A stretch of DNA of 64,000 bases, from positions 2,356,001 through 2,420,000 of the forward strand of contig NC_003910.7 in the NCBI RefSeq assembly GCF_000012325.1, written 5' to 3'. The number at the start of each line of letters is the position of its first letter. Positions within the stretch are counted from its first letter, which is position 1. Shown here one piece after another: positions 1 through 64,000 of this stretch. The notes under the pieces are model-generated. The model worked only from the letters and a program-made list of their open reading frames with translations, ran no database searches and was not told the DNA's origin. A program made the position numbers and the translations under genes. Source of the DNA: Colwellia psychrerythraea 34H (GTDB taxonomy: Bacteria; Pseudomonadota; Gammaproteobacteria; Enterobacterales; Alteromonadaceae).

Positions 1-39
1 CGACATGTTGTTGAAGCAATTAAAGGTCGCAATAGTTGA
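1..39 (+). CDS. Possible 3' end of an upstream protein gene
   Basis: Frame 1 reads open from the window edge for twelve codons (RHVVEAIKGRNS) and stops at TGA 37-39. A perfect 14-bp palindrome, TTGAACTAGTTCAA, covers 36-49 at the stop and may be part of a transcript end. The fragment is too short to identify, and an open frame of this length can occur by chance. Confidence 0.25.
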   Translation, partial: RHVVEAIKGRNS

Positions 40-75
40 ACTAGTTCAATTAATGTGATTTAGAACAAAAGATGC

Positions 76-152
76 GGAGTGGTAGTTCAGTTGGTTAGAA
101 TACCGGCCTGTCACGCCGGGGGTCGCGGGTTCGAGTCCCGTCCACTCCGCCA
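76..152 (+). tRNA. tRNA-Asp (GTC), copy 1
   Basis: This 77-nt gene includes the encoded CCA. The acceptor arms GGAGTGG and CCACTCC pair perfectly. The anticodon loop CTGTCAC carries GTC between arms that end GGC and GCC, and the T-loop TTCGAGT is canonical. It is very close to E. coli tRNA-Asp as I recall that sequence. It is the first of five identical copies. Confidence 0.97.
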
Positions 153-219
153 ATTTTGTTTGAAATCATCATAGTTGATGCGAAGAGAGCTTCGTTAAAT
201 ACTCAGAGCAAAAAACAGC

Positions 220-296
220 GGAGTGGTAGTTCAGTTGGTTAGAATACCGGCCTGTCACGCCGGGGGTCGCGGGTTCGAGTCCCGTCCACTCCGCCA
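220..296 (+). tRNA. tRNA-Asp (GTC), copy 2
   Basis: Identical to copy 1, with anticodon GTC and encoded CCA. It starts exactly 144 bp after copy 1. The preceding spacer carries a small CGAAG-AGAG-CTTCG hairpin that recurs in the next two spacers. Confidence 0.97.
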
Positions 297-363
297 ATTT
301 TGTTTAAAATCATCATAGTTGATGCGAAGAGAGCTTCGTTAAATACTCAGAGCAAAAAACAGC

Positions 364-440
364 GGAGTGGTAGTTCAGTTGGTTAGAATACCGGCCTGTC
401 ACGCCGGGGGTCGCGGGTTCGAGTCCCGTCCACTCCGCCA
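364..440 (+). tRNA. tRNA-Asp (GTC), copy 3
   Basis: Identical to copy 1 and again exactly 144 bp downstream of the previous copy. The spacer before it differs from the neighbouring spacers by about one base (GTTTAAAAT against GTTTGAAAT). Confidence 0.97.
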
Positions 441-507
441 ATTTTGTTTGAAATCATCATAGTTGATGCGAAGAGAGCTTCGTTAAATACTCAGAGCAAA
501 AAACAGC

Positions 508-584
508 GGAGTGGTAGTTCAGTTGGTTAGAATACCGGCCTGTCACGCCGGGGGTCGCGGGTTCGAGTCCCGTCCACTCCGCCA
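508..584 (+). tRNA. tRNA-Asp (GTC), copy 4
   Basis: Identical to copy 1 and again 144 bp after the previous copy. The downstream spacer departs from the common spacer after about 28 bases, which marks the end of the regular array. Confidence 0.97.
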
Positions 585-702
585 ATTTTGTTAAAATCAT
601 CATAGTTGATGCGGGTTGTAAGTCCTGCTAAAATTTACGCAGTAAAAAAGGTTATAATTATTGAACAAAGTTCATTGAGTATAACTTGCAAACAAAGATC
701 GC

Positions 703-779
703 GGAGTGGTAGTTCAGTTGGTTAGAATACCGGCCTGTCACGCCGGGGGTCGCGGGTTCGAGTCCCGTCCACTCCGCCA
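703..779 (+). tRNA. tRNA-Asp (GTC), copy 5
   Basis: Identical in the mature region to the other four, but 195 bp after copy 4 and behind an unrelated spacer. It is probably the last cistron of a polycistronic tRNA transcript. No strong intrinsic terminator is visible just after it. Confidence 0.97.
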
Positions 780-1300
780 ACTTTGTTCAAATCTATAAAT
801 ATTTCATTTTAAATATAAAATCTCATATTTCTTCAATTATTTTGATATAACCTCCCTATTTTATTCCTTTAAACCCTTCAGTACATATAAAATTAATACT
901 TAGCATCCCGCTATTTTACTAAATACTCTACTGCCATATCTCATAACGTTTTTGCTCTTCATCAATCACTTCTTATTTAAAAGTTATTAGTGCCGAACTC
1001 TGTGATTCTAATTAAGTAATTTATCTTTTTACTTTCTCTTATAGTTGAAAGATAAATGCATCGTAACCAAATCAAACAACTTCCATTTAGCTAAAAATAC
1101 TAAATTATTGGTCCTTTGCGTATGATTTACAGTAATTAAGTATCTTTTAGCTATTAACAAAACACAGATAGTATTAATTTATTTATAATATATTCAATCA
1201 CTTAAATAAAAACACAAAAAACGCTTGAATTAGTGGTATGACCAGTGCTTTAATCTACTTATATAATTATAAATAGAACATTAAAGTTGTGGAGTAAATA
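780..1300. other. AT-rich intergenic region without a gene
   Basis: This stretch of about 520 bp between the tRNA array and the acyl-CoA dehydrogenase gene is strongly AT-rich and has stops in all frames. I see no RNA gene. The only recognisable element is the FadR-like palindrome at 1231-1247, next to the downstream gene. Confidence 0.6.
1231..1247 (+). promoter_or_regulatory. FadR-like operator before the acyl-CoA dehydrogenase gene
   Basis: The 17-mer TAGTGGTATGACCAGTG matches the E. coli FadR consensus AACTGGTCNGACCAGTT at 12 of 16 defined positions, including the whole GACCAGT half. It follows a TTGAAT hexamer that could be a -35 element and lies about 54 bp before the start codon. That position would suit repression relieved by long-chain acyl-CoA. 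Assignment to FadR rather than another fatty-acid regulator is inference. Confidence 0.45.
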
Positions 1301-3121
1301 ATGCTAAGTTATAAAGCACCGATAGCCGATATTAAATTTTTGATTGAAGATGTTTTCAATTATTATGATCATTATAAAAAATATGAAGAATTTGAAGAAG
1401 CCAGTCCTGATTTAGTTGATGCAATTCTACAAGAGTGTGCAAAATTCTGTGAAAATGAACTACTGCCTTTATACCAAAGTGGTGATAAAGAGGGTTGTCA
1501 GTTTGATAATGGCAAAGTAATTACACCAAAGGGCTTTAAAGAAGCTTATCAGCAATATGTTGATGGAGGATGGTCTTCATTATCACACCCATTAGAGCAT
1601 GGTGGCCAAGGGTTACCACCTTCATTAGGTTTAGTTCAATCAGAAATGACTGGTACAGCCAATTGGTCTTGGGCAATGTACCCAGGTCTTAGTCATGGGG
1701 CAATGAATACTATCGATGCACATGGTAATGATAAGCAAAAAGAGCTGTATTTAACGCGCTTAATTCAAGGTACTTGGACAGGTACTATGTGTTTAACTGA
1801 GCCTCAATGTGGTACTGATTTGGGACAAGTTAAAACGAAAGCAGAACCCAATGGCGATGGTACTTACAATATTACCGGTACAAAAATATTTATTTCTGCG
1901 GGTGAGCATGACTTAACCGATAATATTATCCATATCGTATTAGCAAGATTACCCGATGCACCAAAAGGTACACGTGGTATATCTTTATTTATCGTACCTA
2001 AAGTAAAAGCTAGTCAAGATGGTACCTTAGGTGATTTTAATAATGTTACCTGTGGCTCGATAGAAGATAAAATGGGTATTAAAGCGTCTGCGACAGCGGT
2101 GCTTAATTTTGATAATGCAGTAGGTGAGCTGATAGGTCCAGAAAATAAAGGCTTAGAATGTATGTTCACCTTTATGAATACAGCACGACTTGGTACAGCG
2201 TTACAAGGCGTTTGTTCAGCAGAACTTGCTTTCCAAAACTCTTTGATTTATGCCAAAGAGCGTTTATCAATGCGCTCTTTAACTGGTAAAAAATTTCCTG
2301 AACAAGTTGCTGACCCAATTATTGTTCACCCAGATGTTCGTAAAATGTTGATGACTCAGAAAGCGATTTCAGAAGGCGGTAGGGCAATGATTTATTACAC
2401 TGCCAAAATCGTTGATGATATTTCTATGGCAAAAACAGAAGAAGAGCGTCTAGCGGCAGATGATCGTTTAGGCTTTATAACTCCTATATTAAAAGCATTT
2501 CTAACTGAGCTTGGCTCTGAAAGTGCTAATCACGGTTTACAAATATTTGGTGGTCACGGTTATATAAAAGAGTGGGGCATGGAGCAAATAGTGCGAGATG
2601 TAAGAATCTCTACACTGTATGAAGGAACTACAGGGATACAAGCACTAGATTTATTAGGCCGCAAGATATTAATGACACGCGGTAAGTCTTTAAATGACTT
2701 CTCTAAAGAAGTGCTTGGTTTTTGTAAAGATAATAGCTTAATTTCGAGTAACCCACATAAACGTCAAATGAATCGCTTTATTTGGCCGTTAAGTAAGTCT
2801 ATTGCTAATTGGCAGCAGTACTCAGTACGCCTAGGACTTAAAGCTAAGTCTGATAGAGACATTGTTGGCTCAGCTTCAGTTGATTTCCTAATGTATTCTG
2901 GTTATGTCGTTATGGGATATTTTTGGGCTCAAATGGCACAATCAGCCTATGAAAAATTAGCTGGTGATGTTGAAAACCGTGACTTTTATCGTGCGAAAAT
3001 TAAAACGGCTGAATTCTATTTTGAACGTATATTACCTAGAACAAAATCTTTAGCAAAAACTATGATGGTTGATCCAAAAAGCTTAATGCAACTGGACCAA
3101 GAGCTAATGTCTTTTCTTTAA
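1301..3121 (+). CDS. Acyl-CoA dehydrogenase, DmdC-like 600-residue subfamily
   Basis: This 606-residue flavoenzyme belongs to the long acyl-CoA dehydrogenase subfamily that includes 3-methylmercaptopropionyl-CoA dehydrogenase (DmdC) and PA-type fatty acyl-CoA dehydrogenases. An N-terminal helical cap is followed by the core (CLTEPQCGTDLG near residues 165-176, which contacts FAD and substrate). The helical domain carries FGGHGYIKEWGMEQIVRD, and the catalytic base is probably Glu441 in LYEGTTG. A C-terminal extension typical of the subfamily follows. GGAG in TGTGGAGTAAATA precedes the ATG. Dimethylsulfoniopropionate use would suit a marine host, but residues separating DmdC from ordinary fatty-acid enzymes cannot be judged by eye. 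A FadR-like site upstream favours fatty-acid control. A terminator follows directly, so it is probably monocistronic. Confidence 0.88.
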   Translation: MLSYKAPIADIKFLIEDVFNYYDHYKKYEEFEEASPDLVDAILQECAKFCENELLPLYQSGDKEGCQFDNGKVITPKGFKEAYQQYVDGGWSSLSHPLEHGGQGLPPSLGLVQSEMTGTANWSWAMYPGLSHGAMNTIDAHGNDKQKELYLTRLIQGTWTGTMCLTEPQCGTDLGQVKTKAEPNGDGTYNITGTKIFISAGEHDLTDNIIHIVLARLPDAPKGTRGISLFIVPKVKASQDGTLGDFNNVTCGSIEDKMGIKASATAVLNFDNAVGELIGPENKGLECMFTFMNTARLGTALQGVCSAELAFQNSLIYAKERLSMRSLTGKKFPEQVADPIIVHPDVRKMLMTQKAISEGGRAMIYYTAKIVDDISMAKTEEERLAADDRLGFITPILKAFLTELGSESANHGLQIFGGHGYIKEWGMEQIVRDVRISTLYEGTTGIQALDLLGRKILMTRGKSLNDFSKEVLGFCKDNSLISSNPHKRQMNRFIWPLSKSIANWQQYSVRLGLKAKSDRDIVGSASVDFLMYSGYVVMGYFWAQMAQSAYEKLAGDVENRDFYRAKIKTAEFYFERILPRTKSLAKTMMVDPKSLMQLDQELMSFL

Positions 3122-3150
3122 CATTAAAGAAAACTACTAAGCTTTACTAT

Positions 3151-3180
3151 AAAAATGCACGGTTTTAACCGTGCATTTTT
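3151..3180 (+). terminator. Intrinsic terminator after the acyl-CoA dehydrogenase gene
   Basis: AAAATGCACGGTT pairs with AACCGTGCATTTT around a minimal loop and is followed by a T run. A-rich and T-rich flanks on both sides mean it could also stop the converging TetR transcript. Confidence 0.9.
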
Positions 3181-3256
3181 GTTTAACTAATTTTTCTTGT
3201 TTTAAGCTCGCTAATATAGCTCTAAGCTGACCAAGAACTTAATCCGTTTGTTATTC

Positions 3257-3949
3257 TTATTTTATTGACATAATCCAAGCAATTATTCTGCGTGTTGTTT
3301 GTTCAATTAACTCACTATCTATATTTATTTGCTTTGTAAGCTGACCATATTGAAGTTGAGAGAATACGGTATACATTATTTTGGCATCAAGCTCAGGGTT
3401 AACTTTGTTGAAAAATTGGCATAGCTGCTCGTAAGGTAATAGTTTTACTGACTCATGCTCTTTAACAAGCACACATAACTCAGGTGTTACTTGAATCTCG
3501 GTTAGCATCAATTGTTCTACAGCCAATGATATAGCTTGATGTTTGATATTATCAATTAAATGTTCAGAAGCCATTTCACTCAATTGTAAACACAACTTCT
3601 CTTTCACTATCGTTTTTCTCAACTCATTTTTTTCTATATCTGTAACCACGATAAAAGCTGCTTTTAAGAAAGTATCTGTGCGGGATAAAATACGTTCGGA
3701 GTTTAATCTAAAAGCTTGATGAATAAGCTCTTGAATGTCTTTAAAGTAATAGGTTGTTAATGATAGTTGTAAGTCCGCATTGCTAGCAATAGCTCTATGG
3801 GTAGTACCTTTAATGCCATTGAGCGCTAAAACCTCAATGGCTGCAATAAGAATCTTTTCACGGGTTACTTCGCCTTTAGAGCGGGGTTTTATTGGTGATT
3901 TATCGTTAAGTTCAGCCAGTTTTTGGGTGTTTATGTCTTCTACAGGCAT
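3257..3949 (-). CDS. TetR-family transcriptional regulator
   Basis: This is a 230-residue TetR-type repressor. The N-terminal helix-turn-helix lies at about residues 28-75 (TREKILIAAIEVLALNGIKG, THRAIASNADLQLSLTTYYF), with the usual YYF at the end of the recognition helix. The C-terminal all-alpha ligand domain is not recognisable to a ligand class. It lies 165 bp downstream of fadE on the same strand and faces the other acyl-CoA dehydrogenase gene. A role in fatty-acid metabolism, like that of the TetR regulator PsrA, is therefore plausible but unproven. I saw no PsrA-type GAAAC-N4-GTTTC site nearby. Confidence 0.85.
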   Translation of the reverse strand: MPVEDINTQKLAELNDKSPIKPRSKGEVTREKILIAAIEVLALNGIKGTTHRAIASNADLQLSLTTYYFKDIQELIHQAFRLNSERILSRTDTFLKAAFIVVTDIEKNELRKTIVKEKLCLQLSEMASEHLIDNIKHQAISLAVEQLMLTEIQVTPELCVLVKEHESVKLLPYEQLCQFFNKVNPELDAKIMYTVFSQLQYGQLTKQINIDSELIEQTTRRIIAWIMSIK

Positions 3950-4114
3950 CTTGTGCTCTATTTTTATTATTACATTGTTAACCTTATCGTAACATTTTAT
4001 TAACCCGTGGTAATAATGAAAATGAATTTATTTGCCGCTAACACAAGTTAAATTAATTAGTGCTAGAGGCAAGAATACTTATTAATTGTAGGAAATATCT
4101 GTTCAGTGAACTTG

Positions 4115-6544
4115 CTATGCAGAACCTGAAAATGCCGTCATGTCTTTACTATCAAAATCATCAACGGCAATTACCCACTGACGCCCAACCTCGGCCGTTG
4201 TTAATAATTCAGCCTCTACTTTTGAAATAATGTTATTAGTAAGTCCGAGCTCAGCTACTTTATCTAGGTGATAAAAAGGTAGTTTTTTATTTAATTCTCG
4301 GCATACTTTTTCATAAATAGGCTCGCAACTAATGATGTCTTCAAGTACTTGTTCTAACCTGCCAAAAATATTGTTGCCATCACGGGTTAGGTATTGTCCT
4401 TGACCTAATCGAGTACGTGCGGAGCCAGGGGTTTGTAATAATTGTGCAACTTTATGTGATGTTTCATCGTTAGGTTTTTTTAACCAAGTACCTAGAGGGA
4501 AGATGATCACGCGTAATAATTTTCCAACAATTTTGTTAGGAAAATTACTAATCAACTCATCAATAGCATGTTGGATATTGTAGAGACAATCCTCTACAGC
4601 CCATTGTACTAGAGGAAGGTCAGCAGTATTTCTTCCTTCATCATTATAGCGTTTCAAGGTCGCGCTCGCTAAATACAGTTGACTTAGTACATCACCTAAC
4701 CTTGCTGAAATTCGCTCTTTACGTTTTAAATCTGCACCAAGTGATAACATAGAAATATCTGAAAGCATGGCTAAATTGGCACTAAAACGTGTCAGTAATT
4801 GATAATAGCGGCGTGTCCCATCATCATATGGACTGCCTAAGAAACGTGAACCGGTAATTGAGCACCATAAACTACGGCTAATGTTACTGAGACTAAAACC
4901 TATATGACCAAAAAGGGCATGGTCAAAATCATTGAGCGCTTGTTCATTATCACTATTATTTGCTGCTTCTAATTCTGCTAATACGTATGGGTGGCAACGA
5001 ATAGCACCTTGACCATAAATTATCATACTGCGAGTAAGAATATTGGCTCCTTCAACCGTCACAGCAATAGGTGCGCCTTGATAACCACGCGCTAGGTAAT
5101 TATTCGGTCCCATACAAATACCTTTTCCGCCATGAATATCCATCGCATCAATAATAGAAGAGCGCATTTTTTCAGTAAGATGGTATTTAGCTATGGCTGA
5201 AATAACAGAAGGTTTTTCTCCCAAGTCGATGGCACCCGTTGACATCGTTGTGACAGCGTCCATTAAATAGGCATTAGCACCGATACGGGCAAGTGGCTCT
5301 TCAATACCCTCCATTTTACCTATTGGCATCTTAAACTGCCGTCTTATGCGGCTATATGCACCTGTAGCTAACGCTGCGGTTTTAACACCGCCCGTGCTAT
5401 TAGAAGGCAATGTAATTGCGCGCCCAACAGATAAACACTCCACTAACATACGCCAACCTTGTCCTGCCATGTCTGAACCACCGATTATAAAATCTAGTGG
5501 GACAAAAACATCTTTCCCTTGGGTTGGTCCATTTTGAAAAGGAACGTTTAGGGGAAAATGCCTACGACCAATCGTTATTCCTTCAATATCAGTTGGGATA
5601 AGTGCACAAGTAATACCTAAGTCTTCTTGCTCAGATAGAAGATTATCGGGGTCTTGTAATTTAAAGGCTAATCCTAGCACTGTAGCGATAGGGGCAAGGG
5701 TGATGTAACGTTTATCCCACGTCAACTTCATTCCTAAAACATCTTCTCCGTTAAATTGCCCATGACATATAACACCATAATCAGGGATAGATCCTGCATC
5801 GGATCCTGCCTCAGGACTTGTTAGCGCAAAACAAGGTATTTCTTCACCTTTCGCTAGGCGAGGTAAGTAGTAATCCTGCTGTTCTTTTGTACCGTATTCC
5901 TGTAATAATTCACCAGGACCTAAAGAGTTTGGAACACCGACCGTGCTGGCAAGAACCGAGCTCACGCCGGTGAGTTTTTGTAATACTCTAGATTGAGCAT
6001 AAGCTGAAAATTCTAATCCACCATATTGTTTTTTAATAATCATGGCAAAAAATTTATTTTCTTTTAAGAACTGCCATATTTCTGGTGGAAGATCAGCAAT
6101 TTCATGGGTAATATGCCAATCGTTAACCATGGCACAAACTTGTTCAACAGGCCCATCTAAGAAGGCTTTTTCTTGTGAACTCAGTCTAGGGCGAGGGTAA
6201 TTGTGAAGTTTCAGCCAGTCAGGGTCACCACGAAATAAATCTGCATCGAACCAGGTGGTGCCAGCATCGATAGCTTCTTGTTCTGTCGAAGACATTTGCG
6301 GCATTATTTTTTTAAAAATAGCCAATAAAGGCATACTAATAAACTGCTGACGAATATTATCAATATTTATCGGCAAGGCTATGACAGCAAAAAGTAACCA
6401 AGAAACTATGCCGATTATGTTAAATAAAGACCCTAACGCCATTAGAGCGGCAAAACATAAGGTAAAACTTGATAATGATGCCCTTGTATAGCTCATAAAC
6501 CAAGTTAGGGTTAGCGCGACGATTAACCAAATAATAATATCCAC
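4115..6544 (-). CDS. fadE: Acyl-CoA dehydrogenase FadE
   Basis: This 809-residue protein matches the E. coli FadE class (814 residues), the membrane-associated enzyme of the first beta-oxidation step. Two N-terminal hydrophobic segments (about residues 1-60) are followed by an acyl-CoA dehydrogenase core. The core includes [30 protein letters not shown] and the presumed catalytic Glu498 in [12 protein letters not shown] long C-terminal FadE-specific region of about 250 residues completes it. The start is GTG at 6544-6542, with AAGGA seven bases upstream on the minus strand. It diverges from yafJ, and the two genes are also close in E. coli. No clear FadR or PsrA operator was seen in the 167-bp intergenic region. 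Confidence 0.95.
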
Positions 6545-6661
6545 AAGGATTTCCTTTTAGTGTATGTTTTATGTGAAGAGAAATGAGAGAAAAAGTATTT
6601 GAATTTAAAATAATTTTTAGTCAATGATATACTCTATTTATAGAATAAATTGTAGGTTTAG

Positions 6662-6691
6662 CCAAGCACAATCTACTTTATAAGTGCTTGG
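6662..6691 (+). other. Hairpin in the yafJ leader
   Basis: CCAAGCAC and GTGCTTGG form a perfect 8-bp stem around a 14-nt loop, 20 bp before the yafJ start and just upstream of its AGAGG ribosome-binding site. No T run follows, so it is not a standard terminator. It may stabilise the mRNA or bind a regulator; its function is unknown. Confidence 0.4.
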
Positions 6692-6711
6692 TTGTATTAA
6701 GAGGTTAAAAA

Positions 6712-7509
6712 ATGTGTGAATTGTTAGCAATGAGTGCCAATGTACCAACTGATATCTGTTTCAGCTTTAGTGGTTTAATGCAACGTGGTGGTAATACTGG
6801 GCCTCATCGAGATGGCTGGGGTGTAACTTTTTATGAAGGTAAGGGCTGTCGTAGTTTTAAAGACCCTAAGCCAAGTGCACAATCTCCAATAGCTGAGCTT
6901 GTTACAAAATATCCAATGAAAAGTGAAGCGGTGATTTGTCATATTCGACAAGCTAATTCAGGTAAGGTTTGTCTTGAAAATACTCATCCATTTGTTAGAC
7001 AAATGTGGGGAAGAAACTGGACCTATGCACATAACGGTCAATTAAAAGACTTTGAGAATGAGCTGCCCATTGAATTTCATTTACCTATTGGTACAACCGA
7101 TAGTGAACATGCCTTTTGTTGGATACTTGACCAATTGCATCTTGAGTTTGGCGCCAAGCAAGTTGACGCAAAGTTATTGTTTGATTTTATAGCTTCATTG
7201 GCGGCAAAGATAGATAAGCTTGGCGTTGCGAATATCATTATCACTGATGGAGAATATTTATTCGCCTATTGCTCAAATAACTTACATTGGCTTACTCGCA
7301 GAGCGCCTTTTGGTCAAGCAAGCCTTATTGATGCTGAAATGGCAGTCGACTTTCAAAAAGAAACTACCAGCAATGATGTTGTGACTGTGATTGCGACCAA
7401 ACCACTGACGGATAATGAAACGTGGCACAAAATGTTGGCAGGACAATGGCAATTGTTTTGTTTAGGAAAACTGGTTGCGGGTGATCTTATTTGTCAAGAA
7501 AAAGCGTAA
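6712..7509 (+). CDS. yafJ: Class II glutamine amidotransferase, YafJ family
   Basis: This 265-residue protein is a stand-alone Ntn-hydrolase glutaminase domain. Cys2 becomes the N-terminal nucleophile after Met removal (MCELLAMSAN). RGGNTGPHRDGWGVTFYEG, HIRQANSG and NTHPF are family motifs around the active site, and YAHNGQL supplies the oxyanion-hole Asn and Gly. The biological substrate of the family is not settled. AGAGG lies seven to eight bases before the ATG. It diverges from fadE as a separate transcription unit and ends at an interrupted terminator. Confidence 0.9.
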   Translation: MCELLAMSANVPTDICFSFSGLMQRGGNTGPHRDGWGVTFYEGKGCRSFKDPKPSAQSPIAELVTKYPMKSEAVICHIRQANSGKVCLENTHPFVRQMWGRNWTYAHNGQLKDFENELPIEFHLPIGTTDSEHAFCWILDQLHLEFGAKQVDAKLLFDFIASLAAKIDKLGVANIIITDGEYLFAYCSNNLHWLTRRAPFGQASLIDAEMAVDFQKETTSNDVVTVIATKPLTDNETWHKMLAGQWQLFCLGKLVAGDLICQEKA

Positions 7510-7515
7510 ATAATA

Positions 7516-7820
7516 AAAAGAATGCTACGCAAATATAGGGTCAGTTGATCTTTCGAGATTGTTTTTGCAGTGATTTGTTGGGTATTTATACAAGGCAGAG
7601 CCTTTGTAATGTGGTTGTTCCACATAAAAAGGCAATAACGACGTAAAAATGACCAACAAACGCTGTCCGAAGGATTCGGCTAAAAGCGTCTTACTCTTTG
7701 TTGAGTAGAATTTGCTTAGAATGACTAGGCTACACACTACTCGCCGCGATTAAGACGCTTTTATCTCGAACAAAATTTAACCGCGAAAGATCAACAGACC
7801 CTAATGTTTAGCATTCTTTT
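7516..7820. terminator. Bidirectional terminator split by an inserted element
   Basis: AAAAGAATGCT (7516-7526) and AGCATTCTTTT (7810-7820) are exact inverted complements with A-rich and T-rich outer flanks. They lie between the converging yafJ and rlmF genes, and the right arm overlaps the rlmF stop codon. Removing the element at 7538-7801 leaves an ordinary 11-bp hairpin with a short loop. The sequence therefore shows a bidirectional terminator with about 280 bp inserted in its loop. Confidence 0.65.
7538..7801. mobile_element. MITE-like palindromic element with TA flanks
   Basis: The ends GGGTCAGTTGATCTTTCGAG and CGCGAAAGATCAACAGACCC form a terminal inverted repeat of about 20 bp with two mismatches. 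TA flanks both ends, as expected of target duplication by mariner/IS630-like transposases. It has no credible coding capacity. Internal hairpins include TACAAGGC-AGA-GCCTTTGTA, ATGTGG-TTGTT-CCACAT and CCGAA-GGA-TTCGG. Related but diverged repeats lie at 42228-42362 and 50821-51091. A non-autonomous transposable element is the simplest reading. Confidence 0.7.
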
Positions 7821-8724
7821 AATTAACATCATAAAAGCTCCAAGCGATAAAACGGCTTATCTTCTGTCCTTGAGCCATATCAATGACCTTAATTTGTTTA
7901 GCATCAGACTTCTTTAAGCTAAGTTTAAGCTTGGACAAATGATCTTTCTTGGAGACCAAACAGGTAAACCAAAGCACTTGCTTTTGATAAGCCTTACTTT
8001 CTTTAATCATCTTACCAATAAAAGCTAGCTCTCCACCTGGACACCAAAGTTCAGCTTTTTGTCCACCAAAATTGAGTGTTTTATCTTGATTTTTTGAAGA
8101 ATGATTACCTTTATTTAAATTCTTTATTTTACGTGCTGTGCCTTTACTGGCTTCAGCCAATGAACTGTGAAAGGGAGGATTACATATGGTTAAATGATAG
8201 AACTCATCTTCAGCTATTATGCCGTTAAATATTTGATTACTGTTGGGTTGTAGTCGACAGTTAATATTTCTATTTAATGATTTATCAGATGAAATAATGT
8301 GTTTTGCTACTTTAATTGAAATTGGATCAACATCAGAAGCGACAAAGTGCCAATCATATTCTCTTTGACCTAAAATCGGGTAAATACAACTTGCCCCAGT
8401 ACCTATGTCTAATACATTGATAGGTGTTTTATTTGGTAGTAAGGTCTTTGGAGTTGCAGCTAACAAATCTTGAAGGTGGTGGATATAATCGACTCTTCCA
8501 GGGATAGCTGGGCAAAGATAACCATCAGGTATATCCCAAAATTTCACATGGTATTCGCTTTTTAATAAAGATAAGTTAAGCGCTTTTACAGCTTGGGGAT
8601 TAGCAAAGTCGATTGTATCTTGATTATTATATTGATTTTTTATAATAAATTGTAATAAACCAGGGTGAGCTTTAACTAAAGCCGTAAAATTATATCCCTG
8701 GTTATGGCGATTTTTTTTATGCAA
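7819..8724 (-). CDS. rlmF: 23S rRNA (adenine-1618-N6)-methyltransferase RlmF
   Basis: This 301-residue S-adenosylmethionine-dependent methyltransferase acts on the large-subunit rRNA. The family N-terminus HKKNRHNQGYNFTALVKAHP and the segment WDIPDGYLCPAIPGRVDYIHHL are diagnostic. Motif I is VLDIGTGASCIYPIL at about residues 104-118, and motif IV is ICNPPFHSS, the NPPF of N6-adenine methyltransferases. Length agrees with E. coli YbiN/RlmF (about 308). Its stop codon overlaps the right arm of the interrupted terminator. Confidence 0.95.
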   Translation of the reverse strand: MHKKNRHNQGYNFTALVKAHPGLLQFIIKNQYNNQDTIDFANPQAVKALNLSLLKSEYHVKFWDIPDGYLCPAIPGRVDYIHHLQDLLAATPKTLLPNKTPINVLDIGTGASCIYPILGQREYDWHFVASDVDPISIKVAKHIISSDKSLNRNINCRLQPNSNQIFNGIIAEDEFYHLTICNPPFHSSLAEASKGTARKIKNLNKGNHSSKNQDKTLNFGGQKAELWCPGGELAFIGKMIKESKAYQKQVLWFTCLVSKKDHLSKLKLSLKKSDAKQIKVIDMAQGQKISRFIAWSFYDVN

Positions 8725-8768
8725 AGTAGGACCGTTGTAATGAAAGAATAATTTAAATAGAAGCTTGT

Positions 8769-9251
8769 TTAAATATTATTTGGCTTTTGGCCAACTTTAA
8801 AATAACCATTACTGGTAAATTGCACCGCTTGTTGGCGTTTTTTACCTAACAATATAGGTCCATCATCCATGAACAAGAAGTTTTTCCAGCATCGTTGGAA
8901 GGTAAGCCAGCTTGTTTCAATGACGTTATCTCGAGAGCTACAGTAGTAAACAACGGTATTTTGATCCCAGTCTAAATGGCTTTCTATTAGCTGTGGAAGT
9001 GCTTGGTCATTGCTATCCCAAATACCTTCCCATTTTCCTTGCTCTAACCAATTATTGTTATCTGAGGGCCAATCACCTTTTTTGAAAAAATCAGGATGAT
9101 CTACCTGACGAGAGATAAAGGTGTCCCATACAATATTTGCTCGTTCAATACTCATAGGTTTTATTTTGGCTAAATCATTTTCTGCAATAGGTAAACTTTT
9201 ATGCTTGAAAATCCAGGCATTTTTTAAACTTTCTAACGGTAGGTAATTCAT
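8769..9251 (-). CDS. Conserved hypothetical protein, DUF2947-like
   Basis: This 160-residue soluble protein is rich in Trp (WIFKHKSLP, WDTFISRQVDHPDFF, GKWEGIWDS, WLTFQRCWKNFLFMDDGP). It has no signal peptide or membrane segment. It resembles the DUF2947 family of Vibrio and Shewanella, whose function is unknown; this recall is uncertain. It lies 44 bp upstream of rlmF on the same strand, so co-transcription is likely. Confidence 0.65.
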   Translation of the reverse strand: MNYLPLESLKNAWIFKHKSLPIAENDLAKIKPMSIERANIVWDTFISRQVDHPDFFKKGDWPSDNNNWLEQGKWEGIWDSNDQALPQLIESHLDWDQNTVVYYCSSRDNVIETSWLTFQRCWKNFLFMDDGPILLGKKRQQAVQFTSNGYFKVGQKPNNI

Positions 9252-9384
9252 TAATATTGCTCAAAAAAGGAAACAGCTTAATTATACCCAGCAATAGCCA
9301 AATAAAAAAGCGATACATAGCCAAACAGTAAGGAGTTAGCGTTAATAGAGATAAAAGCCAGTTAATTACTCCGCTGTTTTCTAT

Positions 9385-9744
9385 TTATGATGACTGTTCA
9401 GTAACATTGTTACTGCTGATATTTGCGATTCTATAGGCATCAAATGCTGCGATAGCCCAGATGATTAAAAGTAAGTAACCAATAGTTGTCAGATTAGGGT
9501 TATCCAAAGCGCCTTGATTAATTAATGCTTGGCGAATGGCTGAAACCTCCATGGGAATTTCTCCTCGAATGATACTATCGATCACTTGCTGAGTTTTATC
9601 ATGTATATCTTTTACTAGGTCCAGTAACAAATAAGCAAAACTAACAATAAAAGCAATTGCTATTGCATATTTCTTTAAAACTAAATGGCCAATCCCTGGG
9701 AAAACGAGTAATGATAATAAGGTAACTTTGGTGGTTTGTTTCAT
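9385..9744 (-). CDS. Small inner-membrane protein of unknown function
   Basis: This 119-residue protein has three likely membrane segments: LLSLLVFPGIGHLVL, AIAIAFIVSFAYLLLDLV and TIGYLLLIIWAIAAFDAYRI. A hydrophilic loop of about 45 residues separates the second and third. FPGIGHLVLKKYAIA followed by a C-terminal FDAYRIA resembles small multi-pass proteins with a PGxGH motif, but I cannot assign a family. No gene is close enough to suggest a partner. Confidence 0.6.
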   Translation of the reverse strand: MKQTTKVTLLSLLVFPGIGHLVLKKYAIAIAFIVSFAYLLLDLVKDIHDKTQQVIDSIIRGEIPMEVSAIRQALINQGALDNPNLTTIGYLLLIIWAIAAFDAYRIANISSNNVTEQSS

Positions 9745-10151
9745 GTTTTAATCGCAAATAATACTATCTAAGTGAGCAGTATCTTATCCTGAACGGTTAG
9801 TCTAATACATACTAACCGTAACTTTATAGAATATTGGCACTGGGTTTTAGCCGTTTAATATGAATTTACAAGCAATAATCAAACGACCGTTTAAATAATA
9901 ATAAAAACATGTATACTCGAATTGTTAAAATAAATAATATTTTGTCTAACGATTATTTAAAATAAAATTAGTTAGTTACGATTTGAATGAAAGTGATTAC
10001 TATTGGGGTTCTTAGCTCATTGGTACATAAAATCTAAGTTAAAAAGATATATGTTAAATCCTAGTAACATAAAATTAACGCTTGTTTAATTTTTGTTCAA
10101 ATGGTAATTTTTAAAAATAAAAATAAAAATAAGAATAAAAAAGGATCAGTA
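9745..10151. other. Intergenic region between divergent genes
   Basis: These 407 bp separate the small membrane protein gene from the Sel1 gene. They are AT-rich and presumably contain both promoters. I see no RNA gene, terminator or recognisable operator. The first ATG of the Sel1 frame (10101) lies in a run of AAAAAT repeats without a ribosome-binding site, so the region is counted up to 10151. Confidence 0.5.
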
Positions 10152-11210
10152 ATGCCATTAGCTGCCATTCGCCAGGATGATGAAGATGAACATCTGCCCG
10201 AAGCAAAAGTTGATCAACAAACTATATCACTCGCGGGATCTGAAGAAGCATTAGCAAGTGTGAATTCTTCTATCGCTGAAGATAAAGACGAAGAACCCTA
10301 TTACCATTACACAGTCGATACTAAAGATCCTGATCCTTGGTTAATTGTGCATCGAACCAAAATAATTATTTTTGTTATTTTGGCTACCGCAGCAGTAGCA
10401 GGTAGTATTTTTTACAAAGACCTCAAATTAAATGAACAAACCAATGCAATGGTCGCTGAACCACAGTTAAATGATCTTTATTATGTCGATTTCCGCGTCA
10501 TCAAAGATAACCTTCGGCCAACCGAAAAATTCAGAATGGCGAAAGTTACCGATATTACTGGGGATGTGGTAACCATTAACTTTAGTAGTTATTTTTATCT
10601 TCAAGAACATGAATTGAATGAAGCTATTCGATACGCACAGCTAAGATTCGAAAAGTTTTTCCAAGAGAAACGTCATAATTATACTAAGACTGAACTACAA
10701 GCGTTAGTTGGGTCTGGTGCCATTGTTTTAGCACGCAGACCTGTAGGTAACATGCTTGATGGTAATGTTGTTGTTCCTGACTCTCATTTTAAATCAAGCT
10801 CTGTCTTTATTCCGGGTAAAAAAGAAAACTTTGCTGGCCTAGAGTATTTAAAGTTCGCTAAAGATGGCAATAAAGCGGCACTTGCCTTAGAAAAATTTCA
10901 AAAATCAGCTGAATTAGGTTTTGCTCAAGGACAAGTGAGTCTTGCTCAAATGTACCTTAATGGTATTGCCGTAGAAAAAGATCTTCAGGAATCACTGTTA
11001 TGGTTTAAGAAAGGTGCCTTACAAGCTTATGAACCCGCAATATTAAAATATGCGATTGTTTGTCAGCAAGTTGGAAGTTGTGTCGTTGGAGACTTTTACC
11101 AAGAACTTGTACAAACGGGTGTAAATATTGAGTTTACCAAGCAAGCCGATGTTAGAGCCACGACAAAAGCTTTTGAAAAAGCATTAGAAGAAGCTGAAGC
11201 TAAAACCTAA
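10152..11210 (+). CDS. Membrane-anchored Sel1-repeat protein
   Basis: AAGGA in AAAAGGATCAGTA precedes the ATG at 10152, giving 352 residues; the frame is also open from an ATG at 10101 with no ribosome-binding site. An acidic cytoplasmic stretch of about 65 residues is followed by one membrane helix (IIIFVILATAAVAGSIFY). A unique domain of about 130 residues comes next (NDLYYVDFRVIKDNLRPTEK, VTDITGDVVTINFSSYFY). The C-terminus has at least one clear Sel1-like repeat (AELGFAQGQVSLAQMYLNG, VEKDLQESLLWFKKGA) and a degenerate second. Sel1 repeats bind proteins, so a scaffold role at the envelope is plausible. The partner is unknown and the gene stands alone. Confidence 0.75.
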   Translation: MPLAAIRQDDEDEHLPEAKVDQQTISLAGSEEALASVNSSIAEDKDEEPYYHYTVDTKDPDPWLIVHRTKIIIFVILATAAVAGSIFYKDLKLNEQTNAMVAEPQLNDLYYVDFRVIKDNLRPTEKFRMAKVTDITGDVVTINFSSYFYLQEHELNEAIRYAQLRFEKFFQEKRHNYTKTELQALVGSGAIVLARRPVGNMLDGNVVVPDSHFKSSSVFIPGKKENFAGLEYLKFAKDGNKAALALEKFQKSAELGFAQGQVSLAQMYLNGIAVEKDLQESLLWFKKGALQAYEPAILKYAIVCQQVGSCVVGDFYQELVQTGVNIEFTKQADVRATTKAFEKALEEAEAKT

Positions 11211-11230
11211 CAATATTTATAGAATTGATT

Positions 11231-11261
11231 AAAGGCTTAAAATTTATTTTAAGCCTTTTTT
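11231..11261 (+). terminator. Intrinsic terminator after the Sel1 gene
   Basis: AAAGGCTTAAAAT and ATTTTAAGCCTTT pair around TT and are followed by T residues. It lies between the convergent Sel1 and dinG genes and may serve both strands. Confidence 0.85.
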
Positions 11262-11294
11262 ATGCCCGAAGAATAAGAGGTAACTGCAACTCTG

Positions 11295-13433
11295 CTACTT
11301 TTCAAATACTCGACTAAAGGGGGGAAGTGAATCGAGTAACTGTTTGCCATAACGCTTAGTTACTACGCGTTTATCCAACAAGGTAATAACCCCTTCATCC
11401 ATTTCATTTCGTAACAACCTACCACATGCTTGAACCAATTTTTTTGATGTGTCTGGTACTGATAGCGTCATAAATGGATTACCTCCCTTGGCTGTAACAT
11501 ATTCGGCCTGTGCTTGTTCAACAGGAGAGGTAGGCACAGAAAAGGGGAGTTTAGTAATAATTAAGTTATTAAGATAATCGCCAGGTAAATCAAGTCCCTC
11601 GGAGAAACTTTGAGTGCCAAAAATAATACTTTCTTTGTTATCATCACAACGTTTTTTATGTAGCGCTATTATTTGTTGGCGTGATAATTCGCCTTGAACC
11701 ATAATTTCAAGTTTATGATCTTCCCTCAATGCTAGTGCAACCTTATTCATCTGCCAATAAGAAGAAAAGAGCACTAAACTTGCGTTGCCTTGTTTGAGAT
11801 ACTTTGGCAATTTAGCAATCACTTCATCCGTAAATTCAGGAGCACTGGCTTCATTATCCATTTTTGCAATGACGAGTTGTGAATTGTTTTGATAATCAAA
11901 AGGCGAGTCGACTTGTTGATACTGACTACCATCATTATTTTTTAAACCTACTTGAAAACGAAAATGATCAAAGGAGTTTAATGCACGTAATGTCGCAGAG
12001 CAAAGGACAGCGCCTTCACATTGACTCCACAACATATTCTCTAGGGTAAAACCAACTTCTATTGGCGATGCACTTAATAAGTAATCTTGACGTTTGAGGG
12101 TGATTTTTTCCAACCAACGTGCCATCGGCGCACCCTTATCACTATCTGATTTGGCATACATAAACCACAGTGATTGTAGATTCTCTAAACGCTGAAGCAT
12201 AAAGCCAGCTTCTGCAAGTAATGGCTCAGCGACATACATTTGTGTATCGCCATCCTTTACCGCCTCAATGAGTCCGTTATAGAGTTTATTTAAATGTGAT
12301 AACGATTTCTTACTTAGGCTTTGTAGATCTTCAGCCCAGTTCTTTAAGGTTTGAGGAATGATGCCATTTTCAAATCGATAAACTTGCTCATCATTTTTTG
12401 AATTTTTAGTAAAGTTATTATTTTGGGCGGATGATTCATTTTCCAAAAAATATACATTCGCATTAGCTTCAATAAAATTAAGGACTTTTTGCATTTCCAC
12501 TAATAAATCTTGGCAATCATCTCCCAATTTCAATGCCGGAGAAATGGCATTTTTTGACTTAATCAATTTAGCCATTTTATCGCCGGTATCTCTGAGCTTA
12601 GTTAGCCATTCAATTGAACCTTTTAAGGTGATACTCGCACTTGAAAAATCGCGAGTGACTTTAGGTAGATGGTGTGCTTCGTCAATAATATAAAAAGTAT
12701 CCTCAGGCGGTGAGAGTATTTTACCACCACCGAGCTCTAAATCGGCTAATAACAAACTATGATTTACTACTAATACATGAGCTTGGTCCATGGTTTCACG
12801 TGCTTTGTGAAATGGGCAGTGGGTATGCTCAGATAAGTTTTTTAAACAGCTATGTTTATCACTTTGAACTTGATGCCAAATATGTTGAGGTAAATGTGTC
12901 TCCCAAGAATCTATATCGCCCAACCAACTGCCATCAAGTAATGCTTTATGCATTTTATTGAGGGTTCTAATATCTTTAGCATCAGGCTTTTCGGCAAAGG
13001 TAAATCCCGCTTGTGCAGGTTCATTGCCAGAGCCGGTTGTAACAGCCAGCGTTAATTTTTGACGACAGACATAACGCTGTCTTCCCTTTGCCAGGGTAAA
13101 GTCGAAATTAAGACCGGCATACTTTTTTAGGAAAGGTAAATCTTTATCAACTAACTGCTCTTGCAGTGCGACAGTAGCCGTTGAGATGCAGACCTTTTTA
13201 TCACGAGCAAGCGCAAGTGGGATAGCTCCAAGACTATAAGCAAGTGATTTACCTGTTCCGGTACCCGCTTCAATGGTAATTATTTTTCTGTCTTTGCTGT
13301 ATTCACCCGCTAAGGTTTTTGCGATTTCAGCGATAAGTAACGTTTGCTGCTTACGTGGATTGAAATGCGTTAAATTCTCGCCTATGGCTTTATACGCCTG
13401 ACGAATTGCTTGTTTTAACTTATCAGATAACAT
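11295..13433 (-). CDS. dinG: ATP-dependent DNA helicase DinG
   Basis: This 712-residue superfamily 2 (XPD-like) helicase resolves replication-transcription conflicts and DNA damage structures. Walker A is EAGTGTGKS (55-63), and the DEAH box occurs in YIIDEAHHLP. C-terminal helicase motifs include FGTQSFSEGLDLPG and QACGRLLRNEMDEG. The Fe-S region has Cys123 (RYVCRQKL), Cys196 (KHSCLKNL) and Cys206 (HTHCPFHKAR). The Cys expected between the last two in E. coli (recalled as C199) is missing; His203 and His205 lie nearby. It shares a LexA box with the divergent polB, so it should be SOS-induced. Confidence 0.95.
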   Translation of the reverse strand: MLSDKLKQAIRQAYKAIGENLTHFNPRKQQTLLIAEIAKTLAGEYSKDRKIITIEAGTGTGKSLAYSLGAIPLALARDKKVCISTATVALQEQLVDKDLPFLKKYAGLNFDFTLAKGRQRYVCRQKLTLAVTTGSGNEPAQAGFTFAEKPDAKDIRTLNKMHKALLDGSWLGDIDSWETHLPQHIWHQVQSDKHSCLKNLSEHTHCPFHKARETMDQAHVLVVNHSLLLADLELGGGKILSPPEDTFYIIDEAHHLPKVTRDFSSASITLKGSIEWLTKLRDTGDKMAKLIKSKNAISPALKLGDDCQDLLVEMQKVLNFIEANANVYFLENESSAQNNNFTKNSKNDEQVYRFENGIIPQTLKNWAEDLQSLSKKSLSHLNKLYNGLIEAVKDGDTQMYVAEPLLAEAGFMLQRLENLQSLWFMYAKSDSDKGAPMARWLEKITLKRQDYLLSASPIEVGFTLENMLWSQCEGAVLCSATLRALNSFDHFRFQVGLKNNDGSQYQQVDSPFDYQNNSQLVIAKMDNEASAPEFTDEVIAKLPKYLKQGNASLVLFSSYWQMNKVALALREDHKLEIMVQGELSRQQIIALHKKRCDDNKESIIFGTQSFSEGLDLPGDYLNNLIITKLPFSVPTSPVEQAQAEYVTAKGGNPFMTLSVPDTSKKLVQACGRLLRNEMDEGVITLLDKRVVTKRYGKQLLDSLPPFSRVFEK

Positions 13434-13472
13434 TGTTGCTAGTTTCCAAAAAACAGGAGATCGGTTACACTG

Positions 13473-13488
13473 CTGTATATATTAACAG
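13473..13488. promoter_or_regulatory. LexA box shared by dinG and polB
   Basis: CTGTATATATTAACAG fits the gammaproteobacterial SOS consensus CTG-N10-CAG with an AT-rich spacer. It is centred in the 57-bp gap between the divergent dinG and polB genes. Both are LexA-regulated in E. coli, where they are not neighbours. One operator could therefore control both directions. Confidence 0.9.
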
Positions 13489-13496
13489 GTTTGGTC

Positions 13497-15980
13497 GTGT
13501 CGGACGAAAAATTTAACCATAAAATGACAAATTTAAAAACAGCAGGCATACAGAATGGTTTTTTATTGACCCGACAGGTGCAAGATAAACGCACTGGGTT
13601 AGTAATAACCTTATGGCTGAAGACTGATGCCGGACCCGTTAAGTTAGAAGTAACTAATGAGTTAGCGGTATTCTTTGTCGAAGTAGAGCATCTAGAAACG
13701 GCTAAATCTATCTTAGATGACCAACGAATATTACTTGAGAAGCATCAAGTTTTATCGTTAAAAACCTTTACTCAACGTGATGTTGCTGCCTTGTATTTTT
13801 CGAGTATGCGAAGCTTCTATCGTGCTAGAGATGCTTTAAAGTCTCAAAATATAAAATGTTATGAAGATGATATTCGCCCTGATGATCGTTTTTTGATGGA
13901 GCGCCATATAACAGCAGATATTGACTATCTTGGTAATCATCAGCTGTGCGGAGATTATCAACTCACCAAACAAGTTAAATGTAAGGGAGCAGCAATAGAG
14001 CAACAACATAGTTTAACTATGCTTTCTATCGATATAGAGTGCTCTATGCAAGGTGAGTTGTACTCTATTGGTTTGTATGCAAATAACAACCACACAGTCT
14101 TTAAACGTGTGTTAATGATTGGCGTATCTCAGCCAGATGCTGATAGCTATATTCATTGGCAAACGGATGAAAAACAATTATTACAGCAATTTATTCGAGA
14201 AGTTAACCTGTTCGATGCCGATATTCTTATTGGTTGGAATGTCATTAATTTTGATTTTATGCTTTTACAAAAACGATGTGACCTTCATGGCATTCCTTTT
14301 TCTATAGGCCGTGATAGGACCTGTCCTTACTGGCGTAAAAATGCCAATAATACCGATCAGAACTTTATCGAAATAGCGGGTCGTGTAGTTCTTGATGGTA
14401 TCGACTTATTAAAAACTGCCACTTACAACTTTTCTAGCTTCTCATTAGATAATGTCTCCCATAGCTTACTTGGTTTAGGAAAGAAGGTGGCAGATGTTGA
14501 AAACCGAGTGCAGGAAATTACCGATAATTTTAATCATAACAAATCTGCATTAGCAGCATATAATCTTGAAGACTGTCGTTTAGTCTGGTTGATTTTTGAA
14601 AAAACTCGGTTACTTGATTTTGCTAAATTAAGAGCACAACTCACGGGTTTATCTATTGATAGAGTAGGTGGATCTGTTGCAGCCTTCACCAATCTGTATT
14701 TACCTAAGTTACACCGAAGTGGTTACATTGCGCCCAATATGGGCGATGGTGAATCTGGCTTAGTGTCTCCTGGTGGTTATGTCATGGACTCCAAACCGGG
14801 CTTATATAAAAATGTACTGGTGCTTGATTTTAAATCATTGTATCCGAGTATTATTCGTACTTTTAAAATAGACCCGATGGGACTTATTGAAGGACTTAAA
14901 GCGGTCAGTGAGCAAAAATCAGCACACAGTAAATCTGAAAAACTCAGTGATGATTGTTTTGATGATGTAATTCGTGGTTTTGACGGCGCTTACTTTTCTC
15001 GAACGGAACATTTTTTACCAGATATCATCAAGTCACTTTGGTTAGAACGTGATAAAGCAAAATTGCAAAAGGATGCCGCTTTATCTCAAGCGATAAAGAT
15101 AATTATGAGTAGCTTTTATGGTGTTTTGGGTTCAACAGGCTGTCGTTTTTTTGACCCTAGGTTATCAGGGTCAATTACCAAAAGAAGCCATGAAATTTTA
15201 AAAAAAACCAGTGTTTGGATTGAAAAGTTAGGGTATCAAGTCATTTACGGTGATACCGATTCTATTTTTGTTTCTATCGGCGCCGAGAAAACCAAAACTC
15301 AGGCAAAGCAGTTAGGTGCAGAGTTACGGTCATATATAAATGATAAGTGGCAAAATAGACTAAAGCGTGATTTTGACATTGAAAGCCAATTAGATATTGA
15401 ATTTGAAACGCATTTTACTAAATTTTTGATGCCAACCATACGTGGAATCCATACGGTAAAAGATCAAAAAAGTATTGGTACTAAAAAACGTTATGCCGGT
15501 GTTTCTGATGGTGAACTTGTATTTAAAGGCTTGGAAACTGTACGCAGTGACTGGACTGATTTAAGTAAAGATTTTCAGCAAGAGTTATACCGACTGATAT
15601 TTAATGATCAACCTATTGAGGGTTACATTAAAAAGATAGTTGATGAACTAAAACAAGGGCTTCATGATGAGAAGCTGATATATAAGAAAAAAATTAGACG
15701 AAAACTCAGTGATTATGTAAATACCCCACCGCACATCAAAGCAGCATTATTGGCTAATCAAAAGCTTAAAGAGCTAGGTGACAAGCCGACCTATAAACAC
15801 CGCAGTTTAATTCGATATGTTATTACACTTGATGGGGTTCAACCATTAGAATTTAATACCAGCAAACTAGATTATGATTTTTATGTAGAAAAGCAACTCA
15901 AACCGATAGCGGATGATATATTACCTTTTATTGGTAAAGATTTTGAGTCAATTGCCGGCGATCAGATGGGCCTTTTTTAA
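13497..15980 (+). CDS. polB: DNA polymerase II (family B)
   Basis: This protein of about 827 residues is an SOS-induced replicative-repair polymerase with proofreading. The exonuclease domain starts with SIDIECSMQGELYSIGL (Exo I) and continues with IGWNVINFDF (Exo II). Polymerase motifs are VLDFKSLYPSIIRTFKIDP (A), SSFYGVLGSTGCRFFDPRL (B) and IYGDTDSIFV (C). The start is uncertain. TTG 13491 and GTG 13497 (AGGT six bases upstream) lie just after the LexA box; ATG 13524 lacks a Shine-Dalgarno but best matches the E. coli N-terminus (GFLLTRQ against GFILTRH). It is longer than E. coli Pol II (783) because of small insertions. Confidence 0.93.
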   Translation: MSDEKFNHKMTNLKTAGIQNGFLLTRQVQDKRTGLVITLWLKTDAGPVKLEVTNELAVFFVEVEHLETAKSILDDQRILLEKHQVLSLKTFTQRDVAALYFSSMRSFYRARDALKSQNIKCYEDDIRPDDRFLMERHITADIDYLGNHQLCGDYQLTKQVKCKGAAIEQQHSLTMLSIDIECSMQGELYSIGLYANNNHTVFKRVLMIGVSQPDADSYIHWQTDEKQLLQQFIREVNLFDADILIGWNVINFDFMLLQKRCDLHGIPFSIGRDRTCPYWRKNANNTDQNFIEIAGRVVLDGIDLLKTATYNFSSFSLDNVSHSLLGLGKKVADVENRVQEITDNFNHNKSALAAYNLEDCRLVWLIFEKTRLLDFAKLRAQLTGLSIDRVGGSVAAFTNLYLPKLHRSGYIAPNMGDGESGLVSPGGYVMDSKPGLYKNVLVLDFKSLYPSIIRTFKIDPMGLIEGLKAVSEQKSAHSKSEKLSDDCFDDVIRGFDGAYFSRTEHFLPDIIKSLWLERDKAKLQKDAALSQAIKIIMSSFYGVLGSTGCRFFDPRLSGSITKRSHEILKKTSVWIEKLGYQVIYGDTDSIFVSIGAEKTKTQAKQLGAELRSYINDKWQNRLKRDFDIESQLDIEFETHFTKFLMPTIRGIHTVKDQKSIGTKKRYAGVSDGELVFKGLETVRSDWTDLSKDFQQELYRLIFNDQPIEGYIKKIVDELKQGLHDEKLIYKKKIRRKLSDYVNTPPHIKAALLANQKLKELGDKPTYKHRSLIRYVITLDGVQPLEFNTSKLDYDFYVEKQLKPIADDILPFIGKDFESIAGDQMGLF

Positions 15981-16113
15981 AGGGTCACTAAACGCTAGCA
16001 TCGCCATTAATATTAATGCACATTAATTATGAAGCTAGTGTTTATTTTCAAATTTTTCTAACAATTCCTAGCCAGTTGAGTTGATTCAGGTTATAAATAC
16101 ATTATAAAGTTTT

Positions 16114-16129
16114 AGATGGCTAGATAGCT
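16114..16129 (+). promoter_or_regulatory. Putative tandem met boxes (MetJ operator) before metC
   Basis: AGATGGCT and AGATAGCT are contiguous 8-mers matching the MetJ met box AGACGTCT at 6 and 5 of 8 positions. MetJ dimers bind exactly such head-to-tail octamers. They lie about 50 bp before metC, which is MetJ-controlled in enterobacteria. The matches are moderate, so this is suggestive only. Confidence 0.45.
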
Positions 16130-16179
16130 GAAAGTATTATGCATGCCCCTAAAGTTAAATCTCTTTAATGGAAGTGAAT

Positions 16180-17361
16180 ATGAAACAAGATACTAAAATA
16201 GTAAATGCTGGACGTAGTGCTAAATGGACTAATGGGGTTGTTAACCCTGCGGTAACACGCGCATCTACCGTGGTATTTAATACTGTCGCAGAGATGAATA
16301 ATGCTGTGGCCAACCGACATAATCAAACCATGGTGTATGGTCGTCGAGGTACTACGACTTCTTTTGCTTTTAGCGATGCTATGACTGAGTTAGAAGGCGG
16401 AGCAGGTTGTGCTTTATATCCTTCAGGTACTGCAGCTATTACCAATGCTATTTTAGCTTTCGTTAAGCAAGGTGACCACATCTTAATGGTTGATAGTGCT
16501 TATGAGCCTACGCGTGATTATTGCGATAAAATATTAGCTAAAATGGGTGTTAGTACCACCTATTATGATCCTATGGTTGGTGCTGATATTGAAGCATTGA
16601 TTCAAGATAACACCTGTCTAATTTTCTTAGAGTCACCAGGCTCTATTACCATGGAAGTACAAGATGTTCCTACTATTAGCGCTATAGCACATAAGCATGA
16701 TTGTATCGTTATGCTTGATAATACTTGGGGCGCAGGTATTAACTTCAAGCCGTTTGATTATGGTGTTGATGTAAGTATACAAGCAGCAACCAAATATATT
16801 GTTGGTCATTCTGATGTAATGTTAGGCACAGCGACAGCGGTAGAAAAATATTGGCCTCAACTGAGAGATTACAGTTATTTGATGGGACAATGTACCTCTC
16901 CTGATGATCTATACCTAGCACTTCGGGGCATTCGTACTCTTGGGATAAGATTAAAACAGCACCAAAAAAGTGCAACTAAGGTAGCTCAATGGTTACAAGA
17001 ACGTCCAGAGGTCGCTAAAATATTACACCCCGCGTTTGAGTCATGTCCAGGTCATGAATTTTTCAAACGAGATTTTGAAGGCTCTAATGGTTTATTTTCT
17101 TTTGTACTTAACTGCGGTAATAAAGAAGCATTAACAGCATTTTTAGATGGTTTACATCATTTTAAAATGGGTTACTCATGGGGAGGTTTTGAAAGTTTAA
17201 TTTTAGGTATCACTAATGTAAACGCTATTCGAAGTGCGACTACATTTGATTGTGAGTTTCCGCTAATTAGACTACATATCGGTTTGGAAGATGTAGACGA
17301 TTTAATTGAAGATTTATCGAAAGGATTTGAGCGTTTTAATCAAGTACTTGCCAATTCATAG
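16180..17361 (+). CDS. metC: Cystathionine beta-lyase
   Basis: This 393-residue Cys/Met-metabolism PLP enzyme splits cystathionine into homocysteine, pyruvate and ammonia in methionine synthesis. MVYGRRGTTTSFAFSDAMTELEGG, LYPSGTAAITNAILAF and LESPGSITMEVQDVP are family motifs. The PLP lysine lies in QAATKYIVGHSDVMLG at about residue 204, and MGYSWGGFESLI near the C-terminus distinguishes the MetC branch. GGAAG lies six bases before ATG 16180, so I prefer it to the in-frame ATG at 16168. Putative MetJ sites lie upstream and a hairpin terminator downstream. Confidence 0.93.
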   Translation: MKQDTKIVNAGRSAKWTNGVVNPAVTRASTVVFNTVAEMNNAVANRHNQTMVYGRRGTTTSFAFSDAMTELEGGAGCALYPSGTAAITNAILAFVKQGDHILMVDSAYEPTRDYCDKILAKMGVSTTYYDPMVGADIEALIQDNTCLIFLESPGSITMEVQDVPTISAIAHKHDCIVMLDNTWGAGINFKPFDYGVDVSIQAATKYIVGHSDVMLGTATAVEKYWPQLRDYSYLMGQCTSPDDLYLALRGIRTLGIRLKQHQKSATKVAQWLQERPEVAKILHPAFESCPGHEFFKRDFEGSNGLFSFVLNCGNKEALTAFLDGLHHFKMGYSWGGFESLILGITNVNAIRSATTFDCEFPLIRLHIGLEDVDDLIEDLSKGFERFNQVLANS

Positions 17362-17431
17362 AGTATAACGAGTACTATTGGCATACTGGAAAGATAGCTA
17401 AGACCGGTATTACGGTGCTTAGCTAGTTAAA

Positions 17432-17460
17432 TTGAACATTACTTTTCAAGTAATGTTCAA
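17432..17460. terminator. Hairpin between convergent metC and hydrolase genes
   Basis: TTGAACATTACTT and AAGTAATGTTCAA form a perfect 13-bp stem with a 3-nt loop, between the converging metC and 17519-18586 genes. The T tract after it on the plus strand is interrupted (TATTTTAT), so termination is likely but not certain. Confidence 0.6.
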
Positions 17461-17518
17461 TATTTTATAAAAGCTGCAAAATATCAGACTTGTAGCCATG
17501 GCTGCAGTATTTGATAAG

Positions 17519-18586
17519 TTATATCTCAGGCGAAGAGAGCTTCACAACGTAAAATAAGCAGTCATTTATCGCCGTATTTTTATTGGTTGTCGCCTTAAAT
17601 AAACGTAGATTATGAAGGCAGACTAATTGATTTTCTCGAGCATAAAAGTATTGATCAAGCACGTTTTTACCACTTTTATCAATAAGCTGCAGATTATCAA
17701 GACCATTACCGTCAATCCAGCCGATCATGTCATCTTGATGAGCACTACCAAAGTTGAAGCATTCAATATTGTCTTTAAGTGTAACGCCACTATAACCTTC
17801 ATCATGTTGAGCATAAGATAGTTTGATTTCTGGCTTTAATTGCAATCTAAGTGGACGATAAATCACTTCTACTGGTTTTTCTTGATGGATATAACCAATA
17901 TTCCCGCATTGGGCAACTTGACTAATACCTGAAAAGGCAATTTCATGTGCTTGCTCATCTTGGCAACCGCCACATTCAATAGTGATAAAAGGGCAATCAA
18001 AATTTTGCTCCATTATCGACCCCATATTCAAATCAGATAAAATTAAGGTTTGACAAAAAAGTGATGCTAATGACAATGTTTCAGTAGTCACGACTGAGCT
18101 AACTGCAAACGTAGGACCAGAGCTTGAAGAGTTGTGAAGATCGATCACCATTTCAGGAGTAACTTCTCTGATCGCTTGTTCAATCAATGATGCTCGTTGA
18201 CAATAACCTGTTTGCCCAACATCTTGACATTCAAATGAACAATCCCTTCCGAAGCAACGATTAATGTCGATGCCCCCCTTGATAAAGCGTTGGCTAAATA
18301 ATGGTTTACTAGCAGCGGCTTCAACCGAACAGATAATAAAACGTAAATTTGTTGTAGGTTTATCTTCCGGTAATACTTCCGTTAAGTAGCGATGCATAGC
18401 AATGATGCCAGAAGGCTCATTACCATGTAGTAAGGTAGTAAATACTCGACATTTTTGTTGATCCTTCCCTGATACATCAATAACCGTTGGACCTGTCATT
18501 GATAGCAGAAATTGTTCATAATCAGCATGTAAATCTTGCCATGCCGGATCTTTTAAGTAGTTGATTTCGCTAAAATCTATATCCAT
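17519..18586 (-). CDS. Succinylglutamate desuccinylase/aspartoacylase-family zinc hydrolase
   Basis: This 355-residue protein belongs to the AstE/AspA branch of zinc carboxypeptidase-like amidohydrolases. The metal motif HGNEPSG (His and Glu ligands, about residues 54-60) is followed by INRCFG and then VIDLHNSSSSGPTF with the third ligand. ITIECGG probably carries the catalytic Glu. Its Cys-rich insert DCSFECQDVGQTGYCQRASL is notable. It is not in an arginine-succinyltransferase operon, so the substrate could be another N-acyl amino acid. A specific name is not justified. Confidence 0.75.
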   Translation of the reverse strand: MDIDFSEINYLKDPAWQDLHADYEQFLLSMTGPTVIDVSGKDQQKCRVFTTLLHGNEPSGIIAMHRYLTEVLPEDKPTTNLRFIICSVEAAASKPLFSQRFIKGGIDINRCFGRDCSFECQDVGQTGYCQRASLIEQAIREVTPEMVIDLHNSSSSGPTFAVSSVVTTETLSLASLFCQTLILSDLNMGSIMEQNFDCPFITIECGGCQDEQAHEIAFSGISQVAQCGNIGYIHQEKPVEVIYRPLRLQLKPEIKLSYAQHDEGYSGVTLKDNIECFNFGSAHQDDMIGWIDGNGLDNLQLIDKSGKNVLDQYFYARENQLVCLHNLRLFKATTNKNTAINDCLFYVVKLSSPEI

Positions 18587-18763
18587 GATGCTGCCTAAGT
18601 AATTTTTGTTTGATGTGCATATCCTCTGTGAGAGGTAAGGATGTCACACTTGCGGTAACTACCATGTTGATTAAGGTCAATAAATTGTAGTAAAGAGGTG
18701 ATTTATATTTATTTGGCGGTAAACTACTCGTATATTAACCAGAACCTATAAAGAGATATTACT

Positions 18764-19114
18764 ATGAGTGAAGAAACCATATTTTCTAAAATTATTCGTC
18801 AAGAAATTCCAACACCCTTGTTATACCAAGATGAACTGGTAACTGCCTTTCGAGATGTTGCCCCCCGTGTTGATAGTCATATATTAATAGTACCTAATAA
18901 ACACATAGCTACTATTAATGATGTCACCAGTGATGATGAATTAACCTTAGGGCGTATGATTACTGTTGCTAAAAAGCTTGCCAAAGAAGAGGGGATTGAT
19001 GAAAAGGGCTATCGCTTAGTTATCAATTGTAACAGTGATGGTGGGCAAGAAGTTTACCATATCCACATGCATCTATTAGGTGGCCAGCCTTTAGGACCAA
19101 TGCTGTGTTGCTAA
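18764..19114 (+). CDS. hinT: HIT-family purine nucleoside phosphoramidase HinT
   Basis: This 116-residue protein has the histidine triad in [18 protein letters not shown] near the C-terminus. The N-terminus [21 protein letters not shown] and [19 protein letters not shown] match bacterial HinT closely. The family hydrolyses AMP-N-epsilon-lysine and related aminoacyl-adenylate by-products in the cytosol. It appears monocistronic. Confidence 0.94.
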
Positions 19115-19208
19115 GCTTATATCCTTAAATAGTGTTACTTAGCAGTGGCAAAAATCCATCTAAGATAGGTGATATTGGCGATTAATCGGTGATAGTCTAC
19201 ATAATAAT

Positions 19209-19240
19209 CATTCGGTCAATCATTCAGTCAATCATTCGGT
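19209..19240 (+). repeat. Short 12-bp direct repeats
   Basis: CATTCGGTCAAT, CATTCAGTCAAT and a partial CATTCGGT follow in tandem, about 2.7 units, between hinT and the sensor kinase gene. They could be slippage products or a cluster of binding sites for the downstream promoter. There is no evidence for either. Confidence 0.6.
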
Positions 19241-19372
19241 GCTATGTTGTCTTTGCAGCGAAAAAATCGGTTGTTTTATACAGTAAGTATGCGATAAGCC
19301 GCTAGATTACTAAGGTCAAAGACAATGAAATCATTTTATTATTAGCGCATACTTCGTTATAGCATCAATTAA

Positions 19373-20449
19373 ATGGTTATTTTTGTGAATTGGAAAGAAT
19401 TACTGGAAAATAGAAGTCGTCTATTTTGGCTAGCCCATACCGCGGGTTGGTTTGGCTTTGCTTTTGTGCATTATCTTGGCTCATTGCAACATGACTCGCG
19501 GGATATCTTCGTAGTAATTATCTTTCTGAATGCTTATGCCGGTTGGTTGTTTACTGTACCGCTGCGTTATATTTATCGAAAAGCGTGGAACTTTCCCCCG
19601 ATTAAGATTGCTTTAGTAGTCATTCTTTCCTCTTATTTCACCGGTGTATTGTGGCAAATAGTTAAAAATATCAACTACTGGGAAATATATAAGCATGGTT
19701 ATGAGCCAGAATTTTGGTTCATGTACACTCAAAATAGCTTAGGGTCTTTTTATATTATTTTAAGTTGGAGTGGTCTATATTTTGGTAGTAAATACTATCA
19801 AATGCTGCAGATAGAAAAACAAAATGTTTTAAAAGCAAATGCGGTTGCTCATCAAGCGCAGTTAAAAATGTTGCGCTATCAACTTAACCCGCACTTTCTA
19901 TTTAATACCCTCAATGCTATTTCAACGCTTATTTTGATAGAAGAAAATAAAACGGCAAATACCATGGTAACTAAGCTCAGTGAGTTTTTACGGTATTCTC
20001 TTGATAAAGACCCGATGAAGAAAGTAACCTTGGAATCTGAAATACAAGCGTTACAGTTGTACCTTGCTATCGAACAAGTCCGTTTTGAAGATAGGTTACA
20101 ACTTGATTTTCAAATAAATGATAATTGTCAGCAAGCCTTAGTCCCCAGCATGATTTTGCAGCCCTTAGCTGAAAATGCAATTAAACATGCGATTGCAGTA
20201 CAAGAGCAGGGCGGTAGTATTACTATTTCCGTTAATCGTTTTGCCGATGATTTATTGATAGAAGTTGCCGATAATGGCCCCGGTGCAGATATTATTAATG
20301 GAAACTTACATCGTGAAAGTGGTGTCGGTTTAGTTAATACGCGCGAACGTTTACAAGCTTTGTATAATGAAAAATTTTCGTTAGTTGTTTCCAATAACCA
20401 GCCGACTGGTGTTAAAGTAAATCTACGTATGCCATTTCAGCTAAGCTAA
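19373..20449 (+). CDS. LytS-type sensor histidine kinase
   Basis: This 358-residue membrane kinase has about four membrane segments in its first 150 residues (LFWLAHTAGWFGFAFVHYL, IFVVIIFLNAYAGWLFTVP, IKIALVVILSSYFTGVLW, LGSFYIILSWSGLYFG). A short coiled linker leads to a His_kinase domain with the phosphoacceptor in LRYQLNPHFLFNTLNAIS. The ATPase part has LAENAIKHAI (N box) and DNGPGAD...GVGLVNTRERL (G boxes). It pairs with the LytTR regulator 65 bp downstream. The signal is unknown; no ligand domain other than the membrane part is present. No good Shine-Dalgarno precedes the ATG. Confidence 0.9.
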   Translation: MVIFVNWKELLENRSRLFWLAHTAGWFGFAFVHYLGSLQHDSRDIFVVIIFLNAYAGWLFTVPLRYIYRKAWNFPPIKIALVVILSSYFTGVLWQIVKNINYWEIYKHGYEPEFWFMYTQNSLGSFYIILSWSGLYFGSKYYQMLQIEKQNVLKANAVAHQAQLKMLRYQLNPHFLFNTLNAISTLILIEENKTANTMVTKLSEFLRYSLDKDPMKKVTLESEIQALQLYLAIEQVRFEDRLQLDFQINDNCQQALVPSMILQPLAENAIKHAIAVQEQGGSITISVNRFADDLLIEVADNGPGADIINGNLHRESGVGLVNTRERLQALYNEKFSLVVSNNQPTGVKVNLRMPFQLS

Positions 20450-20514
20450 AATTATGTTTTCTGATCTGAGCGTACCGTTACCATTTATGAGAACCAATTA
20501 ATTAGGGATTTTAT

Positions 20515-21357
20515 ATGTCACTATCAACCATTATCGTTGATGATGAACCGCTGGCTCGTAAAGGTTTAGCGATACGTTTACGAGCGCATGATGATATTAA
20601 TGTTATTGAACAGTGCTGTAACGGTAGAGAAGCATTAGAGGCGATACGAGCTTACCAAGTTGACCTCATGTTTCTTGATATTCAAATGCCAGGACTTAAT
20701 GGCTTTCAGGTAATAGAAAGTATTATTGAGCAAGGTTTAGCTATGCCTGTCGTTGTTTTTGTTACAGCCTTTGATCAATACGCTTTAAAAGCTTTTGAAG
20801 TACACGCGCTGGATTACTTATTAAAACCAGCAGATGAAGAAAGGCTTGAGCAAACTATTGATAAAATACAACACTATTTTAAAAGCAGTGCAGATACGGC
20901 ACATAAATCGAAACTGGTTCGATTAGTTAGTGACGTTACCGGTAATGATTATCAGAAAATATTAACCGAATTAGACAATGATCAAGAATTAACGTTATCT
21001 AGCTATTCAGATGTCTTAGCGATTAAAGATGCGGGCGAAGTGAATCGTGTCTCTGTAAAAGATATTCTTTGGATTGATGCCGCAGGTGATTATATGTGTG
21101 TACATACCTTAGAAACTAAGCAAAATACTAGACAAGAAAATACCTATATTCTCAGAAAAACAATGAAAGAATTAGAAGCCTGTTTAGACCCTAAGCAATT
21201 TATTCGTAATCATAGATCAACCATAGTTAATAAAAATATTATTGATAAATTTTGTAGCCAAGTAAATGGGGAATACTTTTTAGTATTGAAAAATGGTAAA
21301 GAGTTAAAAGTGAGTCGTAGTTATAAGGATAAAGTAAAACAAGCAGTCAATAGTTAA
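20515..21357 (+). CDS. LytTR-family response regulator
   Basis: This 280-residue regulator has an N-terminal receiver (IIVDDEPLARKGLAIRLRAH; phosphoacceptor Asp in MFLDIQMPGLNG; VFVTAFDQYALKAFEVHALDYLLKP). The C-terminal LytTR DNA-binding domain spans about residues 175-278 (DILWIDAAGDYMCVHT, FIRNHRSTIVN, LKVSRSYKDKVK). It forms the AlgR/LytT-type pair with the upstream kinase. LytTR domains bind imperfect direct repeats, and the 12-bp repeats at 19209-19240 are one candidate autoregulatory site. Target genes cannot be named. Confidence 0.92.
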   Translation: MSLSTIIVDDEPLARKGLAIRLRAHDDINVIEQCCNGREALEAIRAYQVDLMFLDIQMPGLNGFQVIESIIEQGLAMPVVVFVTAFDQYALKAFEVHALDYLLKPADEERLEQTIDKIQHYFKSSADTAHKSKLVRLVSDVTGNDYQKILTELDNDQELTLSSYSDVLAIKDAGEVNRVSVKDILWIDAAGDYMCVHTLETKQNTRQENTYILRKTMKELEACLDPKQFIRNHRSTIVNKNIIDKFCSQVNGEYFLVLKNGKELKVSRSYKDKVKQAVNS

Positions 21358-21390
21358 TAACTTTATTCATAAAGATTCTAAGCTAATAAA

Positions 21391-21423
21391 AAAGGCCATA
21401 TGTTGATAACATATGGCCTTTTT
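21391..21423. terminator. Bidirectional intrinsic terminator
   Basis: AAGGCCATATGTT and AACATATGGCCTT pair perfectly around GAT, with A6 before and T5 after. It lies between the converging LytTR regulator and pyruvate kinase genes and should work on both strands. Confidence 0.92.
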
Positions 21424-21462
21424 AACATTAACTATCTGGGAGTTTCTTAAATAATGTTGAGA

Positions 21463-22914
21463 TTACTTAAGGTGTCTTTTAGAAATAGTTAAAATTTTCA
21501 ATGTATTTGAAGCACCAACGGTTTCCATCATATCACCATGGGTTAAAATAAGTTTATCACCTACTGCTAACTCAATCTTGCCACTTACCACTTTTAACAT
21601 CTCATCAGATAAGTTGTCATTGTTTACGTGAGTTGAATCAAATTCAATCGGATAAACACCACGGTATATTGCGGTTTTATTTAATGTTTTTGGATGGCGA
21701 GATAATGAGAATATCGGTAAACCTGAAGTGATACGTGACATTAACTTACTGGTTTGACCTGATTCGGTTAAAGATATAATCGCTTTAACACCCTCTAAAT
21801 GGTTTGCAGCGTACATAGCAGATAGTGCAATTGTTTCTGACACTTCACTAAAAGTCAGTTCCATTCTATGGTTTGAAATATTAACTGAACGATGCTGCTC
21901 CGCACCAACACAAACATTAGCCATTGCTGTTACTGTTTCAACAGGATACTTACCTGCAGCAGTTTCTGCTGATAACATTACCGCATCAGTACCATCTAAT
22001 ACGGCATTTGCTACATCCATAACTTCAGCACGTGTTGGCATAGGTTGCTCAATCATGGTCTCCATCATTTGTGTTGCCGTGATTACTACACGATTTAATT
22101 GACGAGAGCGAGTGATAATATGCTTTTGCTTACCAACCAATGCCGCATCACCAATTTCAACGCCTAAATCACCACGGGCTACCATAACAACATCTGAAGC
22201 TAAGATAATACCATCAAGAATTTTGTCATCATTAACGGCTTCAGCACGTTCAATTTTAGAAACCAAACGAGCATCACAGCCAGCTTCTTGCGCGAGTAAA
22301 CGTGCTTCACGCATATCTGCTGCATCACGAGGAAATGAAACCGCTAGAAAATCAACATTGATCTTTGCTGCTAATTTAATGTCTTCTTTATCTTTAGCGG
22401 TTAAGGCTGGTGCAGTTAAACCGCCACCTTGACGGTTAATACCTTTGTTATTTGATAAAGGGCCACCAACAGTAACTTCAGTGAATACCGAATTATCAGA
22501 GGTAGATAATACTTTTAATTGTACACGGCCATCGTCAAGTAATAAAATGTCTCCAGTGTTAACATCTTGTACTAATTTTTTATAATCAATGCCCACTTTT
22601 TCTTGACAGCCTTCACCTTTTTCTAAGGTTGCATCTAATTCAAACTTATCACCAATGGCTAATTTAATTGGGCCATTTTTAAAGGTAGAAACACGAATCT
22701 TAGGGCCTTGTAAATCACCTAATATACCAACATAAACGCCTAATTCTTTTGCTATTGCTCTGACATTGTCGGCTCTATCTATATGATCTTGTGGAATACC
22801 GTGAGAGAAATTAAGTCTAACTACGTTTACACCCGCAGCTAATACATTTTTTAAAATTTCACGATCGTCTGTTGCAGGACCTAAGGTAGCAACAATTTTT
22901 GTTCTTCTAGGCAT
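21463..22914 (-). CDS. pykA: Pyruvate kinase, PykA type
   Basis: This 483-residue enzyme converts phosphoenolpyruvate and ADP to pyruvate and [37 protein letters not shown] and [16 protein letters not shown] open the barrel. [11 protein letters not shown] carries the catalytic lysine region, [12 protein letters not shown] and [20 protein letters not shown] contact metal and substrate, and [21 protein letters not shown] follows. Throughout it matches E. coli PykA better than PykF. It lies downstream of hexR on the same strand with a 95-bp gap. A weak HexR-like half site (GTAATTAAA on the minus strand) precedes it. Confidence 0.95.
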
Positions 22915-23009
22915 TTTAATCCTCTTATATTTTTAATTACGTTCTAAATAGGTTTATCGCTGGTGTTAATGATGATTGAAATACAGTGTCAATCATCAGC
23001 GACTAATCA

Positions 23010-23858
23010 TTAATCTTTTCTCTCGAAGCGTGAACTCCTTAAACTATCTTTTACTTTTTTCAGGTTATCTCTAAATTTACTACCGCGACGTAGAGTGAAA
23101 CCTGTCGCTAAAACATCAATTAAAGCTAATTGCGCAATGCGTGACGACATTGGCATATAAAGATCAGTATCTTCACTGACATCAACCGAAAGCACTATGC
23201 TACATTCTTTAGCAAGTGGGGTATCAGTGGTGGTAATCCCTATTACTGTGGCATCGTTTTCTTTCGCTAAACTGGCCACTTCAACAAGTGACTTTGTACG
23301 TCCTGTATGGGAAATCACGACAACTACATCCCCTTGGCGACTATTTATAGCACTCATACGTTGCATTAATATGTCATCGAAATAAACAACAGGGACATTG
23401 AAGCGAAAAAACTTATTTTGAGCATCATGAGCCACAATGGCAGATGCCCCTAAACCAAAAAACGAGATTTTATTGGCTTGGGTTAAAACATCGACAGAGC
23501 GATTGATATCATTAGCATCTAAACTTTTACGTGCTAATTCAAGACTAGCCATAGTCGATTCAAATATCTTGGAGGTATATTCATCAGCGGTATCATTTTC
23601 ATCTACATGGCGATTAACATAAGGCGTACCATTGGCTAAGCTTTGTGCTAAATGTAATTTAAAGTCAGGATAACCCTTGGTGTCTAATCGACGGCAAAAA
23701 CGGTTAACGGTTGGTTCACTAATATTGGCTTGCTTGGCAAGTGCCGCAATACTTGAGTGAATAACGGTATTTGGTGACGCTAAAATAACTTCTGCTACTT
23801 TGCGCTCAGATTTGCTGAGCATGTCTAGTTCGTTAGTGATCTTTTCTAATATATTCAT
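23010..23858 (-). CDS. hexR: RpiR-family regulator HexR
   Basis: This 282-residue regulator has an N-terminal RpiR helix-turn-helix (ALAKQANISEPTVNRFCRRLDTKGYPDFK, about residues 38-66). A SIS sugar-phosphate domain follows (ISFFGLGASAIVAHDAQNKFFRF, VVVVISHTGRTKSLVEVA). HexR senses 2-keto-3-deoxy-6-phosphogluconate and controls central carbon genes in gammaproteobacteria. Its position between pyk and the divergent zwf-pgl-edd-eda operon, and two matching operators at 24145-24220, support the name. Confidence 0.93.
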   Translation of the reverse strand: MNILEKITNELDMLSKSERKVAEVILASPNTVIHSSIAALAKQANISEPTVNRFCRRLDTKGYPDFKLHLAQSLANGTPYVNRHVDENDTADEYTSKIFESTMASLELARKSLDANDINRSVDVLTQANKISFFGLGASAIVAHDAQNKFFRFNVPVVYFDDILMQRMSAINSRQGDVVVVISHTGRTKSLVEVASLAKENDATVIGITTTDTPLAKECSIVLSVDVSEDTDLYMPMSSRIAQLALIDVLATGFTLRRGSKFRDNLKKVKDSLRSSRFERKD

Positions 23859-24144
23859 TATGGACTGATCCTAGAGCTTATTTATCTAAAGTTATAACGA
23901 TATTTCAATGATAGCTTGCGTCAAATAATAGGCTATTTTGTCTATACTGTAATTTATTTTCTGCGTAAGGAACAGAAAAAATGAAATTTTATTTCATAAA
24001 TTAGTGTTTTGATCTGTAAATATCAGTAAATAAAAATGTAATTTTCTTTAAGTAATACTGCTATCACAGTAGCCTTAGGTGTTTTGGCGCTGGTAATTGC
24101 TATAATGCATTAAAAGACAAAGAAAGAGATATAATTTGAATTTA

Positions 24145-24159
24145 TGTAGTAAAATTACA
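24145..24159 (+). promoter_or_regulatory. HexR operator 1
   Basis: TGTAGTAAAATTACA fits the known gammaproteobacterial HexR palindrome TGTARTWWWATTACA at every position. It lies about 150 bp before the preferred zwf start and about 290 bp from hexR, so it could serve both. Confidence 0.85.
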
Positions 24160-24205
24160 AAAAGTTCTTTACTGTCGACTAAACAAGCGCTAAATTAGGC
24201 TTATA

Positions 24206-24220
24206 TGTAGTTTAGTTACA
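24206..24220 (+). promoter_or_regulatory. HexR operator 2
   Basis: TGTAGTTTAGTTACA is a second HexR-type palindrome with one change from the consensus (AGTTACA for AATTACA). Its centre is 61 bp from that of operator 1, about six helical turns, which would allow cooperative binding on one DNA face. Confidence 0.78.
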
Positions 24221-24309
24221 ACCAATTTTTACTGTTAGCTCATGTGTTTTGACGGATGAGTAAAAATATAAGTAACATTAAAGCAATAAATTTATATAAG
24301 AGAAATTCT

Positions 24310-25779
24310 ATGAGTAATTTAGATTGTCAATCAGCAAGTGAAATTGTTATTTTTGGTGCTATGGGTGACTTATCTTGCCGTAAGCTACTACCTGCATTAT
24401 ATCAATTAGAAGTATGCGGTTTAATCAATAAAGATAGTCGAATTGTTGGCGCAGCAAGACAAGACCATACACTTGAAGAATTTAAAAGTGTTGTTGTAGA
24501 AAACTTAAATAAGTATGTTAAAGAAACGATCGATGAAGCTGTGCTTACACGTTTTATTAATCGCTTGGTTTATCAAGCACTAGAATTCAAAGATAGCAGT
24601 TCATTTAATAAATTAAATGACGCGCTAGCCGGTGGAAACGATACCCGTGTTTATTACTTTTCGACACCACCTGCTATATATGGAGATATTTGCAAGGGTT
24701 TACACCACGCGAACTTAATTACTGATGCTGATCGTGTTGTGATGGAGAAACCTATTGGTCACTCACTAGAGTCTTCTATTGAAATCAACAATCAAGTTTC
24801 TGAATATTTTAAAGAAAATCAAACTTACCGCATAGATCACTATTTAGGTAAAGAAACAGTCTTAAACCTATTAGTATTACGCTTTGCCAACTCATTGTTC
24901 ACGAATAACTGGGATCGAAATAGTATCGATCATGTGCAAATCACGGTAGCAGAAAGTGTTGGTATTGAAGGACGTTGGGGCTTTTATGACGAAGCAGGCC
25001 AACTTCGCGATATGGTACAGAATCATCTATTGCAAATACTATCTCTTTTGGCCATGGAACCACCAGCGGACCTAAGCGCTGAGAGTGTTCGTGCAGAAAA
25101 GCTGAAAGTTGTTAAAGCATTAAAAGCGATAAATCGAGAAAATATTAAAGATAAAGCAATTCGCGGACAATATAGCGACGGTTTCTTAAATGGTGTTTCA
25201 GTACCCGGATATTTAAATGAGGAAGGTGCTAACGCAAATAGTAATACCGAAACATTTGTCGCGATAAAAGCAGAGATAGATAACTGGCGCTGGAAAGGCG
25301 TACCATTTTACCTTCGTACCGGTAAACGTATGCCGAAGAAGCATAGTGAAATAGTGGTACATTTTAAGCAGCAGCCACATAATATTTTCAAAGACAGCTA
25401 TAGCGATTTACCCGCTAATAAACTAACCATTCGCTTACAACCTGATGAAGGGGTTGAATTGCAAATGATGAATAAAATACCCGGTATTGCTTCACAGATG
25501 CGTATTCAAGAAAATAAATTAGATTTAAGTTTTTCTGATACTTATAACGATGAGCGTGTTGTTGATGCTTATGAGCGCTTAATGTTAGAAGTGTTAAATG
25601 GCAATCAATCATTATTTGTTAGTCGAGACGAAGTTGAAGCGGCTTGGATCTGGGCTGATAGCATTATTGAAGCTTGGAAGACAACAAATGAAGCACCTAA
25701 ACCTTATGCTGCAGGTTCATGGGGACCAGTCTCTTCTATATCGTTAATTGCGCGTGATGATCGCCAGTGGGTAGAATAG
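24310..25779 (+). CDS. zwf: Glucose-6-phosphate 1-dehydrogenase
   Basis: This 489-residue enzyme oxidises glucose 6-phosphate to 6-phosphogluconolactone with NADP or NAD. The nucleotide fold begins at IVIFGAMGDLSCRKLLPALYQLE. The active-site motif is RIDHYLGKETVLNLLVLRFAN, and ITVAESVGIEGRWGFYDEAGQLRDMVQNH and YLRTGKRMPKKHSEI follow. I chose ATG 24310 because AAGAGA lies six bases upstream and the product aligns with the E. coli N-terminus. ATG 24256 would add 18 Asn/Lys-rich residues. It heads zwf-pgl-edd-eda. Confidence 0.95.
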   Translation: MSNLDCQSASEIVIFGAMGDLSCRKLLPALYQLEVCGLINKDSRIVGAARQDHTLEEFKSVVVENLNKYVKETIDEAVLTRFINRLVYQALEFKDSSSFNKLNDALAGGNDTRVYYFSTPPAIYGDICKGLHHANLITDADRVVMEKPIGHSLESSIEINNQVSEYFKENQTYRIDHYLGKETVLNLLVLRFANSLFTNNWDRNSIDHVQITVAESVGIEGRWGFYDEAGQLRDMVQNHLLQILSLLAMEPPADLSAESVRAEKLKVVKALKAINRENIKDKAIRGQYSDGFLNGVSVPGYLNEEGANANSNTETFVAIKAEIDNWRWKGVPFYLRTGKRMPKKHSEIVVHFKQQPHNIFKDSYSDLPANKLTIRLQPDEGVELQMMNKIPGIASQMRIQENKLDLSFSDTYNDERVVDAYERLMLEVLNGNQSLFVSRDEVEAAWIWADSIIEAWKTTNEAPKPYAAGSWGPVSSISLIARDDRQWVE

Positions 25780-25781
25780 TT

Positions 25782-26477
25782 ATGAATGAATTAACGGAAT
25801 TTAACGCACGTAATGATTTAGATAATGAACTAGCAAGTACTGTAAGTGATATTTTAGCTAAAGCGATCAAGGAGAAGGGTAAAGCAAGCATTGCTGTATC
25901 TGGGGGGTCTACGCCTAAAGGTTTCTTTAGTGTGCTATCACAAAGTGATATTGATTGGTCAAAGGTAACCATTACTTTGGCTGATGAGCGCTGGGTTCCT
26001 ATCGATAGTGAGGCAAGTAATACCCGTTTAGTACATGAAAACCTACTACAAAACAAAGCTGAGAAAGCTAAGTTTTTTCATCTTAAACAAGGTGATGAGT
26101 TAACAGACGAAACCCTTGAAGATTTAAACGTGGCAGCAAGTAAAATATTATTACCACTGGATGTATTAATTTTAGGAATGGGTGAAGACGGTCACACGGC
26201 TTCATTATTCCCATGTAGCGACCAAATCACTTCTGGTCTCGATGAGACGAATGATGCAGCACTACTGAAAGTTCAACCTAAAACGGCACCGCATCAACGT
26301 ATCAGCTTTACTTTTGCCAGTTTAATGACCAGCAAAAACATTTTCCTTCACTCTTGTGGCGAAGGAAAGAAGACGGTATTAACGCAAGTGTTAAATGGCG
26401 ATGACCCGTTTGAAATGCCTATCAGAGCATTTTTACAACACCCTAGCTTAAACACTCAAATTTTTTGGGCACCATAA
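25782..26477 (+). CDS. pgl: 6-phosphogluconolactonase
   Basis: This 231-residue protein hydrolyses 6-phosphogluconolactone, linking Zwf to Edd. SIAVSGGSTPKGFFSVLS, VTITLADERWVPIDSEASN and LDVLILGMGEDGHTASLFP are the family signatures, the last with catalytic residues. It begins 2 bp after the zwf stop, so the two are translationally coupled. An in-frame GTG at 25767 inside zwf is less likely to be the start. Confidence 0.95.
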   Translation: MNELTEFNARNDLDNELASTVSDILAKAIKEKGKASIAVSGGSTPKGFFSVLSQSDIDWSKVTITLADERWVPIDSEASNTRLVHENLLQNKAEKAKFFHLKQGDELTDETLEDLNVAASKILLPLDVLILGMGEDGHTASLFPCSDQITSGLDETNDAALLKVQPKTAPHQRISFTFASLMTSKNIFLHSCGEGKKTVLTQVLNGDDPFEMPIRAFLQHPSLNTQIFWAP

Positions 26478-26540
26478 CTCACTTGTCAAATAAGTTTAAG
26501 TACTAGACAAAATTTAAAAGTATATAAGTTGAGAGAATAA

Positions 26541-28355
26541 ATGAAACAGCAAATAGTAGATATTACCGACAGAATTATAAAACGTAGTACTAAAACTCGT
26601 GCTGCATATTTAGCAAAAATTGATGCCGCAAAATCAGACACAGTTCATCGTGCCGGTTTATCATGTGGTAACTTAGCACACGGCTTTGCTGCTTGTGGAA
26701 AGGATGACAAGTCATCATTACGCGGCATAAATCATTCAGATATCGCTATTGTTTCTGCTTACAACGATATGCTTAGTGCTCATCAGCCATATCAGACATA
26801 TCCAGACATAATTAAAGCGGCAGTTAAAGAAGCTGGTGGCGTTGCACAATTTGCTGCGGGTGTCCCTGCCATGTGTGATGGTGTTACACAAGGCCAGCCG
26901 GGTATGGATTTAAGCTTGATGAGCCGTGATGTAATCGCAATGTCAACGGCTGTTGGTTTATCTCATAATATGTTTGACGGTGCATTAATGTTAGGCATCT
27001 GCGATAAAATAGTACCGGGCTTACTGATCGCAAGTATGACATTTGGTCATTTACCGACGGTATTTATCCCAGCAGGTCCTATGCCTTCAGGTCTGCCAAA
27101 CAAGGAAAAAGCTCGCGTTCGTCAGCAACATGCTAAAGGCGAAGTGGACGAAGTCGCATTGCTTGAGGCTGAATCTGCGTCATATCACTCTGCAGGTACT
27201 TGTACTTTCTTTGGCACCGCAAACTCCAATCAGTTAGTGGTTGAAGTCATGGGCTTACATTTACCTGGTGCATCTTTTATTGCCCCTAATACACAACTTC
27301 GTGAAGAATTAACAAAAGCTGCTGCTCGTCAAGCGACTCGTTTAACGCAACAATCGGGTAACTATCTGCCGATTGGGAAAATGGTTGATGAACGCTCGGT
27401 AGTTAATGCTATTGTAGCGTTACTTGCGACAGGCGGTTCAACTAACCTGACTATGCATATAATTGCTTTTGCTAAAGCGGCAGGCATTATTATTAACTTC
27501 CAAGACTTTAATGATCTTTCTGAAGCTGTTCCATTATTAACACGCATATACCCTAACGGCCATGCGGATATAAACCAATTTCAAGAAGCTGGCGGCATGG
27601 CGTTATTATTCCGAGAACTTATTGAAGGTGGGCTAGTATACGAAGATGTAGAAACTATCTGTGGTCGCGGTTTAACTCGATACACCAAAAAACCTGTTTT
27701 AGACAATGGTGAGCTTAAGTGGGTTGATTGCGTAGAAAAGTCACTTGATGATGAAATTATTGCAACCGTTGCTAAGCCATTTAGTTCTCATGGTGGTTTA
27801 CGAGTAATGAAAGGTAATTTAGGTGTTTCGGTTATTAAAACGTCATCACTTCGAGAAGGTAGCTTTGTCATTAAAGCACCTGCTGTTGTTTTTGAAGACC
27901 AACATGAATTACAGACTGCATTTGACGCAGGTGAGCTAGAAAAAGATTTTGTTGCCGTAGTAAGGTTCCAAGGCCCTAAAGCTCGTGGCATGCCTGAATT
28001 ACACAAATTAACGCCATTGTTAGGCGTACTTCAAGACAAAGGCTTTAAAGTTGCTCTCGTTACTGACGGACGTATGTCTGGCGCTTCAGGTAAGGTGCCT
28101 GCAGCCATTCATTTATGCCCTGAAGCACTCGATGGTGGTTTAATTGCTAAAGTTAAAAGTGGCGACATGATCAATGTAGATGGCGAAACTGGCGAACTTA
28201 CTCTATTAGTTGATGAAAAAGAATTAGCTTCACGTGAAGTTGCTCAGTTTCAAGTAAATGGTCATCATGAAGGTATGGGCCGTGAGCTATTTGGCTTTAT
28301 GCGTCGTAATTTGAGTTCAGCTGAAACAGGTGCGTGTTCGTTATTCGATTCATAA
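26541..28355 (+). CDS. edd: Phosphogluconate dehydratase
   Basis: This 604-residue [4Fe-4S] dehydratase converts 6-phosphogluconate to 2-keto-3-deoxy-6-phosphogluconate, the first committed Entner-Doudoroff step. IlvD/Edd motifs include LSCGNLAHGFAACGKDDK, SAYNDMLSAHQPYQTYP and AMCDGVTQGQPGMDLSLMSR (cluster Cys). GTCTFFGTANSNQLVVEVMG (cluster Cys) and VTDGRMSGASGKVPAAIH follow. It is third in the HexR-controlled operon, 63 bp after pgl. Confidence 0.96.
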   Translation: MKQQIVDITDRIIKRSTKTRAAYLAKIDAAKSDTVHRAGLSCGNLAHGFAACGKDDKSSLRGINHSDIAIVSAYNDMLSAHQPYQTYPDIIKAAVKEAGGVAQFAAGVPAMCDGVTQGQPGMDLSLMSRDVIAMSTAVGLSHNMFDGALMLGICDKIVPGLLIASMTFGHLPTVFIPAGPMPSGLPNKEKARVRQQHAKGEVDEVALLEAESASYHSAGTCTFFGTANSNQLVVEVMGLHLPGASFIAPNTQLREELTKAAARQATRLTQQSGNYLPIGKMVDERSVVNAIVALLATGGSTNLTMHIIAFAKAAGIIINFQDFNDLSEAVPLLTRIYPNGHADINQFQEAGGMALLFRELIEGGLVYEDVETICGRGLTRYTKKPVLDNGELKWVDCVEKSLDDEIIATVAKPFSSHGGLRVMKGNLGVSVIKTSSLREGSFVIKAPAVVFEDQHELQTAFDAGELEKDFVAVVRFQGPKARGMPELHKLTPLLGVLQDKGFKVALVTDGRMSGASGKVPAAIHLCPEALDGGLIAKVKSGDMINVDGETGELTLLVDEKELASREVAQFQVNGHHEGMGRELFGFMRRNLSSAETGACSLFDS

Positions 28356-28377
28356 TCAATAAGAACAGATAACGACT

Positions 28378-28403
28378 AAGGAGTTGCATTTGACTCCTTT
28401 TTA
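28378..28403 (+). terminator. Hairpin with T run between edd and eda
   Basis: AAGGAGT and ACTCCTT pair across a loop of about 8 nt and run into TTTT. The stem is modest, so it probably attenuates transcription or separates edd and eda expression rather than blocking it. Confidence 0.6.
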
Positions 28404-28477
28404 TAATTAACCAGATAAAGAACTCAGCGACTATTTACCCTTTAGGTTAAGTATCGCCAAGAAAATAAAGAGGAATT

Positions 28478-29125
28478 ATGACAGTATCAAAAAATTGGCA
28501 AATTATGCCAAAGGACCTTTTCAACATGGGGCCTATTGTTCCTGTATTAGTAATCAACAACGTTGAAGAGGCGTTACCGATTGCGGAAGCATTATTGACT
28601 GCAGGCATTAAAGTATTAGAAGTAACTTTACGCACGTCGGCAGCACTTGAAGTGATCAGTGCTATTGCAAAGGAATTACCAGAAGCCATTGTGGGCTCAG
28701 GTACAGTTACCAACCGTCAGCAATTGCAGCAGTCTTATGATGCGGGTGCTAAATTTGCTATCAGCCCAGGTTTAACAAAAGATTTATTACAAGCGGGTAA
28801 TGAGGGTAAAATTGCGTTAATTCCAGGTATATCTTCTATTTCTGAGCTTATGGACGGTGCAGATTATGGTTATGACCATTTGAAATTTTTCCCTGCAGAA
28901 GCTTCGGGTGGCGTTAATGCTATTAAATCAATTGGTGGGCCTTTCCCTGATATTCGTTTTTGCCCTACAGGCGGTATAAACCTAGGTAATGTGCGTGATT
29001 ATTTGGCTTTACCGAATGTTGTTTGTTGTGGTGGTTCATGGTTAGTTTCAAATAGTATTGTAGAAAACAAAAATTGGTCTGAAATCACCAAATTAGCTAA
29101 CCAAGCATTAGCACATGTAAAATAG
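28478..29125 (+). CDS. eda: 2-keto-3-deoxy-6-phosphogluconate aldolase
   Basis: This 215-residue class I aldolase splits KDPG to pyruvate and glyceraldehyde 3-phosphate, completing the Entner-Doudoroff route. The catalytic Glu lies in VLEVTLRTSAALEVI. The Schiff-base Lys lies in DHLKFFPAEASGGVNAIKSIGGPF, and the phosphate-binding loop is FCPTGGINLGNV. AGAGGAATT precedes the ATG. It is separated from edd by a weak terminator-like hairpin and ends at a strong terminator. Confidence 0.96.
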   Translation: MTVSKNWQIMPKDLFNMGPIVPVLVINNVEEALPIAEALLTAGIKVLEVTLRTSAALEVISAIAKELPEAIVGSGTVTNRQQLQQSYDAGAKFAISPGLTKDLLQAGNEGKIALIPGISSISELMDGADYGYDHLKFFPAEASGGVNAIKSIGGPFPDIRFCPTGGINLGNVRDYLALPNVVCCGGSWLVSNSIVENKNWSEITKLANQALAHVK

Positions 29126-29166
29126 ACCTTGTGATAATTTAACTTATTACTCGTTAATGAACATAA

Positions 29167-29204
29167 AAAAGGCCAGTCATTAAAATAATGACTGGCCTTT
29201 TTTT
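29167..29204. terminator. Strong terminator after eda
   Basis: AAGGCCAGTCATT and AATGACTGGCCTT pair around a short A-rich loop, with A6 before and T7 after. It lies between converging eda and the GYF_2-like gene and probably serves both. Confidence 0.92.
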
Positions 29205-29244
29205 GGTTATTATAGAACTAGCTATAAAGATGACAGTAATGTTT

Positions 29245-30186
29245 TTAGTGGTTGTTTTGTGCCATTTTTAAACGTTCAGCCATTGATAATGGTTGATCAT
29301 TGCTTTTGTTGACTTCCACTGTTTTGACTTCCACTTTTTCAGGCTTCTTCGCTTTCTCTACTTTTTTGTCACCTTTGAAGACAGATTTCATCATGTTCTT
29401 CATACTGTTGATACTTTCAGCAGCCATTCTATTACCAAGATCAACGTCAACTGTCATTCGATTACCGTATTGGATATCAACGTCAGGTGGTGTTATTTTT
29501 TTATCTGGTACAGGTGTAGCTTTTACAGTTTCAATTGGTTGTTCTGCTTTGGCTTCTTCTATATCAACACGCTTATGAGGTGTTGCTAGCTTTTCTTGAG
29601 CCAGCTTAGATTTACTAATTTGTGCTTCATCACTTTCACTAGTGCTGATGTCTTGCATCGCTAGTGCACTTGGTTTACAAGAGGGCATAAAGATGTCATT
29701 AGAGCTCATTCTTCGATCAAAGTCGTCGACAACTTCAGTCATTTCTTTTCCTGCTATATGCACAGCATCTTTAACTTGTGATAACTTTCGGTTTAAGCCT
29801 TTATGTTTTTTCTCAATATTATCAATAGCATCTTTGACATTATCATTTAAGTTTTGTGTTAAGGTTTTATAGTCTTCAATTTGTTTTTCAAATTTACCTA
29901 GAGATGACTGACTATGGTTAATACTATCGTCAATTGAGGCCAACTTTGATACTAAGCGTTGCTTTTTAGCTATGAATTTGTCAGAAATTTCTTTTGGAAT
30001 TAACGGAGCCTGCACTGTAACTGGTAATATATCGGCAAACTCACTAATACAATTGACGGGTTTCCATTGAGTAAATGAAGGGTGCCAGCCATATACATTT
30101 GGGTTACTCGCTAAATAATCTTTTGCCCCGTCTAAGTCGAATGGGGCAGTTACTTCGCCATTATTTGAAAAAAACCATTTTTTCAT
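29245..30186 (-). CDS. GYF_2-domain coiled-coil protein, long paralogue
   Basis: This 313-residue protein has an N-terminal GYF_2/DUF4339-like domain of about 50 residues (MKKWFFSNNGEVTAPFDLDG, NVYGWHPSFTQWKPV). A predicted coiled coil spans about residues 75-155 (QRLVSKLASIDDSINHSQSS, EKQIEDYKTLTQNLNDNVKD). A low-complexity linker follows, and then a tail in which YGNRMTVDVDLGNRMAAE repeats the GNRM motif. A Lys/Glu-rich C-terminus ends in MAERLKMAQNNH. There is no signal peptide or membrane helix. GYF_2 domains bind proline-rich partners or act at membranes. It lies 83 bp after a shorter paralogue; function unknown. Confidence 0.7.
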   Translation of the reverse strand: MKKWFFSNNGEVTAPFDLDGAKDYLASNPNVYGWHPSFTQWKPVNCISEFADILPVTVQAPLIPKEISDKFIAKKQRLVSKLASIDDSINHSQSSLGKFEKQIEDYKTLTQNLNDNVKDAIDNIEKKHKGLNRKLSQVKDAVHIAGKEMTEVVDDFDRRMSSNDIFMPSCKPSALAMQDISTSESDEAQISKSKLAQEKLATPHKRVDIEEAKAEQPIETVKATPVPDKKITPPDVDIQYGNRMTVDVDLGNRMAAESINSMKNMMKSVFKGDKKVEKAKKPEKVEVKTVEVNKSNDQPLSMAERLKMAQNNH

Positions 30187-30269
30187 CGTAAATACTCTTA
30201 TCTGTGAACTTTAGTTTATATAATTAATATGATGAACCACTTAGCGGGTAAGTAACCAACGAGTAGTGA

Positions 30270-30701
30270 TTAATAATCCGTTTTAATTACGTTAGCTAGA
30301 TTTTTCTGTAAAGCCGCATATTGCTCTTCAATTGTCTTAACTACCGCTCTAACTTCTTCAGTTAAGTTATGAGCAATTTGGCCATAATTATCTAACTCAG
30401 CATCTATTTCATATAAAGAATCTGAAGTGATTTTTATAGTCTTATCAATACGGTCTAATGTTGTAATTAATTCTTTTTCTTCTCCAATTAAACCATCAAT
30501 CAGATCTTTTGGGATCTCTATTGGAGGAGGTGGTGGTGTCATTGATACTTCAAATTCATCAATACAACTAACAGGAACCCAATGCGTATATGAAGGATGC
30601 CAGGCATATAAATCAGGATTCTTTGAAACTAATTCATTTGATTCTTTTAACTCTAAAGGACCTGTTACTTTACCATTGTCTGAAAAAAACCATTTTTTCA
30701 T
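30270..30701 (-). CDS. GYF_2-domain coiled-coil protein, short paralogue
   Basis: This 143-residue protein shares with the downstream gene the N-terminus MKKWFFSDNGKVTGPLELKE and YAWHPSYTHWVPVSCIDEFE. It then has a TPPPPPIEIPKDLIDGLIGEE linker segment and a coiled coil (about residues 75-140). It lacks the long C-terminal tail of the 313-residue paralogue. The five-proline run is a possible ligand for a GYF-type domain, including its own paralogue's. The pair arose by tandem duplication and is probably co-transcribed. Function unknown. Confidence 0.68.
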   Translation of the reverse strand: MKKWFFSDNGKVTGPLELKESNELVSKNPDLYAWHPSYTHWVPVSCIDEFEVSMTPPPPPIEIPKDLIDGLIGEEKELITTLDRIDKTIKITSDSLYEIDAELDNYGQIAHNLTEEVRAVVKTIEEQYAALQKNLANVIKTDY

Positions 30702-31014
30702 AATAATTATTACTCTCTTTTAAATCTATTACGTCACTATTAAATTAAGTAACGATAATGCCTGATCTTATTTATAAACAGCGAGTTTTCAACTACCCAC
30801 CATTTAACGCCAGCCTAAGGCAACAGTCAAGCTATTTTGTTAATGATAAGTTATAGCCTTGTATAGCGTTTCCTGATCATAAGATAAATGATTTGTTATG
30901 CTGATGCGCTATTATAAATAGCATGATTTAAAATATGAATTAACAAAATTTTGTATGAATTATCTTACTCGGCCTTAATTAAGAGTCTTTATCAAAATCA
31001 GGTGAAATTCAGAC
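30702..31014. other. Intergenic region upstream of the GYF_2 gene pair
   Basis: About 310 AT-rich bp lie between the rne terminator and the start of the GYF_2 pair, which is transcribed leftwards. It must contain that promoter. I see no RNA gene or clear operator; the short open frame entering at 30951 on the plus strand has no coding features. Confidence 0.45.
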
Positions 31015-31053
31015 AAAAAAAAGCCAGTTATAATTTTTATAACTGGCTTTTTA
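31015..31053 (-). terminator. Intrinsic terminator of rne
   Basis: AAAAGCCAGTTATAA and TTATAACTGGCTTTT form a 15-bp stem with a TTT loop. On the minus strand it is followed by a run of about eight U residues, 20 bp past the rne stop. Confidence 0.9.
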
Positions 31054-31072
31054 AGTTTAACGTACGTTTATT

Positions 31073-34000
31073 CTATGGCTTAGTTGCCTGCGCACTACTA
31101 CGATTTACCACATCAGCAATAATAGCTGTTCTACCTGACGACTGATGAACATGTCGTTCACTGTCAGCCATAAAGTTTGTTGGTATATCTTTAATAGTCG
31201 TGATTGTTTCTGTTTTAGTCATTGGTGCTTTTGCATGGCCAGATAGACGGTTAGCTTTTTTAACTTGTCTTGCTAACTTTTTATCTTTAGGTGCGGCTTT
31301 CTTGACTGCAGAGGATGCTTTCTTAGCAGGCTTAGGAGCTACAACTTTATCTTCTTGCGTTGCAATAACAGTTTCCGCAACTTCAACGCTTTTAGCAACT
31401 GGTGCAGTATCATTTACTGTTTCTTGCTTAACAGTTTCAATAGCTGGACTTGTAACATCCGTTTCAACTGGAGCGGCGGCATTCGCCTCTTTTACTTCAG
31501 GAGATTCTTCTGTCGTTACAACAACGTCTTGTTTTTGCTCTAACGGCAACTCTTGCTGAACTTCAGTCACTTGCTCAGCAACATCTGCTGTGGAAACTTC
31601 TTCTTCAGTTTTCGTTGTATCAAGCTCTTTGGTGTCATTTAACGGCACATCAATAACCGTTTCAACTGCTTCAGTTTCAACTGCTTTAGTTTCAACAGGT
31701 GCTGCTGCAATTGTTTCAACCGCAACTTCTTCAGTTGAAGTAACCACTACTTCTTGTTCAGTAACAGAAGTTGCAGGATAACGTGCTTCTACTGACTCAT
31801 CGGTAGTTATATTTTCAGTCGTTAATGCCTGATCCTGTTGTGTAGCTTCAGAATTATTTTCAGCATTGTTACGACGACGACGTTGACCATTTGCTCTTAA
31901 GTGTCTTGGAGAACGTCTATTACGTGGTTTATCATCGTTAGTTGCTACAACCTCTACATTCTCAACAGCAGGAGTATTAACCTGTTCAATTTCAGGGGTA
32001 CTAACTACAGCTAATTTTTCAGTTGTTTCGATGACTTTATCTGTCGGTGTTACACGTATTTTTTTACGATTGTTCCTACGTTGACGACGTTCAGTATTCT
32101 TCTCTTCTTTAACAACTTTTTCTTTATCAACAGCGATAGTTTTACGAGGCTGTCTCTTAGGTTTATTGACTTCTTCATCGCGACTAGGACGAGTATCTCT
32201 TGCTTCATTTTCTTTTTGAATAGGACGATTAGTAGCATCTTCGCCATTACGATCGTTACGGTTACGGTTATTGCCACGATTGTTGCGACGCTTAGCTTGC
32301 TGGTTTCCACGTCTTTCTTGTGGTTTTTTAGGTTGTTGAGTAGTACTTACTTCTTTAACTTCTTCAACCACTTCTTCAGCAACAAAGAGGCTCTTTAACC
32401 AACCAAAGAATCCACTAGGTTTCGTTTGTTTGGATACCGTAGTTATTTCCGCTTTTACTGGCGACTCATCGGCTTTAGGAGCACGTGTTGGTGAAGTCAT
32501 ACCTTGAATCAAAGGTTCATCACGTTTAGCCGCAACTTTATCAAACTTAGGCATTTTAGCTTCTTCAAGTTCAGCTTTCTTTACCGGTAATTCATAACTT
32601 GCTTCTACGATAGTTTCATCATTTTTAACACGCAGAACTTCGTATTGCGGAGTATCCATATGTGGATTAGGAATGATCAAAACTCTTACATTATGATGTT
32701 TTTCAACATGCATCACTGAGCGACGTTTCTCATTTAATAAGTAGGTTGCAACAGGTACAGGTACTTGTGCTTGTACATGTAACGTATTTTCCTTTATCGC
32801 TTCTTCTTCCATTAATCGTAATATAGATAACGCTAAAGATTCAACACCACGAACATGACCTGTACCACTACAACGAGGACATACACCTTGGCTTGTTTCA
32901 CCAATTGAAGGACGTAAACGTTGGCGAGACATCTCTAATAAACCAAAGCGAGAGATTTTACCAAGCTGAATACGTGCTCTATCTTGATGAACTGAATCAC
33001 GCATTCTATTTTCTACTTCACGTTGATGACGAACAGGTGTCATATCGATAAAGTCAATAACAACCAAGCCACCTAAATCACGTAAGCGAAGTTGACGAGC
33101 AATCTCTTCAGCAGCTTCTAAATTGGTATTAAAGGCAGTTTCTTCAATGTCACTACCTTTAGTTGCACGTGCTGAGTTAATATCTATAGAAGTCATTGCT
33201 TCAGTAGGGTCAATAACAATTGATCCGCCAGAAGGTAAGCGTACTTCACGTTGGAAGGCCGTTTCTATTTGAGTTTCAATTTGATAATGCGTAAATAAAG
33301 GTACATCACTGGTATATAGCTTTATTTTATTTAAGAAGTCAGGACGAACGACCTCAATGTGTTTTTTAACACTTTCAAACGTTTTAGGACGATCAATTAA
33401 TACTTCACCAATATCACGACGTAAATAGTCACGAATAGCACGTAAAATCAGGTTGGTTTCTTGATGAATTAAGAAAGGAGCAGGGCGACTTTTGCCTGCA
33501 TCACTAATCGCTTGCCAGTGATGTAAAAGGACACTAAGATCCCATTTTAATTCTTCGTAATCTTTACCTACGCCAGCAGTTCTTACAATTAAGCCCATGC
33601 CTTTAGGTAAATCTAGTTTGCTCAACGAAGCTTTTAACTCGGTGCGTTCATCACCTTCAATACGACGTGAAATACCACCAGCACGTGGGTTGTTTGGCAT
33701 TAATACTAAATAACTACCAGCAAGACTAATAAAGGTAGTAAGAGCCGCGCCTTTTTGGCCACGTTCTTCTTTATCTATCTGAACGATAACTTCTTGGCCT
33801 TCGTGTAATACTTCTTTAATGTTAGGGCGGCCTTGAAATGTATAGCCTTTAGGGAAGTATTCACGTGCGATTTCTTTCATTGGTAAGAAACCATGGCGAT
33901 CGGCACCATAATCAACAAAAGCAGCTTCTAGAGAAGGCTCAATACGTGTGATTTTAGCTTTATAGATATTAGATTTTTTTTGTTCGTGACCTGGACTTTC

Positions 34001-34087
34001 AATATCTAAATCGTAAAGTTTTTGGCCATCTACTAGTGCTACGCGCAATTCTTCTGATTGGGTAGCGTTAATTAACATACGTTTCAT
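31073..34087 (-). CDS. rne: Ribonuclease E
   Basis: This 1004-residue endonuclease is the core of the RNA degradosome. The N-terminal catalytic half has an S1 domain ([20 protein letters not shown], about residues 42-61), the catalytic Asp in [12 protein letters not shown] and IDFIDM, and the zinc-link CPRCSGTGH near residue 402. A short amphipathic segment, [10 protein letters not shown], near residue 560 matches the membrane-targeting helix position. Arg-rich RNA-binding patches follow near 600 and 740, then a long acidic, Glu/Val/Thr-rich region and a Lys-rich C-terminus. The scaffold half differs from E. coli, as is usual. It diverges from rluC and has a long structured leader. Confidence 0.97.
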
Positions 34088-34428
34088 AGTTTGTCGGACT
34101 CATTTTTAGTCACAACACACCATTTGCTTAGGACACAAAGCAATCTGTTTTTCTGGTAACAGCAATTTGTCAACCTCACGGTTGTCACGGTTAACCTGTC
34201 ATAAAACCAGGTTAAGCTGTTATAAATTCTGATTGTTTTTTATATCACCGCCTTTTACTTAAATAGGCAATGCTAATTTATTTCTTTATGTGCTCAGCCT
34301 GTGTGCTGTGCAAAATACCAGCGCATTTGCTCTGGTATTATTTTATAATAATTGCTTTATGGTGCTGGGCTAATAACAAATTAAAATCAAAATGTTAAAA
34401 CTGTTTATGCTTCGTTGACAATCTACAA
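34088..34428 (-). promoter_or_regulatory. Structured rne 5' leader
   Basis: From the inferred start near 34428 the leader would be about 340 nt, close to the long rne leader of E. coli. Three perfect hairpins are visible: 34314-34339 (AATACCAG/CTGGTATT), 34191-34215 (TTAACCTG/CAGGTTAA) and 34171-34184 (CAACC/GGTTG). E. coli RNase E autoregulates through such leader hairpins. The sequences are not recognisably the same, so the role is inferred from position. Confidence 0.6.
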
Positions 34429-34435
34429 CGGGTAA

Positions 34436-34465
34436 ATTATCAAAAGTGATACTTTACTGTGTCAA
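34436..34465 (-). promoter_or_regulatory. Probable sigma-70 promoter of rne
   Basis: On the minus strand TTGACA (34465-34460) and GATAAT (34441-34436) are separated by 18 bp. The -35 is a perfect consensus match and the -10 has five of six. Transcription would start near 34428. Confidence 0.65.
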
Positions 34466-34778
34466 TTAATGCAATAGGCCGTACTATCAATATGTCTTTT
34501 TTCTATTTTTTTAACGCTTCATAGGTGCAGTTAATAAAATGAATTTTCGCATATAGATGTGGCCGCAGTTTGCCTCTTACGTCTCTCTTTAAAGCTTCTA
34601 AGGTTAAATTGTTACGTTGATTAGCCTTGTATGATTCTTTCATATGGCTACTTAATCCGCTGTTAGCGTTAAATATCAACTAATAACCCTTTTATTATCC
34701 CACTATCCTTAGTGTTTAGCCAACAAAAAAGGGAGTTAATTACATTATTAGCTAAATAAAGTGTGTTAAACTGCAGCC
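34466..34778. other. Intergenic region before rluC
   Basis: These 313 bp lie between the rne promoter and rluC and have no open frame of note. A plus-strand TTGACA at 34415-34420 could be an rluC -35, but no convincing -10 follows at normal spacing. No Shine-Dalgarno precedes the rluC ATG. Confidence 0.4.
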
Positions 34779-35861
34779 ATGAAAGAAACTAAGACTCAAA
34801 AAGCCAATCACGTGCCTAAAATTAAATTAAAGACCAAACATCACTCAGTTGTAAAAAAGCCCCAACAGAAAAAAATCACGCCTGAAAAACCCGTTCAAGA
34901 GAAAATCGCTCCTGAGCCTGAAAAGCCAAAAGTACGCTTTATTACCATAGATAGTGAAGATGCAGGGCAGCGTATTGATAATTTTTTATTAAGAACACTT
35001 AAGGGAGTTCCTAAAAGTCACCTTTATCGTTTAATGCGTAAAGGCGAGATAAGAGTTAATAAAAAACGGATCAAACCTGTTTATAAATTACTTATCGATG
35101 ATGAAGTACGTATTGCTCCTATTAGAGTTTCAGAAGAAAAAGATGCAGTGTCAACGGGATTACACATAGTAGCTAATCTAGAAAAACAAATTCTTTTTGA
35201 AGATGACCGATTAATTGTTATCAATAAACCATCAGGTATGGCTGTACATGGTGGTAGCGGCTTAAGCTTTGGATTGATTGAAGCGCTACGTGCGTTAAGA
35301 CCAGAAGCGCGAATGTTAGAACTCGTCCATAGATTAGACAGAGATACCTCTGGTTGCTTAATGGTCGCCAAGAAGCGTTCGACCTTGCGTCATTTGCATG
35401 AACAGTTTCGTGATAAAAATGTACAAAAGTTTTATCATGCGTTAGTGAAAGGTCACTGGCCGACTAAGTTAACTCGCGTTACTGATGCACTAAAGAAAAA
35501 TGATTTGAAATCAGGCGAACGAGTGGTAGTTGTCGATAACCAACTAGGAAAAGAGTCTGAAACACGTTTTAGAGTGTTGGAACGTTATCGTGGTGCAACA
35601 CTGGTGAGAGCTTTTCCTGTAACGGGAAGAACACATCAAATACGAGTTCACTGTCAAACGAGTGGTCACTCTATTGCTATGGACGCAAAATATGGTCATG
35701 AAGAGTTTGACGAGCAAATGAAAAGCAAAGGGTTGAAACGCCTTTTCTTACATGCAGCGAGTATTGAATTTACTCATCCAAACACGGAGCAGCGATTAAA
35801 AATTGAAGCACCGCTTGAAGCTAGTTTAGAGAAACTATTGTCTAAGTTAGTTAAAGAGTAA
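34779..35861 (+). CDS. rluC: 23S rRNA pseudouridine synthase RluC
   Basis: This 360-residue enzyme forms pseudouridines 955, 2504 and 2580 in E. coli 23S rRNA. An N-terminal Lys/Pro-rich extension of about 45 residues, absent from E. coli RluC (319), precedes the S4 domain (GQRIDNFLLRTLKGVPKSHL). The catalytic Asp is in LVHRLDRDTSGCLMVAKK, and FPVTGRTHQIRVHCQTSGHS is the second signature. The divergent rne-rluC arrangement is as in E. coli. The extension could be an RNA-binding tail. Confidence 0.94.
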   Translation: MKETKTQKANHVPKIKLKTKHHSVVKKPQQKKITPEKPVQEKIAPEPEKPKVRFITIDSEDAGQRIDNFLLRTLKGVPKSHLYRLMRKGEIRVNKKRIKPVYKLLIDDEVRIAPIRVSEEKDAVSTGLHIVANLEKQILFEDDRLIVINKPSGMAVHGGSGLSFGLIEALRALRPEARMLELVHRLDRDTSGCLMVAKKRSTLRHLHEQFRDKNVQKFYHALVKGHWPTKLTRVTDALKKNDLKSGERVVVVDNQLGKESETRFRVLERYRGATLVRAFPVTGRTHQIRVHCQTSGHSIAMDAKYGHEEFDEQMKSKGLKRLFLHAASIEFTHPNTEQRLKIEAPLEASLEKLLSKLVKE

Positions 35862-35866
35862 TCCAT

Positions 35867-36529
35867 ATGGCGATGTACAAATTAGTTATCTTTGATTGGG
35901 ATGGCACTTTGATGGATTCTATTGCTCGTATTGTGTCATCAATGCAAGCGGCAGCCGATCACTGTCAGTTAACCATACCTACAGTCAAGGGTGTAAAAGA
36001 TATCATTGGCCTAAGTTTACCTAAAGCTCTTGATATCTTATTCCCGGGGGCTTCTCAAAGCCAAACTACAGCATTGCTTGAGCAATATAAATTTCAATAT
36101 GTTGAAGGTGATAATACTCCAGCACCTTTATTTGAAGATGCTCTATCGTTATTAAAAGCACTTAAGGATAATAATAGATTGTTAGCTGTGGCAACAGGTA
36201 AAGGCCGTGATGGTTTACAACGAGTCTTTTCGGCTACCCAAACTGAACATTTCTTTCATGCGTCACGCTGTGCAGATGAGGCACTTTCTAAACCTGACCC
36301 ACAGATGTTATTGAGTTTATTAGCAGAGCTGAGTGTTGAGCCAGAGCAAGCGGTTATGATTGGAGATACTAATCATGATATGCAAATGGCTCAAGCAGCG
36401 GGTATTGATAGAATAGGCATTACCTTAGGTGTGCATGATCGAGAGATATTAAACCACTATCAACCAATAGCCGTTGTTGACTCCCTTATCGAGTTACAAC
36501 AGTTATTATTACCAGTAGTAGAACACTGA
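35867..36529 (+). CDS. HAD-superfamily phosphatase (phosphoglycolate phosphatase-like)
   Basis: This 220-residue hydrolase has the HAD motifs FDWDGTLMDS (nucleophile and acid Asp), AVATGKGRDGL, a conserved Lys in LSKPDPQML and VMIGDTNHDMQMA. The helical cap between motifs I and II makes it subclass IA, like Gph. Substrate is unknown. It starts 5 bp after the rluC stop, so it is in the same operon. Confidence 0.88.
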   Translation: MAMYKLVIFDWDGTLMDSIARIVSSMQAAADHCQLTIPTVKGVKDIIGLSLPKALDILFPGASQSQTTALLEQYKFQYVEGDNTPAPLFEDALSLLKALKDNNRLLAVATGKGRDGLQRVFSATQTEHFFHASRCADEALSKPDPQMLLSLLAELSVEPEQAVMIGDTNHDMQMAQAAGIDRIGITLGVHDREILNHYQPIAVVDSLIELQQLLLPVVEH

Positions 36530-36601
36530 TAGTGCTTTAACAATTTTAAAAGAGGTAAGTGCCCGTATATTAATAGGTGGGCACTTACCTTTGTGATTCA
36601 G

Positions 36602-37204
36602 TTAAACAGTCAGTTTGCTTTGCTCAGCTAGTACATCGATACCATGTTGCTTTAATAGCCCCACGAGCTTGATCAAAGGTAACCCTATTAAGGTATTTGG
36701 ATCATCACCTTCAAGTTTGCTAAATAAGCAAATACCTAAACCTTCACTTTTAAAACTACCAGCACAATTATAAGGTTGTTCAGCATTAAGATAGTTTGCT
36801 ATATCTTTTTGGCTCAGCTGATTAAAATGCACGATAAAAGGTTCCACTAAAGCAATAGTTTTATCTTTTTCACTGTCATAAACACATAGGCCGGTATAGA
36901 ACGTAATACTTTTACCACTAAATTTATTTAACTGAACAACAGCATTGTCAAAATTATGAGGTTTACCTAAAATTTCTTCTTCGCATACTGCTACTTGATC
37001 CGATCCTATAATTAAAGCGTTTGGATATTCTGAACTAACTGCTTTTGCTTTCTCTATTGCGAGGCGTTCAACTAAAGCTTGGGGAGATTCATTTTTTTGT
37101 TCGGTCTCATCAACATTAGGTTTTGCACAGTGAAAAGGTAGTTGGAGTTTTTCTAAAATAGTTTTACGAAACGGAGAAGTAGAGCCAAGCACTAAGGTTT
37201 TCAT
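36602..37204 (-). CDS. yceF: Maf-like nucleotide pyrophosphatase YceF
   Basis: This 200-residue Maf protein removes pyrophosphate from modified nucleoside triphosphates; E. coli YceF prefers 7-methyl-GTP. LGSTSPFRKTILEKL is the substrate loop, NVDET and IIGSDQVAVCEEEILGKPHN carry the active-site acid, and YNCAGSFKSEGLGICLF is typical of the YceF branch. It diverges from yceD as in E. coli. Confidence 0.93.
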   Translation of the reverse strand: MKTLVLGSTSPFRKTILEKLQLPFHCAKPNVDETEQKNESPQALVERLAIEKAKAVSSEYPNALIIGSDQVAVCEEEILGKPHNFDNAVVQLNKFSGKSITFYTGLCVYDSEKDKTIALVEPFIVHFNQLSQKDIANYLNAEQPYNCAGSFKSEGLGICLFSKLEGDDPNTLIGLPLIKLVGLLKQHGIDVLAEQSKLTV

Positions 37205-37632
37205 ATTTATCCTTTTAAATATATTCTTTTACTAAAGAGTTTAAGACACATTGAACTAAGTTATTGAGTATTGAGTGAGACCTAAAAGACTTAGAAGAAG
37301 GTATTGGTTGAATAGAATAGTTATAGTATTCTATTCAACATTAATAGCGCAGCATATAAACCTTTTTACTTACTTAGGTAATAGCCGCTTATAGAGCTCA
37401 GTGTAAACTGATAGCATCACAAAATGAATGAAGTAATAACTATGCTTAACGTTGTTGCTTATTATAAGCTAGTTACCCAATTGCTAAGTCGAACTATAAA
37501 TTAATCTGTTTAGGCTAACTTGCGGTATTGTATATTTACATAGCGATTGTTGTCGAAACAAACAATTATTATACAATTATTGCTAATATTGAGTCTATCT
37601 TGAGCTTTTAAACAAAATAGTGCAATTTTCTT
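37205..37632. other. Long yceF-yceD intergenic region
   Basis: About 430 AT-rich bp lie between the divergent yceF and yceD. No open frame, RNA gene or palindromic operator stands out. The yceD promoter lies at the right edge; a yceF promoter was not located. Confidence 0.45.
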
Positions 37633-37659
37633 TTGACACTTGCCTGTAGGGACTATAAT
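37633..37659 (+). promoter_or_regulatory. Strong promoter directly before yceD
   Basis: TTGACA (37633-37638) and TATAAT (37654-37659) are both perfect consensus hexamers, with a short 15-bp spacer. Transcription should start near 37666, about five bases before the yceD ATG, leaving no room for a Shine-Dalgarno. Confidence 0.75.
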
Positions 37660-37670
37660 ATGCGCGCCTT

Positions 37671-38183
37671 ATGCAGAATCTTAAACTTCCAATAACAATT
37701 AGTCCATCCCGTAGCGCGCAACGTAGACTCGTGTGCAAAGGTGTATTTAAATTAGCGGATATGACGAGACTGCTTGCAGAATGCGAAAGCGGAAGCGAGC
37801 ATGTTCAAGTAAGTGTTAAGTTTGATGTGGATGAACGTGGTTTGACAGTAATGTCAGGTACGGGATCGGCATTAGTTGCATTAACTTGTCAGCGGTGTAA
37901 CGAAAATTTTGATCAGTCACTTGAAGTAGAGTTTACTTTTAGTCCTGCCAAAAATGAGGAAGCTGCTGAAAAAATCCCGTCATATTATGACGTAGTAGAA
38001 TTAGATGAAAATGGTGAAGTAAACTTACGCGAATTAGTGGAAGAAGAGTTAATGCTCATGATCCCATTAATTCCACGGCACAACATTCAAGATTGTTCAG
38101 CTGATGCTGATTCAGTTTGGGGTGAGTTGCCAGAAGAGCTTGAGAAGCCAAATCCATTTGATGTATTAAAACAATTCAAGTAG
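37671..38183 (+). CDS. yceD: YceD (DUF177) 23S rRNA accumulation protein
   Basis: This 170-residue protein matches E. coli YceD along its length: MQNLKLPITISPSRSAQRRL, the metal-binding-like LTCQRCNENF, YDVVELDENGEVNLRELVEEELMLMIPLIPRH and the C-terminal PNPFDVLKQFK. YceD affects 23S rRNA levels and is linked to rpmF in most bacteria. The ATG is kept because it aligns with the E. coli start, although the transcript would be almost leaderless. Confidence 0.94.
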   Translation: MQNLKLPITISPSRSAQRRLVCKGVFKLADMTRLLAECESGSEHVQVSVKFDVDERGLTVMSGTGSALVALTCQRCNENFDQSLEVEFTFSPAKNEEAAEKIPSYYDVVELDENGEVNLRELVEEELMLMIPLIPRHNIQDCSADADSVWGELPEELEKPNPFDVLKQFK

Positions 38184-38231
38184 TTAATAAGCATACAGCT
38201 ATTTAACTAATAACCGATTTAGGAGTAACTC

Positions 38232-38402
38232 ATGGCAGTACAAAAAAGCAAAAAGTCTCGTTCAAGACGTGGCATGCGCCGTTCACATGATGCAGTAACA
38301 CCGGAAAACTTATCAGTAGATCCAGTATCAGGTGAAACGCATCGTCGTCACCACATAACTGCTGATGGCTTTTACAAAGGCGTTAAAGTAATCGCTGTTT
38401 AA
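38232..38402 (+). CDS. rpmF: 50S ribosomal protein L32
   Basis: This 56-residue protein begins [20 protein letters not shown] and ends [10 protein letters not shown], both typical of proteobacterial L32. It is rich in Lys, Arg and His. GGAGT lies upstream of the ATG, 49 bp after yceD. Its place between yceD and plsX is conserved from E. coli. Confidence 0.97.
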
Positions 38403-38442
38403 GCGATTACTTCGTTAAAGTAAAGTATTAGGCTTACTTAGT

Positions 38443-39492
38443 TTGAGCTTAAATACAGATCTAACCATCGCGTTAGATGTTATGGGGGGCGACCAAGGCC
38501 CCCTTATAACAATTTCTTCAGCAATCACGGCTATAAGTCATCAGCCAAATTTGCACCTCATTCTTTGTGGTGATGAAATCATCATTACAGAAACTCTTGC
38601 TCATTTTGAAATCACTAAAGAAAATTTAGCTACTCATAAACAGTTAAGTATTTTCCCGACCTCTCAAGTTGTTTTAATGTCGGATAAGCCCATTGTTGCA
38701 CTCAGAACCAAAAAAGACTCATCAATGCGAAAAGCACTTGATCTGGTTCATGAAGGCCGTGCACAGGCTTGTGTAAGTGCCGGTAACACCGGGGCCTTAT
38801 TTTCGATGGCACATTTTGTATTAAAAAATATACCGGGAGTAGAGCGCCCAGCACTTATTTCATCATTACCTACCCATGATAAAGATAAACATGTTTTTAT
38901 GCTTGATTTGGGCGCCAATGTGTTTTGTGATTCCCATGTATTATACCAATTCGGTGTGATGGGTTCAGTCATGGCTGAGCAAGTGGATGGTATTAATAAA
39001 CCACGCGTTGCTTTACTTAATATGGGTGAAGAAGCAATTAAAGGTAGTGACCATATAAAACTTGCAGCACTTGAATTAACCGAGAATAAAGATATCAACT
39101 ATGTAGGCTTCATTGAAGGTAGCGATATTTTTTCCAATAAAGCCGATGTTATTGTTTGTGATGGTTTTGTTGGTAATGTTGCATTAAAAACCTGTGAAGG
39201 TGTTGCCCGGTTAGTTTATGAGAAATCGAAAACTGCTTTTAGTGCTAGCTTAGTGGCTAAATTATTTGGCTCATTACTTAAACCAAGCTTTAAAAAACTG
39301 TTTAAAACCATGAACCCCGACCAGTACAATGGCGCAAGTTTGATAGGATTACGCGGTATAGTAGTTAAGAGTCATGGTAATGCCAATTCAAGTGCTTTTT
39401 TATCCGCAATAGAAGAAGCAGTAAAAGAAGTTGAAAGGCAAGTTCCTGAGAAAATTAAAACCTCATTAGAACACGGCTTTACTTGTCGCTAA
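38443..39492 (+). CDS. plsX: Phosphate acyltransferase PlsX
   Basis: This 349-residue enzyme makes acyl-phosphate from acyl-ACP for phospholipid synthesis. [49 protein letters not shown] and [16 protein letters not shown] are family signatures. The start is TTG at 38443, since the next in-frame Met lies inside the first conserved motif. It is 40 bp after rpmF. The usual next gene, fabH, is missing here. Confidence 0.94.
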
Positions 39493-39796
39493 CCATGCTT
39501 TATTTAGTAAATATTAATTTTACTAAAATATCTTTTTCTAAACTAATAATACTAAAATCAACGTGTTTAACCTGAACTCAGTTTAAGAGTTCGTTAATGT
39601 ATTGAATTATAATGCTTAAGTTGCTTTAATATTGCTAACTTGACATTTTTTCTTAATTCAAGGCAAATTCACGTGTTAATAGCTCGCCTATTACAAGTGA
39701 ATTTAACGAAGAAGTCAGTAAAGTAGCTGCTAAAGAAATCTATATTAAGTAGCGTTCAGGTTATTTATTAACAAAAAATTTAAATAGAGTATCAAT
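39493..39796. other. plsX-fabD gap lacking fabH, with a strong hairpin
   Basis: These 304 bp occupy the place where fabH (about 950 bp) normally lies. No frame shows FabH motifs. A hairpin at 39666-39703 pairs AATTCACGTGTTAATAG with CTATTACAAGTGAATT, about 15 bp with a bulge and a mismatch. A smaller GAACTC/GAGTTC inverted repeat lies near 39572-39592. No T run follows the large hairpin, so it may be an RNA-processing or stability element. Confidence 0.6.
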
Positions 39797-40741
39797 ATGC
39801 AAAATAAATTAGCATTCGTTTTTCCAGGACAGGGCTCACAAACTGTTGCCATGCTCAGTGACTTTGCAGAAAACAGTATCGTACAAGCAACCTTTGAAGA
39901 AGCCTCTAAAGCCTTAGGTTATGACTTATGGCAATTAGTTAACGAAGGTCCAGCAGAAAAACTAAATCAAACTAACTTTACTCAACCAGCATTGTTAACG
40001 GCTAGTGTTGCTTTATGGCGTGTTTGGCAAGCAGAGTCGACTGTGACCCCTGATATTATGGCTGGCCACAGTTTAGGTGAATATTCAGCACTAGTGTGTG
40101 CCGGTGTGTTTTCCCTAAGTGACGCGGTAGTATTAGTTGAAAAACGTGGTGAATTCATGCAAGCCTGTGTTCCGGCAGGTGTTGGCGCCATGGCAGCTGT
40201 TATTGGCTTAGCTGATGAAGATATTATTAATGCCTGTAATGAAGCAATGGAAACGCAAGTTGTTTCAGCGGTTAATTTTAATTCTCCAGGTCAGGTTGTT
40301 ATTGCGGGTCATAAAGAAGCTGTTGAGCGTGCTGGAGTGCTTTGTAAAGCCGCAGGGGCAAAACGTGTTTTACCATTGCCAGTGAGCGTACCATCACATT
40401 GTGCTTTAATGAGTGATGCTGCAGCTAAATTGGCTATAGAGCTGGAGTGTATCACTTTTAACCAGCCGAAAATTGCCGTTGTAAATAATGTGGATGTCGC
40501 TGAAGAGATCGCAGGTGAAGCAATAAAAGCTGCATTAGTTAAGCAATTATATTCGCCTGTACGTTGGAGCGAAACTATTAGTTTGCTAGCAAATGACGGT
40601 ATAGAAAAAGTGGTTGAAGTAGGTCCAGGTAAAGTATTACAAGGCTTGAATAAGCGTATAAATAAATCACTACGCAGTGTTAGTTTCAATACAATGGATT
40701 CATTGCAGCAAGCAAAAGATTTAGTGACTAGTGAAATCTAA
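39797..40741 (+). CDS. fabD: Malonyl-CoA-ACP transacylase
   Basis: This 314-residue enzyme loads malonyl groups onto acyl carrier protein. The N-terminal FVFPGQGSQTVAML loop, the nucleophile in GHSLGEYSALVCAG and VNFNSPGQVVIAG are FabD signatures. LPVSVPSHCALM carries the catalytic His, and VVEVGPGKVLQGLNKRI is near the C-terminus. It heads fabD-fabG-acpP. Confidence 0.96.
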   Translation: MQNKLAFVFPGQGSQTVAMLSDFAENSIVQATFEEASKALGYDLWQLVNEGPAEKLNQTNFTQPALLTASVALWRVWQAESTVTPDIMAGHSLGEYSALVCAGVFSLSDAVVLVEKRGEFMQACVPAGVGAMAAVIGLADEDIINACNEAMETQVVSAVNFNSPGQVVIAGHKEAVERAGVLCKAAGAKRVLPLPVSVPSHCALMSDAAAKLAIELECITFNQPKIAVVNNVDVAEEIAGEAIKAALVKQLYSPVRWSETISLLANDGIEKVVEVGPGKVLQGLNKRINKSLRSVSFNTMDSLQQAKDLVTSEI

Positions 40742-40799
40742 CCGTTGTTAAGTAAACGATTATATTTTAGTAAGATGAAATAATTTAATATAAATGATT

Positions 40800-40824
40800 C
40801 GTTACCTTATTGAACAAGGTAACG
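40800..40824 (+). other. Hairpin between fabD and fabG
   Basis: CGTTACCTT and AAGGTAACG form a perfect 9-bp stem with a 7-nt loop, 28 bp before fabG. No T run follows. It may stabilise the downstream fabG-acpP mRNA. Confidence 0.5.
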
Positions 40825-40852
40825 TTATAAAATAAAAAGAGCAGGTAAGAAT

Positions 40853-41599
40853 ATGTTTTCTTTAGAAGGTAAAGTCGCTTTAGTTACTGGCGCAAGTCGT
40901 GGTATTGGTAAAGCAATAGCTACACAATTACAGTCATTGGGTGCAACGGTAATTGGTACCGCGACATCAGAAAATGGTGCTAATAACATAACTAAGTATT
41001 TAACTGCTGATAACGGTAGTGGTATGGGGTTGGTGCTAAACGTGACAAGTGATGAATCTATCGCTGAAATGTTTGTAGCTATTAAAGAAGCACATGGTTC
41101 CATGATATTTCTAGTAAATAATGCTGGTATCACCCGTGATAATTTATTTATGCGTATGAAAGATGATGAGTGGTCAGACATTATTGAAACTAACTTAACG
41201 TCTGTTTTTAAAGTAAGCAAAGCTGCTATTCGTCCTATGATGAAGAAACGTACAGGCCGTATCATCAATATTGGCTCTGTTGTAGGTACCATGGGTAATG
41301 CTGGCCAAGTTAACTATGCAACAGCTAAAGCGGGTTTATTAGGTTTCACTAAGGCCTTAGCACGTGAAGTTGCTTCTCGTGGTATTACTGTAAATACTGT
41401 TTCACCTGGCTTTATCGATACAGATATGACACAAACGTTAACAGATGAACAAAAAGAAGGTATATTTTCACAGGTTCCTGCGAATCGTTTAGGTAAACCA
41501 GAAGAAATTGCTAGTACTGTCGCTTTTTTAGCATCAGATGCCGCAGCTTATGTTACGGGTGAGACAATCCACGTTAATGGTGGCATGTATATGGTGTAA
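40853..41599 (+). CDS. fabG: 3-oxoacyl-ACP reductase
   Basis: This 248-residue short-chain dehydrogenase reduces 3-oxoacyl-ACP with NADPH. ALVTGASRGIGKAIA binds the cofactor, LVNNAGITRDNLFMRM follows, and the catalytic Ser-Tyr-Lys appear in NIGSVVGTMGNAGQVNYATAKAG. ETIHVNGGMYMV is the usual C-terminus. It lies 111 bp after fabD, with a hairpin in the gap. Confidence 0.96.
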   Translation: MFSLEGKVALVTGASRGIGKAIATQLQSLGATVIGTATSENGANNITKYLTADNGSGMGLVLNVTSDESIAEMFVAIKEAHGSMIFLVNNAGITRDNLFMRMKDDEWSDIIETNLTSVFKVSKAAIRPMMKKRTGRIINIGSVVGTMGNAGQVNYATAKAGLLGFTKALAREVASRGITVNTVSPGFIDTDMTQTLTDEQKEGIFSQVPANRLGKPEEIASTVAFLASDAAAYVTGETIHVNGGMYMV

Positions 41600-41759
41600 G
41601 CCTTGATTTTTAAGGCTTACATTGTTTTTTAATCATATTTTTCAATACTTCAACAGGTTAGACCAGCTTAAAAAAGTGAATTAGTTGCTTGCAAGGCAAG
41701 CTGTTGACGAATACACTACACGCAATTTGAAAAAATGCACTTTCAGTAAAGGAAATAAA

Positions 41760-41993
41760 ATGAGTAATATCGAAGAACGCGTAAAAAAAATCACAGTTGA
41801 ACAGTTAGGTGTTAGTGAAGCAGAAGTAAAAATTGATTCATCATTTGTTGATGACTTAGGTGCTGACTCATTAGACACTGTTGAATTAGTTATGGCGTTA
41901 GAAGAAGAATTTGATACTGAAATTCCTGACGAAGAAGCTGAAAAAATCACAACAGTTCAAGCAGCAATCGATTACGTTACTGCTAACCAGTAA
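41760..41993 (+). CDS. acpP: Acyl carrier protein
   Basis: This 77-residue acidic protein has the phosphopantetheine Ser in [20 protein letters not shown] and ends [20 protein letters not shown] precedes the ATG by seven bases. The frame is open further upstream to 41685, but that part lacks similarity and a ribosome-binding site. Confidence 0.97.
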
Positions 41994-42033
41994 TTGTTAA
42001 TAAGTTCGATATTATCGAGCTTAGTAAAATAAT

Positions 42034-42073
42034 AAAAGCGGTATACTTAATTGTAAGTGACCGCTTTTTTTTT
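42034..42073 (+). terminator. Terminator after acpP
   Basis: AAAAGCGGT with ACTTA pairs with TAAGT and ACCGCTTTT around ATTG, with a small bulge, and is followed by T8 or more. Read-through would be needed for fabF to share the acpP transcript. Confidence 0.88.
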
Positions 42074-42227
42074 ATCTATAAGATGACGATATTATTCAAT
42101 AGAAGACTATCATTGAGTAATACCTTCATATTAATTTACTGGCCAGCTTAGAGCTGTATTAGCGAGCTTAAAACAAGAAAAATGAGTTAACTTATAGTAA
42201 GTCTATACTTCATTTGTTTTGTGATGT

Positions 42228-42362
42228 TATCAGTTCGCTAATGAGCTTCCGAAGGACAAGTTTAAAAGGCTTGCATGCGACGTTATTGATTTTGACAAGG
42301 GAATAACTATTCTCTTCAATCAATGCCTTACCTCTAAGCCTTTTAATTCTCGCTAAGTGATC
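42228..42362. repeat. Palindromic intergenic repeat, copy A
   Basis: This imperfect palindrome has arms AAAAGGCTT and AAGCCTTTT (42264-42273, 42335-42343). Its core GCGACGTTATTGATTTTGAC, AAGGGAATAACTATT and CAATGCCTTACC matches the copy at 50980-51068 closely. The outer arms differ between copies but stay complementary. It lies between the acpP terminator and fabF. The boundaries are approximate. Confidence 0.6.
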
Positions 42363-42416
42363 AATAAATTAGTACGATTGGTATAATACATTTAATTTTT
42401 CGGAGGCCGCTCTGTT

Positions 42417-43655
42417 ATGAGACGTGTAGTAGTAACTGGCATTGGCATGCTTAGCCCATTAGCCAACACCGCAGAAGAAACATGGCAAAACCTGCTACTT
42501 GGTAAAAGTGGTATAGGTAATATTGATCATTTTGATACCACAGATTACCCCACTAAATTTGCTGGTTTAGTAAAAGACTTTGATGCCCAGAATTATATGG
42601 AACGAAAAGAAGCCAAAAAAATGGATCTTTTTATTCAATATGGTATTGCAGCGGGCGTACAAGCTTTTAAAGACTCAGGTCTTGAAGTTACTGAGCAAAA
42701 TGCACCACGTATTGGTGTTGCTATTGGCTCTGGCATTGGCGGTTTAGGCTTAATTGAACAAAATCATAACAAGCTAATCAAAGCCGAAGGTAATCCTCGT
42801 AAGTTATCGCCATTTTTTGTGCCTTCAACCATTATCAATATGATTGCGGGTCACTTATCAATAATGTTTGGCCTGCAAGGTCCTAATATTGCCATAACTA
42901 CAGCGTGTACGAGTGGCGTGCATAATATTGGCCATGCTGCCCGTATGATTGCTTACGGAGATGCCGACGCAGTTGTTGCCGGAGGTGCTGAAAAAGCGTC
43001 CACAACACTAGGCATGGGCGGCTTTGGTGCTGCTCGCGCTTTATCTCGTCGAAATGATGACCCTGAAGCGGCATCTCGTCCTTGGGACAAAGATCGTGAT
43101 GGTTTTGTTCTTGGTGATGGTGCTGGTGTTATCGTTGTTGAAGAATATGAACATGCAAAAGCCCGTGGCGCAAAAATTTATGCTGAGCTAGTTGGTTTTG
43201 GTATGAGCGGTGATGCTTACCATATGACTTCACCACCTGAAAATGGTGATGGCGCAGCGCGTGCTATGCAAAATGCTATTAATGATGCGAAAGTAGATAT
43301 TAGTAGAATTGGTTACATTAATGCCCACGGTACTTCTACACAAGCCGGTGATATGGCTGAAACTAATGCGGTTAAGACTGTATTTGGTGCTGGTGCAAAG
43401 AATGTAATGATGGGTTCTACCAAGTCTATGACTGGACATTTGTTAGGCGCTGCAGGAGCTATTGAAGCTATTTTCAGTATCCAAGCACTAGTGAATAAGC
43501 AAGTTCCACCGACGATAAATTTAGATAACCCTGATGAAGGTTGTGATCTAGATTATATTGCTGGTGCAGCACGTGATGTTGAACTTGAATATGTACTTTG
43601 TAATTCGTTTGGTTTTGGTGGTACTAACGGCTCATTAATCTTTAAGAAGATTTAG
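42417..43655 (+). CDS. fabF: 3-oxoacyl-ACP synthase II
   Basis: This 412-residue condensing enzyme elongates acyl-ACP and gives temperature control of unsaturated fatty acids in E. coli. The active-site Cys is in [16 protein letters not shown], and the His residues are in [15 protein letters not shown] and [30 protein letters not shown] is the C-terminus. GGAGG precedes the ATG. A terminator and a repeat element separate it from acpP, so it may have its own promoter. Confidence 0.96.
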
Positions 43656-43720
43656 TTTGTTCTAGTTTACTTTTGATTAGTTATTCACAATTAATGTAAA
43701 CCACTTGAAAAGTAATGAGT

Positions 43721-43767
43721 AAGCCTGAATACTAACCTCTATGCGGAGGAAGTCTTCAGGCTTTTTT
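43721..43767 (+). terminator. Terminator after fabF
   Basis: AAGCCTGAA and TTCAGGCTT form the outer stem around an inner CCTC/GAGG hairpin, and TTTTTT follows. It separates fabF from pabC. Confidence 0.85.
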
Positions 43768-43795
43768 ATGTCAATAATTAATGTAGCGACACTCA

Positions 43796-44602
43796 ATGAA
43801 ATATTGCTCTATAAATGGTCAACAACAAACAGATATAGCGGTAACTGATAGGGGACTTGCTTACGGTGATGGGCTATTTACCACAGCTAAAATTGTTAAT
43901 GGCACAGTGGTATTATTAGAAAAGCATATCGAGCGATTAACTCATGGCTGTCAGCAATTAAAACTGCAGCTACCTTCAAACATAAGTTTAAGAGAACAAT
44001 TGGCATCGGTCGTCCAAGGATATTCGCTAGCGGTACTTAAAGTAATGATAACTGCAGGTAGTGGTGGCAGAGGTTACTCTAGAGTCGGACTCAGTGATAA
44101 TGCTGCAAACATAATCATCATGATATCTGATTTTCCAAGTCATTATGAAACGCTCGCTCAACAAGGAATCAATGTAGGAGATAGTAAATATCAGATTGCG
44201 ACTAGCTCAATGCTTGGGGGGATTAAACATCTCAATAGACTTGAGCAGGTATTATTAAGAACTGAAGTTGATGAGCGCAGCGAGGATGATCTTATTGTGA
44301 CTAATTGCCAAGGCGATGTTATTGAGGCGACCAGCTCAAATCTATTCTATTGGTTGAATGAACAGTTATGCACCCCTGAAATATCAACCTCAGGAGTTGA
44401 TGGTATTATGAGACAGGTGCTTATAGCCAAAAACACAGAAATAAAAGTATGTAAAACCTCATTCGAAGAACTTAAATACGCACAAGCTATGTTTATCTCT
44501 AATTCTTTGATGGGCATAATGCCGGTAAAAACGTACAATAATCGCCTACTTGACGTTGATGTTGTATTGAAGCTTCAAAGACGAATGAAAGGATTTATTT
44601 AA
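43796..44602 (+). CDS. pabC: Aminodeoxychorismate lyase
   Basis: This 268-residue fold-type IV PLP enzyme releases 4-aminobenzoate and pyruvate from aminodeoxychorismate for folate synthesis. RGLAYGDGLFTTAKI, the PLP Lys in GGIKHLNRLEQVL and VIEATSSNLFYW are the signatures. It is near the E. coli length (269) and in the same gene order (fabF-pabC-mltG). Termination before it suggests a new transcription unit. Confidence 0.93.
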   Translation: MKYCSINGQQQTDIAVTDRGLAYGDGLFTTAKIVNGTVVLLEKHIERLTHGCQQLKLQLPSNISLREQLASVVQGYSLAVLKVMITAGSGGRGYSRVGLSDNAANIIIMISDFPSHYETLAQQGINVGDSKYQIATSSMLGGIKHLNRLEQVLLRTEVDERSEDDLIVTNCQGDVIEATSSNLFYWLNEQLCTPEISTSGVDGIMRQVLIAKNTEIKVCKTSFEELKYAQAMFISNSLMGIMPVKTYNNRLLDVDVVLKLQRRMKGFI

Positions 44603-44647
44603 ATGATTTTTTTGTCGTTTTCTTGTCAAATTAACTAAGGACAAAGC

Positions 44648-45661
44648 GTGCTCAAAAAACTTATTATTATTACTTTGTTGGCATTACTTGGTGCAGTAGC
44701 CACCTTAAGCTATCAATTTGATCAGGCGTTACATACCCCTTTAACAATAGAAAAAAATACTTATTTAAAAGTAATGCCTGGCAGCTCTGTTAGCTCATTC
44801 GCCAAAAAATTAGCACAAAAACAATGGATACCAACCCGTTTTTGGCTGAGAAATTATGGTCGTCTATTTCCACAAAAAGCAAATATTAAAGCGGGTACCT
44901 ACTTAATAACCAAAGGTACAACCTTAGCGCAATTATTAGTCCAGCTCGTTGGTGGAAAAGAGCACCAATTCTCTGTCACCTTTATTGAAGGGACACTTTT
45001 TAAAGATGTATTAGTTATACTTGCAGGGCATCCTTATATTAAACAAACAATTGATGATAAATCGATTAGTGAAATAGCGGTAAAACTCGGCATTGACTCA
45101 ATAAATCCTGAAGGGTGGTTATTTCCTGATACTTATGCATTCACAGCTGATACGAAAGATATAACACTGCTTCAACGTGCTAACGTCAATATGCAGACGC
45201 AATTGAGTGCATTATGGCAGAGCAGAGCGGAAAACTTACCTTACAAAACACCTTATCAAGCATTGATTATGGCCTCGATCATAGAAAAGGAAACAAGTTA
45301 TATTGCCGAACAACCCATAATATCATCGGTTTTCGTTAATCGCTTACGAAAAAATATGCGTTTACAAACCGATCCTACGGTTATTTATGGTTTAGGTGAT
45401 CGCTATGCGGGAGATATAACCCGTGCACACCTGCGCGAAAAAACGGCTTACAATACTTATAGAATTAATGGTTTACCGCCAACGCCTATCGCAATGGCGG
45501 GTTTGTCAGCCCTACAAGCTACATTAAATCCAGTAGCGAGTGATTATTTTTACTTTGTTAGTGGTGGTGATGGCAAACATGTTTTTAGTAAAACGCTAGC
45601 TGAACATAATTTTGCCGTTAAACGTTACTTAAAAGAGCAAAGAAAAAATAAATCAAAGTAA
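44648..45661 (+). CDS. mltG: Endolytic murein transglycosylase MltG
   Basis: This 337-residue inner-membrane enzyme cleaves nascent peptidoglycan glycan strands. One N-terminal membrane helix (LIIITLLALLGAVATLSY) is followed by a LysM-like part (VMPGSSVSSFAKKLAQKQWI). The YceG domain carries the catalytic Glu in MASIIEKETSY and then RLRKNMRLQTDPTVIYG and TYRINGLPPTPIAMAG. The start is GTG with AAGGA seven bases upstream. Confidence 0.95.
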   Translation: MLKKLIIITLLALLGAVATLSYQFDQALHTPLTIEKNTYLKVMPGSSVSSFAKKLAQKQWIPTRFWLRNYGRLFPQKANIKAGTYLITKGTTLAQLLVQLVGGKEHQFSVTFIEGTLFKDVLVILAGHPYIKQTIDDKSISEIAVKLGIDSINPEGWLFPDTYAFTADTKDITLLQRANVNMQTQLSALWQSRAENLPYKTPYQALIMASIIEKETSYIAEQPIISSVFVNRLRKNMRLQTDPTVIYGLGDRYAGDITRAHLREKTAYNTYRINGLPPTPIAMAGLSALQATLNPVASDYFYFVSGGDGKHVFSKTLAEHNFAVKRYLKEQRKNKSK

Positions 45662-45737
45662 ACATATGACTGAATAATATAAACTATATAATTGATTACA
45701 CTCATCGATACAACTGTCAAAAGGTAAAAGCTCAGGT

Positions 45738-46376
45738 ATGTCTACAGGAAAATTTATTGTCATTGAAGGCATGGAAGGTGCTGGTAAGTCCTCGGCTATT
45801 GCAGTCATTGAAAGTACCCTAAATAAACATGGTATTGAGTATATTAATACCAGAGAGCCCGGTGGAACCCCTTTAGCTGAATCCTTACGTGATATGGTTA
45901 AATCGGTAGATCATCAAGAAAAACTTACTGTGGAAACAGAGTTACTCCTTATGTATGCCAGTCGCAGTCAATTACTTGCCAATAAAATATTACCTGCTCT
46001 AGCTGCTGGAAAGTGGGTGATAGGCGACCGTCATGATTTAAGCTCGCGCGCTTATCAAGGGGGAGGTCGAGGGTTTGACGAAACGATAATGAATACCATC
46101 AGTGATATCACGTTAAAAGGCTTTCGTCCTGATATTACCCTTTATTTAGACATAGACCCGCATATTGGCTTATCTCGTGCGAAAGCAAGGGGTGATCTAG
46201 ATCGCATTGAATTAGAAAAAATGGAATTTTTTATTCGTGTTCATAATAAGTATCGAGAACTCGCCGAACAAGATGACTCCATTATTACCGTTGATGCAGC
46301 ACAAGCAATGTTAAAAGTGCATCAAGACGTAGAAAAAGCTGTTATTGGCTTTATTACTAACACGGATAAAGGTTAG
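45738..46376 (+). CDS. tmk: Thymidylate kinase
   Basis: This 212-residue enzyme phosphorylates dTMP to dTDP. The P-loop EGMEGAGKSSA, the DR-type motif NTREPGGTPLAESLRD, GDRHDLSSRAYQGGGRG and the lid region ARGDLDRIE are typical of the E. coli-type enzyme. It is part of mltG-tmk-holB, as in E. coli. Confidence 0.96.
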   Translation: MSTGKFIVIEGMEGAGKSSAIAVIESTLNKHGIEYINTREPGGTPLAESLRDMVKSVDHQEKLTVETELLLMYASRSQLLANKILPALAAGKWVIGDRHDLSSRAYQGGGRGFDETIMNTISDITLKGFRPDITLYLDIDPHIGLSRAKARGDLDRIELEKMEFFIRVHNKYRELAEQDDSIITVDAAQAMLKVHQDVEKAVIGFITNTDKG

Positions 46377-46385
46377 AGAAGGAAT

Positions 46386-47381
46386 ATGCTACAAATTTGC
46401 CACGAAAAGCAAGTGCAATTGAGCCGACAATACCAACAAGATACCTTAGCACATGCCATTATCATTCAAGGTATAGAAGGTGCTGGGCAAGGTGCATTGG
46501 CAAAGTGGTTAATTGAGTTGTTAATATGTCAAAATCCGTTATCAACAACTAATGCTGCTGGAACTGAAACCATCAGTGAAGCCTGTGGTCAATGTAAGGC
46601 CTGCCTGCTTAAGAAAAGTGATAACTATCCAGACCACTTATTGTTGAAGAGCGAGAATAAAACTTTAGGGGTTGACGACATTCGTCGTGGCAATGCATTT
46701 CTAGAAAAGACTGCCCACCTAGGCAAGGTGAAAACGATATTGATACCACAAGCTCAGGTAATGACTATTGCTGCAGCTAATGCATTACTAAAAACATTAG
46801 AGGAGCCAAGTGCCAATAGTTATATTGTATTAATTACAGACGATCTTGATAGCTTATTACCGACAATAATAAGTCGGTGTGCTGTTTATGCCATTAGACC
46901 TATGATAGGCGAGGCCTTGTTGGCACAACTCAAGGTATCGAACCTTGGCGATGTTCAACTATCAAGTAGTGCTCCTTTGACTAATAAAGCTAATGACACT
47001 GCTTATATTAATTTATCTCATTTACCTGAATTAACCGATAAAATTGTTCATCAAGAATTTCAGGTTTTTAATCAATATTTATTAGATTATTTACTACATG
47101 GTCAAAGTGAAGAAAAGTTATTGAGTCAGATTGTTGATAATAAGTACAGTTTACGTTGGTTAGAAAAAATAACCTGTAATCTAATGAGAGAATATTACCT
47201 TGTTAATGCAACGGATCAGACCTTATTGCTTATTAAACAGAAAATTTCAGTGCAAGTGCTTAATCAAATATATCAAGCTATCATCACTAGTAATAAACTG
47301 ATAAAATCTTATCTTCAAGCTAATCGACAATTCGTCGGTGAACAGTTACTTATGACGATAAATGATATCGTTAGACCATAG
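46386..47381 (+). CDS. holB: DNA polymerase III delta' subunit
   Basis: This 331-residue clamp-loader subunit has a degenerate P-loop region (IIQGIEGAGQGALAKWL) and Zn-type cysteines in LLICQN and EACGQCKACLLKKS. SNADHLLL-like YPDHLLLKSENKTLGVDDIR and the sensor region LLKTLEEPSANSYIVLIT (SRC motif in IISRCAVY) follow. It begins 9 bp after tmk. The C-terminal part is diverged. Confidence 0.93.
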   Translation: MLQICHEKQVQLSRQYQQDTLAHAIIIQGIEGAGQGALAKWLIELLICQNPLSTTNAAGTETISEACGQCKACLLKKSDNYPDHLLLKSENKTLGVDDIRRGNAFLEKTAHLGKVKTILIPQAQVMTIAAANALLKTLEEPSANSYIVLITDDLDSLLPTIISRCAVYAIRPMIGEALLAQLKVSNLGDVQLSSSAPLTNKANDTAYINLSHLPELTDKIVHQEFQVFNQYLLDYLLHGQSEEKLLSQIVDNKYSLRWLEKITCNLMREYYLVNATDQTLLLIKQKISVQVLNQIYQAIITSNKLIKSYLQANRQFVGEQLLMTINDIVRP

Positions 47382-47396
47382 ATATAGGAGAGCAAC

Positions 47397-47723
47397 TTGG
47401 TTCCATTAAACGTAGAGTTTTATTCCGACCGTGATTTATATCTTGGCTTTATGCCCTTTCTTAATGAGGGTGGTATTTTTGTACGTACACCGCGTCAGTA
47501 CGACTTAGGCGATGAAGTTGAATTACATATATTATTGCCAGATGCACTAGAAGAGTCCATCGTTCAAGGTGAAGTTTGTTGGCTGACTCCCGTTGGCGCA
47601 CAAAATGGTACACCTCCCGGTGTTGGTATTACTTTTGTTAAAGATCCGGAAAAAGTTCGTCATCAAATTGAGCAAATAATTGCTCGACATTTAAATTCTT
47701 CAGAGCCAACACTAACTATGTAG
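47397..47723 (+). CDS. PilZ-domain protein
   Basis: This 108-residue PilZ protein resembles those found between holB and tatD in Pseudomonas and Shewanella, often linked to type IV pili. LYLGFMPFLNEGGIFVRTPR and VELHILLPDALEESIVQGEVCWLTP match the domain. The RxxxR and DxSxxG residues that bind cyclic di-GMP in canonical PilZ are not evident, as in PilZ itself. The start is TTG with TAGGAG six bases upstream. Confidence 0.88.
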   Translation: MVPLNVEFYSDRDLYLGFMPFLNEGGIFVRTPRQYDLGDEVELHILLPDALEESIVQGEVCWLTPVGAQNGTPPGVGITFVKDPEKVRHQIEQIIARHLNSSEPTLTM

Positions 47724-47801
47724 TTTGGTTTCTTATCACAACTTAGTAAGTGACAAACGTTCATTATTAAAAAACTATTTTAAAAGCACAGGAGCTCCTC
47801 G

Positions 47802-48569
47802 TTGTTTATAGATTCTCATTGTCATTTAGATCGACTTAACTTATCTCTACATGATAATAATTTGGATAATGTTATTGAGGCGGCGACAGCAGCTAAGGTA
47901 ACTAAACTACTATGCGTGAGCGTTACATTAGCTGACTTTCCTGAAATGGCAGCCAAAACAGCTCATTATGACAATGTATATCTTACTTGTGGTGCTCATC
48001 CTTTAAATCAAAAAGATGCAATTATACCTGAGCAGCTATTAGCATTAAGCCAAGATGACCGTGTTATAGCGATTGGTGAAACGGGGTTAGATTATCACTA
48101 CGCACCTGAAACAAAAGCGCTACAGCTTGATTCATTTAAAAAGCATATTCACGTAGCCAAAGAATTAAATAAACCACTGATTATTCATACTCGTGAGGCA
48201 CAGCAAGATACTTTAGCGTTACTTCGTAGTGAAGGGGCAGATCAGGTAGGCGGTATACTGCATTGTTTTACAGAAAACTGGGAGATGGCTGAGCAAGCAA
48301 TTAAAATGGGTTTTTACATCTCTTTTTCAGGTATCGTTACCTTTAAAAATGCCACTGCATTAAGAGAAGTCGCTGCTTTAGTACCTGATGATAAATTTTT
48401 GATTGAAACTGATGCGCCGTATCTTGCGCCTGTTCCTCATCGTGGTAAAGAAAATCAACCCGCATATGTTGTAGAAGTTGCCAAACATCTGGCAAGTATT
48501 CGAGGTCAATCTGTTGAAGAAATAGCTAAACTCTCAACGGATAACTTCAACCGTCTTTTTAAGTTATAA
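47802..48569 (+). CDS. TatD-family metal-dependent hydrolase (YcfH type)
   Basis: This 255-residue TIM-barrel hydrolase has SHCHLDRLNL with two metal His ligands, AIGETGLDYHYAPE, LIIHTREAQQDTLALL, ILHCFTENWEMAEQA and LIETDAPYLAPVPHRGKENQP. Family members have 3'-5' DNase or D-aminoacyl-tRNA deacylase activity. The start is TTG with AGGAG seven bases upstream. It closes the holB operon, as ycfH does in E. coli. Confidence 0.92.
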   Translation: MFIDSHCHLDRLNLSLHDNNLDNVIEAATAAKVTKLLCVSVTLADFPEMAAKTAHYDNVYLTCGAHPLNQKDAIIPEQLLALSQDDRVIAIGETGLDYHYAPETKALQLDSFKKHIHVAKELNKPLIIHTREAQQDTLALLRSEGADQVGGILHCFTENWEMAEQAIKMGFYISFSGIVTFKNATALREVAALVPDDKFLIETDAPYLAPVPHRGKENQPAYVVEVAKHLASIRGQSVEEIAKLSTDNFNRLFKL

Positions 48570-48616
48570 ATGACTCTTGTTTTGATTAAATCTAAATAAA
48601 TATTAATAAATTGAAT

Positions 48617-48645
48617 AAAAAAAAGCCCAAACAATCGTTTGGGCT
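48617..48645 (-). terminator. Minus-strand intrinsic terminator
   Basis: AGCCCAAAC and GTTTGGGCT form a perfect 9-bp stem with a 4-nt loop. The U8 tract lies on the minus-strand side only, so it ends a leftward transcript. The nearest leftward gene, the Kef-type antiporter, ends at 49009. Either that mRNA has a 3' UTR of about 390 nt or a separate small RNA ends here. Confidence 0.85.
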
Positions 48646-48701
48646 CAAAGATTGGCTCAGGGGTTTGAGCCGTGCGCTAATGAACCATTATCTGGTCATT
48701 A
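48617..48701 (-). ncRNA. Possible structured small RNA or 3' UTR element
   Basis: Read leftwards, three hairpins follow in order: TAATGACC/GGTTCATTA (48701-48678), GGCTCA/TGAGCC (48671-48654) and the terminator (48645-48617). GGCTCAAA (48671-48664) can instead pair with TTTGAGCC (48649-48642), an exact 8-bp helix that disrupts both the second hairpin and the terminator base. The alternative fold resembles an attenuator. No promoter could be placed with confidence, and no known sRNA family was recognised. Confidence 0.4.
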
Positions 48702-49008
48702 AGATAAAAACAAAAATAAACTAGGTTTGTAACACAATTAACTAACATCTTAGCAACAAAAACCTTACGTCATGCCAAGCTTGTGTAATTAAGTTTAGTG
48801 TAAGTTTTTTAAATTGCTAATCTTTTTTTGTTTATTTATATTTACCTTTTAAGACAATGCCTTAGCTTGCTTGTAGTGTGACTTTTATTTCTTTTATACT
48901 AGTAATTGTCATGGTGATTATACTGGTTTCCCACCAATATCGCATTGGCTTTGCACTGTTTCTGACCTAACTGGTTTAATCACGTAAATTGCTATGATAT
49001 GTCCCTAT

Positions 49009-50583
49009 TTATCGCATGTTTTTAGGCAATAAAGCGAGGCTTTCCTCAGCAAAACCTACCCCAGCCTCAGTATAAAAGTTAAAGACTTTATCAATGCCGA
49101 ATGCTTCTAGTTGTTTGCGTTCATCATCGTAGCGGGCTACCGCGGCAATTTTTCCTTTATAATTTGCTGCCGTTAGCTGTTTAGTAATATTAATAATATC
49201 TTGTACTGAAGGTAACGCGAGTAACACAAGTTCGAGTTGTGATAGATCGATACTTTCCCAAAAATAGATATCTTCAGCATCACCGTAATAGGCTTGCATT
49301 CCTTTACTATTTAACCACGTTATTTTTTCCTTATCAGCATCTAAGCCCCATGCAGGACTAGTACCGTGACTATTAATTGCTTGATAAGCCCCCATTCCAA
49401 CACGACCCATACCGATGATAACAATAGGGCGCTGGCACGGTTGAGAAAAATTATCTTCTTCAAGTTTGGTTTGTCGTTCAAAACGCGATAAAAATCCTCT
49501 GTGTTCGGTAAAAATCGTATGGGCGAACCGATAAATTATATTGGTTAAAATAAAGGATATAGCCATGCTTAATGCAAGGATCACCAGCCAATCATTACTT
49601 AGCCATCCAGAAGATACGCTTAACGCGCCAACAATTAAACCAAATTCACTAAAGTTACTCAAAGATAGCGCGCTTAAGAATGCAGTACGACAACGTATTT
49701 TTAATAGGGTAAAAATACCGTAGAACATCAAAAACTTAATAGGAACCAATAATATTAATAGTGTCGCTAAACCTAACATCTCTAATGTCGGTATCGCCGT
49801 AAAACCAATAGAAAGAAAGAAGCCAATTAAAAATATATCTTTAAAGTTCATTAATGCTTTATTAATTTCAGTCGCTTTAATATGTGAAGCTAAGAACATA
49901 CCAACAAGCAATGCACCTAAGTCACCTTTAATATTGACCAACTCAAATAACTCATAACTACCTAGTGCGAGAAAGAAACCCATTAATGTAATTAGTTCAC
50001 CATGGCCAACATGATTAATAACTCTATTAATTAAGGGTTTAATTAAAAATAAACCAAGTAACGAAAAGGCCCAAACCGAGGGTATCTTACCTGTGGCAAA
50101 AACTAAAAAAGCAACAGCAATGATATCTTGAATGACCAGAATACTGATGGCTAACTTACCATGGCGAGTACGCATCTCTCCATTTTCTTCTAATAGTTTT
50201 ATTACACAAACAGTACTACTAAAACTCAAAGCAAAAGCGATCAATGCAGCGGTCATTAAGTCTAAATCACTGAAGTAATTCACCGACATTAACGCGAGTA
50301 ATTTAACAAAAGTTATGGTGACAACAATCCAAAGTAAGGTATGTAAAGAGCAACCTAACCAAACTTCCGTTTTGAATAGGTTTTTTACGTTAAGCTTCAA
50401 ACCTATGGTAAACAACATGATGGTAATACCTAAGTCACTTAATACGCTTAAGCTTTCATCGGCTTGATAACCTGCAATGTTTAGGATAAACCCCGCGGCA
50501 AGGAAACCGATAGAGGGGGGCAGAGAGATGGTTTTTGCCGCCAAGCCGCAGATGAAAGCGAAAAGTATCCAGATAAAGTCCAT
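49009..50583 (-). CDS. Kef-type cation:proton antiporter with TrkA-N domain
   Basis: This 524-residue protein has an N-terminal Na+/H+-exchanger domain of about 11-12 membrane helices (residues 1-360, with FALSFSSTVCVIKLLEENGE). A short linker is followed by a cytoplasmic Rossmann TrkA-N domain (PIVIIGMGRVGMGAYQAINS, GDAEDIYFWESIDLSQLELVLLALPS). It resembles KefB/KefC-like transporters. No ancillary KefF/KefG oxidoreductase gene is nearby and I see no glutathione-binding signature, so the ion and gating ligand are uncertain. Confidence 0.88.
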   Translation of the reverse strand: MDFIWILFAFICGLAAKTISLPPSIGFLAAGFILNIAGYQADESLSVLSDLGITIMLFTIGLKLNVKNLFKTEVWLGCSLHTLLWIVVTITFVKLLALMSVNYFSDLDLMTAALIAFALSFSSTVCVIKLLEENGEMRTRHGKLAISILVIQDIIAVAFLVFATGKIPSVWAFSLLGLFLIKPLINRVINHVGHGELITLMGFFLALGSYELFELVNIKGDLGALLVGMFLASHIKATEINKALMNFKDIFLIGFFLSIGFTAIPTLEMLGLATLLILLVPIKFLMFYGIFTLLKIRCRTAFLSALSLSNFSEFGLIVGALSVSSGWLSNDWLVILALSMAISFILTNIIYRFAHTIFTEHRGFLSRFERQTKLEEDNFSQPCQRPIVIIGMGRVGMGAYQAINSHGTSPAWGLDADKEKITWLNSKGMQAYYGDAEDIYFWESIDLSQLELVLLALPSVQDIINITKQLTAANYKGKIAAVARYDDERKQLEAFGIDKVFNFYTEAGVGFAEESLALLPKNMR

Positions 50584-50820
50584 AGTATTGCTCTAGTTTT
50601 CGTTGATTTACTAAACAGAAATGTTTTGGGTATTATTGAAATTATGCAGGTATATATTTTGATAACTATAAATCAGCAGATGTTAATTTTCTCAGTGAAC
50701 ACCTTAGAAAGTATTCATCGTATTACAGCTAAGTTTACCCTAAAAACAACCTGTTAGACTAGCTTGATTTAACTATTCGTGGCGATTTAGTCGATACCTG
50801 TGACCAATCAATATGCATGT

Positions 50821-51091
50821 TTCAGAGTGCATGGGCAATTTCAATACGAGGCGCGCCTTTGTAGTATTGGTTATTCAGGAGAATATGCTCCTGCATTCTC
50901 TAATATGCTACATCCATGTAGCGTCCTTACAAAAAGGTGCAACGATGTAGTGATGTTGCTCAAGCGCTTCTTCTATGGGGCTAAAAGTGATTTATGCGGC
51001 GTTATTCATTTGAACAAGGGAGTAACCATTGTTTAAAATAAATGCCTTGCCTAAAGCACTTTTAACTCCCACTGAAATCATGCACTTTGAA
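50821..51091. repeat. Palindromic intergenic repeat, copy B (MITE-like)
   Basis: The ends TTCAGAGTGCATG (50821-50833) and CATGCACTTTGAA (51079-51091) are inverted with one mismatch. Inside are perfect hairpins CAGGAG/CTCCTG and GCTACAT/ATGTAGC, an AGGCGCGCCTTTGTA palindrome like that in the element at 7538-7801, and a 3' half homologous to copy A at 42264-42343. There is no coding capacity. It fills most of the gap between the Kef-type gene and tesA. Confidence 0.68.
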
Positions 51092-51107
51092 TGGTAACGG
51101 GTATATA

Positions 51108-51728
51108 TTACTTTTGTAACCATTTATCAATTTCGCTATACATAAAATCACGGATGATAGGTTGTGCTTTTGCATTGGGGTGTAAGTTATCATTGAGCAT
51201 TAGCGAAGAATCAATGGCAACATCTGTCATAAAGTAAGCCATAAGATGGGCGCCCGTTTGATCGGTCACTTTGGTATAGCTATCAGTAAACATTTTACGG
51301 TATCTTTGGCCCAAGTTCGGGGGGATTTGAATTTCCATTAAAGCGACTTTCGCGCCATATTGTTGACTCTTGGTCACCAGCTCAGTTAAATGTTTTTGCA
51401 ATAACTTCACTGGAAAACCTCTGATACCATCATTACCACCCAATTCAATTAGCACATGGCTAGGCTGGTGAGCGTCAAGCCAAGCATCAATTTTTAATAA
51501 GGCATTATCCGTAGTTTGACCACTGATCGCTGTATTTATGATGGTGACAGGTTTATTATCTTCTCTATATTTATTTTGTAACAAATGAACCCATGCTTGT
51601 GCTTGCTCAAGTCCATAGCCAGCGCTTAAGCTGTCACCAATAAGTAAAATTTTATCATTTGCCATGCTGGTAAATGATAGGTTTGTCAAAATTAAAATAA
51701 TAATAGATTTTAGGATAAAACGAGTCAT
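51108..51728 (-). CDS. tesA: Periplasmic thioesterase I/lysophospholipase L1 TesA
   Basis: This 206-residue SGNH hydrolase has a signal peptide (KSIIILILTNLSFTSMA) and block I ILLIGDSLSAGYGL with the nucleophilic Ser. Block III is LIELGGNDGIRGFP, and block V is DNLHPNAKAQ with the Asp-His pair. Activity on acyl-CoA, lysophospholipid and ester substrates is known for the E. coli enzyme. Its start codon overlaps that of the divergent ybbA, an arrangement close to that of E. coli. Confidence 0.95.
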   Translation of the reverse strand: MTRFILKSIIILILTNLSFTSMANDKILLIGDSLSAGYGLEQAQAWVHLLQNKYREDNKPVTIINTAISGQTTDNALLKIDAWLDAHQPSHVLIELGGNDGIRGFPVKLLQKHLTELVTKSQQYGAKVALMEIQIPPNLGQRYRKMFTDSYTKVTDQTGAHLMAYFMTDVAIDSSLMLNDNLHPNAKAQPIIRDFMYSEIDKWLQK

Positions 51729-52440
51729 GTCAGTACTTTCTCAGTTAAATGTTATTCAAGTGTCAGGGCTTACTAAGCGTGTTAGTACACTTGAAGGAAG
51801 CCTTACTATCCTTAGCGATATAAACTTTTCTGTCAAGTCGGGAGAATCAGTAGCTATTGTTGGTGCTTCAGGTTCAGGTAAATCTACGTTATTAAGTTTA
51901 TTAGCTGGATTAGATGTTGCGAGTCAAGGTGATGTGCACCTCGATGGCGAAGCCTTAAGCACACTTGATGAAGAAGCGCGTGCTCAGGTAAGAGCAGAAA
52001 AAATTGGCTTTGTTTTTCAATCATTTATGTTAGTGCAAAGTTTAACCGCACTTGAAAATGTAATGTTGCCAGCAGAGCTCGCAGGCGATCATGATGCTAA
52101 AGCCCAAGCAATTGAGTTATTGGATAAAGTAGGACTGTCACATAGGCTTGAGCATTACCCATCTCAACTATCAGGAGGTGAGCAGCAGAGAGTTGCAATT
52201 GCGAGAGCATTCATTGGCTCACCTAAGATACTTTTCGCTGATGAGCCTTCAGCGAATCTCGATAGTAAAAATGGACATCTGATTGAAACATTATTATTTG
52301 ATTTAAATAAACAAAATGGAACTACGTTAGTACTAGTGACTCACGACGAACAGTTAGCGAAGCAATGCCAGCGCATTATACATATTGAAGGTGGTCAATT
52401 GGAAAAAATTAGTGAAGGAGCAGCTGTCAATGTGGGTTAA
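51727..52440 (+). CDS. ybbA: ABC transporter ATP-binding protein YbbA
   Basis: This 237-residue LolD-like ATPase has Walker A VGASGSGKSTLLSLLAGLD, the Q-loop in FVFQSFMLVQSLTALENV, the signature LSGGEQQRVAIARAF and Walker B ILFADEPSANLD. ATG 51727 aligns with the E. coli N-terminus; an upstream in-frame ATG at 51664 lies within tesA antisense sequence. It overlaps ybbP by 11 bp. The YbbAP complex is linked to lipid or lysophospholipid handling together with TesA. Confidence 0.94.
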   Translation: MSVLSQLNVIQVSGLTKRVSTLEGSLTILSDINFSVKSGESVAIVGASGSGKSTLLSLLAGLDVASQGDVHLDGEALSTLDEEARAQVRAEKIGFVFQSFMLVQSLTALENVMLPAELAGDHDAKAQAIELLDKVGLSHRLEHYPSQLSGGEQQRVAIARAFIGSPKILFADEPSANLDSKNGHLIETLLFDLNKQNGTTLVLVTHDEQLAKQCQRIIHIEGGQLEKISEGAAVNVG

Positions 52441-54940
52441 ATTGGCTTTTAAGTTATTCTCACGAGAGTTCAGGCGTGGTGAATTAACTATCATCTTTGC
52501 AGCAATAGCGTTGGCAGTACTTACCGTTTTTAGTTTGTCTGCAATTACAGAACGAATTGGTTTAAATATCGCACAAAAAAGTAGTGACTTTATTGCCGCC
52601 GATCGCCGTTTGTCTAGCAATCACGCTTTTGATCCACAACTACTAACAAAAGCAAACGAACTTGGGCTAAAAACGGCAAAGGTACTCTATTTTGACTCCA
52701 TGCTGTTTGCTAATGATGAATTGGTATTAGGCTCAGTAAAAGCGGGTTCTAATGCTTACCCTCTCAAAGGTAAGCTTACTATTAAGGACAACTTAACCAG
52801 CCAAGCATATGAAGTTGCTACTGGTCCTAAGGCGGGGTCAATTTGGCTTAGCGAAGGTTTATTTTATACGCTTAATGTAAAGGTCGGCGATAATGTTGAA
52901 TTAGGTGCGGGGATTTTTAACGTCAGTAAAGTGTTAGTGAAAGAGCCTGATGCGCCATTTTTCTCTTTATCTGGTAATAAACGCGTACTATTAAGCTATG
53001 AAGATATTCCTGTCACCAAAGCTGTTCAAGCGGGCAGCAGGGTATTTCATCGCCTACTTTTTGCTGGAAATGAACAACAGCTGAGTAATTACTATGCTTG
53101 GCTTAAGCCACAACTTAAAAGTAATCAAAACTGGGAAGGGATTAAAGATAGACAATCCCCTTTGGGAAACAATTTAGACCGAGCAGAGCGATTTCTATTA
53201 CTCGCAGGTTTATTTGGCATTATGTTAGCTGCCGTTGCGATGGCAGTTTCAGCGAAACGTTATTGTGAACGACAATATGATCCCGTTGCTATGATGAAAA
53301 CGCTCGGGGGTAGTCGTAAAGTTATTCGTAATATATTTCTTTTGCACCTTAGTTTAGTGACCGGCTTTTCTATTATCGCCGGTTTACTGTTAGGCTTTAT
53401 TCTGCAAACCATTGGTGCTGATTATTTAGCAAACTTCATGGGCACTGAGCTACCACAAGCAGGCATGCGTCCTTGGTTATTATCTGGTTTTATTGGGCTA
53501 ATTTGCGCGTTAATGTTTTCCCTTAAACCCTTACTCGATTTATTTGATATTCCTCCACTGCGTGTCTTACGTCGAAACTTAGGTGATACCCTCGCACTGA
53601 GTCGACTTCATCTTTTCCTCTCGTTTATGACTATTTTTGTTTTAATGTGGTTATTTAGTGGTGAGATCGTTACCACCTTAATTTTATTTGCCTCTACTTT
53701 ATTAGTGATTGCTGTTTTATTTGGTATATCTCGATTATTATTTGCTGCTGGGCGCAGTTTAGGGCTTAGACCTGGCTCTAGTTGGTCATTAGCGATAGCG
53801 ACATTACAAAAAAGAGCCAATGCTAATGCGATTCAACTGATCAGTTTCGCGTTAGCAATTAAGTTAATGCTATTTTTGGTTGTTTTAAAAAATGACATCA
53901 TTACAGACTGGCAAATGCAAGTTCCACCTAATGCTCCTAATATGTTTATCATTAATATTAGTGAGCAAGAAGTCGATCCAATTACGCAGTTTTTTACCGA
54001 TAACAACATTGCCCATGAAGCGTTTTATCCTGTTTTTAGCGGACGAGTTGATGCGGTTAATGGTGAAGAGTTTGCTCGAAGCGTCTCAAAGCAAGAAGGC
54101 GAAGAAAAAGATGAAGACGCGAGAGAAGGGGTCAACAGAGAGCCTAACTTAACTTGGTTAGAGTCTTTACCAGAAGGTAATGAAATAACGGAAGGAAAAT
54201 GGTTCACGAATGGAGATACTGGTGATGAGATTGAAGTGTCCGTTTTTGATGGTTGGCAAGAAACGCTCGGGCTAAAGCTGGGCGATACCATCACTCTATT
54301 AGTTAATGAACAACCAATAGAGGCCAAGGTTACTAGTTTTAGAAGTGTTGACTGGGGATCACTAAAACCTAATTTTGTTATGATTTTAAGCCCGAATATG
54401 GCTGGTAATATACCAGTAACCTACTTTAGTGCTGCGAAATTGGAAGATAAACATACCAAGGATATTAGCCATTTATTACAACGTTACCCAACGATAAGTA
54501 TGATTGATATCAAATCTCAAATAGAGCAAGCCCAATCGATTATTGCGCAAGTCTCCTTAGCGATAGGCTTTGTTTTATCAATTGTATTGATAAGTGGTGC
54601 TTTAGTGCTTGTTTCACAGGTGCAAGCAAGTTTGGCAGAACGTATGCAAGAAGTGGTGATATTACGAACCCTAGGAGCTAAAGGCCGACTGATCAAACTT
54701 GCAACGCTTTATGAATTCATGCTATTGGGAGCTATCGCTGGCCTAGTTGCGGCAATAGTAAGTGATGTGGCTTTACTGGTCATTCAACAACAACTCTTTA
54801 ATGTTGAAGGCCGAATGCATCCATATATTTGGTTATTAGGACCGTTAAGTGGCGCTATTTTTGTTTCTGCTATTGGTTATTTTATGGTGGCAAGAACTAT
54901 GAGACAAAATACCCAAGGCCTATTAAGAAAGATTGCTTAA
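52430..54940 (+). CDS. ybbP: ABC transporter permease YbbP
   Basis: This 836-residue type VII (MacB/LolCE-like) permease has an N-terminal helix (LTIIFAAIALAVLTVFSLSA), a periplasmic domain and a first FtsX core (LLLAGLFGIMLAAVAMAVSA). Membrane pairs follow near residues 300-480, then a second periplasmic domain and a C-terminal FtsX core (LAIGFVLSIVLISGALVLVSQ, EVVILRTLGAKG). GAAGGAG precedes ATG 52430, and translation is coupled to ybbA. A charged stretch near residues 545-565 (KQEGEEKDEDAREGVN) looks like a local insertion. Confidence 0.94.
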   Translation: MWVKLAFKLFSREFRRGELTIIFAAIALAVLTVFSLSAITERIGLNIAQKSSDFIAADRRLSSNHAFDPQLLTKANELGLKTAKVLYFDSMLFANDELVLGSVKAGSNAYPLKGKLTIKDNLTSQAYEVATGPKAGSIWLSEGLFYTLNVKVGDNVELGAGIFNVSKVLVKEPDAPFFSLSGNKRVLLSYEDIPVTKAVQAGSRVFHRLLFAGNEQQLSNYYAWLKPQLKSNQNWEGIKDRQSPLGNNLDRAERFLLLAGLFGIMLAAVAMAVSAKRYCERQYDPVAMMKTLGGSRKVIRNIFLLHLSLVTGFSIIAGLLLGFILQTIGADYLANFMGTELPQAGMRPWLLSGFIGLICALMFSLKPLLDLFDIPPLRVLRRNLGDTLALSRLHLFLSFMTIFVLMWLFSGEIVTTLILFASTLLVIAVLFGISRLLFAAGRSLGLRPGSSWSLAIATLQKRANANAIQLISFALAIKLMLFLVVLKNDIITDWQMQVPPNAPNMFIINISEQEVDPITQFFTDNNIAHEAFYPVFSGRVDAVNGEEFARSVSKQEGEEKDEDAREGVNREPNLTWLESLPEGNEITEGKWFTNGDTGDEIEVSVFDGWQETLGLKLGDTITLLVNEQPIEAKVTSFRSVDWGSLKPNFVMILSPNMAGNIPVTYFSAAKLEDKHTKDISHLLQRYPTISMIDIKSQIEQAQSIIAQVSLAIGFVLSIVLISGALVLVSQVQASLAERMQEVVILRTLGAKGRLIKLATLYEFMLLGAIAGLVAAIVSDVALLVIQQQLFNVEGRMHPYIWLLGPLSGAIFVSAIGYFMVARTMRQNTQGLLRKIA

Positions 54941-55086
54941 CCTAAGTAATAAGTGCTCTGAGCTGATTGCTGAGGGCACTAATAGCTATCTGATAATAGT
55001 GATTTAATGTGAGTACATAACTAATTGATTACTTGGACTTAAGCATAAGGTATATTGAAACGATAAATAGTTAAGGAATAATTTTC

Positions 55087-56151
55087 ATGGTTTCAAGTTC
55101 AAATAATAGCTCTATTGCGAAAGCATTTGTAACAGTCGCCGCTATTTTTATCATTTTTGCGGGTATTAAAACCGCGGCTAATATTTTAGTGCCGTTTTTA
55201 CTTTCAGTATTTATCGCCATCATCTGTAACCCATTAATCAATAAAGCCAGTGAGTATAAAATACCAAAGGCTGTTTCTGTCATTTTTGTTATAGTTGTCT
55301 TTGTTACTATGGCTGTGTTTTTAACGGGATTAGTGGGCAGCTCTTTAAATGAGCTTTCTCAGCAGATACCTCAGTACCGAATACAACTCAAAGAACAATT
55401 TACTTGGTTAACAAGTTTCCTTAATAGTCATGACATCCAACTTTCTTCATCGATAGTGACTGAATATTTTGACCCTGCTGCAGCGATGGGGTTAGCGGCT
55501 GATATGTTATCCAGTTTTGGCTCTGTGATGACAAACTTGTTTTTGATTATTTTAACTGTTGTTTTCATGTTGTTTGAATCATCGACGATTCCACATAAAT
55601 TACATTTAGCATTAGATGATCCTCAAATGCGTTTAAATCAAATTGAACGGTTTTTATCTTCGGTGAATCAGTATATAGCCATTAAAACACTGGTTAGTAT
55701 TGCCACGGGTTGTATTGTGTCACTGATGTTATGGATCTTTGGTTTAGACTTCTTTTTACTCTGGGGTGTATTAGCGTTTCTGCTTAATTATATACCAAAT
55801 ATCGGTTCTATTATTGCCGCAGTGCCACCAATGACGCTCGCTATCTTACAATTAAGCATAGGGGAGGCCGGCGCTATCGGTTTAGGTTTTGTTTTAATAA
55901 ATATGGTAATGGGTAATATTATTGAGCCTAGGTATCTAGGTAAAGGTCTAGGGCTATCGACTTTAGTTGTTTTCTTATCTCTAATTTTTTGGGGATGGTT
56001 GCTTGGTACTGTAGGTATGCTATTAAGTGTGCCACTGACCATGATATTAAAGATAGGGTTAGAAAGCTCACCAGAAGGTCGTTGGTTGGCTGTCATGCTA
56101 AGTGATGAAGTTGAACTGGTCGATAAAACCGAGCAAGCTTTACTTGATTGA
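55087..56151 (+). CDS. AI-2E/PerM-family membrane transporter
   Basis: This 354-residue protein of the AI-2E transporter family (PerM, TqsA, YdiK) has about seven to eight membrane helices. A central amphipathic region (LNELSQQIPQYRIQLKEQFT) and the family block LNYIPNIGSIIAAVPPMTLAIL are present, with NIIEPRYLGKGLGLSTLVVFLSLIFWGWLLG further on. Substrates differ across the family, so no specific role is assigned. Its 3' end is the left side of the duplicated junction at 56029-56284, and a degenerate second copy lies at about 57870-58141. Confidence 0.88.
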   Translation: MVSSSNNSSIAKAFVTVAAIFIIFAGIKTAANILVPFLLSVFIAIICNPLINKASEYKIPKAVSVIFVIVVFVTMAVFLTGLVGSSLNELSQQIPQYRIQLKEQFTWLTSFLNSHDIQLSSSIVTEYFDPAAAMGLAADMLSSFGSVMTNLFLIILTVVFMLFESSTIPHKLHLALDDPQMRLNQIERFLSSVNQYIAIKTLVSIATGCIVSLMLWIFGLDFFLLWGVLAFLLNYIPNIGSIIAAVPPMTLAILQLSIGEAGAIGLGFVLINMVMGNIIEPRYLGKGLGLSTLVVFLSLIFWGWLLGTVGMLLSVPLTMILKIGLESSPEGRWLAVMLSDEVELVDKTEQALLD

Positions 56152-56284
56152 GAGCTTGATTAAAAGCTTGATTAAGATGTTGCTCGGCTAACTTTCTAAA
56201 GAGTGGGATTAGTCGTTATAATTTTACTGAGTTCGGTGATTCTGTTCTGGCTTGATTGTACATAACAAGTTTTATAGACCAAGT
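56029..56284. repeat. Duplicated perM/LprI junction, copy 1
   Basis: These 256 bp are identical by eye to 58019-58274, at an offset of 1990 bp in direct orientation. They hold the last 120 bp of the permease gene, the short convergent gap and the last 85-90 bp of the LprI/DUF1311 gene. Similarity continues with mismatches to about 56320 (TGATATTACGAAATATTGCC against CGATACTGCTAGGTATTGCC). Confidence 0.93.
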
Positions 56285-56330
56285 CTGCACCTCTTTCGGG
56301 TGATATTACGAAATATTGCCCATTGGCTAT
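56196..56330 (-). pseudogene. Truncated copy of the LprI/DUF1311 gene
   Basis: On the minus strand this encodes SPERGADLVYKTCYVQSSQN and ITELSKIITTNPTL, identical to the C-terminus of the intact gene at 58186-58617. Upstream of SPERG the similarity ends within about 15 codons, and the frame runs into a low-complexity Tyr/Phe stretch from simple repeats. It is a remnant, not a gene. Confidence 0.85.
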
Positions 56331-56332
56331 TT

Positions 56333-56387
56333 CATAAAAACAATAAAAACAATAAAAACAATAAAAATAATAAAAATAATAAATGTT
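56333..56387 (+). repeat. AT-rich simple repeats
   Basis: About five 9-bp units follow in tandem: AAAAACAAT three times, then AAAAATAAT twice. They lie at the edge of the truncated LprI copy, just before the lipoprotein gene, and mark the left end of the inserted segment's unique DNA. Confidence 0.8.
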
Positions 56388-56459
56388 TAATGTAAAATAC
56401 CGATGAACCACTATAGTTAGGGAATAACTTTGTCATTTATGTAAAACAAGGGAATGTAT

Positions 56460-57812
56460 ATGTTTATTACATCGATAAGACTATTTTTACTCACCAGTAT
56501 GCTGTTAGGTGCGGTTGCTTGTAATAGCGACAAAAAGTTTAAAGAGCCTGATCAATCTGTGGCAGTTGCTAATTTAGCTCCGAGTGTTGCCATAAATAGT
56601 GAGTTAGAAGTTGTTGAAGGACAAACTTTATTTTTGGATGGCAGTGAAAGTACAGATCCTGAAAATGAAGCTTTGACTTATCAATGGTCACAGATTTCAG
56701 GTGTGTCTATAGCGCTTATAGGTAGTGATAATGCCGAGAGCAGTTTTATTGCTACTGAAGTAGATAAAGATGAAACTTTAGGGATACAGCTAACAGCGAC
56801 TGATCCACAAGGTAATTCATCAATGGCTTTATTTGAAGTAACTATTAAAAATAGGATTGAGATCAGCGAAATTGCATTTGTAGATAACAATCTATCTGAA
56901 TGTGTGAAAGCCTTGAACGTAAAGTATGCTGACCAAATTACCGAACTAATTTGTATTGATAAAGGAATTGTTGATGCTAATGAAGTTGCAATGTTAGAAA
57001 ATTTAGTACTATTAAATTTAACTAATAATGAACTAAAAACGATTGATATAAGCAAAAACAAGGCATTACGTCATCTTTGGTTGGGTCACAATGGATTGTC
57101 TGTAATCGATGTCACACATAATAAGCTTTTAGAGATTATTTGGTTGTATTTTACTGAGATAAGTGAAATTGATGTATCACAAAATCAGCTGTTAACGTCG
57201 CTTATTTTAAGTGGTAAAAATCTCACGTCATTAAACGTAGAAAAAAATGTAGAACTAGTTGATTTATACATAAGCTTTACATCAATTAGTACTTTAGATC
57301 TAAATAACAATGAAAAATTAGTCAGCTTAAGAGCGGAAGATACACCATTAACTTCTATTGATATATCAAATAATAAATTGTTAGAGGCGTTTTATACTAG
57401 CATTAATGAATTAACATTCCTCGACCTGAGTCAAAATGTGAAATTAAAAGAATTGCACTTATGGAAAAACAAGCTAGCTTCTATAGACGTTTCCGCAAAT
57501 GTAGAACTGACTTATTTACTTATATCGGATAACCAATTATCTTCGATTGATATTTATCAAAATACAAAATTGACATTTTTGACGCTATCAAAAAATATGC
57601 TGTCAACAGTTAATGTTTCTCAAAATACAGAGTTAACGACTTTAGATTTATGGCGGAATAATTTTACCAATTTAGATGTTAGTATGAACACTAAATTAAG
57701 CAAATTAGTCATACGTGAAAACCCCTTTTTTAGTTGTACAAATATTGAGATTATAACCGAACAACTTCCTGGAATTGAGTTTTTATATGATACAAATTGT
57801 CAGAATCCATAA
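56460..57812 (+). CDS. Leucine-rich-repeat lipoprotein with PKD-like domain
   Basis: This protein of about 450 residues has a lipoprotein signal peptide (LFLLTSMLLGAVAC, lipobox Cys near residue 21) and one PKD/REJ-like Ig fold (APSVAINSELEVVEGQTLFLDG, ESTDPENEALTYQWSQISG). From about residue 145 to the end there are some twelve leucine-rich repeats of about 21 residues, on the pattern LxxLxLxxNxLxxIDVSxN, like internalin J. A Cys pair near the C-terminus may cap the solenoid. GGGA lies six bases before ATG 56460, and ATG 56454 is too close to it. It is inserted between duplicated junction sequences. A surface binding role is likely; the ligand is unknown. Confidence 0.82.
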   Translation: MFITSIRLFLLTSMLLGAVACNSDKKFKEPDQSVAVANLAPSVAINSELEVVEGQTLFLDGSESTDPENEALTYQWSQISGVSIALIGSDNAESSFIATEVDKDETLGIQLTATDPQGNSSMALFEVTIKNRIEISEIAFVDNNLSECVKALNVKYADQITELICIDKGIVDANEVAMLENLVLLNLTNNELKTIDISKNKALRHLWLGHNGLSVIDVTHNKLLEIIWLYFTEISEIDVSQNQLLTSLILSGKNLTSLNVEKNVELVDLYISFTSISTLDLNNNEKLVSLRAEDTPLTSIDISNNKLLEAFYTSINELTFLDLSQNVKLKELHLWKNKLASIDVSANVELTYLLISDNQLSSIDIYQNTKLTFLTLSKNMLSTVNVSQNTELTTLDLWRNNFTNLDVSMNTKLSKLVIRENPFFSCTNIEIITEQLPGIEFLYDTNCQNP

Positions 57813-57869
57813 CTAGTCAATGCACTGACACTAGTTTATGCAATATTGTAGGTTGCAGGTTTTGTTATT

Positions 57870-58141
57870 TGCTCAATGTCTATCATTGCGGCGGTAACAA
57901 AAAAGGATACTGATCATTTTACAATTAAGTAAAGGAGAAACTATAGCTATAGCCTTTCGACTTTAGGCGTTTCCTTATTACTGTTTTTGGGGCTGGTTAT
58001 TGAGAGTGTGTTATTAACGTGCCACTGACCATGATATTAAAGATAGGGTTAGAAAGCTCACCAGAAGGTCGTTGGTTGGCTGTCATGCTAAGTGATGAAG
58101 TTGAACTGGTCGATAAAACCGAGCAAGCTTTACTTGATTGA
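57870..58141 (+). pseudogene. Degenerate 3' fragment of the AI-2E/PerM-family gene
   Basis: From 58019 this is identical to the intact gene's 3' end. To the left it is diverged: TCGACTTTAGGCGTTTCCTT aligns with TCGACTTTAGTTGTTTTCTT, but with small deletions and frameshifts. SIIAAV near 57875 matches the intact SIIAAV block with a large deletion between. No start is present. It is a decayed allele, not a functional gene. Confidence 0.8.
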
Positions 58142-58274
58142 GAGCTTGATTAAAAGCTTGATTAAGATGTTGCTCGGCTAACTTTCTAAAGAGTGGGATT
58201 AGTCGTTATAATTTTACTGAGTTCGGTGATTCTGTTCTGGCTTGATTGTACATAACAAGTTTTATAGACCAAGT
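58019..58274. repeat. Duplicated perM/LprI junction, copy 2
   Basis: Direct repeat of 56029-56284, 1990 bp downstream, with no difference seen over 256 bp. It adjoins the intact LprI/DUF1311 gene on the right and the decayed permease fragment on the left, the mirror situation of copy 1. Confidence 0.93.
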
Positions 58275-58617
58275 CCGCACCTCTTTCGGGCGATACTGCT
58301 AGGTATTGCCAACGACAATCATTTTCCCTATAAGTAATAAAGTTATTTTGCGAACGCTTAAACATTTTTAAGGCAGAGTAACGGCCATTTACTAAGGCTT
58401 TCTCTTCTAAATTAAAGGTATGTAAATTTACCCAAGTTTGTAACTCTCGATCGACAAGGGATATCACACCATCTAAACACCTAGACATTGGAGCAGAAGA
58501 TATTTTCTCAGCATTTTGTTGCTGACACTCTTCAATGTTTTTGGCCGCATGAACAGGGTTAATCATCAATAAAGGACATAAAAATGTGGATGCTAAAAGT
58601 ATTTTATTACGGATCAT
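58186..58617 (-). CDS. LprI/DUF1311-family periplasmic protein
   Basis: This 143-residue secreted protein has a signal peptide (ILLASTFLCPLLMINPVHAA). An LprI-type domain follows, with Cys in ECQQQN, SRCLDG, NDCRWQ and KTCYV that probably form disulfides. The pattern with W(Q/R)Y and ERGADLVYKTC is characteristic. LprI of Mycobacterium inhibits lysozyme, but that function is not assured for this family. It converges on the permease gene, and its last part is duplicated at 56196-56330. Confidence 0.8.
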   Translation of the reverse strand: MIRNKILLASTFLCPLLMINPVHAAKNIEECQQQNAEKISSAPMSRCLDGVISLVDRELQTWVNLHTFNLEEKALVNGRYSALKMFKRSQNNFITYRENDCRWQYLAVSPERGADLVYKTCYVQSSQNRITELSKIITTNPTL

Positions 58618-58658
58618 TTTTCAGTTGTAAGCTCTAGTTGATATGAGTTTAATTACGC

Positions 58659-58700
58659 TAATGTTTACTCGTTATCTTACAAGTGAACGAGTAAACATTA
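58659..58700. other. Perfect 15-bp hairpin between yciI and the LprI gene
   Basis: TAATGTTTACTCGTT and AACGAGTAAACATTA are exact complements separated by 12 nt. No T run follows on either strand. It lies between two leftward genes and could be a terminator without a U tract, a processing site or a protein-binding palindrome. Confidence 0.6.
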
Positions 58701-58729
58701 GGGCTGAGTTTAGTTGTTTATTTTATTTA

Positions 58730-59032
58730 TTAAGCAGGTAATACTTTTTTATAAGGTTTAACCGTTACTTTTTTATAAACACCAGCACTGATATAAGGAT
58801 CTTCATCTGCCCATGTTTGTGCGGCAGCTAAGCTATCAAATTCTGCAACAATTAATGAACCAGTAAATCCAGCCTCACCAGGTTCTTCACTATCAATAGC
58901 TGGACATGGACCCGCTAGTAACAGTTTTCCTTGCGCTTGTAAGTCTTTTAAACGTCCAATATGCTTGTCGCGAACAGATAGGCGTAAGCTGAGTGAGTTT
59001 TCAACATCTTCACTGTATATAACATAAAACAT
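58730..59032 (-). CDS. yciI: YciI-family protein
   Basis: This 100-residue ferredoxin-like-fold protein has [20 protein letters not shown], the His-containing [42 protein letters not shown] and [21 protein letters not shown]. The Asp and His are the presumed active residues of the family, whose reaction is unknown in E. coli. ATG 59032 is chosen because AAAGGAA lies eight bases upstream. It follows yciB by 52 bp, a conserved pairing. Confidence 0.93.
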
Positions 59033-59084
59033 GGAATGGTTTCCTTTAAACAATAGGTTAGTTAGCCCGTTTTAAATAGAGCTG

Positions 59085-59669
59085 TTAAGTAGATTCTTTA
59101 GTTTTTTCATTGTTAATGGTATCGGTATCATTTATCTCTTCTTCTACCTCTAAGTACTTGTATAGAAATAAAATAGAAGTGATAGAGAAAAGAAACATTA
59201 AGCCGGTTAGACCAAAGACTTTAAAGTTTACCCAAGTATCAAGGTCGTAATTAAAGGCTATATAATAATTTAGTCCCGAGCAAAATAGAAAGAATAAAGC
59301 CCAAGCGAGGTTTAATCTTGACCAAATGTTTTCTGGTAGTGATAACGACTCAGCTAAAAATTCTTTAATAATATTTTTGTTGAAAAAGGTATTACTCACT
59401 AATAATGCAGCAGCGAAAAAAGCATTAATAATGGTTACTTTCCATTTGAGAAAAGCATCATTTTGCAAGTATATTGTTAGGCCGCCAAAAACAACAATCA
59501 AACCAAAAATTATCCATTGTTTAGCGGGAATTTTTTCTTTCTTGATTTTATAGTAAAAAATTTGCACGAAAGCGGCGACAATTAAACTGCCAGTAGCCCA
59601 GTAAATTCCGGCGATTGAATTAATGATAAAGAAAATTAGAAGAGGAAAGTATTCAATAAACAGTTGCAT
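59085..59669 (-). CDS. yciB: Inner-membrane septation/envelope protein YciB
   Basis: This 194-residue protein has about five membrane helices (YFPLLIFFIINSIAGIYWAT through VFGLTGLMFLFSITSILFL). The family block NAFFAAALLVSNTFFNKNII and WSRLNLAWALFFLFCSGLNYYIAFN followed by TWVNFKVFG are diagnostic. YciB contributes to envelope integrity and interacts with division and elongation machinery in E. coli. It is transcribed with yciI. Confidence 0.95.
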   Translation of the reverse strand: MQLFIEYFPLLIFFIINSIAGIYWATGSLIVAAFVQIFYYKIKKEKIPAKQWIIFGLIVVFGGLTIYLQNDAFLKWKVTIINAFFAAALLVSNTFFNKNIIKEFLAESLSLPENIWSRLNLAWALFFLFCSGLNYYIAFNYDLDTWVNFKVFGLTGLMFLFSITSILFLYKYLEVEEEINDTDTINNEKTKEST

Positions 59670-59812
59670 ATAATACCGAAATTAAAGATGGACTTAGAGC
59701 GATATTAAAAAGTATCGCCTACGAATAACGTGATTTTAACGAATGCGAGTTTAATAGCCAAGCTTATATTTGTTTAATACCTAACTATAAAGACTTTATT
59801 TTGCCATTGTCA

Positions 59813-59826
59813 TTGATCTTTATCAA
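59813..59826. promoter_or_regulatory. FNR/Dnr-type box before norQ
   Basis: TTGATCTTTATCAA is a perfect match to TTGAT-N4-ATCAA, shared by FNR, Anr and the NO-responsive regulators Dnr/NNR. It lies 84 bp before norQ. If centred at -41.5 it would place the start near 59861. Control by low oxygen and/or nitric oxide is inferred. Confidence 0.85.
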
Positions 59827-59909
59827 CGAAGCGGCTTTGGGGAATTGTACTTTGGTCAATAGCAGGGTACTTTAGCATCAAGTTTAATAACCACAGATAA
59901 TCGTCTCCC

Positions 59910-60692
59910 ATGGCAACTGACAAATTATTTTATCAAGAACAAAGCAATGAAGTATCATTATTTAACTATGCTTTTGAACATCAACTTCCTGTATTGATCA
60001 AGGGGCCAACAGGCTGTGGTAAAACACGTTTTGTTGCCCATATGGCCGAAAAACTTAATAAGCCTTTATATACAGTGGCTTGTCATGATGATCTCACTGC
60101 AGCAGACTTAGTCGGTCGACATTTAATTGGTCCTAATGGCACGTATTGGCAAGATGGTCCATTAACACGTGCGGTACGTGAAGGTGGCATTTGTTATTTA
60201 GATGAAGTGGTTGAAGCACGTAAAGATACTACGGTCGTTTTGCATCCTTTAGCTGATGACCGCCGGATATTACCTTTAGAACGTACCGGAGAGCTGCTCG
60301 AAGCTGCTCCAGGTTTTATGTTGGTGGTTTCTTATAACCCCGGCTATCAAAATTTATTAAAAGGTATGAAGGCAAGTACTAGACAACGTTTTGTCGCTTT
60401 ACGTTTTGAATATCCTAGTGCAGAGCTTGAACAGCAAATACTGATAAAAGAAGCTGGCGCTGACCCTCATCTAGCCTTTAAATTAGTTGAGCTAGCTGGT
60501 GCGTTACGCCGACTAGAACAAAATGATTTAGATGAAGTCGCTTCAACCCGATTGTTGATTTATGCAGCCAGAATGATGAGCTCTGGTATGAACCCGTTGG
60601 ATGTTTGTCGCTGTTGTTTGGCTGAGCCATTAACGGATGATCCTCTAACGGTGCAAGCTTTGATGGATGTCGCCAGAATTTACTTTGACTAG
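59910..60692 (+). CDS. norQ: NorQ, MoxR-type AAA ATPase for nitric oxide reductase
   Basis: This 260-residue AAA+ ATPase of the CbbQ/NorQ family has Walker A IKGPTGCGKTRFVAHMAEKL, Walker B GGICYLDEVVEARKD and sensor 1 FMLVVSYNPGYQNLLKG. GMKASTRQRF and the C-terminal CbbQ domain LLIYAARMMSSGMNP follow. With NorD it inserts the iron cofactor into or activates the NorBC reductase. No clear Shine-Dalgarno precedes the ATG. It starts the cluster behind the FNR/Dnr box. Confidence 0.94.
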   Translation: MATDKLFYQEQSNEVSLFNYAFEHQLPVLIKGPTGCGKTRFVAHMAEKLNKPLYTVACHDDLTAADLVGRHLIGPNGTYWQDGPLTRAVREGGICYLDEVVEARKDTTVVLHPLADDRRILPLERTGELLEAAPGFMLVVSYNPGYQNLLKGMKASTRQRFVALRFEYPSAELEQQILIKEAGADPHLAFKLVELAGALRRLEQNDLDEVASTRLLIYAARMMSSGMNPLDVCRCCLAEPLTDDPLTVQALMDVARIYFD

Positions 60693-60707
60693 TTATCTAG
60701 AGATTAT

Positions 60708-61292
60708 ATGACCAATCCATCAATAGCGATTGAACTCCCTGATAAAAAACTGCCTGGTGATTTAGCCATGTGGTTTTTCATTTTGGCTGAGTTAACTGTA
60801 TTTGCCATTTTTTTTATTGGTTTTTCCGTCAGTGAACAGTTAAACGGAGAAATGTTTAGCCAAGGTAAAGCGCAGTTACATCAAACGGCAGGTTTAATTA
60901 ATACCATTGCGTTAATCACCAGTAGTTTTTTTGTTGCGATCGCATTGACTAAAATACATAAAGCGCAAGCTAAACAAGCGGTACTTTTATTATTAACAGC
61001 TAAAGCTTTTGCTATCATTTATATTTCGGTCAAAATTTGGGAATACCTTTCATTATTTGAGCAAGGTATAACGATTGAAACGAATACCTTTTTCACCTTA
61101 TATTTTTTAATTACTGCTTTTCATTTAATGCATGTTTTATTGGGCATGGTTATCCTCGCCTTCATTGCTTACAGCGCTTGGCAGGGTAAGTATCAAAATA
61201 ATGAGATTTCTGGCTTTGAAGCCGGTACGAGCTATTGGCATATGGTGGATTTATTGTGGATTATTTTATTTCCGTTGATATATGTTATTTAG
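60708..61292 (+). CDS. norE: NorE, cytochrome oxidase subunit III-like protein
   Basis: This 194-residue membrane protein has about five helices and the COX3 patterns LAMWFFILAELTVFAIFFIGF and FTLYFLITAFHLMHVLLGMVI. GTSYWHMVDLLWIILFPLIYVI closes it. NorE aids NO reductase activity in Paracoccus and Rhodobacter but is not part of the purified enzyme. It begins 15 bp after norQ. Confidence 0.9.
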   Translation: MTNPSIAIELPDKKLPGDLAMWFFILAELTVFAIFFIGFSVSEQLNGEMFSQGKAQLHQTAGLINTIALITSSFFVAIALTKIHKAQAKQAVLLLLTAKAFAIIYISVKIWEYLSLFEQGITIETNTFFTLYFLITAFHLMHVLLGMVILAFIAYSAWQGKYQNNEISGFEAGTSYWHMVDLLWIILFPLIYVI

Positions 61293-61322
61293 TTGAATCT
61301 GATTATCAACATAACTTAATTT

Positions 61323-61610
61323 ATGCCTAAGGGTAATGTAGTGCAAAATAATAAAACCGTTAATATAGCCGCGGCAACAAAGAGTTGGCTTTTACTTATT
61401 GCATTAAGTGTTATTGCCATTTATTTACCAGAATTTATTGATCATAGAAGCTTTTATACAATTGCAGCGTTAGTGATTGTCGTAATAAAAGGTCAACAAA
61501 TTGTAGATATATTCATGGAGCTTAATAACGCTCCTAAGTTTTGGCGTTTACTCTTCTTAAGCTATATTACGCTGCTACCTTTAATTATTTCTGTCATCTA
61601 TTTAACTTAA
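61323..61610 (+). CDS. norF: NorF-like, subunit IV-type membrane protein
   Basis: This 95-residue protein has three membrane helices (SWLLLIALSVIAIYLPEF, FYTIAALVIVVIKGQQIV, LLFLSYITLLPLIISVIYL). The ALVIVVIKGQQIVDIFMELNNAP block is typical of the cytochrome oxidase subunit IV/NorF family. It lies 30 bp after norE, the usual norEF order. Confidence 0.82.
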   Translation: MPKGNVVQNNKTVNIAAATKSWLLLIALSVIAIYLPEFIDHRSFYTIAALVIVVIKGQQIVDIFMELNNAPKFWRLLFLSYITLLPLIISVIYLT

Positions 61611-61665
61611 TTAAAGCTTATGGGTTTATTTAATTTCATTCGATCATAAGATCAAGGATGGGAGT

Positions 61666-62082
61666 ATGATTAATCGAGGTCCTAGCCCAAGTGGAAACTT
61701 CGCGGTAATTTGTCAATCTTTATACTTAGCAAATTTACTGTTATTACCCGGCATATTTTTTTTAGTCTTACTTTACTATTACCTTCAATATCAGCAACAT
61801 AAACTTCAGGATGGTGTTGTCGAAGTCCAAGTTGATAATAATAAAATAAGAATTCGAAATCTCGGTATCGGTAAAGTTCACCTAATAAGAAGTCTACAGC
61901 TGTCTGTTCTAGCGGGAATTTTACTTGCGCTAGTACCGTTAATTGTGATTTATTTTTCCTCACAACTAAAATCATCGATCATGGTGGGATTAATTTATTT
62001 TATTACTTTGCATACCGGGTTTATTTTGATCGGCATGTTAAACTTATCTCGTGCAATGGCGAAAAAACTGCCTCTTTTTTAA
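61666..62082 (+). CDS. Membrane protein of the nor cluster, unknown family
   Basis: This 138-residue protein has about four membrane segments (LYLANLLLLPGIFFLVLLYY, SLQLSVLAGILLALVPLIVI, IMVGLIYFITLHTGFILIGM). A short cytoplasmic part, QDGVVEVQVDNNKIRIRNLG, lies after the first. AAGGATGGGAG precedes the ATG. I do not recognise the family. Its place between norF and norD suggests an assembly or maturation role, and an early CIRG-like motif is absent. Confidence 0.65.
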   Translation: MINRGPSPSGNFAVICQSLYLANLLLLPGIFFLVLLYYYLQYQQHKLQDGVVEVQVDNNKIRIRNLGIGKVHLIRSLQLSVLAGILLALVPLIVIYFSSQLKSSIMVGLIYFITLHTGFILIGMLNLSRAMAKKLPLF

Positions 62083-62349
62083 TTCCTCGTTATTCGCTTA
62101 TCCCCACAAACCTTACTTTATCGTTACGCTCAAAAAAGAGCGTATTGAAATCCGAAAAAAGTTTAGAGCTACCTTACTTGGCTACACGCAGATAAAAATA
62201 TCCGATAGTGTGCAAGACCACTTCTTTTCACTGACCCCATTTTAAATTTTGATAAAGCAAAATAACTTTCTGTTGACCCATATCACGGCAAAGAGCCATT
62301 TTATTGATACAATATAACTACTATTTATTTAAATGAATGTATTACGGTT
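62083..62349. other. Intergenic region before norD
   Basis: These 267 bp break the otherwise tight nor operon. TTGATAAAGCAAA near 62258 and TTGATACAATATAA near 62308 each hold one FNR half site only. An AT-rich block just before the ATG could carry a separate norD promoter. No other element is visible. Confidence 0.4.
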
Positions 62350-64000
62350 ATGGAAGAGTGGGTTGGTGGACTTTGGCATAAATATATTACTCGTAAAGCA
62401 AACCCCGAGTTTGATGACGCACGCGTAAATTTCGATCAAGTAAGTAAATCAGTCTCGATGGTGTTTCGCGCACTAGGTGGTGATGTTGTTAAACGTGTCG
62501 AAGCGGCTACAGGAAGAGAGTATTTAACGCGTAAAAGCTTTTTGCAAAAAATATCGGGTGATAACCAACTGGTAAGTCTTGCTTGGCAAGATGAAGAAAG
62601 CCTACGCTTACCTGAGTCATTAGCAGTATTTAATGAAAAAGCACTTAATTATGATCTTTATATTTGGTTAGCTGTTCTAGCTGCCCATCATAGTGGCAGT
62701 TTTCGTCATTGGGCTAAAGACAATCAAGCATTAGTCGTCGCCGTATTAGAAAAATTCCCCGCGCTACATAATCGATATCGCCGTTTAGCCAAAGCATTTG
62801 TTGATATGCGTCCATCGCTAGATCAAATGCCCGCGGTAGAAAGAACGATGGAGCAATCAATCAGGGATGCCATCCTAATTCCTGGTTCCGTTAACGAATT
62901 CCCAGTGGTAAATTTTGCCCCACAAGCGGTATATTTGTGGCTTTATCCTTCTGCTAGTAGTGATGATGTACTTATGGCAGATATTGATGAAGATGAGCTA
63001 TCAGATGAAAACGAAGATCAAGATGGGGAGAAGAAATCAGCTAAAAAAGCGCAGAGTTCAAGGAAAAAAGCCGAACGTGTAGATTCTGATGATAGTCGCG
63101 GTGGTATGATGATCTTTCGTCTTGAAAGCTTGTTCTCTTGGAGCGAGTTTTCAAAAATGGATCGTGGTAAAGATGACAGTGATGAAGATGAAGAAGATTA
63201 TCAAAGCACTATTGATGATTTAGATAAAATTACCTTAACCAAGAAACAAGAACATCAAAAAAGTGGTCAGATAAAAATAGATTTAGACTTACCTTCGGCA
63301 TCTGAAGATGATATTCCGCTAGGTGAGGGCATAAAGTTACCGGAATGGAATTATAAAACGCAAACGTTGCAAGAAGATCGTTGTTTATTGCAACCTATGT
63401 TACCTCGTGATGCCACGCCAACAAAATTACCAGTGAAATTGCAAAAAACCGCAAGAATGATTCAAGCACAGTTTGAACAGTTACGCAGTGTTAAATATTG
63501 GTTAAAAGCTCAACCTCAAGGCGAAGAGCTTGATTTAAATGCTTGGCTCGATTTTCATGTTGAGAGTAAAACGGCAGCGACAGCGGAAAAAGGATTATTT
63601 CAATCATATAGAGGCAATAATCGTGATTTGTCTTGTTTATTATTAGCCGATTTATCAATGTCGACAGATTCCCATTTAGATAATGACAATCGTGTTATTG
63701 ACGTAGTACAAGACAGCCTATTGCTTTTTGGTGAAGCATTACAGTCGGTTGGTGATAATTTTGCTATGTATGGATTTTCTTCAGTAAAACGAAGCAATAT
63801 TCGCTTCACTATGTTGAAAAACTTTAATGAAAAATATAATGACCATGTAAGAGGACGCATACAAGCGATTACGCCTGGGTTTTACACCAGAATGGGCGCG
63901 GCAATTCGTCAAGCGACAAAGGTTATTAGTGAACAAAAAACGGCAGACAAACTTTTGCTTATTTTAACTGATGGTAAACCCAATGATATCGACCACTATG
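62350..64000 (+). CDS. norD: NorD, VWA-domain NO reductase activation protein (3' end outside window)
   Basis: The frame is open from ATG 62350 to the window end, at least 550 residues. The N-terminus (MEEWVGGLWHKYITRKANP) and an acidic, Lys-rich linker (about residues 210-290) precede the VWA domain. It has a MIDAS motif LLLADLSMSTDSHLD near residue 433 and LLILTDGKPNDIDHY at the cut end. NorD works with NorQ on the NorBC reductase, which would lie downstream or elsewhere. Confidence 0.92.
   Translation, partial: MEEWVGGLWHKYITRKANPEFDDARVNFDQVSKSVSMVFRALGGDVVKRVEAATGREYLTRKSFLQKISGDNQLVSLAWQDEESLRLPESLAVFNEKALNYDLYIWLAVLAAHHSGSFRHWAKDNQALVVAVLEKFPALHNRYRRLAKAFVDMRPSLDQMPAVERTMEQSIRDAILIPGSVNEFPVVNFAPQAVYLWLYPSASSDDVLMADIDEDELSDENEDQDGEKKSAKKAQSSRKKAERVDSDDSRGGMMIFRLESLFSWSEFSKMDRGKDDSDEDEEDYQSTIDDLDKITLTKKQEHQKSGQIKIDLDLPSASEDDIPLGEGIKLPEWNYKTQTLQEDRCLLQPMLPRDATPTKLPVKLQKTARMIQAQFEQLRSVKYWLKAQPQGEELDLNAWLDFHVESKTAATAEKGLFQSYRGNNRDLSCLLLADLSMSTDSHLDNDNRVIDVVQDSLLLFGEALQSVGDNFAMYGFSSVKRSNIRFTMLKNFNEKYNDHVRGRIQAITPGFYTRMGAAIRQATKVISEQKTADKLLLILTDGKPNDIDHY

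Follow-up and report, generated by a model that had tools for sequence, protein, structure and literature searches.

Structure of the locus

The DNA analysed here (the window) was a stretch of 64,000 nt from the genome of the psychrophilic marine bacterium Colwellia psychrerythraea 34H, designated G000 in a comparison set of 39 genomes of the genus. An intact AI-2E-family permease gene (55087-56151, plus strand) and an intact LprI gene (58186-58617, minus strand) were found at the locus, with matches to PF01594 and PF07007 at E-values of 2.4e-60 and 3.4e-8, respectively; they were 98% and 96% identical to their counterparts in genome G043. Between them, the ORF list and a domain search revealed a plus-strand gene of a lipoprotein with PKD and LRR domains at 56454-57812 (452 aa, or 450 aa from the second ATG). 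The left inner end was an LprI remnant on the minus strand (56186-56320; residues 101-143), matching at 86% over 56199-56327. The right inner end was a frameshifted plus-strand remnant of the permease gene (57942-58141), which matched residues 307-354 at 85% and contained one in-frame TGA. Decayed traces of the permease were seen further upstream, and a weaker block at about 57879-57938 had a score reached by 3 of 500 dinucleotide shuffles. Past position 56320, the homology of the LprI remnant was not above that of the shuffles (score 26, against a shuffle mean of 24.8 and a maximum of 43). The initial annotation, which had described intact outer genes with a truncated LprI copy and a frameshifted permease copy inside, was thus borne out by the ORF list and the protein matches.

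The two inner ends overlapped a direct repeat that was exact over 257 bp (56029-56285 and 58019-58275), with a start-to-start offset of 1990. The exact duplication spanning the convergent 3' ends of both genes had been recognized at this offset before, at a length of 256 rather than 257 bp. Homology extended to 292 nt at 98% identity, giving a left copy at 56029-56320 and a right copy at 58019-58310. Each copy covered the final 123 nt of the permease gene and continued across the intergenic stretch into the 3' part of LprI. When region 55940-56340 was used as a query, it matched only these two sites in its own genome (5,373,180 bp, single contig). The only other direct-repeat families of at least 60 nt within 20 kb in the window were two, both describing a tRNA-Asp array. 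An exact repeat of 257 bp far exceeds what chance would produce.

Between the two intact genes, three ORFs reached 50 aa: the LRR gene, a frame of 71 aa covering the LprI remnant and one running antisense within the LRR gene; none was recombinase-like. The region did not behave as a site-specific integrative element or a composite transposon, since the bounding repeats were host gene ends and no recombinase or IS ORF of that size was present in G000. In the segment 56100-58350, five promoter-like and no terminator-like sites were found, against 10.2 and 0.7 expected. The RNA fold of the junction gave a z-score of -1.89, and 8 of 200 shuffles folded equally well.

Occupancy of the junction in the genus

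A close permease gene (77% or more) was present in 34 genomes, G000 included, and the other five of the 39 had no close match. The permease and LprI genes were adjacent in 30 of these 34, with 20-233 bp between the matched codons, which represents an empty site. The remaining four comprised two genomes with the LRR gene (G000 and G045), one with a 43-kb island (G011) and one in which LprI was not found (G052). G043, the closest relative at the locus, had an empty site with no scar. The comparison with genomes lacking the LRR gene, which the initial annotation had proposed, therefore showed that this gene is an accessory one, inserted where a convergent gene pair is conserved.

Four of the ten ORFs scanned in the G011 island matched T6SS- or IcmF-named families, and one carried integrase-core (rve) domains. 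Two further ORFs of the island belonged to ClpB-like and Rhs-like families, which are at home in T6SS. A search for repeats within 46 kb around the island returned nothing beyond the self match. In G015, a relative of G011, the junction was closed. The permease/LprI junction tolerates accessory genes; because in G011 it holds an island with T6SS genes, it may be a useful site in which to seek accessory genes of Colwellia.

The same layout in a second genome

A search for the same LRR gene beside decayed permease and LprI remnants, also suggested earlier, yielded one case, G045. Its order was permease gene, LprI remnant with a decayed IS (rve domain), LRR gene and contig end; a second contig started with the same 95 bp and continued with the permease remnant and an intact LprI gene. 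The G045 assembly is a draft (94% complete, 3% contamination) in which the cassette is split over two contigs, joined only by the 95-bp overlap within a repeat. The overlap was part of a MITE-like repeat, whose terminal inverted repeats were recognized by eye only and which had at least 56 matches in G000, 59 in G043, 58 in G045 and 56 in G007; these counts are lower bounds, as 40 candidates were scored per genome. Both the IS remnant and the MITE-like repeat of G045 were located inside the cassette and did not bound it.

The two repeat copies of G045 were about 83% identical over 258 columns. No differences occurred in the first 88 bp, followed by 25 over about 115 compared columns up to the IS; 16 further listed difference sites inside the IS were left out of the 25. 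A relative with the same structure and fully diverged repeats had been named as evidence against the original reading, and G045 was largely such a relative by its 83% identity, but not wholly, given the identical first 88 bp. The inner permease copy was heavily decayed, with deletions that differed between G000 and G045. The inner right end of G045 scored 28 against the G000 permease gene (shuffle mean 31.1), no better than chance in this test, and the protein match still covered residues 307-354.

The LRR lipoprotein gene

The LRR protein carried a lipobox-like signal, as read by eye. Tandem 21-residue repeats of the IRREKO type were counted with 6 strict and 8 loose matches, compared with shuffle means of 0 and 0.07 (n=1000). 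The repeats of the window protein resemble those of the IRREKO LRR proteins, which follow the 21-residue form LxxLxLxxNxLxxLDLxxNxx and among which CPS_2313 is named as having the consensus (PMC2946307). Judging from its map position, CPS_2313 is probably the LRR gene of the window; flanking repeats and strain distribution lie outside the treatment of that paper in its accessible part (PMC2946307). From its domains, the protein is probably lipid-anchored and displayed at the surface for binding. Between G000 and G045, the dN/dS of the LRR gene was 0.27, compared with 0.015-0.128 in the eight flanking genes compared; the gene is constrained, yet more loosely than its flanks.

The gene was rare. 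Some DNA match was recorded in 18 of the 39 genomes, and beyond G000 and G045 the matches were just about 26-55 bp long. The only close copy besides that of G000 was found in G045, a C. psychrerythraea draft, at 92% DNA identity over nearly the whole gene. In GTDB, this copy was placed on contig MAAF01000010.1 of C. psychrerythraea isolate 38_32_sub10_T18. Among about 5.8 billion proteins searched, with 7,990 candidates scored, one close homolog besides the query was obtained (P0002, 88%), and the next protein among the matches listed was at 32%. P0002 and the G045 protein differed at a single residue of 450, so that P0002 added no third lineage. In viral contigs, 7 pattern matches were found, none of them was confirmed, and no relative of the cassette was detected. 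Phage or plasmid cargo was considered and rejected: 21 plasmid and 15 phage records matched, all below 60% identity and none covering more than 80% of the query.

Origin of the inner ends

In the alignment, the LprI remnant of G000 had states in common with G007 and G046 and lacked states that the LprI genes of G000, G043 and G045 share. It grouped with G007 and G046 in the tree (SH-aLRT 92, UFBoot 81). Its best score was obtained with G007 (60), and its own LprI locus fell outside the eight best (44 or more). The local scores of both G000 remnants placed other genomes above the own gene. In G045, the segment before the IS scored best with the G000 locus (88), with G007 second (80). A native origin of the LprI remnant was marginally rejected by the AU test (p 0.045), and with both remnants combined it was not rejected (p 0.18).

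The permease remnant alone, on a branch of 1.84, was too decayed for placement in a tree. The permease-only test rejected the native grouping, and just as much the joining of G000, G043 and G045 when the remnant was left out. Overall matching of the G000 remnants was nearly flat (G048 70.4%, G045 and G007 70.0%, own 68.5%) and singled out no one donor. By the AU test on the LprI part, this remnant probably does not derive from the native LprI gene; a foreign origin of the inner ends is favoured but not proven.

Possible transfer between lineages

Synonymous divergence between G000 and G045 was lower in the LRR gene (dS 0.20, 0.14-0.26) than in five right-flank genes (0.35, 0.29-0.41) and two left-flank genes (0.55, 0.48-0.63). 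The right-flank dS was equal to or below the LRR dS in 0.0015 of 2000 bootstraps, while single right-flank genes (LprI, YciI, IspA and those we take to be MoxR and cox) overlapped the LRR interval. This lower divergence suggests a movement of the gene between lineages.

Near the locus, G000 and G043 were supported as sisters by 31 sites against 10 and 12 in the FtsX gene of the left flank and by 6 against 1 and 2 in the permease gene, and the concatenated tree recovered the {G000, G043} split at 100. The LprI part was neutral (1, 0 and 1 sites), the farther right flank favoured no grouping of the three genomes, and the gyrB locus favoured G000 with G045 (23 sites against 10 and 18). Along the sequence, G000 was mostly G043-like from 55050 to the repeats and again from 58350; the bin 58200-58350 was mixed (4 vs 5), and bins farther out, at 54600-54900 and 59550, leaned to G045. 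Such a pattern would fit the movement of a cassette from one lineage to another, its ends lying in the repeats or close to them. As G000 and G043 are sisters near the locus with G045 outside, a vertical gain requires loss in G043. The empty site of G043 may reflect either loss or a cassette never gained, and the low dS of the LRR gene leans to the latter.

Age of the repeat identity

The identical core had been taken as a sign of either a recent event or gene conversion. A recent event was not upheld: G045 has the same layout with copies only 83% identical over 258 columns, and the exact repeat of G000 is therefore best read as later homogenisation. If the layout of G000 is shared with G045 by descent or transfer, the exact identity must stem from a later exchange between the copies. 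Gene conversion, the second option, was the best fit to the identity, which in G000 most likely arose by later copying between the repeats rather than from a recent insertion.

At the 25 sites variable in G045, the identical G000 copies had 15 right-type states, 9 left-type states and 1 of neither type. Five left-type states were situated at 56172-56203 of G000, where G043 has the right state, and the left copy departed from the native type directly after 56285. The two types of state alternate along the copies, so we do not claim one clean conversion tract.

Proposed course of events

Two genomes, G000 and G045, share one layout where most relatives have an empty site, and in G045 the repeats have diverged, while those of G000 agree exactly over 257 bp. 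We proposed that a single crossover within the 3' end of the permease gene would first have brought in the cassette, from a donor molecule that bore the LRR gene together with a permease/LprI junction from a related lineage. The product of such a crossover would have intact outer genes and truncated, non-native inner ends. Later, homologous recombination within the repeats or close to them may have carried the cassette from one of the G000 and G045 lineages to the other, and gene conversion between the two repeats of G000 would have made them identical. The repeats would stay a substrate for deletion of the LRR gene by homologous recombination; the on/off population put forward in the initial annotation is a hypothetical outcome of such excision. 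To this course as a whole, a foreign-junction crossover followed by transfer and conversion, we assign about an even chance. Of the Campbell-type insertion put forward in the initial annotation, the geometry of an insertion-duplication was retained, with intact outer and truncated inner genes, and the single crossover with foreign DNA is plausible but not proven (AU p 0.045 and 0.18). A circular donor can be dispensed with, as linear DNA could leave the same product.

It is somewhat unlikely, and yet deserves to be weighed, that the cassette was already present in the ancestor of G000, G043 and G045 and was cleanly lost in G043 through recombination of the repeats. The sister relation of G000 and G043 near the locus, which makes vertical gain dependent on a loss in G043, and the scar-free G043 site agree with it. 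It accords poorly with an LRR gene less diverged than its flanks between G000 and G045, and these lineages recombine anyway, as the gyrB locus favours G000 with G045.

The crossover with a foreign junction was also compared with an unlikely home-made origin, in which an ancestor acquired a tandem duplication of the native junction, the new joint took up the LRR gene, e.g. during break repair, and the inner ends then decayed. The same geometry would result, native inner ends were not rejected when both remnants were used (p 0.18), and the matching percentages were nearly flat. The G007/G046 states of the LprI remnant (AU p 0.045) stand against it, but an old duplication that predates those states still fits.

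A further, improbable reading is that of a mobile cassette free of any recombinase. Here a spare copy of the target junction would permit release of a circle through the repeats and re-entry at the same junction in any relative. If true, conversion would keep the repeats alike and thereby preserve mobility, and G000 would have arisen from a G043-like genome that took up a cassette like that of G045, each of its boundaries falling within the repeats. Finally, a recent single crossover with a circle in the G000 lineage, dated by the identical core, would agree with the 257 identical bp, the intact outer and truncated inner genes and the empty site of G043, but was judged very improbable. The arrangement recurs in G045, where the repeats have diverged and the cassette contains an IS remnant and a MITE-like repeat; the inner permease has decayed strongly, with deletions that are not the same in G000 and G045; and a circle with a non-native junction would leave differing repeats unless they were converted.

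Comparison with known systems

In the listed papers and passages covered by the literature search, this insertion was not described. A single-crossover (Campbell-type) insertion-duplication leaves the outer genes intact and the inner copies truncated, with the shared stretch repeated directly on either side. All of these features were found at the locus. Its repeats are, however, not fresh, being diverged in G045 and apparently rewritten in G000, and a circular donor is hypothetical. Identical flanking repeats are therefore an unreliable clock for dating an insertion, because the relative shows that the layout is older than their identity suggests.

The effector modules of Vibrio cholerae, for which homology-facilitated illegitimate recombination has been proposed, are similar in that foreign genes stand beside a homologous anchor and gene remnants are left (PMC5361080). 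In Colwellia, by contrast, both sides end in copies of one junction, and no illegitimate joint was mapped. The merodiploids formed by transformation in Streptococcus pneumoniae likewise show that DNA uptake can leave duplicated DNA around an inserted cassette; those duplications are mostly about 100-900 kb long and depend on pre-existing chromosomal repeats (PMC3784515), whereas the Colwellia duplication is just a few hundred bp.

The concept of the minimal mobile element (MME) reportedly goes back to Saunders and Snyder (2002). At the Colwellia junction, the two flanking genes are conserved (adjacent in 30 of 34 genomes), and the site is empty or differently filled from genome to genome (the LRR gene in two, the G011 island, 30 empty), across species-level genomes rather than strains of one species. 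The LRR cassette has no recombinase-like ORF, and homologous recombination is therefore its likely route; the dS values and the flank pattern fit this route, and the G011 island carries an integrase-core (rve) gene. In Neisseria, MMEs are described as conserved gene pairs that hold differing whole-gene cassettes or none, incorporated solely by homologous recombination (PMC3898611). The Colwellia cassette differs in being flanked by duplicated ends of both neighbours, and exchange by homologous recombination is inferred here. An accessory surface-protein gene can thus sit between duplicated host-gene ends without a mobility gene of its own. Known mechanisms suffice and a new one is unnecessary; by analogy, the permease/LprI junction would be best filed near the MME sites of Neisseria.

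Sequence elements within and around the cassette

A decayed IS carrying an integrase-core fragment was located inside the LprI remnant of the C. psychrerythraea draft genome G045 (L098:2312-2876). Only short matches to it were obtained elsewhere in G045 and in G007, another genome of the genus, and no match was detected in G000, the genome of the window, or in G043, the closest relative at the locus, whose site is empty. The same cassette also contained one copy of a MITE-like repeat (L099:2919-3184, minus strand), at which the G045 assembly was broken. At least 56 matches to this repeat were recorded in each of G000, G043, G045 and G007. In the window, the LprI remnant was separated from the LRR gene by a stretch with a series of AACAATAAAA-type near-repeats (~56337-56383), and that form was not seen in the G045 sequence of the corresponding locus.

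In G011 (C1, ~2058100-2101200; L171-L173), the permease and LprI genes of this locus flanked a 43-kb island including T6SS genes, and the junction was closed in G015, a relative of G011. Further, the window contained a near-identical tandem array of five tRNA-Asp genes (76-779).

Within its own genome, the window LRR protein was most similar (32% identity) to the product of an 837-aa open frame with LRRs (G000:C1:4052843-4055119). Judged solely by map position, this frame is perhaps CPS_3882 of the IRREKO LRR protein paper (PMC2946307).
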